A DNA stretch of 48,659 nt from assembly GCA_902566675.1 (NCBI GenBank), contig CACFJO010000002.1, positions 1 through 48,659 on the forward strand, written 5' to 3'. The notes under the pieces were generated by a model. It worked only from the letters and a program-made list of their open reading frames with translations. It had not been told where the DNA came from and did no database searches. The first letter of the stretch is position 1. Every line of letters begins with the position of its first letter. The position numbers and the translations under genes were made by a program. Shown in pieces: positions 1-48,659 of the stretch. The DNA comes from an uncultured Pelagibacteraceae bacterium (GTDB taxonomy: Bacteria; Pseudomonadota; Alphaproteobacteria; Pelagibacterales; Pelagibacteraceae).

Positions 1-44
1 GCTAGTTCAAGCAATTTATCTCTGTAACTTAATTTTTTTTTCAT
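1..44 (-). CDS. 5' end of a truncated CDS of unknown function (MKKKLSYRDKLLELA...)
   Basis: ATG on minus strand at 44..42, open to window edge, 3 nt downstream of the nfu stop. Confidence 0.4.
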   Translation of the reverse strand, partial: MKKKLSYRDKLLEL

Positions 45-47
45 TTA

Positions 48-596
48 TTAGTTCGCCTCTACTGAGTTAACTTCTTTAATGTAATGTTTTAAAAGATTTT
101 GAACACCTTGTTTTAAGGTCATTAATGAGCTTGGGCAACCTGAACAACTGCCTTGTAATTCAACCTTTACAACTCCATTATCGAAGGATTTAAATTTTAT
201 ATCTCCTCCGTCTCTTGCTACAGCAGGTCTGATTTTTGAGTCTAAAACATCTATAATTTTTTTTACGGTTTCATCGTTATTATTTGAAGATTTTTCCAAT
301 TTTTGATGGTTTTTTAAAATAGGCTCATCATTTTTTTCAAAATAATCATTTAAGTGAGAGATAACCATAGGTTTTAACTCGTTCCAAGAAACCTCTTCGG
401 TCTTATTCACTGATAAAAAATTTTTCGATAAAAGGACTAGTTCAACCCCCTTAAATCCCAAAAGCTCTTTGATAAATACGTTATTTATATTTCTAGAATT
501 GCTCTTTTGAAATTCTTCAGTTCCAATAGCTGAAATAATTTTCTCAGAAAGAAACTTTAAAGAATTAGGATTAGGTGTAGGCTCTGTTTGTATCAT
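48..596 (-). CDS. NifU/Nfu-type Fe-S scaffold protein (N-terminal Nfu_N domain plus C-terminal NifU domain)
   Basis: MIQTEPTPNPNSLKF N-terminus; RPAVARDGGDIKF...GSCSGCPSS CxxC motif. Confidence 0.93.
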   Translation of the reverse strand: MIQTEPTPNPNSLKFLSEKIISAIGTEEFQKSNSRNINNVFIKELLGFKGVELVLLSKNFLSVNKTEEVSWNELKPMVISHLNDYFEKNDEPILKNHQKLEKSSNNNDETVKKIIDVLDSKIRPAVARDGGDIKFKSFDNGVVKVELQGSCSGCPSSLMTLKQGVQNLLKHYIKEVNSVEAN

Positions 597-608
597 TTGA
601 AATTTATA

Positions 609-1613
609 TTATATCAATCCCACTTTTTCACGTATAATTTTGAGGTTTTCCTCAGCTCTAATATTGGCTTTTTCTCTGCCTTTTTTTAAAACATTTTCAA
701 GGTGCGGCCTATCTTCCAAAAGTTTTTTGATCTGTTTTCCTACTGGAATTATTTCGCTTGTGAGAATCTCTGTAAGTTTTGATTTTAAGAAAGAATATTC
801 TTTACCTGACATTTCTTTAAGGACATTTTCTAAACTCATTTTTGATATCTCTGAGTAAATATTTAAAAGATTTAAAGCCTCAGGTTTTTTTTCAAGGCTT
901 TTCAAATTATCTGGTATAGGATCTGAGTCAGATTTTGCTTTTTTTATCTTTTTATTAATATCATCGGCACTATCTTTTAAATTGATTCTAGAATAATCAG
1001 AATCTTCCGATTTACTCATTTTTTTTGTACCATCCCTTAAACTCATTATCCTAGATACGTTTTTTGGGATTAATGGTTCAGGAAGTGGAAAAAAATCTTT
1101 ACAGTTAAAATCATTATTAAATTTTTGAGCAATATCTCTAGATAATTCTAAATGTTGTTTTTGGTCTGCGCCTACTGGAACATGTGTAGCTTTATATAAT
1201 AGTATATCTGCAGCCATTAAATTAGGATAAATATATAATCCTACACTAGCCGTCTCTTTGTCTGGTCCAGCTTTATCTTTAAATTGCGTCATCCTGTTTA
1301 ACCAACCTATTCTAGAAACACAATTTAATATCCAAGCTAACTCTGCATGTCCAGAGACAGAGGATTGATTGAATATAATGCTTTTGTTTGGATCAAGTCC
1401 TGTAGCTAAAAAACTCGCGACTGTTTCTAAAACATTATTTCTTAATTGTTCTGGTTTTTGAAGTGTAGTAATAGCGTGTAAATCTACAACGCAATAAATG
1501 CATTCCATCTCCTTTTGAAGAGAAACAAAGTTTTTCATAGCGCCGAGATAATTTCCTAAATGTAAATTTCCAGTTGGCTGAACTCCAGAGAATACTAATT
1601 TTTTTTTACTCAT
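609..1613 (-). CDS. trpS: Tryptophanyl-tRNA synthetase
   Basis: SGVQPTGNLHLGNYLGA HIGH-like motif and KMSKS motif. Confidence 0.97.
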   Translation of the reverse strand: MSKKKLVFSGVQPTGNLHLGNYLGAMKNFVSLQKEMECIYCVVDLHAITTLQKPEQLRNNVLETVASFLATGLDPNKSIIFNQSSVSGHAELAWILNCVSRIGWLNRMTQFKDKAGPDKETASVGLYIYPNLMAADILLYKATHVPVGADQKQHLELSRDIAQKFNNDFNCKDFFPLPEPLIPKNVSRIMSLRDGTKKMSKSEDSDYSRINLKDSADDINKKIKKAKSDSDPIPDNLKSLEKKPEALNLLNIYSEISKMSLENVLKEMSGKEYSFLKSKLTEILTSEIIPVGKQIKKLLEDRPHLENVLKKGREKANIRAEENLKIIREKVGLI

Positions 1614-3140
1614 TTAATTTGTCTTATAATATTTTATTTTTAATAAACCCAATAAATAACAAGATAACAAATAAACAATTACTGCGAAACCTACAACGGT
1701 TATTAAATAAAATGACTTATAAACATAGTTGTAATCTAAGTAACTAGCGTACTTTTTTATAACAAATATGAGCGATGTAGACATAATAATAGATGAAATA
1801 ATTATTTTTAAAGAATTAAAAAACAGTTTTTTTTGTAAAAGTAAAAAATCATTTTTATATAGACAACATAAATAAATAAATACACCAACCCAAGTAGATA
1901 TAGAAGTAGCTATCGGAATTATCATAAAGCCAACATGATTGAAAAAACTTATGCTAATAAGAATATTTAATAACACAATTAAGGAAGAAATATAAAATGG
2001 TGTTTTCGTATTATCTCTAGCAAAGAAAAAGTTCGCCAAAATCTTAATCATGGAAAAAGCTACAACGCCATAACCAAAATACATAAGCGCATCTGAAGTC
2101 ATTTCAACATCTTTTGTGTTAAAAGATCCGTAGCCAAACAATCCGTTAATAATCTCTTTTGAAGCAATTATTAGCCCTAAGCTTGCGGGTAAGGAAAGTA
2201 ATAAAGATAATTCAATTGACTTATTTTGAATTTTAGAAACTTTCAAAAAGTTTTTTTTTTTGAGTGCTGTTGAGAGCACGGGTAACGAAACTGTACTTAC
2301 AGCTATACCTGCAATTGCAAGATTAATTTGATAAACTCTATCGGCATAATATAGATATGAAACCGCTCCTGATTGAAAAGAAGCTATTATAGTGCCTACT
2401 AAAATATTAATTTGTGTTACTCCTGAAGATAGAATACTCGGTACTAATTTTTTAAAAAAAAATCTTACCTTATTGGTTATTTTTAAATTATAATTTAATT
2501 TTGGTTTATAAAATTTAAAAGTAAAATAAATTAAAAAGAATAATTGGAATATTCCAGCGACAGTTACGCCATAAGAAAGTTGTTTTGCTATATCAAAATT
2601 TTCAATATATGAAATTATAATACTAGCTATTAAAACAACATTTAAAATTATCGGTGCTGCTGCAGCAGCAGCAAATTTGTTATTTGAGTTTAAAATTCCT
2701 GAAAAAAATGAAGATAAACATACAAATAGAAGGAAGGGGAAAGTAATTCTTGTAAATTCTACAGCTAGATTGAACTTAACGCCGTCATCTATAAAACCTG
2801 GGGCAATCAAAAAAACTAATTGTGGGGTAAAAATTTCCGCAAGTGTGACAATAAAGAGTAAAATAATCAAAAGAAAATTAAAAACATCATCTGCAAATAT
2901 TTTACCTTTTTTTTTACTTTCTAATTTTGCAGCTGTATAGCTAGGTATAAAAGCTGCATTAAATGTTCCTTCAGCAAATAATCGTCTAAAAGTGTTAGGT
3001 AGCCTAAATGCAACAAAAAAAGCGTCAGCGAAAACTGATGCCCCTAAAAATATAGCTATTAAAATATCTCTTAAATAACCTAAAACCCTGCTGATAAGAG
3101 TGAAAAAACCGAATAATGATGCTGAAGATAACAAGTTCAT
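1614..3140 (-). CDS. murJ: Lipid II flippase MurJ/MviN
   Basis: Multi-TM; SRVLGYLRDILIA...FADAFFVAFRLPNTFRRLFAEGTFNAAFIP signature. Confidence 0.95.
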   Translation of the reverse strand: MNLLSSASLFGFFTLISRVLGYLRDILIAIFLGASVFADAFFVAFRLPNTFRRLFAEGTFNAAFIPSYTAAKLESKKKGKIFADDVFNFLLIILLFIVTLAEIFTPQLVFLIAPGFIDDGVKFNLAVEFTRITFPFLLFVCLSSFFSGILNSNNKFAAAAAAPIILNVVLIASIIISYIENFDIAKQLSYGVTVAGIFQLFFLIYFTFKFYKPKLNYNLKITNKVRFFFKKLVPSILSSGVTQINILVGTIIASFQSGAVSYLYYADRVYQINLAIAGIAVSTVSLPVLSTALKKKNFLKVSKIQNKSIELSLLLSLPASLGLIIASKEIINGLFGYGSFNTKDVEMTSDALMYFGYGVVAFSMIKILANFFFARDNTKTPFYISSLIVLLNILISISFFNHVGFMIIPIATSISTWVGVFIYLCCLYKNDFLLLQKKLFFNSLKIIISSIIMSTSLIFVIKKYASYLDYNYVYKSFYLITVVGFAVIVYLLSCYLLGLLKIKYYKTN

Positions 3141-3209
3141 TGAAAATCTAAATTAAGCCATAAATTTATAGTGAATTTAAATTCTTTATATTACATACTC
3201 AAATAATAA

Positions 3210-5492
3210 ATGCCAAAAAAAACTGAAATTGATCATTATTCAGATAAAGAAGCACTTGATTTTCATATAAAAGGAAAGTCAGGCAAAATTGAGATCAATT
3301 CGAGTAAACCTTTAACAACCAAAAGAGATCTTTCACTTGCATATTCACCTGGAGTTGCGGCTCCCGTTAAAGAAATAGCAAAAAATCCAGAACTTGCATA
3401 CGACTATACCAGCAAGGGCAATCTAGTTGCAGTAATCAGTAATGGCTCTGCAATTTTAGGGCTTGGTAATCTTGGAGCTTTAGCATCAAAACCTGTTATG
3501 GAAGGTAAATCTGTTTTATTCAAAAGATTTGCTGATATAGATTCAATAGATATAGAAATAAACAATAATAATCCTGACTCAATTATTGAAACAATAAAAA
3601 ATATTGGAGGAACATTTGGCGGAATCAATCTTGAAGATATCGCTGCTCCAGATTGTTTTATTATAGAGCAGAAGCTTAAAGAACTTTTAGACATTCCTGT
3701 TTTTCATGATGATCAACATGGAACTGCAATTATAACGACTGCAGCGCTTATTAATGCTCTAGATATTTCAAAAAAGAAAATAGATAAAGTAAAAATTGTT
3801 ATCAATGGTGCTGGTGCTTCTGCACAAGCTTGTGCAAATTTATTTAAAAGTTCTGGTGTAAAAAATGAAAATATTATCATGTGTGATAGTAAGGGCGTTA
3901 TTTACAAAGGACGTAAAAATATTGATCAATTTAAATCAGCGTTTGCATCTAATACTAAGTGCAGGACTCTAAATGAAGCTATTAATAATGCAGATGTATT
4001 TTTAGGGTTATCAGCTAAAGATGTTGTCTCTAAAGAAATGGTTCAATCTATGGCTAAAGATCCAATAATTTTTGCCTGTGCGAATCCGGATCCAGAAATT
4101 AAACCAGAACTAATTAAAGAGGTCAGGTCCGATGCAATTATAGCTACAGGTAGATCTGATTACCCAAACCAAGTTAATAATCTGATTGGTTTTCCTTACA
4201 TTTTTAGAGGTGCACTAGATGTTAGAGCTAAAGAGATAAATGAAGAAATGAAAGTTGCAGCAGCTAAAGCAATTGCTCTTCTTGCTCGTGAAAATGTTCC
4301 TGATGAAGTTGTCTCAGCCTATGGTGGTGATCGTCCTAGATATGGGAAAGATTATATAATACCTTCTACATTCGATCCAAGACTTATAAGTGTAATTCCT
4401 GCTGCAGTGGCAGAAGCTGCAATGAAAAGTGGTGTCGCAAGAAAAAATATCCAAGATATTGAAATTTACAAAGATCAGCTAACTAACCGACTTGATCCTA
4501 CAATGTCTTTAATGCAAGGTATCAATGCAAAAGTTAGAAAAAATCCTAAAAAAGTTATTTTTGCAGAGGGTGAAGACGAGAATATGTTAAAGGCAGCTAT
4601 TGAATTTGGAAGACATAAATTAGGAACTCCAATTTTAATTGGTGCAGAGAAAAGAATTAGACAACAGCTTAAAAATATTGGTTTAGATGAAAATTATGAA
4701 ATTCAAATTGTAAATTCCACTAATAAAGAAAAAAGAGATAAATATGTAAAACATCTTTATAAAAAGCTTCAAAGAGAAGGACAGCTTGAAAGAGACGTTG
4801 ATCGTCTAGTACGTAATGATAGAATTGCTTGGGGAGCATCTATGATTGCCTGTAAAGATGCAGACGCGATGGTAACAGGAAATATAAGACACTATGCAGC
4901 TTCTATAGAAAAATTAAAAAAAGTAACTGAGCCTCGACCAGGTGAAGAAATCTTTGGTATGACAATGATTACATTGAAAGGAAAAACAATACTAGTTGCG
5001 GATACAAATGTTCAGGATTTTCCTTCGCCTGAAAGACTTGTGAAAGTATCAAAATCATGTGTAAGAGTAGCCAGGTTATTTGGTTTTGACCCAAAGGTAG
5101 CTTTTTTATCTCATTCAACGTTTGGAAAACCAATATCTAAAAATACAAAACATGTTAGGGATGCGATCGAACTATTAAAAAAAGACAAAGTTGATTTTGA
5201 CTTTGATGGAGAAATGCAACCTGATGTAGCTCTTAATCCTATTTACAAAGAAATTTACCCTTTTTCAAAAATTGTAGGTAACGCAAATATATTAATTATG
5301 CCTGCGTTGCACAGTGCAGCCATATCAACAAAGTTAATGAAAGTTTTCGGTGGCGGAAAATTAATTGGACCTCTTTTGATTGGTTTAGGCTCGCCAATAG
5401 AAGTTGCTCCATTAAGAGCTTCTACTTCAGAAATTTTAAATTTAGCGTCAATTGCTGCTTTCTCTTCTGATGTAATAGATTATTCTAAATAA
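3210..5492 (+). CDS. maeB: NADP-dependent malic enzyme with C-terminal phosphotransacetylase-like domain
   Basis: SPGVAAPVKEI, DDQHGTAI malic enzyme motifs; C-terminal PTA-like region. Confidence 0.95.
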   Translation: MPKKTEIDHYSDKEALDFHIKGKSGKIEINSSKPLTTKRDLSLAYSPGVAAPVKEIAKNPELAYDYTSKGNLVAVISNGSAILGLGNLGALASKPVMEGKSVLFKRFADIDSIDIEINNNNPDSIIETIKNIGGTFGGINLEDIAAPDCFIIEQKLKELLDIPVFHDDQHGTAIITTAALINALDISKKKIDKVKIVINGAGASAQACANLFKSSGVKNENIIMCDSKGVIYKGRKNIDQFKSAFASNTKCRTLNEAINNADVFLGLSAKDVVSKEMVQSMAKDPIIFACANPDPEIKPELIKEVRSDAIIATGRSDYPNQVNNLIGFPYIFRGALDVRAKEINEEMKVAAAKAIALLARENVPDEVVSAYGGDRPRYGKDYIIPSTFDPRLISVIPAAVAEAAMKSGVARKNIQDIEIYKDQLTNRLDPTMSLMQGINAKVRKNPKKVIFAEGEDENMLKAAIEFGRHKLGTPILIGAEKRIRQQLKNIGLDENYEIQIVNSTNKEKRDKYVKHLYKKLQREGQLERDVDRLVRNDRIAWGASMIACKDADAMVTGNIRHYAASIEKLKKVTEPRPGEEIFGMTMITLKGKTILVADTNVQDFPSPERLVKVSKSCVRVARLFGFDPKVAFLSHSTFGKPISKNTKHVRDAIELLKKDKVDFDFDGEMQPDVALNPIYKEIYPFSKIVGNANILIMPALHSAAISTKLMKVFGGGKLIGPLLIGLGSPIEVAPLRASTSEILNLASIAAFSSDVIDYSK

Positions 5493-6071
5493 TTAGAGTT
5501 TACTTCGACTTAATTCTGTAGCTAGATATATCGAGGGATAAATTTTTTCTACATCGTATATTTTATTAGCCTCATTGATGACTTCTTTTCTTTCTGCTTG
5601 ATCCATTGCAATACCAAAAATGTAAATGTTTTTATTTATCGTTTCCAAAGTATAATTTCTTGCTTTTGTTTTTTTATTAAAGATTAACGCTGACCTTAAT
5701 TGACTAGTGATTAAAATATCTTTTGCTGCACTTTTAAAATTTGTTTGACCCTTAATCCTAATTGTATTTTTTACAGATCTAACTCCATTAGTTTCCCAAG
5801 CCATCTTGGTAATTTTAATTTTTTCTTCAGGCTGATCTACTTTACCTGACAAAAAAATGTTTCCGTCTCTTACTTCTGATTGAATAGATAAAAAATATTT
5901 TTTATCTTTTAGAGCAAGCCTTGCGCTAAGATTTTTTTGCATTATAGTATCATCGATTTGCATCCCGATCGTCCTAGGGTCAAAAGTTATATCAACACCA
6001 GCTCCAAACTGACTGATAGAGGTACATGAAGTTAATAAAATTATAATAAAAAAACTAGCTGCTCTTATCAT
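5493..6071 (-). CDS. BON-domain lipoprotein
   Basis: Lipobox-like LLTSC; two BON-like repeats (VRDGNIFLSGKV..., NIYIFGIAMDQAER). Confidence 0.8.
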   Translation of the reverse strand: MIRAASFFIIILLTSCTSISQFGAGVDITFDPRTIGMQIDDTIMQKNLSARLALKDKKYFLSIQSEVRDGNIFLSGKVDQPEEKIKITKMAWETNGVRSVKNTIRIKGQTNFKSAAKDILITSQLRSALIFNKKTKARNYTLETINKNIYIFGIAMDQAERKEVINEANKIYDVEKIYPSIYLATELSRSKL

Positions 6072-6894
6072 TTTTAATTTTTAAACATAGATCGTATATT
6101 TTTTTTTTATTAATATTTTCTGTTTCCATGATTAGATTAACAGTATCCTTAAGGCTATATTTTTTTAAATATTTTTTTATTTTGTTGATAATTCTTACAT
6201 AGTTAATCTCATCTTTTTTAGCTTTTTTGCTGGAGATCACCACTGTTAACTCACCTTTTATGGGATCTTTTGATAAACTGAAATTGTCTATATTTCCTCT
6301 GTAAAATTCTTCATGGATTTTAGTAATTTCTTTAGCGATCATTATCTCTCTTCCAGAAAAATATCTTTTAAATTTTTGAATGATTGAACTAATTTTAATA
6401 GCAGGAATAAAAAAAACTTGTGAGTATTCAATTTTAGATAAATTATTTAATATTCTATCTCTTTCGTTTTCCTTTTTAGGTAAAAATCCATAAAAAAGAA
6501 ATTGATCACTAAAACCAGATACGCTCATTGCACTCGTAATTGATGAAACGCCTGGAATTGGAATAATTTTTATTTTCTTTGCTACACACTCATTTATTAA
6601 AATTCTTCCTGGATCTGACAATAGTGGTGTTCCTGCATCTGAAATAAGTGACAAAATTTTGCCCTTATTGATGTGCTCTATAACATTGTTTACTTTTTTT
6701 TTTTCGTTAAACTTATGGTATGAAATTAATCTTTTTTTTATTTTTAAATGATTTAAAAGTTTTAAAGATCTTCTCGTATCTTCGCATAGAATAATGTCGG
6801 AATTTTTTAAAACCTCAACAGCTCTTAAAGTAATATCATCAAGATTTCCTATTGGTGTTGAAACAATGTATAAACAATTTAGTAATAATTTCAT
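6055..6894 (-). CDS. rsmI: 16S rRNA (cytidine(1402)-2'-O)-methyltransferase
   Basis: LYIVSTPIGNLDDITLRAVEVL, CEDTRRS, SDAGTPLLSDPG motifs. Confidence 0.95.
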   Translation of the reverse strand: MKLLLNCLYIVSTPIGNLDDITLRAVEVLKNSDIILCEDTRRSLKLLNHLKIKKRLISYHKFNEKKKVNNVIEHINKGKILSLISDAGTPLLSDPGRILINECVAKKIKIIPIPGVSSITSAMSVSGFSDQFLFYGFLPKKENERDRILNNLSKIEYSQVFFIPAIKISSIIQKFKRYFSGREIMIAKEITKIHEEFYRGNIDNFSLSKDPIKGELTVVISSKKAKKDEINYVRIINKIKKYLKKYSLKDTVNLIMETENINKKKIYDLCLKIKNDKSS

Positions 6895-6897
6895 TCT

Positions 6898-8052
6898 ATG
6901 AAAAAAAAGGTTCTAATACTGATATCTTACATAATATTGATATTGAATTCTAATCTTTTAAAAGCAGATGAAAATAAAATTCTTAAAGTTGGTCTCCTAG
7001 CTCCTTTAACTGGTCAATATGAAGAACTAGGTAATTCGCTCTTATACTCTTTACAGCTGGCTTTAAGTGAAATTGATGACGAAAATGTATTTATTATTCC
7101 TAGGGATGCAGGATTTAACAACAAAGAAAAATTAAGAAAAGCTATTCAAAGTTTTGAGGAACAAAATGTAAGTATAGTTATAGGACCTATAAGTTACCAA
7201 GACTTCGATGAGGCAAAAAAATTTAGTAATATCACTTTTATATCTCCCTCAAATATATCTCCAGAGTTTGGGAATAACATAATAAGTGTAGGAATAAGTT
7301 TAGACTCACAGCTAAAAACTTTAGAAAAATTTATTAAAAAACAAAAAAAAAATAAAACAGTTATCCTGTTTCCTGATAACCAATATAGGCCATTAATAGA
7401 AAAAAAACTGAAAACACTTAACCTTAATAATTTAAAAACATTTACTTATAATCCTAATCCTGAGGTATTAACTGGCGATATTGAAATTTTAACTAATTAT
7501 TCACAAAGAAAAAAAAATTTATCATTAAGAAAAAAACTATATGAAGACAAAGAAGATGAACAATCAATGAAAGCACTAGAAAGACTTGATCAATTATATA
7601 CCTTAGGGGGAGTAAATTTCGACTCTGTCATTATTGTAGATTTTGGAAATAGTCTTAAAAGTGTATTAACTTCTTTAGTATACACTGATGTAAACCAAAA
7701 TCAGGTTTTAATAACTACTGTAAATCAATGGTTCGACGAAAGTATTTTTTATGAGAATACAATTAAAGAATTGTATTACCCCTCTATAAATTACAAAGAG
7801 TTTAAGAAATATAATGATATTTATTTTAAGAAATTTAAATCGTATCCAAATGAAATAACAATATTAACTTATGATGCTTTAGGGCTTATTTACTATGCTT
7901 GGAAAGAAAATGGTAATATCAATTCAATAAATGATTTTTCTTTTAAAAATAAAATTAAAGGAAAAATTGGTACATTTAGTTTTAAAGATAAAAAAGTTTT
8001 ACAAGATCTTGAAATTTACAAAGTAGATAAAGATAGATTCTCTAAATTCTGA
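6898..8052 (+). CDS. LppC/LpoA-like penicillin-binding protein activator (periplasmic-binding-protein fold)
   Basis: Signal peptide; VGLLAPLTGQYEELG; sits next to rsmI as in other proteobacteria. Confidence 0.75.
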   Translation: MKKKVLILISYIILILNSNLLKADENKILKVGLLAPLTGQYEELGNSLLYSLQLALSEIDDENVFIIPRDAGFNNKEKLRKAIQSFEEQNVSIVIGPISYQDFDEAKKFSNITFISPSNISPEFGNNIISVGISLDSQLKTLEKFIKKQKKNKTVILFPDNQYRPLIEKKLKTLNLNNLKTFTYNPNPEVLTGDIEILTNYSQRKKNLSLRKKLYEDKEDEQSMKALERLDQLYTLGGVNFDSVIIVDFGNSLKSVLTSLVYTDVNQNQVLITTVNQWFDESIFYENTIKELYYPSINYKEFKKYNDIYFKKFKSYPNEITILTYDALGLIYYAWKENGNINSINDFSFKNKIKGKIGTFSFKDKKVLQDLEIYKVDKDRFSKF

Positions 8053-8617
8053 CCCTTTTTTTCAATTTTCTAAATGCAATAAATCTGTGATCAATTTTCA
8101 TTTTTTTGTATTTTGGTAACTCACCAAAAGTTTTTGTATAGGAATTGGGTATAAAAATAGGGTCATAACCGAATCCTTTATTTCCTCTAATTTTGTTTGA
8201 AATCGTTCCATTTATTTTTCCAATCACAGAAATTGATTTTTTTTTTTTATCTTTATAAGTAAGTGCGCAAATAAAGTAAGCAGACCTATTTTTTTTATTC
8301 TTCATTTTTTTTAAAAGATATTGCATCGCCTTAAAAAAACTACCGTATTTTTTTGCCAATCTCGCAGAATAAATTCCTGGCTTATTTTTAATTGATTTAA
8401 TACATAAACCAGAGTCATCAGAGATCACAGGAAAATTAACAAACTTAGAAAAATAATTTGCTTTAAGTTTTGAATTTGATCCAAAAGTTTTTCCTGTTTC
8501 TTTTGGGCTTTTAATTTTTAATGATTTCGGAGAAATTTTTTTATATTTTTTTGATAATAAAACAGCAATTTCTCTAAATTTACCTTGATTATGAGTACCT
8601 ATCAAAATTTTTTTCAT
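8042..8617 (-). CDS. rdgB: RdgB/HAM1 family non-canonical purine NTP pyrophosphatase
   Basis: GTHNQGKFREI, SDDSGLCI, GNKGFGYDPIF motifs. Confidence 0.95.
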   Translation of the reverse strand: MKKILIGTHNQGKFREIAVLLSKKYKKISPKSLKIKSPKETGKTFGSNSKLKANYFSKFVNFPVISDDSGLCIKSIKNKPGIYSARLAKKYGSFFKAMQYLLKKMKNKKNRSAYFICALTYKDKKKKSISVIGKINGTISNKIRGNKGFGYDPIFIPNSYTKTFGELPKYKKMKIDHRFIAFRKLKKRVRI

Positions 8618-8660
8618 AAGGCTCTAGTAATTACATAAATACTTACTATATAGCAATAAA

Positions 8661-9251
8661 ATGGTCGATAATATAAAAAAGCAGACAAACAAAGAAGTCC
8701 CTAAAGAGGAAAAAAATAATATCTCTAAAGCCTCCAGCGAAAAAAAAACGAAAGAGACTACTGTTGAAGAAAAACTTAAAGAAACTGAGGATAAACTGCT
8801 TAGATCTTTAGCTGAAATTGAGAATCAAAGAAGAAGATTTGAGAAAGAAATCAAGGATGCTTTTGAATTTGGATCTATTAACTTTGCTAGAGAAAGTTTA
8901 GCAATACTTGATAATTTGCAAAGAGCAAAAATCGCAATAAGAAATGATAAAGTTTTAAAAGATAATAAGGATTTAGAAAAATTTCTTGAAAATATAAGAA
9001 TTATAGAAAAAGACCTAATAACTATATTTGAAAAAAATAATATTAAAAAAATTATTGCAGAAAACAAAAAATTTGACCCCAATCTACATCAAGCAATGAC
9101 TGAGATTGAAGATGAAAATAAAGAGCCTGGGACAATTATTCAAGAAATACAATCAGGCTACATGTTGGGTGAAAGATTGTTAAGACCCGCGTTAGTAGGT
9201 GTAGCGAAGAAGAAAAATTCAAAAAATCACGAAAAAGATGAAAAAAAATAG
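8661..9251 (+). CDS. grpE: Nucleotide exchange factor GrpE
   Basis: AEIENQRRRFEKE and GYMLGERLLRPALVGVAK motifs; upstream of dnaK. Confidence 0.95.
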   Translation: MVDNIKKQTNKEVPKEEKNNISKASSEKKTKETTVEEKLKETEDKLLRSLAEIENQRRRFEKEIKDAFEFGSINFARESLAILDNLQRAKIAIRNDKVLKDNKDLEKFLENIRIIEKDLITIFEKNNIKKIIAENKKFDPNLHQAMTEIEDENKEPGTIIQEIQSGYMLGERLLRPALVGVAKKKNSKNHEKDEKK

Positions 9252-9260
9252 AAAAAACGG

Positions 9261-9289
9261 CCTTGTAGAAGGAAAAAAAACACCCATAT
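9261..9289 (+). promoter_or_regulatory. Candidate heat-shock (RpoH/sigma32-type) promoter of dnaK
   Basis: CTTGTAG (9261-9267), 14-nt spacer, CCCATATA (9282-9289), in the grpE-dnaK gap. Confidence 0.5.
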
Positions 9290-9315
9290 AAAAGTTAACA
9301 TAAGGAAATAATATA

Positions 9316-11241
9316 ATGAGTAAAGTAATTGGAATAGACTTAGGAACTACGAATTCATGTGTGGCCATTATGGATGGTTCACAAGCAAAAGTGCTTGAAA
9401 ATGTTGAAGGCGCAAGAACCACACCTTCAGTTGTAGCATTTTTAGAAAAAGAGGAAAAATTAGTTGGTCAACCTGCAAAAAGACAAGCTGTTACTAATGC
9501 AGGGGATACAATTTTTGCCGTTAAAAGACTTATAGGAAGAAAATTTGATGGTCCATCTGTTCAAAAAGATATTTCTAAAGTTCCATATAAAATAGTCAAA
9601 TCAGATAATGGAGATGCTTGGGTAGAAGGTAAAGGCAAGAAATACTCTCCTGCTCAGATATCAGCTTTTGTTTTACAAAAAATGAAAGAAACTGCTGAAA
9701 AATATTTAGGTCAAGCTGTAACTAAGGCAGTTATAACGGTTCCAGCTTATTTTAATGACTCTCAAAGACAAGCTACTAAAGATGCAGGGAAAATAGCTGG
9801 TTTAGAAGTTTTAAGAATAATTAATGAACCAACTGCAGCATCACTTGCATACGGCCTTGATAAAAAGGGTGGAAAAAAAATAGCTGTGTATGATTTAGGA
9901 GGTGGTACTTTTGATATATCTATCTTAGAAATTGGTGATGGGGTATTTGAAGTTAAATCGACTAATGGTGATACATTTTTAGGCGGGGAAGATTTTGATG
10001 ATGCTATCGTTGAATATTTGGCCTCTGAATTTAAAAAAGATAATGGTATCGATCTTAAAACTGACAAACTTGCATTACAAAGATTAAAAGAAGCAGCAGA
10101 AAAAGCAAAAATTGAACTATCTTCTGCAGCTCAGACAGAGATAAATTTACCATTTATCACTGCTGATAAATCTGGACCAAAACATTTAAATTTAAAATTT
10201 ACTAGAGCTAAACTGGAAGCGTTAGTTCAAAGTTTAGTTGATAGAACTTTAGAGCCTTGTAAAACTGCTTTGAAAGACTCTGGGTTTTCTGCGGCTGAGA
10301 TTAATGAAGTTGTACTTGTTGGAGGAATGACAAGGATGCCTAAAATTATAGAAACAGTTAAAAATTTCTTTGGAAAGGAACCTAATAAAAGCGTTAATCC
10401 AGATGAAGTAGTTGCAATGGGTGCAGCGATTCAAGGTGGGGTATTGCAAGGGGATGTAAAAGATGTTTTGCTTTTAGATGTTACACCGCTTTCGCTTGGA
10501 ATTGAGACACTTGGAGGTGTATCAACTAAATTAATTGAAAAAAATACAACTATACCAACCAAAAAAAGCCAAGTTTTTTCTACAGCCGAGGACAATCAGC
10601 CTGCAGTATCAATAAGAGTGTTACAAGGTGAAAGAGAGATGGCAGCTGATAATAAAATTCTTGGTAACTTTGAATTAGTAGGAATACCTCCGGCACCAAG
10701 AGGCACACCTCAAATTGAAGTTACGTTTGATATTGATGCAAATGGAATAGTAAGTGTATCAGCTAAAGATAAAGGAACGGGTAAAGAACAAAAAATTCAA
10801 ATTCAAGCATCAGGAGGTTTAACCGATGAAGAAATTAAAAAAATGGTTAAAGATGCTGAAGCAAATAAAGAGGCAGATAAGAAGAAAAGAGACTCAGTAG
10901 ATGCAAGGAATCAAGCTGATAGTTTAGTTTTTTCTACCGAAAAAAGTTTAAAAGAACATGGCGATAAGGTCTCTGCAGAAGAAAAAAAAGCTATTGAAAA
11001 TGGAATTGTAGATCTTAAGAAGTCTCTTGAAGGAACAGATGTTGAGGATATAAAGAAAAAAACTCAAAGTTTAATTCAAGTTTCAATGAAATTAGGTGAA
11101 GCAGTTTATAAAAGCCAGCAAAAACCGGATAATAAAGACAAAGGTGGCAATGGACCAAATGATGCCAAACCTGGTGACAAAGATAATGTTGTAGATGCAG
11201 ATTTTGAAGACGTGAAAGAAGATAAAGAAAAAAGCGCCTAA
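9316..11241 (+). CDS. dnaK: Chaperone DnaK
   Basis: [26 protein letters not shown]. Confidence 0.99.
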
Positions 11242-11264
11242 GATTAAAAATAAGGAGACGTCCT

Positions 11265-12383
11265 GTGGCTAAAAAAGATTGTTATGATGTCTTAGGTATC
11301 CCGAAAGGAGCTTCAAAAGAAGATATAAAAAAAGCATACAGGAAATTAGCTCTTAAATATCATCCAGATAAAAATAAAGGGGATAAAGCTTCTGAGGAAA
11401 AGTTTAAAGAAGCAAGTGAGGCCTACCACATACTTTCAGATGACAAAAGAAAGGCAAACTATGATCAATTTGGTCACGCAGCTTTCGAAGGTGGTGGTGG
11501 AGGATTTCAAGGCTTTGGAGGTTTCGATAGTTCTTCTTTTTCAGATATATTTGAAGATTTCTTTAGCGACTTTGGCGGAGGATCTTCAAGGAGAACAAGT
11601 AATAGAGGAAATGATTTAAGATATGACGTAAGTATAAACTTAGAAGATGCATACAAAGGTACTGAAAAAAATGTAAGATACACTACTTACAAATCTTGTA
11701 AATCATGTTCAGGTAGCGGAGCTGCGAAAGGCTCTAAACCAATTAGATGTGATTATTGTTCAGGAAGAGGCAAAGTAAGGACTAATCAGGGCTTCTTTAC
11801 GGTTCAACAAACTTGTCCTCAGTGTAGTGGTTATGGAGAAATGATTGGAACCCCCTGCGATATTTGTACTGGAAATGGAAAAATACAAGCCAATGAAAAC
11901 GTGACTGTAAAGATTCCTAGAGGAGTTGATGATGGAACAAGAATAAGATTATCCGGAAAAGGTGAAGCTGGATCTAAAGGTGGATCTAGTGGAGACTTGT
12001 ATTTATTTATATCTATAGAAAATCACAACATCTTTAAAAGATCGGACGAAAATTTATATTATGAACTTCCTATTTCTTTTTCTGATGCAGCTTTAGGAAC
12101 CTCTGTGGAGGTGCCTTCAATAGATGGTGGGAAATCTAAAATAAAAATACCAGCAGGAACACAACATGGAAAACAATTCAGATTAAAAGGAAAGGGAATG
12201 CCTTTGCTAAGAAGAAGTGTGAATGGCGATCTTTATATTAGAATAGTAACTCAGGTTCCAAATTCTTTATCTAAAAGACAGAGAGAAATTTTGGAAGAAT
12301 TTAATGAAATTGAATTGAATAAACCAGACCCAGTTATCAAAAGTTTTTTTGAAAAAGCTAAAAAATTTTGGAAAAAGACCTAA
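11265..12383 (+). CDS. dnaJ: Chaperone DnaJ (GTG start)
   Basis: J-domain with HPD; four CxxCxGxG zinc repeats. Confidence 0.98.
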
Positions 12384-12388
12384 TTTAA

Positions 12389-12556
12389 ATGGAAACTGAT
12401 CAAATAATGTCTGCAATTTTTCTTATTGCAGTACTAGCATTAATCTTACCAGGCTTTTTATCCACTAATAATAAGTTAAAACAATTTTTAAATAATTTAT
12501 CTATCTGGACTATAATTATACTGGTAATTATTATAATTGTTTATTTAATTAATTAA
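12389..12556 (+). CDS. Small 55-aa two-TM membrane protein
   Basis: Manual translation METDQIMSAIFLIAVLALILPGFLSTNNKLKQFLNNLSIWTIIILVIIIIVYLIN*; stop overlaps dapB start (TAATG); absent from ORF track. Confidence 0.7.
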   Translation: METDQIMSAIFLIAVLALILPGFLSTNNKLKQFLNNLSIWTIIILVIIIIVYLIN

Positions 12557-13329
12557 TGAGAAAAATTTCTTTAGCAATCACAGGGTGTATGGGTAGAATG
12601 GGTAAACAACTCATTAAATCAGCAGTTAGAGACAAGACTTTCAAAATTGTTTCCTTAACTGAAAATAAAAGAATAAAAAGAAAGATTTCTGGAATAAAAC
12701 CCGAACTCAACTCAAAAAGTGCATTTAAAAAAGCTAATGTAATAATAGATTTTACGATTCCTAAGTGTACATTAGAAATTCTTAGGATTGCAGTGAGATA
12801 CAAGAAAAAAGTTGTTATTGGTACAACAGGGTTTAACAAAAAGGAAGAAATTTTGATCAAAAGTCTCTCAAGAAAAATTCCTATTCTTAAAGCTGGTAAT
12901 ATGAGCTTAGGTGTAAATTTATTAATGCATTTAACTGAGATAGCTTCGAAATCTTTAGGAAAAAGATTTTTAAGTAAAATATACGAAGTTCACCACAAAC
13001 ACAAAAAAGATTATCCTTCAGGTACTGCTTTGATGTTAGGAAAAGGTATTGCATCCGGTAAAAATAAAGAATTCTACAATATGGTTGGTAAAAAATATTT
13101 AAACAAAAAAACATTTCCTTATGGAAAAAAAATTAACTTTAACTCCATTAGAAAAGGAGAAATTATAGGAGAACATGAAGTAACTTTTTCTAGTGGAAAA
13201 GAAATTGTAAAATTAAATCATGAGTCTTTTGATAGAGCTCTTTACTCTGAAGGAGCTCTTGCAGCTGCAAAATGGTTGTTCAATAAAAAACCAGGGCTTT
13301 ACTCAATGCGAGATCTTTTAAATTTTTAG
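12556..13329 (+). CDS. dapB: 4-hydroxy-tetrahydrodipicolinate reductase
   Basis: ITGCMGRMGKQLIK; EVHHKHKKDYPSGTAL. Confidence 0.96.
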   Translation: MRKISLAITGCMGRMGKQLIKSAVRDKTFKIVSLTENKRIKRKISGIKPELNSKSAFKKANVIIDFTIPKCTLEILRIAVRYKKKVVIGTTGFNKKEEILIKSLSRKIPILKAGNMSLGVNLLMHLTEIASKSLGKRFLSKIYEVHHKHKKDYPSGTALMLGKGIASGKNKEFYNMVGKKYLNKKTFPYGKKINFNSIRKGEIIGEHEVTFSSGKEIVKLNHESFDRALYSEGALAAAKWLFNKKPGLYSMRDLLNF

Positions 13330-13982
13330 TGAACAATAAAGAAAAATCCAAGATCATCATTAAGATTTTAGATAAAACTTATCCTCAAGTACCTATTCCA
13401 CTTAATTATAAAAATACGTTCACCCTTTTAGTTTCGGTGCTCCTTTCGGCTCAATGCACAGACGTAAACGTAAATAATGTAACTAAAAATATTTACCCAA
13501 AATATTATAAACCGGAACATTTTGTTAGACTGGGAAGAAAAAAAATAGAGAATTTGATCAAAAAAATTGGCATTTTTAGAATTAAAGCAAAAAGTATTTT
13601 TTATTTATCAAAGACTTTAATAAAAAAATATAATGGTAAAGTTCCTAAAACATATGAGGAGCTTGAGCAACTACCTGGAGTTGGCCATAAGACTGCTAGC
13701 GTGGTAATGTCTCAAGGTTACGGATTTCCTGCTTTTCCTGTTGATACTCATATCCATAGACTTGCTCAAAGATGGGGACTTACCAATGGGAAAAATGTTG
13801 TTCAAACAGAAAAAGATTTAAAAGAAATTTTTCCTAAAAAGCACTGGAACAGACTTCATCTTCAAATAATTTGGTATGGGCGTGAGTATTGTAAGGCTAG
13901 AGACTGTCATGGAATATCTTGTAAAATTTGCAAAAGCTGTTATCCAAATAGAAAAAAACCAATAAAAACAAAAAAAGCTTAA
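13329..13982 (+). CDS. nth: Endonuclease III
   Basis: LLSAQCTDVNVN, LPGVGHKTASVV HhH, C-terminal 4Fe-4S cysteines; GTG start. Confidence 0.95.
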   Translation: MNNKEKSKIIIKILDKTYPQVPIPLNYKNTFTLLVSVLLSAQCTDVNVNNVTKNIYPKYYKPEHFVRLGRKKIENLIKKIGIFRIKAKSIFYLSKTLIKKYNGKVPKTYEELEQLPGVGHKTASVVMSQGYGFPAFPVDTHIHRLAQRWGLTNGKNVVQTEKDLKEIFPKKHWNRLHLQIIWYGREYCKARDCHGISCKICKSCYPNRKKPIKTKKA

Positions 13983-13991
13983 GTCAAAAAA

Positions 13992-14921
13992 ATGAAAATA
14001 TTAGGTATTGGTAACGCAATAGTTGATGTCATCTGCAAAGTTAATGAGGATTACTTAAAAAAAAATTCTCTTACCAAAAGTACAATGAAACTTGTTGACG
14101 AGGAAGAATTTAAAAAATTACTTTTAAGTCTTAAGATCGAGGAAACAATATCTGGTGGTTCTGTTGCAAACTCAATTGTAGGTCTTTCACAATTAGGTAA
14201 TGAAGTGGGTTTTATAGGGAAAATAAATGATGATGATCTTGGAACAAAATATGAAGAAGGCTTAAAAAAAGAAAATGTTAAATATTTTTATGAAAAAAAA
14301 AAAGAAGCAGCTCCTACAGGCACTTGTCTAATTTTAATAACTCCTGACTCTGAAAGAACAATGGTAACTTTTTTAGGCACTGCTGGTAAGATTAATGATA
14401 AAGATATTGATATTGGGGCTGTTAAAAAAAGTGAAATTTTATTTCTAGAGGGATATTTGTGGGACGAGGGTGAACCAAAAAAAGCTTTTGATATAGCTAT
14501 AAATAATTCTAATAAGGTAGCTATGTCTCTTTCAGATTTGTTTTGCGTAGAAAGACATAAATCTCATTTTTTAGATTTAGTCAGAAATAAAATTGATATC
14601 ACGTTTGCTAATGAGCAAGAAATTATGTCTTTGCTCGATGTGAAAAAAATAGAGGAGGTAGTAGAGCACTGTAAAAAATTTAATAAATTAATAGTAGTAA
14701 CTCGAGGAAAAAAAGGAGCAATTGCTGTAAAGGGAAATGAAGTAGTGGAATGTGAGTCCAAAAAAAATCTTAAAATTTTAGATTTAACTGGGGCTGGTGA
14801 CTTATTTGCAGGAGGATTTTTACACGGTCATATAAACGGTAGAGATTTGCAAGAAAGCCTAGAAAAAGGTTCTGTGATGGCGTCTAAAATAATTCAAATA
14901 ATAGGAGCGAGAATTAAGTAA
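13992..14921 (+). CDS. PfkB-family carbohydrate/nucleoside kinase (adenosine kinase-like)
   Basis: SGGSVANSIVGLSQLG and DLTGAGDLFAGGFL motifs. Confidence 0.9.
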   Translation: MKILGIGNAIVDVICKVNEDYLKKNSLTKSTMKLVDEEEFKKLLLSLKIEETISGGSVANSIVGLSQLGNEVGFIGKINDDDLGTKYEEGLKKENVKYFYEKKKEAAPTGTCLILITPDSERTMVTFLGTAGKINDKDIDIGAVKKSEILFLEGYLWDEGEPKKAFDIAINNSNKVAMSLSDLFCVERHKSHFLDLVRNKIDITFANEQEIMSLLDVKKIEEVVEHCKKFNKLIVVTRGKKGAIAVKGNEVVECESKKNLKILDLTGAGDLFAGGFLHGHINGRDLQESLEKGSVMASKIIQIIGARIK

Positions 14922-14922
14922 A

Positions 14923-15030
14923 CTATTTTTTTTTTCTTTTAAAACTTCCTTTACCTTTTTTTGGTTTTATAACTCTTTTTCTATACTTAGCGGTAAAAAG
15001 ATCTACAGCAATTTTATTTCTTTTTTTCAA
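14923..15030 (-). CDS. arfA: ArfA-like alternative ribosome-rescue factor (35 aa, TTG start)
   Basis: Manual minus-strand translation (M)KKRNKIAVDLFTAKYRKRVIKPKKGKGSFKRKKK*; resembles the ArfA core (LF..RVxxxKKGKGSYxRK); TTG overlaps the TGA of the upstream regulator; absent from ORF track. Confidence 0.72.
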   Translation of the reverse strand: MKKRNKIAVDLFTAKYRKRVIKPKKGKGSFKRKKK

Positions 15031-15653
15031 AGATAATATCCTTCTTTATGATTTAAAATAAAATTTTTGTCATTAAAAGTATCTAGAATTTTTTTTCTCA
15101 ATCTATAAATATGTGTTTCAACTGTATGAGTATCTGCACTTGAAGAATACTTCCATACTAAAGATAAGATCTGACTTTTAGAAACAGCTATTTCTTTATT
15201 TAATAACAATTCTAGAAGTTGAATTTCTTTTTCAGTTAAAATTACAAATTTGTTTGATTTAATTAATTTTTTTTCATTTTTATCTAACTTATAAGATTTA
15301 ATTTTGATAGATGAATTTTTATTAAATTGTTTTTTTGCTAAACTAGTATCAATTATTTCATTTAAATCTTGAATAGACGTCGGCAATTTCAAAACGTAAT
15401 CAAAATTTTTCATATTAATTTTATTTTTACTTGTAGCTAAAATACTAAAGCAATCCATTAATTTTAAAGTCTCATTTAATTTTTTATTATCTAGACTATT
15501 TTCATGAAAAATTAGTCCTGCAATATCTTTTGTAGTATTATCAGATAAATTTTTTTGATCTAATATTAAAGAGAAGTTGAGATGGAGCTTTAATTCGTTT
15601 AAAGTTGATAAAAAGCTATCAGGACCAAATACTATAATTTTTAATTTATGCAT
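15027..15653 (-). CDS. OmpR/PhoB-type winged-helix response regulator with degenerate receiver
   Basis: C-terminal VILTEKEIQLLELLL...VETHIYRLRKKI...LNHKEGYYL trans_reg_C; receiver-like N-terminus lacks the usual acidic residues. Confidence 0.8.
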   Translation of the reverse strand: MHKLKIIVFGPDSFLSTLNELKLHLNFSLILDQKNLSDNTTKDIAGLIFHENSLDNKKLNETLKLMDCFSILATSKNKINMKNFDYVLKLPTSIQDLNEIIDTSLAKKQFNKNSSIKIKSYKLDKNEKKLIKSNKFVILTEKEIQLLELLLNKEIAVSKSQILSLVWKYSSSADTHTVETHIYRLRKKILDTFNDKNFILNHKEGYYL

Positions 15654-16139
15654 ATAAAAATAAATAAGAGATATCTTACTTATGGAATATATAAAGTAAA
15701 ATGCGCAATTGGTAAAAGGGGGATTAATTTGAAAAGGAAAGAAGGTGATTTAACAACACCTAGAGGTAATTTCAAAATAATTAATATATTTTTTAGGAAA
15801 GATAGAGTTAAAAATTTTAAAACAAAACTTAAAAGAATACCAATACATAAAGGGTTAGGATGGTGCGATGATCCTTTATCTAATAAATATAATAGATTAG
15901 TTAGATACCCATTTAAATATAGCACAGAAAAACTATATAGATCTGACAACATTTATGACATCATATTGGTGCTAAATTATAACATAAAGCCAACTATTAA
16001 AAATAAAGGTAGTGCAATTTTTATTCATGTAGCGAAAAAGAAATTTTCTCCGACAAAGGGTTGCGTAGCTATTATGAAAAAAGAATTAAGAAAGTTAAGT
16101 AGTCTAGTTACTAAAGAAACTATTGTTAGAATAATTTAA
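15648..16139 (+). CDS. YkuD-family L,D-transpeptidase-like protein
   Basis: GDLTTPRGNF...IFIHVAKKKFSPTKGCVAI catalytic H...GC motif. Confidence 0.88.
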   Translation: MHIKINKRYLTYGIYKVKCAIGKRGINLKRKEGDLTTPRGNFKIINIFFRKDRVKNFKTKLKRIPIHKGLGWCDDPLSNKYNRLVRYPFKYSTEKLYRSDNIYDIILVLNYNIKPTIKNKGSAIFIHVAKKKFSPTKGCVAIMKKELRKLSSLVTKETIVRII

Positions 16140-16786
16140 CTCCTTTCACCAAATATAGAGCTGCCTATCCTAACATATGTGGCATTATGATGAATAGCAT
16201 CTAAATAATCCGAAGACATACCCATACTTATTTCATTGAGTCCTAAAGAAGAATTCATCTCATCAATAAATTTAAAATATTTTTTGGCGTTATCATCGTT
16301 AGGAGGTATGATCATTAAACCAATTACATTTAGATTTTTTTCTTTAATACAATAACTATAAAATGTATCAACTTCTTTAATGGGTACACCAGATTTTTGG
16401 ATTTCATTTCCTACATTAACTTGAATAAAATATTTTATCTTTCGATTATTTATTGCCTCACATTTAGAAAATATATCAGCAAGCTTTTGGTTATCCAGTG
16501 AGTGAATAAAATCAAATATTTCAAAAGCATTTTTTGCTTTGTTGCTTTGGAGTTTTCCAACCATGTGTAATTTCAAATTTGTTTTAACATTTTTGATATC
16601 ACGCCATTTTGCATTAGCCTCTTGAACTTTATTTTCACCATAATGTAAATGACCCATATCTATTAATGGTTTAATATGATCCAAAGAAAAAGTTTTACTT
16701 ACAGCTACTATATTAACAGGTTTCTTCGGATTTAAGTTTTTTATATTAGAATTTATTTTATTAAAATTTTCAATTATGTTGCTCAT
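16136..16786 (-). CDS. YggS/PROSC family PLP homeostasis protein
   Basis: IVAVSKTF, HYGENKVQEA, GMSSDYLDAI motifs. Confidence 0.95.
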   Translation of the reverse strand: MSNIIENFNKINSNIKNLNPKKPVNIVAVSKTFSLDHIKPLIDMGHLHYGENKVQEANAKWRDIKNVKTNLKLHMVGKLQSNKAKNAFEIFDFIHSLDNQKLADIFSKCEAINNRKIKYFIQVNVGNEIQKSGVPIKEVDTFYSYCIKEKNLNVIGLMIIPPNDDNAKKYFKFIDEMNSSLGLNEISMGMSSDYLDAIHHNATYVRIGSSIFGERS

Positions 16787-17362
16787 ATGTTTATATTAAA
16801 AAAAAAATATTTTATTATTATTGAAAATATCAAAGATATTAATTTAAGAAACATTAAAAAACGCAATAAGTTTGCAATTATATATAGAAATATAGTTAGA
16901 AACGGGAAGAACTTTGAATTAAATAATTTTAGAAAAAAATGTAAATCTAAAAATATTTCATTTTTCGTAGCAAATAATATTAATTTAGCCAAAGAACTGA
17001 ATTCAGATGGTATTTATTTATCAGCTCACAACCTAAGTTTTAAACCGCTAAATTTAAAGAGAAAAAATTTCAGTATTATCGGCTCAGCTCATAATCTTAA
17101 AGAGATTAACATTAAAAGAAAACAAGGATGTAATTACATATTATTTTCAAGACTATTTAAGGTTTCTTACAAACCTGAAAAAAGTCACCTAGGCGTGTTG
17201 AAATTTAATAATCTAGTTTTAAGTACGTTTAAAAAATTAATACCTCTTGGTGGAATAAATCTTTCTAATTTAGGAAAGCTAAATAACGTAAATTCAGACT
17301 GCTTCGCAATTATGTCTGAGGTAAAAAAAAAGCCGGCTAAAATATTTAGCCGGCTTTTTTAA
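16787..17362 (+). CDS. Thiamine phosphate synthase/TenI-like protein
   Basis: LNSDGIYLSAHN, YILFSRLFKVSYKP...LVLSTFKKLIPLGGINLSNL TIM-barrel pattern. Confidence 0.7.
   Translation: MFILKKKYFIIIENIKDINLRNIKKRNKFAIIYRNIVRNGKNFELNNFRKKCKSKNISFFVANNINLAKELNSDGIYLSAHNLSFKPLNLKRKNFSIIGSAHNLKEINIKRKQGCNYILFSRLFKVSYKPEKSHLGVLKFNNLVLSTFKKLIPLGGINLSNLGKLNNVNSDCFAIMSEVKKKPAKIFSRLF
17326..17360. terminator. Strong bidirectional hairpin terminator
   Basis: AAAAAAGCCGGCTAAA-ATA-TTTAGCCGGCTTTTTT: 16-bp stem, 3-nt loop, flanking A/T tracts, between convergent genes. Confidence 0.92.
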
Positions 17363-17380
17363 ATAATCAAATAACGTTAA

Positions 17381-18454
17381 TTAAAACGCAAATGACATAG
17401 CTATAATTGTCTCTTCAGCGTCAGTGTCTTGTGCGTACCCGACGTTTTCGTAGTCAGCTCTAGCTATTGATAATGTAGCTCCACCTAAAGAGTAAGCTAT
17501 TTGAATAGAATCCATCTCTATGTCGTAAACCGTAGTAGATGTTGTTCTAACGTTCTGTTCACTAGTTTCTCTAGTGTATGAAACTGAAAGATCATCATTT
17601 ACTGCGTAAGCTAAAGACATACCAGTGTTTTCATAGTATTCTACTGTTGAAGCAGATCCTGATGCTGTAATAGCTGTTGTAGATTCTGGAGCTTTGAATG
17701 ATTTACCATATCCTACTGTTACGTTTCCTGCAGAATATTTCAATGCATAAGCACCACCTTCTTCAAGTTGTTGCTCTGATGTTAAACCATCATCATAGTC
17801 ATTCTTTTGGTAGTAAGAAGCTGATGCAGTTAAACCATCTACTGGCTTAGTTACTAATGAGTACTCACTCATTGAGTCACCGCTTCCGCCACCTGTTGAG
17901 TTACCACTTTGACCATCTTTTTTCGTTTGTCCATATGCAACTGATGCAGTTGTACCAAACGGAAGTTCTGGCGTGTGATATTGGATCGATGCTGTTGATC
18001 CTGCATCACCTGGGTAATTTATTCCTTCGCTGTAACCTGTGTCAGACATAGAAGTGTATGCTGATGCGTCCCATGCATACTTCTTGTTGTTTCCACACTC
18101 AGATACGCAAACTTTTACTGTTCCTAAATCATTCATTGTTAATGTAAGAGCAGTATCGTCGTTTATTGCAGCACCTGCAGCTGACTCAGTAGTTGGAACT
18201 GTTGATGCCGTGCTACCTGTTGTGCTTGGATCTAGTTCCATAGTGTATGACCACGTGTAACCGTTGTCCATCTCACCACTAGCTTTAAAAGCTAATTCAT
18301 TAGTTACACCGATACCATTGTCAGCTTGTGCTCCGTTCACAACGTTGTAAGTAGCTTTAGCAGAACCGCTAACAGTTAACTCACCTGCGTTTGCAGAGAA
18401 CATAAGAGACAAAGATGCGATAGAAACTAATAAAGTTTTCATTATTGTTTTCAT
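17381..18454 (-). CDS. Outer-membrane porin-like beta-barrel protein
   Basis: Signal peptide ending SANAGELTVSGSAKATY; alternating beta pattern; C-terminal IIAMSFAF with terminal Phe. Confidence 0.88.
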   Translation of the reverse strand: MKTIMKTLLVSIASLSLMFSANAGELTVSGSAKATYNVVNGAQADNGIGVTNELAFKASGEMDNGYTWSYTMELDPSTTGSTASTVPTTESAAGAAINDDTALTLTMNDLGTVKVCVSECGNNKKYAWDASAYTSMSDTGYSEGINYPGDAGSTASIQYHTPELPFGTTASVAYGQTKKDGQSGNSTGGGSGDSMSEYSLVTKPVDGLTASASYYQKNDYDDGLTSEQQLEEGGAYALKYSAGNVTVGYGKSFKAPESTTAITASGSASTVEYYENTGMSLAYAVNDDLSVSYTRETSEQNVRTTSTTVYDIEMDSIQIAYSLGGATLSIARADYENVGYAQDTDAEETIIAMSFAF

Positions 18455-18624
18455 ATTTATCCTTTGTTATAGTTTTTATAAAAACTGAGCAAAATTAACA
18501 TTTTTTTCGAAAAATATTTAAAAATGCGGAAAAGTCTTGTTCTTTTTCGCTATATGTTGCATAAATACAACAATAAATGGTTAAAATATGTGTAATTTTT
18601 CTCTTATTTTATTAAAAGTAATAA

Positions 18625-19158
18625 TTGGTTCTTATGATTAAAAAAATCTCTTTAGTTATCAGTCTTATGCTTCTTTTAAGTTCGTGCCAAGCTGTTAAAC
18701 CAAAAAAAGTTGATACTCGAGAAGTTTCAACAAATGCTCAAGAACGAGCTAGAAGTAACATCAAGGAAGGTAAAGGAGCGTCTTTAAAAGATTTAATAGG
18801 TAGAGGCGGTGCAACATCTTATGAATTTAGTACTTCTAATCCAATGTGGAGAGCATCATTAGAGATATTGGATTTTCTTCCGCTGACTACAGTAGACTAT
18901 TCAGGGGGCATGATCATCACTGATTGGTATTCAGAAAATAATGATAAGGACTCATTAAAAATTTCTGTGAGGTTTTTAGGAAATGATGTTAGAACAGAAA
19001 GTTTAAAAATTCTAGTTCATCGAAAGACATGTCAAACGAATAATAATTGTAAAGTTTCATTATTAAAAGGAAGTAAAATAAATAATGAACTTATGTCATC
19101 AATTTTAAGTTTAGCTGCTAAATTAGAAATAGAAAATAAGCAGAAAAATAAGAGATAA
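18625..19158 (+). CDS. DUF3576-like lipoprotein
   Basis: Lipobox [33 protein letters not shown] motif; upstream of leuS as in alphaproteobacteria. Confidence 0.82.
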
Positions 19159-19166
19159 TTTCATCT

Positions 19167-21677
19167 ATGGAAAGAGTTAATTTTCAAGTAATTGAAAAAA
19201 AGTGGCAAAAAAAATTTGATAAACAAAAACTATATAATCCTAAAGGTGAAAAGTTTTATTGTTTAGAAATGTTTCCTTATCCTTCAGGAAAAATCCACAT
19301 GGGACATGTTAGAAACTATACTATCGGCGATGTACTGGCCAGATATAAATTTATGAAAGGGTTTAATGTCTTGCACCCTATGGGCTGGGATGCTTTTGGT
19401 CTACCAGCTGAGAATGCTTCAAAGCAAAATAATTTACATCCTAAGGTTTGGACGAGAAAAAATATTGAAACAATGAAAAATCAACTAAAAATGCTTGGTT
19501 TATCTATTGATTGGGATCTAGAAATTTCAACATGCGAAAAAGATTATTATAAGCATCAACAAGAAATTTTTATTGATTTTTTTAAGCAAGGACTGGTTTC
19601 AAGGAAAGAAACCTATGTAAATTGGGATCCTGTTGAAGAAACAGTTTTAGCTAACGAGCAAGTGATTAATGGGAAAGGATGGAGGTCTAATGCTGTAGTC
19701 GAAAGAAAAAAACTTTCTCAATGGTTTTTTAATATTACTAAATTTTCTAATGATCTTTTAAATGACTTAGAAAATTTAAAAGGATGGCCAGAAAAGGTCA
19801 AGCTAATGCAAAAAAACTGGATAGGAAAATCGTATGGGTGCGAAATTAATTTTCAGATTAGTAACAGTGATGAAAAAATTAACGTTTTTACTACAAGACC
19901 AGATACGATATTTGGTGCAAGTTTTTTAGCTTTATCTGTTGACCACTCATTAAGTAAAAAATTTCTCAAAGACAAAGACTTTCAAAAATTTAAGATAGAT
20001 TGTAATAAAACCGGAACTACCGAAGAAGCTTTAGCTAACGCAGAAAAAATTGGATTCAACACCGAGCTCTTTGCATCGCACCCTTTTATTAAAAACAAAA
20101 AAATTCCAATTTATTTTGCGAATTTTGTTCTTATGGATTATGGGAGTGGCGCAATTTTTGGATGCCCAGCTAACGATCAAAGAGATTTTGATTTTGCTAA
20201 AAAATATAAACTTGAAATTATTAAAGTTGTTTCTGATGGAAGTTCTAAAAATGATCTTAAAGAGGCTTATACTGGGAATGGTAAATTAATTAATTCTCAG
20301 TTTTTAGATAACTTAGACATTACAGAAGCAAAAAAATTAATGATCAAAAAAATATCAGATATGTCTCTTGGAAAAAGTAAAACTCTTTATCGCTTAAAAG
20401 ATTGGGGTATTTCCCGGCAGAGATACTGGGGCTGCCCTATCCCAATGATATATTTAGATGATGGTACAGTAGTACCCGTTGATAAAACGGAGTTACCTGT
20501 CGAATTGCCAGATGATATTAATCTTAATTCAAAGGGAAATCCATTAGATACTCATCCAACTTGGAAAAAAACTAAACAAAAATCCTCTGGAAGAAAAGCT
20601 TTAAGGGAAACTGACACATTAGACACTTTTGTTGACTCTTCTTGGTATTTTCTAAGATTCTGTTCACCAAACTTTAAGTCGGCACCTTTCGATATAAATA
20701 AAGTAAATTATTGGATGCCTGTTGATCAATATATAGGCGGGGTCGAACACGCTATATTGCATTTATTGTACTCACGTTTTTTTACCAAAGGTATTAACAA
20801 ATTTAATAAAAAATTTAATTTGTCAGAACCTTTTAAAAATCTTTTTACTCAAGGGATGGTTTGCCATGAATCTTATAAAGATCAAAAGGGAAATTGGCTA
20901 TATCCTGAAGAAATTGAAAAAATCGATCCAAAAACAGTTTTAAAAAAAAGCGATAAAACAAAGGTTATAATTGGTCCTTCTGAGTCAATGTCAAAATCAA
21001 AAAAAAATACCATAGACCCTGAAACAATGATTAATCAATATGGTGCTGACTCTGTACGTTGGTTTATTTTATCTGATAGTCCTCCAGAGAAAGATGTTCA
21101 ATGGTCAAATACAGGTGTTGCTTCTGCAAATAAGTTTTTGCAAAAAATTTGGAACTTAAATTATACGATTTCTGTAAGAAAACAGAAAAAAATAGATGAA
21201 GAGTTGGAAAAAAAATTTATCTTAGAAATTAATACTTTTGTAAATAAAATCGATAAAAGTATAGAGAGTTTTAGGTTTAATGTTTCAATTGCACATTTCT
21301 ACGAAATTCACAATTTATTAAAGAATTATATAGATGCTGAACTAAGTAATAAAGTTTTAGTTGAAAGCATTATTAAAGTAATGAAATTGATGTTACCTTT
21401 TGCGCCTCACTTAGCTAGCGAGTGCCTACAGCTACTAAATTGTAAAAACTCAAATGAATGGCCAAAAGTTGATAAAAACAAACTTAGAGATGAGATTAAA
21501 TTGGCTATACAAGTCAATGGTAAAACAAGAGATATAATTGTGATTAAAAAAGATTTAGATGAAAAAAAAATTAACGAAATAGTCTATACTCAATCAAAAG
21601 CAAAAAAATATATAGACAAAAATAAAATCATAAAAACGATTTTTGTGAAAAATAGAATAATAAACTATATTGTTTAA
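19167..21677 (+). CDS. leuS: Leucyl-tRNA synthetase
   Basis: [32 protein letters not shown]. Confidence 0.98.
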
Positions 21678-21682
21678 ATTAT

Positions 21683-22165
21683 ATGAACTTAAGAAAAATC
21701 TTTAACACTTTACTGTTTCTAATCCTTTTAATTTCTTATAGTGCGTGTGGATTTAAAGTAACAAATAAATCCAATCTCAGCAGTTACTCAATTTTAGAAT
21801 TAACACACGAGGGAGAAAAGAAAATTAATTATAATTTGAGAAATAAAATTTTATTTGCAAGTTCAGACAAAGATCAAAATGAAATTAGTTTACATCTAAA
21901 TACTAGCAAAGAAAAAATTATTAAAGAGAAAAATATCAAAAATGAAGTTACGAAATACCAAATTATAATTTTCACTAAAGTAAAGATAAAATTTATTGGA
22001 GATAAAAAAGCTAAGGAATTTGTAGTTTCAGAAACTGGAGATTACAATGTTCATGAACAATATTCTCAAACATTGAACAAAGAAAAGAAATTAATTAATA
22101 TTCTAACCGAAGAATTGGCAAATAATATTTTAGAAGAATTATCTTTAATTATAGATGCAGTATAA
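21683..22165 (+). CDS. lptE: LptE-like LPS-assembly lipoprotein
   Basis: Lipobox YSACGF; position between leuS and holA. Confidence 0.75.
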   Translation: MNLRKIFNTLLFLILLISYSACGFKVTNKSNLSSYSILELTHEGEKKINYNLRNKILFASSDKDQNEISLHLNTSKEKIIKEKNIKNEVTKYQIIIFTKVKIKFIGDKKAKEFVVSETGDYNVHEQYSQTLNKEKKLINILTEELANNILEELSLIIDAV

Positions 22166-23138
22166 AAGTTACTTAGTTGAGCAGAATTTTAAAATTTTAG
22201 AGGAAAATTTAATATTATTTTATGGGGAAAATTTAGGTTTAAAAATTGAGTTCAAGGATAAGATTAAAGATGCTTTTAAAAGTTGTGAAGTAATTTCATT
22301 TAATCAAGACGAAATACTTAAAAACCACAATTTATTATTTAACGAAATTAAAAACCAATCACTTTTCAAAAAGGATAAAATATTAATAATTGACCAATCT
22401 ACCGACAAAATTGCTCCGCTTATAGAAGAAATATCTGAGCAAGTAGATGATAAAATTTTCCTTTTTTCAGAATTATTAGATAAAAAATCCAAATTAAGAG
22501 GTTTTTTTGAAAAATCAATAAAATGCGCAGCAGTAGCTTGCTATCAAGATAATGAAATCAGTATTAAGAAAATAATATTAAAAGAACTTAAAGATTTTTT
22601 AGGACTCTCATCAATTAACGTCAGCTTAATAATTGATAATTGTGGTTTAGACAGATCAAAACTTTTTAATGAACTAAAAAAGGTTAAAACATTTTTTATC
22701 AACAAAGAATTAGATACAGAAAAGTTGAAAATCTTGCTTAACGACAAAACAAACGACGACTTTAACATTCTTAAAGATGAGGCTCTTAAAGGGGATAGGA
22801 AAAAAACAAATAAATTACTTAGTGAAACTCTAATAGATAATGAAAAAACTAGCTTATATCTAAATCTCATTAATCAAAGGGCAAAAAGAATCTATGAATT
22901 CAAGAAAATAGATGAACCAAATGTTGATTCCAAATTAAGAGCTTTAAAGCCTCCAATATTTTGGAAGGATAAACCAAATTTTTTATCACAAAATCATAAA
23001 TGGTCTATAAATAAGATTAAATTATTGCAGAAAAAAACCTATGAGATTGAATTGCAATTAAAATCAAATCCTGTGATAAATAAAAAGCTGCTAATGAAAA
23101 AACTCATAGTTGATATATGTGAATTAGCTAATTCTTAG
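22155..23138 (+). CDS. holA: DNA polymerase III delta subunit
   Basis: HolA-like N-terminus and AAA+/lid pattern; context leuS-lptE-holA. Confidence 0.85.
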   Translation: MQYKSYLVEQNFKILEENLILFYGENLGLKIEFKDKIKDAFKSCEVISFNQDEILKNHNLLFNEIKNQSLFKKDKILIIDQSTDKIAPLIEEISEQVDDKIFLFSELLDKKSKLRGFFEKSIKCAAVACYQDNEISIKKIILKELKDFLGLSSINVSLIIDNCGLDRSKLFNELKKVKTFFINKELDTEKLKILLNDKTNDDFNILKDEALKGDRKKTNKLLSETLIDNEKTSLYLNLINQRAKRIYEFKKIDEPNVDSKLRALKPPIFWKDKPNFLSQNHKWSINKIKLLQKKTYEIELQLKSNPVINKKLLMKKLIVDICELANS

Positions 23139-23982
23139 TTAGTAAGTCAGAAATTAACTCAAATTGTTCTAGATCTTTATATTCAATAGTAATTTTACCT
23201 GAGTTATTTTTTTTGTTAATGATATTAACTTTCAGCCCAAGAATTTTTTGCAATCTTTCTTGTGCTTTTAAAATATTAGTATCAACTGTTTTTACAATTT
23301 TACCGCCTTTTTTATTTCTAACAAGATACTCAACTTTTCTAGCGCTATAATTTTTAGAAACTATTTCCTCAGCAATTGAAGAGGCATTTGATATTCCAAT
23401 TAGTGGTCTAGCTTGACCAGAAGTTAGAGAACCTTCTTCTAACATTGAAATTACATCGCTTGGAAGAGTTAAAAGTCTTAAAGTATTACTTATATGACTC
23501 CTGCTTTTTGACATTAATTTTGAGATACTCTCGTGATCATATTTAAATTCTTCATTTAATCTTTTGTATCCTTTTGCTTCTTCAATCGGGTTAAGATCAT
23601 CTCTTTGGATATTCTCAACAATTGCAACTTCTAATGATTCAACATCTGATAGATCTAGTATCGCAATTGGGATTTCATGTAAGCCTGCTCTTTGAGCTGC
23701 GAGCCATCTTCTCTCTCCTGCTATTATTTCGTATTTTCCAGGACCGGATTTGCTAGGTCTTACTGCTATTGGCTGAATAACGCCGTTTTTTCTTATAGAA
23801 TTTGCTAATTCTTCGAGTTTATCCTCTTTAAAATTTTGCCTAGGTTGATATGGGTTGCGTGTTAGATCGGCGATAGCAGCCATGTTATTTTGATTAGTTA
23901 AAGGTAATTTTTCCTTAGGAGCTGTATCTCCGAATAGAGCGGATAATCCTCTCCCTAAACCTCTTTTTTTTCCAACATTCAT
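23128..23982 (-). CDS. parB: Chromosome-partitioning protein ParB
   Basis: GLGRGLSALFGD, NPYQPRQNF, IIAGERRWLAAQRAG. Confidence 0.97.
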   Translation of the reverse strand: MNVGKKRGLGRGLSALFGDTAPKEKLPLTNQNNMAAIADLTRNPYQPRQNFKEDKLEELANSIRKNGVIQPIAVRPSKSGPGKYEIIAGERRWLAAQRAGLHEIPIAILDLSDVESLEVAIVENIQRDDLNPIEEAKGYKRLNEEFKYDHESISKLMSKSRSHISNTLRLLTLPSDVISMLEEGSLTSGQARPLIGISNASSIAEEIVSKNYSARKVEYLVRNKKGGKIVKTVDTNILKAQERLQKILGLKVNIINKKNNSGKITIEYKDLEQFELISDLLTKN

Positions 23983-24776
23983 GCAGCACTTTCAATTTGA
24001 TTTTTTTTTAAAAATTCTTCAGCAAGTTTAAAATAAGATTTACTTCCAATGCAATTTTTATCATACACTACGCAAGGTAAACCATGTGAGGGTGCTTCAG
24101 ATAAACGTACGTTTCTTTGGATTACTGTCTGATATACTTTTTCTTTAAAATAATTTCTTGCTTCTCTGTCAACCTCAGAAGAAAGTTTGTTTCTCTTATC
24201 AAACATGGTCAGCAAAATACCTCTGATCTTAAGAGTAGGATTTAGATTTTCTTTAATGCGATCTATTGTTTTTACAAGTTGAGTAATGCCCTCTAATGCA
24301 AAAAATTCTGTTTGAAGCGGCACCAACAATTCATCTGAAGCAACTAATGCCATTATAGTAAGTAAACTCAAAGACGGAGGACAGTCTATAAAAATATTAT
24401 CATATTTTTTTAATGTGCTGTCTTTTTTTGAACTCAGAATTTCTTTCAATACAAATGCTCTGTTAGAGTCATTTGCAGTTTCAACTTCTAGACCGGAAAG
24501 ATTTACATGAGAACCTATTAAGTCTAGATTTTTAATATCAGTTTTTTGAATTATATTTTCAATATTAGTTTTTTTTATTAAAAGATTGTAAATATTTTTA
24601 TCTTCATCATTATTGTTTTTACCTAACCCAGTCGTTGCATTGCCTTGTGGATCCAAATCAATAACTAAATTATTTTGACCCATAATGGACAGTGAAGCAG
24701 CTAAGTTTATTATTGTAGTGGTTTTTCCCACGCCTCCTTTCTGGTTTATGATCGCTAATGTTGTAGGTGATGACAT
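23979..24776 (-). CDS. parA: Chromosome-partitioning ATPase ParA
   Basis: NQKGGVGKTTT deviant Walker A; DLDPQGNATTGLG. Confidence 0.97.
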   Translation of the reverse strand: MSSPTTLAIINQKGGVGKTTTIINLAASLSIMGQNNLVIDLDPQGNATTGLGKNNNDEDKNIYNLLIKKTNIENIIQKTDIKNLDLIGSHVNLSGLEVETANDSNRAFVLKEILSSKKDSTLKKYDNIFIDCPPSLSLLTIMALVASDELLVPLQTEFFALEGITQLVKTIDRIKENLNPTLKIRGILLTMFDKRNKLSSEVDREARNYFKEKVYQTVIQRNVRLSEAPSHGLPCVVYDKNCIGSKSYFKLAEEFLKKNQIESAA

Positions 24777-25394
24777 TTATTTTTTTATCTCCATCAAAAT
24801 TATTTTTGAATCATTATTTGTCATGCTGCTTTCTAATTTATAAGGGTATTTTTTCGTTTTAAAAGAATTTTTTATTTCTTCCTGTGCATTTTGACCCTTT
24901 AAAATCATTAATTTATGTGGCTTTTTAGCGATTTCACGTGAAACTTGTATTATTTGGTCTAATTTTTTGAAAGCTCTGCAGATTATAATCTCAGAATCTA
25001 TAACTTCATCTCTGATATCTCCCAAAACCTCTGCACTTAAATTCAATTCTGTAATTACACTCATTAAGAACTTTCTTTTAACTGGTGATTTTTCATATAA
25101 TTTCACGTGAAAAGCCTTATTTTTATTGAATATTTCTACTACGAGACCCGGAAATCCTGCGCCAGTGCCAAGATCAGCCATGGAACTTACGTTAAAATCA
25201 ATAAATTTAACCAACTGAGCTGAATCAAGTATATGTCTATGCCAAATTTGATTTTCTGTGCTTTTAGCAATTAAATTATAATTTTTATTTTCTTTTAAAA
25301 CTAAATTTGTGAACTTTTTAAGCTTTTCAATTGAATGATCACTAAAGTTAAGATTCTTTTTAAGAATATTTATGACTTCAAGCTGCTGCATCAA
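24777..25394 (-). CDS. rsmG: 16S rRNA (guanine(527)-N7)-methyltransferase
   Basis: [25 protein letters not shown]. Confidence 0.96.
24932..24944. promoter_or_regulatory. parS-like ParB-binding site
   Basis: TTTCACGTGAAAC; 13 of 16 positions match TGTTTCACGTGAAACA. Confidence 0.88.
25101..25112. promoter_or_regulatory. Second parS-like ParB-binding site
   Basis: TTTCACGTGAAA perfect 12-bp palindrome, 169 bp centre-to-centre from the first. Confidence 0.82.
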
Positions 25395-27259
25395 GCAGTG
25401 GCTTTATATCTAAGTTTTTTAATGTGTGAAAGAAGAATAATTATAGCTGCTGGCGTAACACCATCAATACGAATAGCTTGTCCTAAAGTTTTAGGCTTCA
25501 CCTGAAGAAGCTTGCACTTAATCTCATTAGATAGGCCACTTAGTTTTTCATAATCTATACCCTTAGGTATGACAACGGACTCGTCTTTCTTAAATGACTC
25601 TATATCTCTATCTTGTCTGTCCAGGTAACCAATGTAATGAGCATCTGTTACAACTTGGTTTTCTACATGCCTTGGAAATCTAGGAATATCAGGAAACACC
25701 TGCCTAATTTTCGCCATATTTACTTTTCGTTGACCCATAATCTCTAAGCAAGATCTTTTTACTCCATCCATAGCAATTTTAATATCATATTTCTTGGCTT
25801 GATTAGGAGATAAATAATTATTTTTTAAAATTGAATTAAGAGCCATAATACTTTTTTTCTTTTCATTAAATATTTTTTTTCTTTCAGACTTTACTAAATT
25901 TAAATTAATTCCAAAATCAGTTAATCTTTGATCGGCATTATCGGCTCTTAAAGTTAGTCTATATTCGGCTCTAGATGTAAACATTCTATAAGGTTCTGTA
26001 ACTCCTTTAGTAATAAGGTCATCAATCATAACACCAATATAAGAAGTTGATCGATCTAAAATAAACTCCTCTTGTTTTCTAATTTTTAAAGCCGCATTAA
26101 TCCCTGCTATCAAACCTTGAGCTGCAGCTTCTTCATACCCAGTAGTTCCATTGATTTGTCCAGCAAGAAATAAAGAATTAATTTTTTTGGTTTCTAAGGT
26201 TGCTTTTAACTCCCTTGGATCTACGTAATCATACTCGATTGCGTATCCAGCCCTCTTCATCTTAACATGCTCTAAACCCTTGATTTTGCTTAATATTTTA
26301 ATCTGTATCTCCTCTGGAAGAGAGGTTGATATACCATTTGGGTAAATAGTATTGTCCTTTAATCCCTCTGGTTCTAGAAATATTTGGTGTTTTTCTTTTT
26401 CTTTAAACTTAACAATTTTATCCTCTATAGATGGACAATACCTAGGTCCTACTCCTTTTATGTTTCCTGAATACATGGCGCTTCTTGAAATGTTTTCACT
26501 AATAATTTTATGAACATCATTATTTGTGTAAGTCATCCCACATTTAATCTGTTTATTGTCGATCTTGTTCGTCAAGAAAGAGAAATAATAATGATCATCA
26601 TCAGCAGGCTGCATCTCTAAGTCATCATAATTAATTGTATCACCATCTAGTCTTGGAGGTGTTCCAGTTTTTAATCTTCCAATTTTCATTTTAAATTTTG
26701 ATAATTGTTCACTTAAACCGGTAGATGGTTTTTCATCATACCGACCAGCTGGTATCTGAATTTCACCTATATGTATTAAACCATTCAAAAAAGTTCCCGT
26801 AGTAAGAATTAGTTCTTTCGTTCTTATTTCTTTGCCGCTCTGACAAACAAATCCTATGACTTTGTTGTTATCAAATAAGAATTTTACTACTGGATCGGCA
26901 ACGACCTCTAAATTATCATAATTTAATAGAATCTTTTGCATATGCTCTTTGTAAAGAGCTCTGTCTGATTGAGTCCTAGGTCCTTGCACTGCTGGGCCAC
27001 GACTTCTATTTAATAATCTAAATTGAATACCTGATTTATCAGCTACTACACCCATCACACCATCTAAAGCATCAATTTCTCTCACAAGATGCCCTTTTCC
27101 AAGTCCTCCTATAGCGGGATTACACGACATTTCACCGATAGTCTCAATTTTATGAGTAAAAAGAGCAGTATTTACGCCCATTCTAGCGGAAGCTGCTGCT
27201 GCCTCACATCCGGCATGTCCTCCACCTATAACTACCACATCATAGCTTAGTTTTGTCAT
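25391..27259 (-). CDS. mnmG: tRNA uridine-5-carboxymethylaminomethyl modification enzyme MnmG (GidA)
   Basis: [43 protein letters not shown]. Confidence 0.98.
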
Positions 27260-27301
27260 GTTGTGAATGTAAACGTCTTAATTAAGAATACAAGAAATAT
27301 T

Positions 27302-28630
27302 TTATTTACCAATACAGAAGTCTTTAAATATAGATCCAAGTATTTCTTCCACATCAACTTTACCGACTATACTACCAAGATGTCGTGTGGCCATTCTTAG
27401 GTCTTCTGCTGCTAATTCGAGGTCTTTGTATTGATCCTTTTCAAGAAACTTATCAATTTCTTTTAAGCAATCATTGAGCTTAACTCTGTGCCTTTCTCTA
27501 GTAATTAAAGCGCTATTATTGTAGGTAAATTTTTTACTTAACTTAGCTTTGATTAAATCTATTAATTTATCGATATTTTTATTATTTTTTACTGAAGCTA
27601 AAACAGTATCAACATTAAATTTATGATTTTGTTTATTTGAAACATCTGATTTATTTAAAAAAATTATAGTATCTCTATTAATCATATTCTGTATTTCTTT
27701 GTTAATTTTTTTTGATGAATTATCAATTACTATTATATTTAAGTCTGCTTCTTTTGATTTTCCAAAGGCTAATGAAATTCCTTTTTTCTCTACTTCATTT
27801 TTAGTATCTCTAATACCGGCAGTGTCAGCTAGAAGAACAGGATATCCATCTAAATTTAAATAAGTTTCTATAACATCTCTAGTTGTGCCAGCCTCATCTG
27901 AAACGATTGCTACTTCTCTTTTAGAAAGTAGATTTAATAACGATGATTTTCCAGCGTTAACTTCTCCTATAATCGAAATCCTAAAACCGTCTCTAATTTT
28001 TTCTCCAACTTTATTATCCTCAATAATTTTAGAGATTTCTGAATGGATTTCTTTGATTGATTTGTGAGCATCTTTTAGTACTTTTTCTGGAAGATCTTCC
28101 TCTGCAAAATCAATTTTTGCTTCTATAAAAGCAAGAGATTTTATTATTTTTTCTCTCAAGTCATTATAATAATTTGATGCGTTTCCTTGAACTAATTTTA
28201 CTGCTTGCTGCCTTTGTAGTTCTGTTTCAGAATGGATAAGATCTCTTATACTTTCTGCTTTTAACAAATCAATTTTATCATTTTGAAAAGCAATTTTAGT
28301 AAATTCTCCAGGTTCAGCTAGTCTGCAGTTTTTTTGCTCGGATAAAACTCTTAATAAGGCGTTTATAACTGCGTTACTTCCATGGATTTGTAGTTCTGCT
28401 AAATCCTCCCCAGTATAGCTATTTGGCCCAGGAAACCACAACAATAGAGCCTCTGGATCTATTACGTTATCATTTTTAGGGTCATAAAACTTACAAAAAT
28501 TTACTTCGTTTGATTTTATATCTTTTAACTTAGTCAAATTTTGACAAATATTTAGTGTTTCATTGCCTGATATTCTTACTATGGCAATTCCGGAAGGTCC
28601 TCTACCCGATGATAAAGCATAAATGCTCAT
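27302..28630 (-). CDS. mnmE: tRNA modification GTPase MnmE (TrmE)
   Basis: GEVNAGKSSLLNLLSKREVAIVSDEAGTTRD; C-terminal FCIGK. Confidence 0.98.
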   Translation of the reverse strand: MSIYALSSGRGPSGIAIVRISGNETLNICQNLTKLKDIKSNEVNFCKFYDPKNDNVIDPEALLLWFPGPNSYTGEDLAELQIHGSNAVINALLRVLSEQKNCRLAEPGEFTKIAFQNDKIDLLKAESIRDLIHSETELQRQQAVKLVQGNASNYYNDLREKIIKSLAFIEAKIDFAEEDLPEKVLKDAHKSIKEIHSEISKIIEDNKVGEKIRDGFRISIIGEVNAGKSSLLNLLSKREVAIVSDEAGTTRDVIETYLNLDGYPVLLADTAGIRDTKNEVEKKGISLAFGKSKEADLNIIVIDNSSKKINKEIQNMINRDTIIFLNKSDVSNKQNHKFNVDTVLASVKNNKNIDKLIDLIKAKLSKKFTYNNSALITRERHRVKLNDCLKEIDKFLEKDQYKDLELAAEDLRMATRHLGSIVGKVDVEEILGSIFKDFCIGK

Positions 28631-28634
28631 TGAA

Positions 28635-29744
28635 TTATAATGATAAACCTCGATTAGAGATTATTTTACTGAATTTTTTTAATGTATCGTTGTTCTTTAT
28701 ATTTTTTACAATTATTTCTTTTAATGGATCTAAATATTTATTTCGCTTAAAGAAGATGTGAGTGGCATCAATGCCTAAACTCATGATCATATTTTCAGGT
28801 TTTCTGCTATTGTAAAAATCTTTTAACGCATAGCTATTTTTTAATGAAATACCTAGGCCAGCATAATACATGATAATTTCTTTTAGTTTTTTAATATCCC
28901 TTAAAACAAGATTATAGCCTTGACCTGCTACAGGATGAATAGTGTGCAAACCCTCACCGAGAATTAATATATTTTTTTGATGATACTGTCGTCTTAAACT
29001 AAGCGAAACAGGATACGACTGAATATTACTAATACTAATATCTTGTTTATTTTTCAATATTTCTACTATTTTGTTTTTAACTAAAGTTGAAATTTTTTTT
29101 GAATTATTTTTGAAATAATATTTTTTTACACTCCAAACAAAAGAAAAACAATTTTTGGAAAAAGGAAGTATAGCTAACGGGCCTTCTTTTAAAAAGAATT
29201 GGCTTGTATTGAGTGTCTTAAAATTGTGTTTTACATATCCTGTAATAGCTATTTCTTTATAATCTTTCTTGATAGATCTTTTTTTTGATATTTTATTATA
29301 AATTTTAGATTGTCCGCCTAAGCAGAGGATAATTAAATCATAATTTTTTAATTCATCTAGGTTTTTTAAATCTTTTCTGATTAATTTAATTTTATTTTTT
29401 GAAATTTCTTTCAATAATACACTTTTAATTTTATCATTTTCAAAAACATACATAAGATTAGAGTTTATTTCGCTTAGATTTAAAAAATTTAAATTTTCTT
29501 TAGAAGTTTCGTAAAAAAGTTCAATTTTTTTGGAAGGCCAGAACAACTTTTGTCCTAAACTTGTAATATTTTGATTAATGAACTTATAATTTGTATCTGA
29601 AATAGCAGTAGTCCTTTTATCAGCGTTTTTAATGCCTTTTTTGGCTATTAGATTTACATCTATACCCGATACTTTAGATAAAACTACAGCTGTCATTAAG
29701 CCTGAAAGACCGTCTCCGACAATGCATATTCTTTGTTTTATCAT
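28635..29744 (-). CDS. UbiH/COQ6-like FAD-dependent monooxygenase
   Basis: CIVGDGLSGLMTAVVLSK; LILGEGLHTIHPVAGQGYNLVLRDI. Confidence 0.85.
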   Translation of the reverse strand: MIKQRICIVGDGLSGLMTAVVLSKVSGIDVNLIAKKGIKNADKRTTAISDTNYKFINQNITSLGQKLFWPSKKIELFYETSKENLNFLNLSEINSNLMYVFENDKIKSVLLKEISKNKIKLIRKDLKNLDELKNYDLIILCLGGQSKIYNKISKKRSIKKDYKEIAITGYVKHNFKTLNTSQFFLKEGPLAILPFSKNCFSFVWSVKKYYFKNNSKKISTLVKNKIVEILKNKQDISISNIQSYPVSLSLRRQYHQKNILILGEGLHTIHPVAGQGYNLVLRDIKKLKEIIMYYAGLGISLKNSYALKDFYNSRKPENMIMSLGIDATHIFFKRNKYLDPLKEIIVKNIKNNDTLKKFSKIISNRGLSL

Positions 29745-29798
29745 ATAACAATTTTTAACACTTTCATAAAAATGGTAAAAGTACGTAATCGATTCGTA

Positions 29799-31880
29799 AT
29801 GAATACAAACTTTTTAAATAGTGTAACAAATTTTTTGAAAAAACGAACCTTTGAATTGCTAGGTTTAATCTTAGTTTTATCAAGTGTCGCACTTGCTATT
29901 GCTTTTACAACATATTCTCCCGAAGATCCTTCATTTGTATACGGAGATAAGAACTTCGAGATTCAGAATTTTTTTGGGGTTTATGGGAGTAGCATTGCAG
30001 ATTTTTTATTACAAAGTTTTGGTTTAGCCTCTTTTTTATTATTACTTAATTTTTTGTTTTGGGGATTAGATTTAATCATAAAAAAAGAATTAAGAAGAAT
30101 AATTTTAAAACTATTTTTAGTTGTAGCATATTTAACTGTTGGAACAGTTTTTATCTATTTAACATTCGATAATTCTTTTTGGTTAATTGATAATGGTAAT
30201 TCAGGTTTTGTTGGAAAAATAACATATAACTTTATTAATACTTGGGCTCCATGGATTGATAATACATATTCAATTTATGGACTATTTTTATTAACTATAA
30301 TTTTTTTTTCATTTTCAGCTGATATAAATTATAAAAAAGTATTCTCAGTAATTATTTCACTTTTTAGAAGAAAGCCTGTTGAAAATATTGAAACAGATCT
30401 TACTAAAATTAATATTGAAGATAATCCACAGACTTTGGATAAACCACAGCAAACTTTTTCATTTGACATTGACGCAAGTTCTAAAACAGAACAAGTTACT
30501 CCAAAAACTAAATATAAATTACCAGATATAAATTATTTAGAAAAAAATTTATCTAAACTTAGTTCTGATGGAAATAAAAATCGTCCAGATGCTGAGTTTA
30601 TGGAAAAAATATTATTAGACTTTGGTATAGACGGAAAAATTAAAACAATTAATAACGGCCCTGTAGTAAGCCTTTATGAGTTTGAACCAGCACCTGGTGT
30701 GAAAGTATCAAAAATAATTAATTTATCTGAGGATTTAGCAAGAAATACTAGTTCAACTTCTACAAGAGTTTCGGTTATTCCAGGAAAAAATACAGTTGGA
30801 ATTGAAATTCCAAATGAAGAAAGGGAGGACGTATCACTAAGAGAAATTATTTCTTATGATAAATTTCAAAAGAAAGATGTGAGACTTCCGATAGCACTTG
30901 GTAAAAGTATTTCTGGAATGCCAATTGTTGGTGATTTAACATCAATGCCTCATCTTTTAATTGCAGGTACAACTGGTTCAGGAAAGTCTGTTTGTATTAA
31001 TACTATAATCGTTTCACTACTTTACAAATTAAGCCCGAACCTATGCAAATTTATTTTAATTGATCCAAAAATGTTAGAGTTATCTACTTACGAAGGAATA
31101 CCGCATTTATTAACTCCAGTTATCACAGATGCTAAAAAAGCAACGTCGGCTTTATCTTGGACAGTCAAAGAGATGAACAGCAGGTACAAATTAATGAGCA
31201 AGGTAGGAGTAAGAAATATTGATGGCTATAATGCTAAGCATAAACTTAAAATGCCTTACATCGTTGTAGTTGTTGACGAGATGTCAGACTTAATGCTTGT
31301 AGCTGGAAAAGAAATTGAAAACTACATTCAAAAATTATCCCAAATGGCAAGAGCCGCAGGTATTCATATCATCATGGCTACGCAGAGACCAAGTGTTGAT
31401 GTCATAACAGGCACAATAAAAGCGAATTTCCCAACAAGAATATCTTTTCAAGTTAGTTCTAAAATTGACAGCAGAACTATTTTGGGGGAGCAAGGAGCTG
31501 AACAATTACTTGGAAAAGGAGACATGTTATTCATGTCATCAGCAAACAGAATAGTTAGAATTCATGGCCCTTACGTTTCTGAACAAGAAATTGAGAAAAT
31601 TACAAACTCGCTAAGAGCACAAGGAGAGCCAGATTATATGGAAGAAATTACTTCTCAAGAAACAACAGAAAGCTCATTAACCCCTGGAAATGAAGGTGAT
31701 GAGGATGAATTATTTAATCAAGCCATAGAAATTATTAAAGCTGAAGGAAAGGCCTCTACAAGCTTCTTACAGAGAAAATTACAGATCGGATACAATAGAG
31801 CTGCTAGAATTATTGATATGATGGAAGAAAAAGGTATTGTTAGCAAGGCAAATCATGTTGGTAAACGTGAAGTTCTTTAA
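29799..31880 (+). CDS. ftsK: DNA translocase FtsK
   Basis: TM N-terminus; LLIAGTTGSGKSVCIN; gamma winged-helix tail. Track start 29733 is probably too early; 29772 and 29799 are alternatives. Confidence 0.96.
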   Translation: MNTNFLNSVTNFLKKRTFELLGLILVLSSVALAIAFTTYSPEDPSFVYGDKNFEIQNFFGVYGSSIADFLLQSFGLASFLLLLNFLFWGLDLIIKKELRRIILKLFLVVAYLTVGTVFIYLTFDNSFWLIDNGNSGFVGKITYNFINTWAPWIDNTYSIYGLFLLTIIFFSFSADINYKKVFSVIISLFRRKPVENIETDLTKINIEDNPQTLDKPQQTFSFDIDASSKTEQVTPKTKYKLPDINYLEKNLSKLSSDGNKNRPDAEFMEKILLDFGIDGKIKTINNGPVVSLYEFEPAPGVKVSKIINLSEDLARNTSSTSTRVSVIPGKNTVGIEIPNEEREDVSLREIISYDKFQKKDVRLPIALGKSISGMPIVGDLTSMPHLLIAGTTGSGKSVCINTIIVSLLYKLSPNLCKFILIDPKMLELSTYEGIPHLLTPVITDAKKATSALSWTVKEMNSRYKLMSKVGVRNIDGYNAKHKLKMPYIVVVVDEMSDLMLVAGKEIENYIQKLSQMARAAGIHIIMATQRPSVDVITGTIKANFPTRISFQVSSKIDSRTILGEQGAEQLLGKGDMLFMSSANRIVRIHGPYVSEQEIEKITNSLRAQGEPDYMEEITSQETTESSLTPGNEGDEDELFNQAIEIIKAEGKASTSFLQRKLQIGYNRAARIIDMMEEKGIVSKANHVGKREVL

Positions 31881-32424
31881 AAAAACATTTTTAATTTCGT
31901 CTTTTCTAATAATAACAACGAATTTATTAGCTAATGAGAAAGATCAAATAGTTGCTCAATTGAATGGTTTAAATTCTTTAGAATTTACATTTGATCAATT
32001 AATTAATGAAAAAACAGAAAAAGGTAGTTGTCTTTTGGAGTTTAATGGAAAATTAAAATGCAACTACTTTGATGACAAGGAAAAAGAGCTAGTTATTAAT
32101 AATAAGAGGTTAGCAATAACGCAGAAAAGGTATAATAAAACTTACCATTATCCTATCTCAAAATCTCCATTCTTAAATATTTTATATAAAGATAAACTTT
32201 TAGAAATAGTGAAATCGGGTGAATTAGAATCAACTGATCAAATAATTAAACTTGTTTATTTAGGTGACAACGTAATAACAGTTTTTTTCGATAAAAAGAA
32301 TTTAAACTTGAAAGGATGGGAAATTAAAGATCAATACAATAATATTATAAATTTCTCACTAAAGATTGTTGCCAGAAATGACACTTTTAAAAAAGGTACC
32401 TTTAAAATACCTGAAATAAACTAA
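31855..32424 (+). CDS. lolA: LolA-like outer-membrane lipoprotein carrier protein
   Basis: Signal peptide; LNSLEFTFDQ...; downstream of ftsK. Start uncertain (track start 31837). Confidence 0.82.
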   Translation: MLVNVKFFKKTFLISSFLIITTNLLANEKDQIVAQLNGLNSLEFTFDQLINEKTEKGSCLLEFNGKLKCNYFDDKEKELVINNKRLAITQKRYNKTYHYPISKSPFLNILYKDKLLEIVKSGELESTDQIIKLVYLGDNVITVFFDKKNLNLKGWEIKDQYNNIINFSLKIVARNDTFKKGTFKIPEIN

Positions 32425-32930
32425 GCTACAAAATCGATTTCTTCTTCTTTAAAAACTTCAAAACCTTTAGATTTATAATTTTGTAATGCGTGTTTGTGGT
32501 CTAAGCTACAAGTATGAACCCACATCCTTTCAGGATTTTTTCTTGATGCACTTGCAATGGCATGATTTACAAGTGTTGAGCCAAGCTTCAAACCTCTGAA
32601 TTCTTTAAGCACTCCTAGATTGATAAGCTCCACTTCGTTTGATCCTGGATGATATTCTTGTTCGTAATATCCTACTAGATCTTCACCTTTTTTAAGAACA
32701 TGTGTTTCTAAATTTTTATTCGTAACATACTTTACCCACTCACTATCAGACCAAAGCAATCTGTCTCTCCAATAGTGGTCTACACCTATTTGTTTGTAGA
32801 AAAATCTGTTCAAGTGAAAATTATCTTTATCATCCAAAATAATTTGAAAGTTTTCTGGAAGATTTAAATCAACTGTTTTTGAAAAATCTCTAATTTCTAA
32901 AAAATATCTTTTTATTCTTGAAACCATCAA
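32421..32930 (-). CDS. GNAT-family N-acetyltransferase
   Basis: LGVLKEFRGLKLGSTLVNHAI acetyl-CoA loop. Confidence 0.88.
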   Translation of the reverse strand: MMVSRIKRYFLEIRDFSKTVDLNLPENFQIILDDKDNFHLNRFFYKQIGVDHYWRDRLLWSDSEWVKYVTNKNLETHVLKKGEDLVGYYEQEYHPGSNEVELINLGVLKEFRGLKLGSTLVNHAIASASRKNPERMWVHTCSLDHKHALQNYKSKGFEVFKEEEIDFVA

Positions 32931-33283
32931 CTGACCATCTTTCCAATCTTTTCACCTGCAAATATATGAAAGTGTAAATGAGGAACTTCCTGCCCGCCGT
33001 CACTGCCAATATTGGTTAAAGCCCGGTAACCTTTGTCTTTTGCACCAACTAAGTTTGCGACATGTGTCACCGCTTTGTTTAACTCTACAATCTCTTTATC
33101 TGAAGCTTTGCTGTTGAAATCATTAAGATCTACGTATTCACCTTTAGGAATAACTAAAACATGAACTTTCTTTTGAGGATTAATATCATGAAAAGCTAAA
33201 ACATGATCATTTTCATAAACTTTTTTACAGGGTACTTCTCCTCTTAGAATTTTCGCAAATATATTATTTTTATCGTAAATCAT
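32927..33283 (-). CDS. HIT-family protein
   Basis: IFAKILRGEVPCKKVYE; HLHFHIFAG histidine triad. Confidence 0.95.
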   Translation of the reverse strand: MIYDKNNIFAKILRGEVPCKKVYENDHVLAFHDINPQKKVHVLVIPKGEYVDLNDFNSKASDKEIVELNKAVTHVANLVGAKDKGYRALTNIGSDGGQEVPHLHFHIFAGEKIGKMVS

Positions 33284-33552
33284 TTCTGTCTTTTTTTAAG
33301 TTCGCTCATAACATCTTCAATCTTTATATTATTAGCCTCTAAGTAAACCATCAAATGATAAATCACATCAGTGGCTTCGTGTATCTTGTTTGAGTCTTTT
33401 TCCACAGATTCTATTAATTCGTGTATTTCCTCTTTTACTTTTGAAACACATAAATTTTTATCGTTCAAAAGTTTATTTGTATAAGACTTGTCTGGAGAAG
33501 AATTTTTTCTCTCTCTGATTGTTTTAATTAGTTGTTCTAAGTTTTCAAACAT
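33280..33552 (-). CDS. hisE: Phosphoribosyl-ATP diphosphatase
   Basis: KVKEEIHELIES...ATDVIYHLMVYLEAN MazG-like fold; in his cluster. Confidence 0.93.
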   Translation of the reverse strand: MFENLEQLIKTIRERKNSSPDKSYTNKLLNDKNLCVSKVKEEIHELIESVEKDSNKIHEATDVIYHLMVYLEANNIKIEDVMSELKKRQK

Positions 33553-33553
33553 T

Positions 33554-34312
33554 TTACAACCTTACTGATACATTTTTAGAATTCAAATATTCTTTAGCAT
33601 CTTTAATTTTATATTCACCATAATGAAAAATAGAAGCCGCTAAAACTGCGCTTGCACCACCTTTAACAATGCCATCATATAAATGATCTAGAGTTCCAAC
33701 TCCACCAGAAGCTATTACAGGAATATTGGTGTTGTTCGTAATTGTTTTTAATAAATCAACGTCGTAACCAGATTTAGTCCCATCTTTATCCATTGAAGTT
33801 AATAAAATTTCTCCCGCTCCATACTCTTCTACTTTTTTAGCAAACTCCACTGCATCGATACCAGTTTTATTTCTTCCACCGTGCGTAAAAACTTCCCATT
33901 TATTATCTGAAACTTTTTTAGCATCAATCGCAACAACAATGCATTGAGATCCAAATTTTTTTGAAGCCTCATTTAAAAAATTAATATTATTTACTGCAGC
34001 AGTGTTAATAGAAACCTTATCAGCACCAGCTAATAATAAATCAGTTATATTTTGAATAGTTCTAACGCCACCACCTACAGTTAAAGGAACAAAACATTCT
34101 TTTGCAGTTTTTCTTACAATATCGATAATTGTCTCTCTATTTTCATTTGATGCGGTAATATCTAAAAAACAAATCTCATCAGCTCCACCGTCACTATAAA
34201 TCTTAGCTTGCTCGACTGGATCTCCAGCATCTTTTAATTCAACAAAGTTAATACCTTTTACTACTCTTCCGTTCTTAACATCAAGGCAAGGTATAATTCT
34301 ATTTTTAAGCAT
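33554..34312 (-). CDS. hisF: Imidazole glycerol phosphate synthase subunit HisF
   Basis: [16 protein letters not shown]. Confidence 0.98.
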
Positions 34313-35030
34313 AAATTTCCTTTGCTAAATCATCAAGATTAATATCACCATCGTAAATAGCTTTGCCAACAATGATACCTTCAATTTTTTTATTATTAAG
34401 CTCTTTAGCTTTCTTAACATCGTTTATTGAAGAAACGCCTCCTGAAATAACTACAGGACAATTAGAAACCTCTGCAATTTTTACTGTCTCATTTAAGTTA
34501 GGACTAGTTTTCATTCCATCTCTATTAATATCTGTGTAGATTATTCTGCTCACTCCATAGTTATTGACTTCTTTAAGAAAGTCTATGGTTTTAAGATTTA
34601 GATTTTCTTTCCAACCTGACACAAAGAGATTTCCATCCTTTGCGTCTAATCCTAAAGCAATTTGACCTTTAAATTTTTCACAAGACACTTTTAAAAATTC
34701 TTTATTTTTTATAGCACCACTTCCTAAAATTACTTTTTCAACACCTGCATCGATATATTGCTTTATGCTTTCAAGAGATCTAACACCACCACCTATTTCA
34801 ATATTCAAATCGTATTTACTTACAATTTCTTGAATAATATCTAAATTGATAGTCTTTCCACTTAACGCTCCATCCAAATCAACAATATGTAAATTTTTAA
34901 AGCCATGATCTTTATATTTACCTGCTTGATCGATAGGAGAAATTTCATATTCAGTTTTGTTTTCAAAGTCCCCTTTGATTAATCTTACGCATTTCTTATC
35001 TTTAATATCTATGGCAGGGAATATTTTCAT
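34305..35030 (-). CDS. hisA: HisA ProFAR isomerase
   Basis: [23 protein letters not shown]. Confidence 0.97.
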
Positions 35031-35659
35031 TATAATTTTAAAAAGTTATCAATTATTTTTAATCCGATTTTATCACTTTTCTCAGGATGAAACTGTGTTC
35101 CAAATAAATTATCTCTCTCGACAGAACAGACAATTATTGATGAATAGTTTGTTGTAGCCGAAATGACTGATTTATCTTCAGGAATAAACTCGTAGCTATG
35201 AACGAAATACATATGAGATTTATTTTTTATATCTTTAAAGATTTTACTTTCTTTTTTAATTTCAATTTCATTCCAGCCAATGTGTGGAAGTTTAAATTTT
35301 CCCTTTTGATTGTCAATTTTAGAAACTTTACCAGAAATCCAACCTAATCCTTTTGTTTCTGCTTCTTCATAACCGATATCAGCAAACATTTGTAAACCTA
35401 CGCAAATTCCTAGTAATGGTTTTTTGTTTGTTATTGCGAATTCTTTAAGTGTATCAACTAATCCATTTATACTTTTTAAAGATTCTACACAGCTTTTAAA
35501 TGAACCTTGTCCAGGTAAAACGATTTTATCACTAGATTTAATTTTTTTTATATCAGAAGTTACCTCTAGATTAACTTTACCTTTAGCTACCTCTGTAAAA
35601 GAATTTATGACAGAGCTAATATTGCCCGATTGGTAGTCAACAATTGTGACGTTCATCAA
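35030..35659 (-). CDS. hisH: Imidazole glycerol phosphate synthase subunit HisH
   Basis: LLGICVGLQMF; GTQFHPEKS. Confidence 0.97.
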   Translation of the reverse strand: MMNVTIVDYQSGNISSVINSFTEVAKGKVNLEVTSDIKKIKSSDKIVLPGQGSFKSCVESLKSINGLVDTLKEFAITNKKPLLGICVGLQMFADIGYEEAETKGLGWISGKVSKIDNQKGKFKLPHIGWNEIEIKKESKIFKDIKNKSHMYFVHSYEFIPEDKSVISATTNYSSIIVCSVERDNLFGTQFHPEKSDKIGLKIIDNFLKL

Positions 35660-35661
35660 TT

Positions 35662-36252
35662 TTAAATAGAGCCTTTTGTCGAAGGTATTGAGTTTTTAAT
35701 TCTTTTATCAATCGCTAAAGCATCTTTTAATGATCTAGCTAAACCTTTGTAACACGACTCAATCTTGTGGTGACTATTTTCACCGTAAATATTTTCTATG
35801 TGTAAAGTAACTCCAGCTGATTGTGAAAAAGCTTGGAACCATTCTTTAAACAACTCTGTGTCCATTTCACCAAGTTTCTCAACTGGCAGATTTACTTTCC
35901 AGATTAAATAAGGTCTATTCGATACATCTATTGAGACTCGGCTTAGAGTTTCGTCCATAGGAATCATTGTTGATGCATATCGTGTAATTCCTTTTCGGTT
36001 ACCCGCTGCTTTTTTAATAGCTTCACCTATTGCTATACCTGTATCTTCAGTAGTGTGGTGTAAATCTATGTGTGTGTCACCTTTTGCTTTAATATCTAAG
36101 TCTATAAGAGAGTGCTTTGATAATTGCTCCAACATGTGGTCTAAAAAACCTATTCCAGTTTTAATTTTATATTTTCCTTTACCGTCTAGATTAACCGCGA
36201 CAGAAATACTGGTCTCTTTTGTTTTTCTGACAATTTTTGCTTTTCTGCTCAT
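35662..36252 (-). CDS. hisB: Imidazoleglycerol-phosphate dehydratase
   Basis: [26 protein letters not shown]. Confidence 0.98.
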
Positions 36253-36348
36253 AAACTGCGCCTGGTTTACCTTTGATATATATTTAAATGGTCATTTTAT
36301 CAATAAATCACTATTGAAGATCTCAAAATAATCTCCACATATAACATC

Positions 36349-36888
36349 ATGAATACAGCTGAAAAATGGCACGGTACTACAATTGTCCTACTTAGGAAGG
36401 GTGGAGAGACCATTGTAGCAGGTGACGGTCAAGTCAGCCTAGGTAATACAGTTTTAAAAAGCAAAGCCAAAAAAGTTAGAAAAATTGAGAGCAGAGGAGT
36501 AATCGCAGGATTTGCTGGATCAACAGCAGATGCTTTGACTTTATTTGAAAGGCTGGAAGCAAAATTAGAAAAACATGCTGGAAACTTACAAAGGGCAGCT
36601 GTGGAGTTAGCTAAGGATTGGAGAAGCGATAAATTTTTGAGAAGATTAGAAGCATTGATGGCAGTAGCAGATAAAGACCATAGCTTTATCATCTCTGGAA
36701 CTGGTGATGTTTTAGAACCTGAAGACGGAATAATTGGAATAGGATCTGGAGGAAATTATGCCCTTGCAGCAGCAAAAGTTTTAATGGAAACTGATATGAA
36801 AGCAGAGGATATAGCAAAGAAAGCATTGAAAGTTGCATCAGATATCTGCGTATTTACTAATAACAATGTAACGATGGAAAAGATTTAA
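36349..36888 (+). CDS. hslV: ATP-dependent protease peptidase subunit HslV
   Basis: [26 protein letters not shown]. Confidence 0.97.
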
Positions 36889-38264
36889 TGTCTAAGTCAA
36901 AAAAAGAAACAAATCTTAAATTAGTTAAAGGATCTAAAAACGACAGATCAAAAGTTAGCGCTCTTTCTCCTAGAGAAATAGTTTCTGAGTTAGATAGATA
37001 TGTAATAGGACAAAAAGATGCAAAAAAAGCTGTCGCTGTTGCATTGAGAAATAGGTGGAGGAGACAAGCACTTACTGATGAAATGAGAGATGAAGTTTTA
37101 CCAAAAAATATTCTTATGATTGGTCCGACAGGTGTTGGTAAAACAGAAATTTCAAGAAGACTCTCAAAACTTGCTGAAGCACCATTTATAAAAGTTGAAG
37201 CAACAAGATTTACCGAGGTAGGGTACGTTGGAAGAGATGTAGAACAAATTATAAGGGATTTAATAGAAATAGCTATAGCTATGGAGAGAGAAAGGAAAAG
37301 GAAGGAAGTTAAGGCCAAAGCAGAATTAAAAGCAGAAGAAAAGGTATTAGACGCATTAGTTGGAAATAAAGCAAGTGTTGCTACAAGAGAAAGTTTTAGA
37401 AAAAGACTTAGAAATGGTGATCTTGATGATAACGAAATTGAAATAGAGGTTCAGGATTCATCCTCGGGAATTAAAAGCTTTGAAATTCCAGGAATGCCTG
37501 GAGGAAATGTTGGTATGGTAAACCTAGGAGATATCTTAGGTAAATCTATGGGAGGGAAAAAAGGTAAAAAGAAAAAAATGTCGGTTAAGGAGTCCCATGG
37601 AATTTTAGTGGCTCAGGAATCCGATAAAATGATCGAAGAAGATAAAATTATTAAAGAGGCTAAAAAAGCTACTGAGGAAAATGGAATAGTTTTTTTGGAT
37701 GAGATTGATAAGGTTTCAGCGAGAAGTGACAGAGTGGGTGGTGATGTCTCCAGAGAAGGAGTTCAAAGAGACTTGTTACCATTAATTGAAGGAACAACAG
37801 TAAGTACTAAGCACGGTCCAATTAAAACTGATCATATTTTATTTATTGCTTCAGGAGCTTTCCAATTAGCAAAACCATCTGATCTGCTTCCAGAATTACA
37901 AGGAAGATTACCAATCAGAGTGGAATTGAATGCTTTAAATGAGGATGATTTTAAAAGAATTCTAAAAGAGCCAGACAATAGTTTAATCAAACAATACAAA
38001 GCTCTTTTAAAAACTGAAGATGTAAATCTTGAATTTTCAAATGATGGCATAGACATGCTTGCAAAAATAGCTGCAGAAGTAAATTCATCGGTTGAAAATA
38101 TTGGAGCAAGGAGACTTCATACTATTATAGAGAAAGTATTGGACGATACCAGTTTCAACGCCACAGATAAATCTGGACAAACAATCATGGTAAATAAAGA
38201 ATTTGTTCAAGACAATTTAGGTGATTTAGTTAAAGATACTGATCTATCAAAATTTATATTATAA
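36888..38264 (+). CDS. hslU: HslU ATPase
   Basis: [27 protein letters not shown]. Confidence 0.98.
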
Positions 38265-38675
38265 ATCTCTTAATTTTACTAAAATTGCACCTTCTCCACC
38301 ATCTTTAAGATCAGCATCATTAATAGAAATAATTAATTTATTCAGCTCGACATCAGATCTGATAAATTCTGGAACAGAAAATTTTAGTTTACCAAAATCT
38401 TTTGAAATATAGGCATCTTTATCACTTGTAGAATGTATTCCTTTGCCTGTGATTAATAATAGTTCTTTAAATCTATTCTCAATACAGAAAAACAATACTT
38501 CTCTCACCTTTTTATTAGCGTCTTCTAACGTGTAACCATGAAGATCAAATTTAAATCTTTCTTTTCTTATTTTTTTTTTATTATTTCTATCTTTATCGTA
38601 AATATCGGATGGGTCTTTTATGTAGTCTTCCCAAGTTTTTTTATCTTCTTCGGAAAGACCTTTTCTTTTAATCAC
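38259..38675 (-). CDS. Smr-domain protein
   Basis: [24 protein letters not shown]. Confidence 0.93.
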
Positions 38676-39274
38676 TGGCTGATAATTTCAGATAAATACC
38701 AATTTGGGCTTTTATTATTAATATTTTTTGTAAATTTCCAACTATCAGTTACAAATTTAATTTTATCAGGATTTCCTTCAATTATTTTATTGTCTTTATC
38801 TCTCTTTACAGAAATTACTTCAGCAACAAATTTTACTGTTGCGAAAATATTGTCTTTAATTTTTTCATACTTTTCAACTGAAGACTCTTTTACTCCTATA
38901 AATGTAAATTCTGATTTTATATTCTCTTTGTTTCTTACTTTAATAGCTTCTGAAAAATTTGAAAACATATTAGACGAGAGTAAGGCTTTTAACTTTATTA
39001 AGTCTCCATTGGCAAATGAGGTTAAAATACTTTCGTAAGCTATTTCAGCACCTTTTAAAAACTCTTTTTTATTTTTTCCCTCTAAAACATCAAAGTCTTG
39101 CTTAACTGGTTCTGCATCTTGTTTTGAAATACTAAAATTTTTTTCAGCAAAATTAGGGTATACTTTGGACTCGTGGCCGGTTTTTCTACCTAAAATGCTT
39201 CTTAGTCTTAAGATGATAAATCCTGCTATCATTCCTAATAAAATTATATCTAAATATCCAAAACTATTACTCAT
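38672..39274 (-). CDS. Tim44/TimA-like protein
   Basis: Single TM then Tim44-like domain; start reassigned to MSNSFGYLDIILLG. Confidence 0.85.
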   Translation of the reverse strand: MSNSFGYLDIILLGMIAGFIILRLRSILGRKTGHESKVYPNFAEKNFSISKQDAEPVKQDFDVLEGKNKKEFLKGAEIAYESILTSFANGDLIKLKALLSSNMFSNFSEAIKVRNKENIKSEFTFIGVKESSVEKYEKIKDNIFATVKFVAEVISVKRDKDNKIIEGNPDKIKFVTDSWKFTKNINNKSPNWYLSEIISQ

Positions 39275-39318
39275 AATTTGATAAATATACATGAATAATA
39301 TAATTTTGTATCAGACAA

Positions 39319-39738
39319 ATGAACACATTTTTCATAATTTTTATTGTTTTACCGACCTTAGAAATATTCCTAATGATAAAAATAGGTGCGAAAATTGGTG
39401 CTCTATACACAATAGGTCTTATTTTTTTGACTGCAATAATTGGTATTTCATATGCCAGATTTCAAGGAATAAAGATTTTAAAATCAGGTTTATTAAATTT
39501 GTATCAAAATAAAGCTCCAGTATTTGAAATAATATCTGGAGCATCTGTTGCTATAGCTTCTTTATTACTAATTATTCCAGGTTTCTTTACAGACACAATT
39601 GGCTTTTTGTTACTATTTCCATTAACAAGAAATATTTTTTTAAAGAACGTTCTTAAAGAAAAAAACAATATTTCTGAAAAAGGGAATAATAATACTATTG
39701 ATGGCGAAATTGTAGATAAGAAAAAAGATGAATTATAA
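39319..39738 (+). CDS. fxsA: FxsA-family membrane protein
   Basis: LPTLEIFLMIKIGAKIGALYTIGLIFLTAIIGISYARFQG. Confidence 0.92.
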   Translation: MNTFFIIFIVLPTLEIFLMIKIGAKIGALYTIGLIFLTAIIGISYARFQGIKILKSGLLNLYQNKAPVFEIISGASVAIASLLLIIPGFFTDTIGFLLLFPLTRNIFLKNVLKEKNNISEKGNNNTIDGEIVDKKKDEL

Positions 39739-40147
39739 GATTATAGGAAAATATATTAAGGAACTCAATTTCAACATTCCTAATCCAAAAACCTTTTTTT
39801 TGCTTTCAAAGGATATTGAGAATTACAAAATCAATATTGATATACAAAGCAATCAAGTGAAACAAAATATTATTGAGGTTTTAACTTCTCTAAAATTAAA
39901 ATCAAAGAAACAGGAATTTGAAAAAATAAAAACAGAAATAGTTTTTGCAACTATTGTAGAACTTTCAAATGATAAACTTGAAAAAAAAGAAATTGAAAAT
40001 ATAGTATTAGTTGATGTGCCCTCTAAGGTTTATGGGGAGATCAGAAAAATATTTATAAATTTATTTGAAAACTCAGGTTTTAAAGATATAAAAATAGGTG
40101 AAAACGTAGATTTTCAAAAACTTTATGATTTAAGAAGAGTTCAGTAA
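39728..40147 (+). CDS. secB: SecB-like protein-export chaperone
   Basis: YIKELNFNIPNP N-terminus; conserved position between fxsA and dnaQ. Confidence 0.82.
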   Translation: MNYKIIGKYIKELNFNIPNPKTFFLLSKDIENYKINIDIQSNQVKQNIIEVLTSLKLKSKKQEFEKIKTEIVFATIVELSNDKLEKKEIENIVLVDVPSKVYGEIRKIFINLFENSGFKDIKIGENVDFQKLYDLRRVQ

Positions 40148-40800
40148 TAATTTTTTTTAAGCTCTTTTTTTAAAAATGCCTTATGACTTTTAATTTCTGA
40201 ATTGGGTATATTTAATATCATTTTGTTATAATTATTTTTATTCAATGAATTAGATAGATTATTATTAGTTGATAAATTTAGCTTTGGTTCTTTAACATCA
40301 AGCAAGTTAATATAAACTTCCCGTAATAACTCACAGTCTAGTAGAGCATTATGTTTCGTTCTTCTTGAGATATCGATGTTGAATCTTTTACAAAGTGCAT
40401 CTAATGAATTAGATGTGCCTGGAAATTTGTTTCTAGCTATTTCAAGAGAGTCTATTACTAATTTTTTATCGATTGGAGACTTTTTAATATAATTTAACTC
40501 TCCATTTAAGAAACTTAGATCAAATATAGCATTATGAATTATTATTTTTTTTCCTTGGATAAATCTTAAGAAATCATCTGCAATTTTATCAAATGTGTCC
40601 TTATCACTTAAAAACTTTTCAGTAAAACCATGTATCTTAAACGCGTCCTCAGGAATATCTCTTTTTGGATTAATTAATTGATGAAAAACTTTTCCTGTAG
40701 GAATTAAATCTTGTGTCTCAATACAGGCTACTTCTACGATTTTATGACCTTTATCAAAGGATAATCCGGTTGTTTCGGTGTCTAAGAAAACTTCATACAT
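40141..40800 (-). CDS. dnaQ: DNA polymerase III epsilon subunit
   Basis: FLDTETTGLSFDKGHKIVEVACIE; KHNALLDCELL. Confidence 0.95.
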   Translation of the reverse strand: MYEVFLDTETTGLSFDKGHKIVEVACIETQDLIPTGKVFHQLINPKRDIPEDAFKIHGFTEKFLSDKDTFDKIADDFLRFIQGKKIIIHNAIFDLSFLNGELNYIKKSPIDKKLVIDSLEIARNKFPGTSNSLDALCKRFNIDISRRTKHNALLDCELLREVYINLLDVKEPKLNLSTNNNLSNSLNKNNYNKMILNIPNSEIKSHKAFLKKELKKNYY

Positions 40801-41356
40801 AGTTATTTATTATATCTGATAAGCTCTTTTTTAATACGCTTAAATTTTTATTGTTAACAATTATGTGATCACAAAATTTAATCTTTTTATTTACACTCAA
40901 CTGCCTTTTGTTAAGAATTTGAAAAAGTTTTTCATTACCTCCTTTAAGTTTAAACCTTCTTAACCTTGTTCTCCTTTTTGCTTTTATAAAAAGGATGACA
41001 TCAAATCTTTTCATAAGTTTACTTTCTATTAGTAAAGGTATCTCGAAAAATACAAATTTTTTCTTTTCATATTTTTTGGAGAATTTAAGCATTTCTTTAC
41101 GAACTATTGGATGGATAATTTGTTCCAACCTTTTTATGTAAGATTTGTTAGTCAATATTTTATTTCTAATTTCTTTCTTAATATTTTGTAAGCTTTTAAT
41201 TTTAAATTTGTTTGAAATTATTTTTTTAAATTTTTTTGTTGAATAAATTTTTTTTACCACTTTATCAGCACTGAAAAGAGGGCCTCTCTTGAAAGAGAGC
41301 ATTTTACTTGCCGTTGTTTTTCCTGAAGACAGTGAGCCAGTTATTCCAATTTTCAT
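40793..41356 (-). CDS. coaE: Dephospho-CoA kinase
   Basis: GITGSLSSGKTTASKML; HPIVRKEML. Confidence 0.92.
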   Translation of the reverse strand: MKIGITGSLSSGKTTASKMLSFKRGPLFSADKVVKKIYSTKKFKKIISNKFKIKSLQNIKKEIRNKILTNKSYIKRLEQIIHPIVRKEMLKFSKKYEKKKFVFFEIPLLIESKLMKRFDVILFIKAKRRTRLRRFKLKGGNEKLFQILNKRQLSVNKKIKFCDHIIVNNKNLSVLKKSLSDIINNYV

Positions 41357-42180
41357 GATTTAAGTTTAGATTTTAAAACATCAATTAATTTTTGATCAAT
41401 TTCTGGATTTATTTTATTCCATAAATAAAAAGCTTTTTGGCCTTGATAAATGAACATATCAAGCCCATTAAAAACTTTTGCATCTTTTTCCTTTAAATAT
41501 TTTAAAGTTTTTGTTTCCAATGGATTGTAAATTGTATCAATAAAAATTAAATCTTTTTTAACATCTTTAAAATCGAAATCGAATTCTTCCCCGTTTTTTA
41601 GGCCAAGACTTGTTGCATTAATAATTATATCGTAATTTTTTACTTCCTGATATAGATCCTTCCACTCAACTATATTTAAGTTATTAAATTTTTTTTTTAA
41701 AAAAAAACATTTTTCCATTGTCCTATTGGTTATTGAAATACTCCTAAAATCAGATTTTTTTAGAGATAAGATAACTGAAGGAGAAACTCCGCCAGCTCCA
41801 ATAATTAGAGCTTTTTTTCTATGTGCGCCGTCTACTTCTTTTAAGTATGCAGCTTGTAAACCAAACACGTCGGTATTTTCACCTATGACTTTTTTATCTT
41901 TATCGTCAAAATAAACAGTATTAACAGAACTTGTTCTTTGAGCATCATTAATTAACAAATCAATATGAGAAACTATTTTTTGTTTGTAAGGTAAAGTTAC
42001 ATTAATTCCTTTTAAATCTTTGCTTTTAATTTTGTCGATAATATTTGGCAATTCGCTATCCTTTATGTCAATAATTGAATAATTTGCATCTATTTTGTAT
42101 TTCTTAAACCAGTAATTGTGAAGAACTGGTGACAATGAATGTTTAATCGGATTTCCTATTATTCCAAATTTTTTTGTCAT
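41353..42180 (-). CDS. aroE: Shikimate dehydrogenase
   Basis: GIIGNPIKHSLSPVLHN; GINVTLPYKQKI. Confidence 0.96.
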   Translation of the reverse strand: MTKKFGIIGNPIKHSLSPVLHNYWFKKYKIDANYSIIDIKDSELPNIIDKIKSKDLKGINVTLPYKQKIVSHIDLLINDAQRTSSVNTVYFDDKDKKVIGENTDVFGLQAAYLKEVDGAHRKKALIIGAGGVSPSVILSLKKSDFRSISITNRTMEKCFFLKKKFNNLNIVEWKDLYQEVKNYDIIINATSLGLKNGEEFDFDFKDVKKDLIFIDTIYNPLETKTLKYLKEKDAKVFNGLDMFIYQGQKAFYLWNKINPEIDQKLIDVLKSKLKS

Positions 42181-42761
42181 TTGTTGTATTTATTAATATA
42201 GTTCATTATATCTTTTATAGGCAAACCCATAATTGAGTTTTGATCACCTTTTATATATTCAAATAATTCCATTCCTTCAGCTTCTACTTGATAAACACCA
42301 TAGTCCAGTAAAGTTTGTGTTTTAATTTTATTTAAATAAACCAAAAGTTGTTCCTCAGAAAAATTTTTCATTTTCAACTCTGAGGGCTCAGTATGATTCC
42401 AAACCATGGAACCGTTTTTAGAGATGCACACAGAGCTAATTAGAAAATGTACGGAATTGTTTAGTTTTTTTAAAATTCGTAAAGCTTCATCTCTTGTTCT
42501 TGGTTTATTAATTAACTCATTATTTAAAGATATAACACTATCTGCGCCTAGAACTAATTTATTAGGATTTTGACCACTTACTTTAGTAGATTTTATTTCT
42601 GCTAAATTTTTTGAAATTAACAAAGGATCGGCTCCCTCAGCAAGCAATGAATTTTTTATTTCGTCCTCATCTACATTTGAAACAATAACTTCACATTCAA
42701 TATTATGATCATCTAAAATTTTTTTCCTTACACCACTTTTAGAAGCTAAAATAATCTTCAT
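42177..42761 (-). CDS. maf: Maf family nucleotide pyrophosphatase
   Basis: ILASKSGVRKKIL; VLGADSVISL. Confidence 0.95.
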   Translation of the reverse strand: MKIILASKSGVRKKILDDHNIECEVIVSNVDEDEIKNSLLAEGADPLLISKNLAEIKSTKVSGQNPNKLVLGADSVISLNNELINKPRTRDEALRILKKLNNSVHFLISSVCISKNGSMVWNHTEPSELKMKNFSEEQLLVYLNKIKTQTLLDYGVYQVEAEGMELFEYIKGDQNSIMGLPIKDIMNYINKYNK

Positions 42762-43576
42762 TTATTCTTTTTTATTTCGATTATTTTCAAAATAGATGCA
42801 GCTGTTTCTTCAACAGATTTTCTCGTCACATCAATTATTGGCCAATTGTTCTTTTTAAAAAGACTCTTTGAATCATCTACTTCTTTTCTTATAAAATTAA
42901 TGTCAGTATATTCTTTTAGTTTATGATCTTTCATTATTGCCACCCTATTTCTTCTAATATCCGCTAATCTCTCAGGGTCTGCTACTAGACCTACAACACA
43001 AACTTTTTTATTTTCTAGAATATCTTTAGGAACCTTATTTTTTAATACTAAAGGTATATTTATCGTTTTATAACCTCTGTTGGCTAAATAAATGGATGTT
43101 GGGGTTTTGCTTGTTCTACTTACCCCAAGCAAGATTACATCAGCATTATTTATGTCGTCAACTCTCTTGCCATCATCATGGGACATCGTAAATTGTATAG
43201 CCTCTATCCTTTTATAGTAATCATCATCCAAAACATGTTGGGCACTTGGCTTGTGAATTGCTTTTTGATTCAATAACTTTGAAAAGCTTAATATTAAATT
43301 TCCTAAAATACCAAAACAAGGAACTTTATTAGAATTGCTTTGATTTGAAATATATTTAGCGAGTTTAGTCTCAACTATTGTATATAAAATTAAAGGATTT
43401 TCTCGGTTAATGCATTCTTTGATGATTTTGTCTATTTGTTGTTCTGTCCTTACAAAAGCAAATTCCTTTTTCTCGTAATCGAAATTAGAAAATTGTGACT
43501 TTAATGATAAAAATATTCTATCTAAAGTTTCCCCTGTGGAGTCAGACACAAGATATACATTGTATTTTTCGTTCAT
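42758..43576 (-). CDS. DUF299 kinase/pyrophosphorylase (PEP synthase/PPDK regulatory protein; RP001-type)
   Basis: VYLVSDSTGETLDRI; ILLGVSRTSKTPTSIYLANRGYK. Confidence 0.95.
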   Translation of the reverse strand: MNEKYNVYLVSDSTGETLDRIFLSLKSQFSNFDYEKKEFAFVRTEQQIDKIIKECINRENPLILYTIVETKLAKYISNQSNSNKVPCFGILGNLILSFSKLLNQKAIHKPSAQHVLDDDYYKRIEAIQFTMSHDDGKRVDDINNADVILLGVSRTSKTPTSIYLANRGYKTINIPLVLKNKVPKDILENKKVCVVGLVADPERLADIRRNRVAIMKDHKLKEYTDINFIRKEVDDSKSLFKKNNWPIIDVTRKSVEETAASILKIIEIKKNK

Positions 43577-43850
43577 AAATTTGTTAATAAATAAATGATA
43601 AATATCTCTTTTTCACTCCTTTAAATTAAGACAATATTAAAGTTAACATTAATTAACATCATTTATACATTTTGTTCATTGTTGATAATGTTGTTTTACT
43701 AATGTTTATAGTATTAATAAAGTCCTCAAATAAAGGGATTTTTTTAAAATTTAATAGAATTAGATATGTATAAGATATGTATAAATAATTATATAAGCAA
43801 TAAACAGGGCCTACTTATAATAATAACTTTAAAAAATAATTTTATTTAAT
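43577..43850. other. Candidate chromosomal replication origin (oriC)
   Basis: 274-bp AT-rich gap between the RP001/DUF299 gene and hemE; near-consensus DnaA box TGTTGATAA (43680-43688); tandem 11-bp repeat GATATGTATAA (43763-43784); TTAA-N7-TTAA (43626-43640). Confidence 0.8.
43763..43784. repeat. Tandem 11-bp direct repeat GATATGTATAA x2
   Basis: Read directly in sequence; reverse complement TTATACATATC contains a degenerate DnaA-box-like core. Confidence 0.9.
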
Positions 43851-44855
43851 ATGAGTAATCTTAAAGAAATACTTTTAAAAAAAAAATGTTGTAAATCTAT
43901 TTGGTTTATGAGACAAGCGGGAAGATATCTCCCAGAATTTAGGAAAATTAGATCAAAGAATGAAAACTTCATTGAACTTTGTTTGAACGCTGAATTAAGT
44001 TCCGAAATCACACTTCAGCCAATAAAAAGATTTAATTTAGATTCAGCTATAATTTTTTCTGATATTTTAATGGTACCTTATGCCTTGGGTCAAAAAGTAG
44101 ATTTTATAAAAAATAAAGGTCCAAAATTAGAAAAATTTAACTATGAAAAATTTTCCAATAACAACGTAGAAAAATTTACCAAACAACTTGCCCCTGTATA
44201 TGAAGCAATTCGAATAACTCGAAAGAAACTAGATAAAAAAAAATCACTAATATCTTTTGTTGGTGGGCCCTGGACGATATTATTTTATATGATGAATATG
44301 AATCAAAATAGACAAGAGTTTGATTTTTTAGAGCTAGAAAATAAAAATTTTGAGTTTATTTTAAATGATCTTATAGAATACTTGTGTATTCATATCGAAA
44401 ATCAAATAAATGCTGGTGCTGATGTAGTTCAAATTTTCGACTCCTGGGCTGGATTATTGCCCGAAAAAAAACTGAAAGATTTTTGTTTTAAACCAAACGC
44501 AGAAATTGTAAAATTTTGTAAATCAAATAAAATCCCAAATATTTGCTTTCCTAAAGGCATTAAAGAGAAATATGTAGATTTTAACATGTTTGTGAAACCA
44601 GATTGTATCAACTTAGATTCGTACATTGATCCCGTTTGGGCTAGTCAAAAACTAAAAGATGTGGTCATCCAAGGTGGATTAGATCCTAATATGTTATTAA
44701 AAACTGAGGAAGAAATGTTTAAAGGAGCGACTAAATATATTAAAGCTTTTCGTGATATTCCTTATGTTTTTAATTTAGGTCACGGGTTACTTCCACAAAC
44801 AGATCCTGTTAGAGTAGGAAAACTTATTAATTTTTATAGGAATTTCAATGGATAA
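43851..44855 (+). CDS. hemE: Uroporphyrinogen decarboxylase
   Basis: WFMRQAGRYLPEFRKIR. Confidence 0.98.
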   Translation: MSNLKEILLKKKCCKSIWFMRQAGRYLPEFRKIRSKNENFIELCLNAELSSEITLQPIKRFNLDSAIIFSDILMVPYALGQKVDFIKNKGPKLEKFNYEKFSNNNVEKFTKQLAPVYEAIRITRKKLDKKKSLISFVGGPWTILFYMMNMNQNRQEFDFLELENKNFEFILNDLIEYLCIHIENQINAGADVVQIFDSWAGLLPEKKLKDFCFKPNAEIVKFCKSNKIPNICFPKGIKEKYVDFNMFVKPDCINLDSYIDPVWASQKLKDVVIQGGLDPNMLLKTEEEMFKGATKYIKAFRDIPYVFNLGHGLLPQTDPVRVGKLINFYRNFNG

Positions 44856-45840
44856 AAATCATCCCGAAGTAAAATTTGGAAAAACTGGGATATTAATTAT
44901 TAACCTCGGTACACCAGACACGACTGGCTGGTGGGATATTAGAAAATATTTAAAAGAGTTTTTATCTGATAGAAGAGTTATAGAAGTAAACCCAATTGTT
45001 TGGCAATTAATACTAAATTTATTCATATTAACTTTTAGGCCTTCTAAAACAGCTCATGCTTATAAACAAATTTGGAGAAAAGAAAGCAACGAGTCACCTC
45101 TGCTATATTTTACAAAGAGCCAAGCTAAAAAACTAAACGAAAAAATTGGCAATGATAAAATAATAGTGGACTTTGCAATGAGATATGGAAACCCAAGTAT
45201 TAATTACAAGTTAAATAATCTCAAAGAGAAAGGATGTGAAAATGTTATTGTTTTACCATTATATCCACAATACGCTGCTGCAACAACTGCAACTGTCTGT
45301 GATGAGGTTTACAGATCGCTCATGAAAATGAGATGGCAACCAAGCTTACAAATAATTCCTCACTACGAAAGCGATAATCTTTACATTGATGCTTTAATTA
45401 AAAGTATTGAAAAAAAAATTAGTGAAATAAGTTGGAAACCAGACCTTATAATTTCTTCTTATCACGGCATCCCTAAATCTTATTTTGATAAAGGAGATCC
45501 CTATCATTGTTACTGCCATAAAACCACAAGGCTCATTAAGGAAAAGTTTAGTACAATTGAAATACAAACAACTTTTCAATCAAGGTTTGGGCCACAGGAA
45601 TGGTTAACTCCTTACACAGATAAAACATTAGAAAATTTACCTGAGAAAGGAGTGAAGAATTTGTTAGTCATATGCCCTGGTTTTGCTTCTGATTGCGTTG
45701 AAACCTTGGAAGAAATTAATATTCAGGGCAGACAAAGCTTCCTTAATAATGGTGGTAAAAATTTTGATTTAATTCCATGTTTAAATGATAATTCAGATCA
45801 TATTCAATTATTTGAAAAACTAGTAAGCAAATATTTATAA
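44848..45840 (+). CDS. hemH: Ferrochelatase
   Basis: GILIINLGTPDTTGWWDIRKYLKEFLSDRRVIE; SYHGIPKSYFDKGDPY. Confidence 0.98.
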   Translation: MDKNHPEVKFGKTGILIINLGTPDTTGWWDIRKYLKEFLSDRRVIEVNPIVWQLILNLFILTFRPSKTAHAYKQIWRKESNESPLLYFTKSQAKKLNEKIGNDKIIVDFAMRYGNPSINYKLNNLKEKGCENVIVLPLYPQYAAATTATVCDEVYRSLMKMRWQPSLQIIPHYESDNLYIDALIKSIEKKISEISWKPDLIISSYHGIPKSYFDKGDPYHCYCHKTTRLIKEKFSTIEIQTTFQSRFGPQEWLTPYTDKTLENLPEKGVKNLLVICPGFASDCVETLEEINIQGRQSFLNNGGKNFDLIPCLNDNSDHIQLFEKLVSKYL

Positions 45841-45841
45841 G

Positions 45842-46273
45842 ATGAACCTGTATTTACTTTTCAAATCGTTACATCTAATCTCCGTTATTTCTTGGATGGC
45901 GGGACTTTTATATTTGCCTAGAATATTTGTATATCACGCGGAGGCTGAACATGCCTCACAAAGGCAGATTTTTAAAGTTATGGAAAGGAAATTATATAAT
46001 TATATAATGATGCCAGCTATGCTGCTTTCTTGGCTATTTGGTGTATTATTATTGCACAATCTCGGTCTCCCTGTATTTAAAGAATTGTGGATGCAAATTA
46101 AAACTGCTTCAGTAATTATTTTAACACTTTATCACTTTAATTTAGGTAAATATCTAAACGATTTTGCTATCGATAATAATAAAAAAAGCTCAAAATTTTT
46201 TAGGTTATACAACGAAATTCCAACAATTATACTAATTGTTGTTATATTTGTTGTAGTATTTAAACCTATATAA
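45842..46273 (+). CDS. hemJ: HemJ protoporphyrinogen oxidase
   Basis: LHLISVISWMAGLLYLPRIFVYHAE. Confidence 0.94.
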   Translation: MNLYLLFKSLHLISVISWMAGLLYLPRIFVYHAEAEHASQRQIFKVMERKLYNYIMMPAMLLSWLFGVLLLHNLGLPVFKELWMQIKTASVIILTLYHFNLGKYLNDFAIDNNKKSSKFFRLYNEIPTIILIVVIFVVVFKPI

Positions 46274-46339
46274 ATGGGGTTGAATTTTTCTTAAAAAGAC
46301 ATATATTTTAAATACTTTCCTCAAATCAATATTAATCTC

Positions 46340-47614
46340 ATGAATTTACAACAACTTAAGCAAAAAAATCCCGCTGAATTAATTAACGAAGCTGAAAAGT
46401 TAGGTATTGAAAATCCAAGCACACTTCGTAAACAAGAAATACTATTTGCTATTTTAAAAAAGCTTGCAGAGAAAAATGAGCAAATAACAGCCACTGGTGT
46501 TTTAGAGGTTTTACAAGATGGATTTGGTTTTTTAAGAGCAATTGAGTCTAATTATTTACCAGGACCAGATGATATTTATGTTAGCCCAAGTCAAATTAGA
46601 AGATTTGGCTTAAGAACTGGAGATTCTGTTGAGGGTGAAATTAGAGGACCAAAAGATGCCGAAAGATACTTTGCTTTGTTGAAAGTAAATAAAATTAATT
46701 TTGACAACCCAGATAAAGTAAAAAATAAAATTGCCTTTGACAACTTGACTCCACTCTATCCTAATGAAAGAATTAAGTTAGAGGTTGAAACCACAAAGAT
46801 TGAAAAAAAACCAGACAATACGGCTAGATTAATTGATCTGGTTAGTCCAATTGGAAAAGGTCAAAGATCATTAATAGTTTCTCCACCAAGAGCTGGAAAA
46901 ACAATTATACTTCAAAATATAGCGCAATCAATTACTGCTAATCATCCAGAATGTTATTTAATGGTTTTGTTAATTGACGAGCGACCTGAAGAGGTTACAG
47001 ATATGCAAAGGTCTGTTAAAGGTGAGGTGGTTGCTTCTACATTTGATGAACCAGCTTCTAGACACGTTGCTGTTGCTGAGATGGTTATCGAAAAAGCGAA
47101 AAGGTTGGTCGAACACAAAAAGGATGTAGTAATTCTTTTAGACTCAATTACTAGATTAGGGAGGGCCTACAACGCAGTTATACCAAGTTCCGGAAAAGTT
47201 TTGACTGGCGGTGTAGATGCCAACGCACTTCAAAGACCAAAAAGATTTTTTGGTGCTGCTAGAAATGTGGAAGAAGGGGGTTCTTTAACAATAATCTCAA
47301 CCGCATTAATAGATACAGGTAGTCGAATGGATGAAGTTATTTTTGAGGAATTTAAAGGTACTGGAAATTCAGAATTAATTTTAGACAGAAAAGTTGCAGA
47401 TAAGAGGATATATCCTGCCCTTGATATTACAAGGTCAGGTACTAGAAGAGAGGAATTATTGTTTGCAAAAGACGAGCTTTCCAAGATGAATGTTTTGAGA
47501 AGAATAATCAGTCCAATGGGCACAATGGACGGTATAGAATTTTTAATTTCTAAATTAAAAAATACAAAAAATAATTCAGATTTTTTTGACTCTATGAATA
47601 AATCTGCAAATTAG
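46340..47614 (+). CDS. rho: Transcription termination factor Rho
   Basis: [35 protein letters not shown]. Confidence 0.99.
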
Positions 47615-47617
47615 AAA

Positions 47618-48277
47618 TTATTGTATTGTTTGATTTTTAAAATTCACCTCGTGCAAGTAGAAACTCATAATATTTTCTAAAGTATCAATTTTATCTTTCA
47701 CAGTTATGGACTCCAGAAGTTTTTGTTTTTCTTCATTAGTAACAGGTGAAATCATTGATAATGTATTTATTTTTTGAATTTCGTCGAGTTTTTCGAACTC
47801 TTTCCAATTTAATAATAATCCATTCTTTTTAAAAAAGATTTTAGCTTTATCCATTAAGCTTTCAGTGCTTCCTACCATAGATAAATTATTCAAATCTGAT
47901 TCAAAGTTTTTATAATCAACTTCAAATTCTCTATAAGTCTTTCCGTTATCAATTTCTTTTAAAATCTTAAATCTAGTAATTCCAGTAAGGTTTATTAGAA
48001 TTCTTCCATCTTTACTTTTTTGAAGGTCGCTTATTTTTCCTAAGCAACCTACTTTGTATACTTCTTCACCAGTTCTCTGTGATTGAACCATTCCCATTAA
48101 TTTATCTTTACGATAAGTGTCATTTACTAAGTCAAGATATCTTTGTTCAAAGATATTTAGTGGTAGGTTTGTCTTTGGAAAGTAAATTACTCCGCTCAAA
48201 GGAAATACTGGAATTATATTAGGAAAATTTTTCACAAACTTAGTATAATAAAAATTCTTTAATATCGATAGCGACAT
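47618..48277 (-). CDS. LON N-terminal substrate-binding domain protein
   Basis: NIIPVFPLSGVIYFPKTNLPLNIFEQRYL; start reassigned to MSLSILKNF because the track start at 48403 overlaps the tRNA. Confidence 0.92.
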   Translation of the reverse strand: MSLSILKNFYYTKFVKNFPNIIPVFPLSGVIYFPKTNLPLNIFEQRYLDLVNDTYRKDKLMGMVQSQRTGEEVYKVGCLGKISDLQKSKDGRILINLTGITRFKILKEIDNGKTYREFEVDYKNFESDLNNLSMVGSTESLMDKAKIFFKKNGLLLNWKEFEKLDEIQKINTLSMISPVTNEEKQKLLESITVKDKIDTLENIMSFYLHEVNFKNQTIQ

Positions 48278-48395
48278 TTTATTATTAAGTTTGACTGTTC
48301 TAGAGGCTCTGACGGTATAGCTGACGACAAATTTCATTAAAATAGCCACTTGCTTAATTTTTAAAAAGCTAATACTTTCAACAATAATAGAACAA

Positions 48396-48470
48396 GCGGG
48401 CATAGCTCAGTGGTAGAGCGTCTCGTTGCCAACGAGAAGGTCGAGGGTTCGAACCCCTTTGCCCGCTCCA
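48396..48470 (+). tRNA. tRNA-Gly (anticodon GCC), CCA encoded
   Basis: GCGGGCA/TGCCCGC acceptor stem, TCTCG-TTGCCAA-CGAGA anticodon arm, GGTTCGAACC T-arm, 3' TCCA. Confidence 0.97.
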
Positions 48471-48474
48471 AATT

Positions 48475-48659
48475 ATGGAAGATTTATCAAAAAAAAAGTG
48501 TGTTGCATGCGATGGAAAAATTCCACCATTTGATATTAGCGAGATACATAAATACTTAAAAAAAATAAATGATTGGGAAGTTAAGAATGATGTCGATAAG
48601 AGCTTTTATTTAATAAAAGAATTCAAGTTCAACAACTTTGTTGATAGCCAAAAATTTGT
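48475..48659 (+). CDS. Pterin-4a-carbinolamine dehydratase-like protein (truncated by window end)
   Basis: MEDLSKKKCVACDGKIPPFDISEIHKYLKKINDWEVKND... Confidence 0.85.
   Translation, partial: MEDLSKKKCVACDGKIPPFDISEIHKYLKKINDWEVKNDVDKSFYLIKEFKFNNFVDSQKF

Follow-up and report, generated by a model that had tools for sequence, protein, structure and literature searches.

The gene considered here, referred to as arfA, is a 35-amino-acid open reading frame on the minus strand of the window, by which we mean the whole 48,659-nucleotide stretch of DNA that was analyzed. Its product, MKKRNKIAVDLFTAKYRKRVIKPKKGKGSFKRKKK, is read from a TTG codon at position 15030 to a TAG codon at position 14923 (Table 1). 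An earlier note on this DNA had proposed an unlisted ArfA-like gene at this place, and the coordinates, translation, TTG start, CTTTGA overlap, A10 run, and TAG stop that it reported all agree with our reading. The TTG codon and the TGA codon of the upstream regulator gene have two bases in common, and this stop/start overlap, which the note had taken as a sign of translational coupling, is kept in nearly every distinct copy of the gene (Table 1). Beyond the TTG, the arfA frame extends upstream by just five open codons, which leaves this codon as its sole usual start; among the 85 distinct copies, ATG, TTG, and GTG are used, and CTG is used once. Purine-rich motifs resembling GAAGGA are found upstream of many arfA relatives, though not of all. 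The upstream gene had been described as a response regulator, which held for its DNA-binding domain only: no receiver domain was found among Pfam matches at an E value of ≤1, and it is possible that this regulator, without a recognizable receiver domain, is no longer phosphorylated.

Table 1. Genes and sequence features at the arfA locus of the window
Feature	Position	Strand	Evidence
arfA, 35-aa ArfA-like gene, TTG start, TAG stop	14923-15030	-	PF03889, PDB, conservation, pN/pS
TTGA, arfA start overlapping regulator stop	15027-15030	-	NTGA in 83/85 distinct copies
GAAGGA, ribosome-binding-site-like, 8 nt before TTG, within regulator gene	15039-15044	-	Sequence reading
A10 run, coding for the C-terminal lysines ahead of the arfA stop	14926-14935	-	In 11/85 copies; not conserved
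OmpR/PhoB-type winged-helix regulator, 208 aa, overlapping upstream partner	15027-15653	-	Trans_reg_C, E=9e-16; syntenic in relatives
PfkB-family sugar/nucleoside kinase, convergent, stop 1 nt from arfA stop	13992-14921	+	PfkB, E=1e-46
YkuD L,D-transpeptidase-domain gene, conserved neighbor	15648-16139	+	PF03734, E=1.6e-13; kept in relatives

A Pfam search with the peptide returned the ArfA family (PF03889) with a score of 25.5 bits, which is exactly the gathering cutoff (E=9e-6), as the family membership proposed in the note had implied. The match of the window copy spans residues 16 to 35 only; relatives score up to 33.5 bits, the profile match of other family members starts at position 9 to 12, and ArfA was the sole Pfam match for all 16 aligned members. 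When the whole genome was searched in six frames with PF03889, a single place was matched, the arfA frame itself (E=2.4e-6), and in genomes of the sister family, the same type of search gave a best value of only about 0.001. A sequence search of the PDB returned ArfA chains as the only matches, aligned without gaps over residues 3 to 35, and an NCBIfam search gave no match. The 35-amino-acid product is without the RF1-like GGQ catalytic domain of ArfB. The frame is a genuine gene, and it is likely to encode a minimal SAR11 form of the release factor-recruiting rescue protein ArfA, a reading to which we assign a probability of about 0.78. The assignment to the ArfA family holds, and the protein does not represent a novel type of system.

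Like E. coli ArfA (YhdL), SAR11 ArfA has the KKGKGS motif, an aromatic residue at the F25 position, and the R26, R28, and V29 residues. The segment from K33 to S38 of the E. coli protein is identical to K24 to S29, and N14, L20, R26, R28, V29, and R41 are kept as N5, L11, R17, R19, V20, and R32. The F25 position is occupied by Y16, a tyrosine in 85 of 85 copies, and E. coli Y39 corresponds to F30; L19, P23, and L24 are substituted by D10, A14, and K15. The E. coli protein has 72 amino acids; its residues 1 to 9 have no counterpart in SAR11 ArfA, whose last residue corresponds to position 44 and which is thus also without the C-terminal extension. The hydrophobic minidomain patch formed by L19 and L24, described as an RF2 contact for E. 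coli ArfA (PMC5378476), is not found, with D10 and K15 in its place. However, K-Y variants are also present in other proteins scoring above the PF03889 cutoff, and the patch has been described for E. coli; D10 and K15 alone therefore do not exclude ArfA membership. ArfA takes on an ordered structure only when it is bound to the ribosome together with RF2, and the E. coli protein is active if cut at Asn47 and inactive if cut after Met40 (PMC5378476), which places SAR11 ArfA, with its basic tail retained, close to the known functional limit. If active as predicted, it would indicate how short a functional ArfA can be in nature.

The minimal length that the note had pointed out is a general feature: only 6 residues follow KGKGS in 55 of the 85 SAR11 copies, compared to 25 to 37 residues in 10 of 11 enterobacterial and related ArfAs (17 in the remaining one) and 15 to 21 in shorter ArfAs from other gammaproteobacterial families. 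Among the latter, the ArfAs of families f197 and f204 (about 50 amino acids) share a reduced N terminus and a PKKGKGSY motif with SAR11 ArfA but continue for 15 to 21 residues to an end in ...AA. In five of these short proteins from Gammaproteobacteria, the C terminus is QAA or LAA, similar to that of the ssrA tag; this may be an intrinsic degradation signal, one that is missing from SAR11 ArfA.

The partners of a rescue factor of this kind were searched for across the family; the note had suggested that ssrA and arfB be looked for elsewhere in the genome. A tmRNA scored above the cutoff in 109 of 118 family genomes; a loss of tmRNA compensated for by ArfA is not supported, as tmRNA is nearly universal and its few absences fit assembly gaps. 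ArfB scored above the cutoff in 0 of the 118 family genomes and in 0 of 19 genomes searched from the sister family. An ArfB elsewhere in the genome was rejected, as all matches were the GGQ domains of proteins of RF1 or RF2 length; the third GGQ matches in genus g8 represent the second segment of a release factor-length protein. SAR11 RF2 retains the SPF motif, the switch loop with its Trp (GWG.QIRSY), and the Val/Ile and Phe residues of the pocket described as receiving F25 of ArfA (PMC6299226), whereas SAR11 RF1 is without these features. ArfA and RF2 are known to be matched to each other by species. SAR11 ArfA is a candidate for the backup of tmRNA in this clade without a recognizable ArfB.

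Most likely, judging from the sequence, SAR11 ArfA is an RF2-recruiting backup rescue factor that is made without the nonstop-mRNA feedback of E. coli. The basic tail, KPKKGKGSFKRKKK, would enter the mRNA channel that is left empty when a ribosome stalls at the end of a stop-less message, and the middle region from Y16 to I21, aligned to F25 to E30 of E. coli ArfA, would pair with RF2 and hold it in its active form, so that the GGQ loop of RF2 could free the peptide although no stop codon is present. The arfA gene would be translated through coupling to the regulator gene, and since it ends in an ordinary stop codon, the protein would be made directly in its short active form, where E. coli uses a cleaved message under tmRNA control. 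SAR11 ArfA, and not ArfB, would be the factor that backs up tmRNA.

In E. coli, the mRNA that yields active ArfA is truncated at a hairpin, has no stop codon, and is kept in check by tmRNA (PMC8012679). No terminator-like site was found at SAR11 arfA, and RNA structure at the gene showed no excess over shuffled sequence (z=-0.78); there is hence no sign of a hairpin/RNase III or terminator control of the E. coli type. The note had speculated that slippage on the A10 run might provide another route to nonstop control, an idea that does not survive comparison with the relatives: every one of the 85 distinct copies ends in an ordinary stop codon, A10 is found in 11, and 35 have no A before the stop. 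The conserved feature is the basic protein tail and not the A run. Production of a nonstop mRNA and a hydrophobic tail, both traits of the E. coli system, are thus not seen in SAR11 arfA; this is a matter of regulation and does not define the ArfA family. The simplest reading is that ArfA synthesis is probably coupled to the regulator gene, without tmRNA feedback, and SAR11 arfA is an apparent case of an ArfA outside trans-translation feedback. It also differs from E. coli arfA in its locus and its alphaproteobacterial host, while both genes face a convergent gene at their 3' end, mscL in the case of E. coli (PMC10070815). As the convergent genes pfkB and arfA are separated by a median of 1 nt (79 loci), their messages probably overlap, and antisense effects like those of arfA/mscL (PMC10070815) are possible. 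The tight packing may also be ordinary for a streamlined genome.

SAR11 bacteria belong to the most abundant bacteria of the ocean. The persistence of the gene in close strains and in the synteny of other SAR11 genomes, both raised in the note, was borne out. The arfA gene was detected in 32 of 37 genomes of the same genus in a search of relatives. Three of the absences were examined: pfkB itself is missing in two of these genomes, and in the third, it is truncated at the edge of its contig, so that a real loss is not supported where it was checked. Order-wide, 282 of 397 genomes match PF03889 at an E value of ≤0.01, 168 of them pass the cutoff of the family, and among the good genomes of the order, 115 of 151 match; named carriers include Pelagibacteraceae single cells, HIMB058, and PRT-SC02. 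The order nth-pfkB-arfA-regulator-YkuD-YggS, with pfkB and arfA convergent, is shared by five genera (g1, g6, g8, g9, and g10), and arfA lies at other loci in genera g5 and g11. At twelve Pelagibacter (g6) loci, the regulator gene runs straight into pfkB with no arfA in between, which is clean presence/absence variation at one site. ArfB was likewise not found in these arfA-negative Pelagibacter genomes, which may therefore depend on tmRNA alone. In the rest of the class, PF03889 matches are rare and were obtained in 10 of 385 sampled genomes, three of which are from Pelagibacteraceae itself. Rare lone ArfA-like frames were also seen in other Alphaproteobacteria (five of six above the Pfam cutoff), where contamination is possible. 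In a published survey, arfA was found in 0 of 2,376 alphaproteobacterial genomes (PMC11633108), and the gene has been described as "not present in Alphaproteobacteria" (PMC10070815). Contrary to this, arfA is common in SAR11, where it is short enough to evade routine gene calling. The novelty thus lies in host range, size, and the apparent lack of feedback. This clade-wide distribution, the clean Pelagibacter absences, the lack of a recognizable ArfB, and the phage relatives described below were not foreseen in the note.

A short frame with a TTG start that overlaps its neighbor could simply have arisen by chance in DNA that is rich in AT and in lysine codons. This explanation, which we consider to have next to no probability, is refuted by frame-specific selection, the conserved start overlap, and synteny, the latter two being kept across five genera. 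In the 85-copy set, pN/pS is 0.139 in the true frame but 1.1 and 4.8 in the shifted frames, and the entropies at the three codon positions are 0.35, 0.17, and 0.98 bits. For 30 members of the genus, pN/pS is 0.135, or 0.173 after leaving out the codons used as the search pattern. The arfA frame is therefore a protein-coding gene under purifying selection. Conservation is strongest in the basic tail, where the KKGKGS core (K24 to S29), whose conservation the note had made a test of its proposal, and R32 are present in 85 of 85 copies. This pattern, together with a Pfam match confined to the second half of the window copy, would also fit a small basic ribosome- or RNA-binding peptide, for instance, a modulator of stalled or hibernating ribosomes, that has kept or converged on an ArfA tail and lost the rescue function. 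However, N5, A8, L11, K15, Y16, and R19 are also invariant among the 85 copies, pN/pS is 0.203 in codons 6 to 22 (30 genus members), and the profile match of other members begins further upstream, making such a peptide quite improbable.

Somewhat less improbable, though still unlikely, is a rescue factor of the same kind that shares the KGKGS tail and whose N-terminal half recruits RF1 or RF2 differently, in the manner of Francisella ArfT, a protein of 40 amino acids that works with RF1 or RF2 (PMC6299226). The replacement of the L19/L24 patch by D10 and K15 and the absence of residues 1 to 9 would be in line with this, as would the likeness in size and the lack of ArfA-style nonstop control, which ArfT shares with SAR11 ArfA (PMC6299226). 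ArfT also has a basic tail and often goes unannotated. In contrast, ArfT has a KKGGSTNKK tail, a type that is not found in SAR11 ArfA, and is without a hydrophobic residue where E. coli ArfA has F25, whereas both the exact KGKGS motif and Y16 are invariant in the SAR11 protein; furthermore, of the two SAR11 release factors, only RF2 conserves the pocket. Bacillus BrfA is likewise a small basic RF2-recruiting protein (PMC8012679) but is longer than SAR11 ArfA, has an alpha-helical N terminus, and is considered to have arisen independently; no similarity to KGKGS was noted.

Short basic frames with an NPxAKxLRTPKF...KKxYxRK pattern and no KGKGS were observed in genus g7 (two loci) and in the sister family f2 (three loci). 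One of these scores at the cutoff of DUF7230 (PF23876), a family that shares NPxAKxLRTPKFxxxV...KKxYxRK with SAR11 ArfA but is without KGKGS and lies at another locus. As the profile of these relatives matches that of SAR11 ArfA with 96.5% probability, DUF7230 may be an unrecognized ArfA-like rescue family.

ArfA-like genes are also widespread in marine phages (viral contigs L166 to L245; positions 15768 to 15944 of L085), and at least 216 stretches encoding an ArfA relative were found in a scan of viral contigs. PHROGs offered only unnamed, weakly matching families for them. The phage proteins, such as gp30 of HTVC027P, which has been named ArfA (PMC12753301), share NPxAK...TPKYKxxxVKPKKG(K/R)GSFKR with SAR11 ArfA but are usually longer at one or both ends, and their genes lie in phage replication or packaging neighborhoods, with clamp-loader, DNA polymerase, terminase, integrase, and exonuclease genes as neighbors on several contigs. 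HTVC027P gp30 has the motif KKGRGSF and scores 20.2 bits, below the PF03889 cutoff. Since one phage version, MKRKNIIAKDLMSKKYKPRIVKPKKGKGSFKRK, comes close to being a host copy, exchange of arfA between hosts and phages, in one direction or the other, is likely. We tentatively propose, at somewhat less than even odds, that SAR11 bacteria and their phages share a mobile, always-on minimal ArfA that has replaced ArfB as the backup to tmRNA, has repeatedly disappeared from one locus, and is brought in by infecting phages. The host strain of HTVC027P appears to be without an arfA copy of its own; if the proposal is true, the phage protein would sustain ribosome function in the course of infection. 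Strains with and without arfA at an otherwise identical locus, together with the phage copies, would make the value of backup rescue testable in nature.
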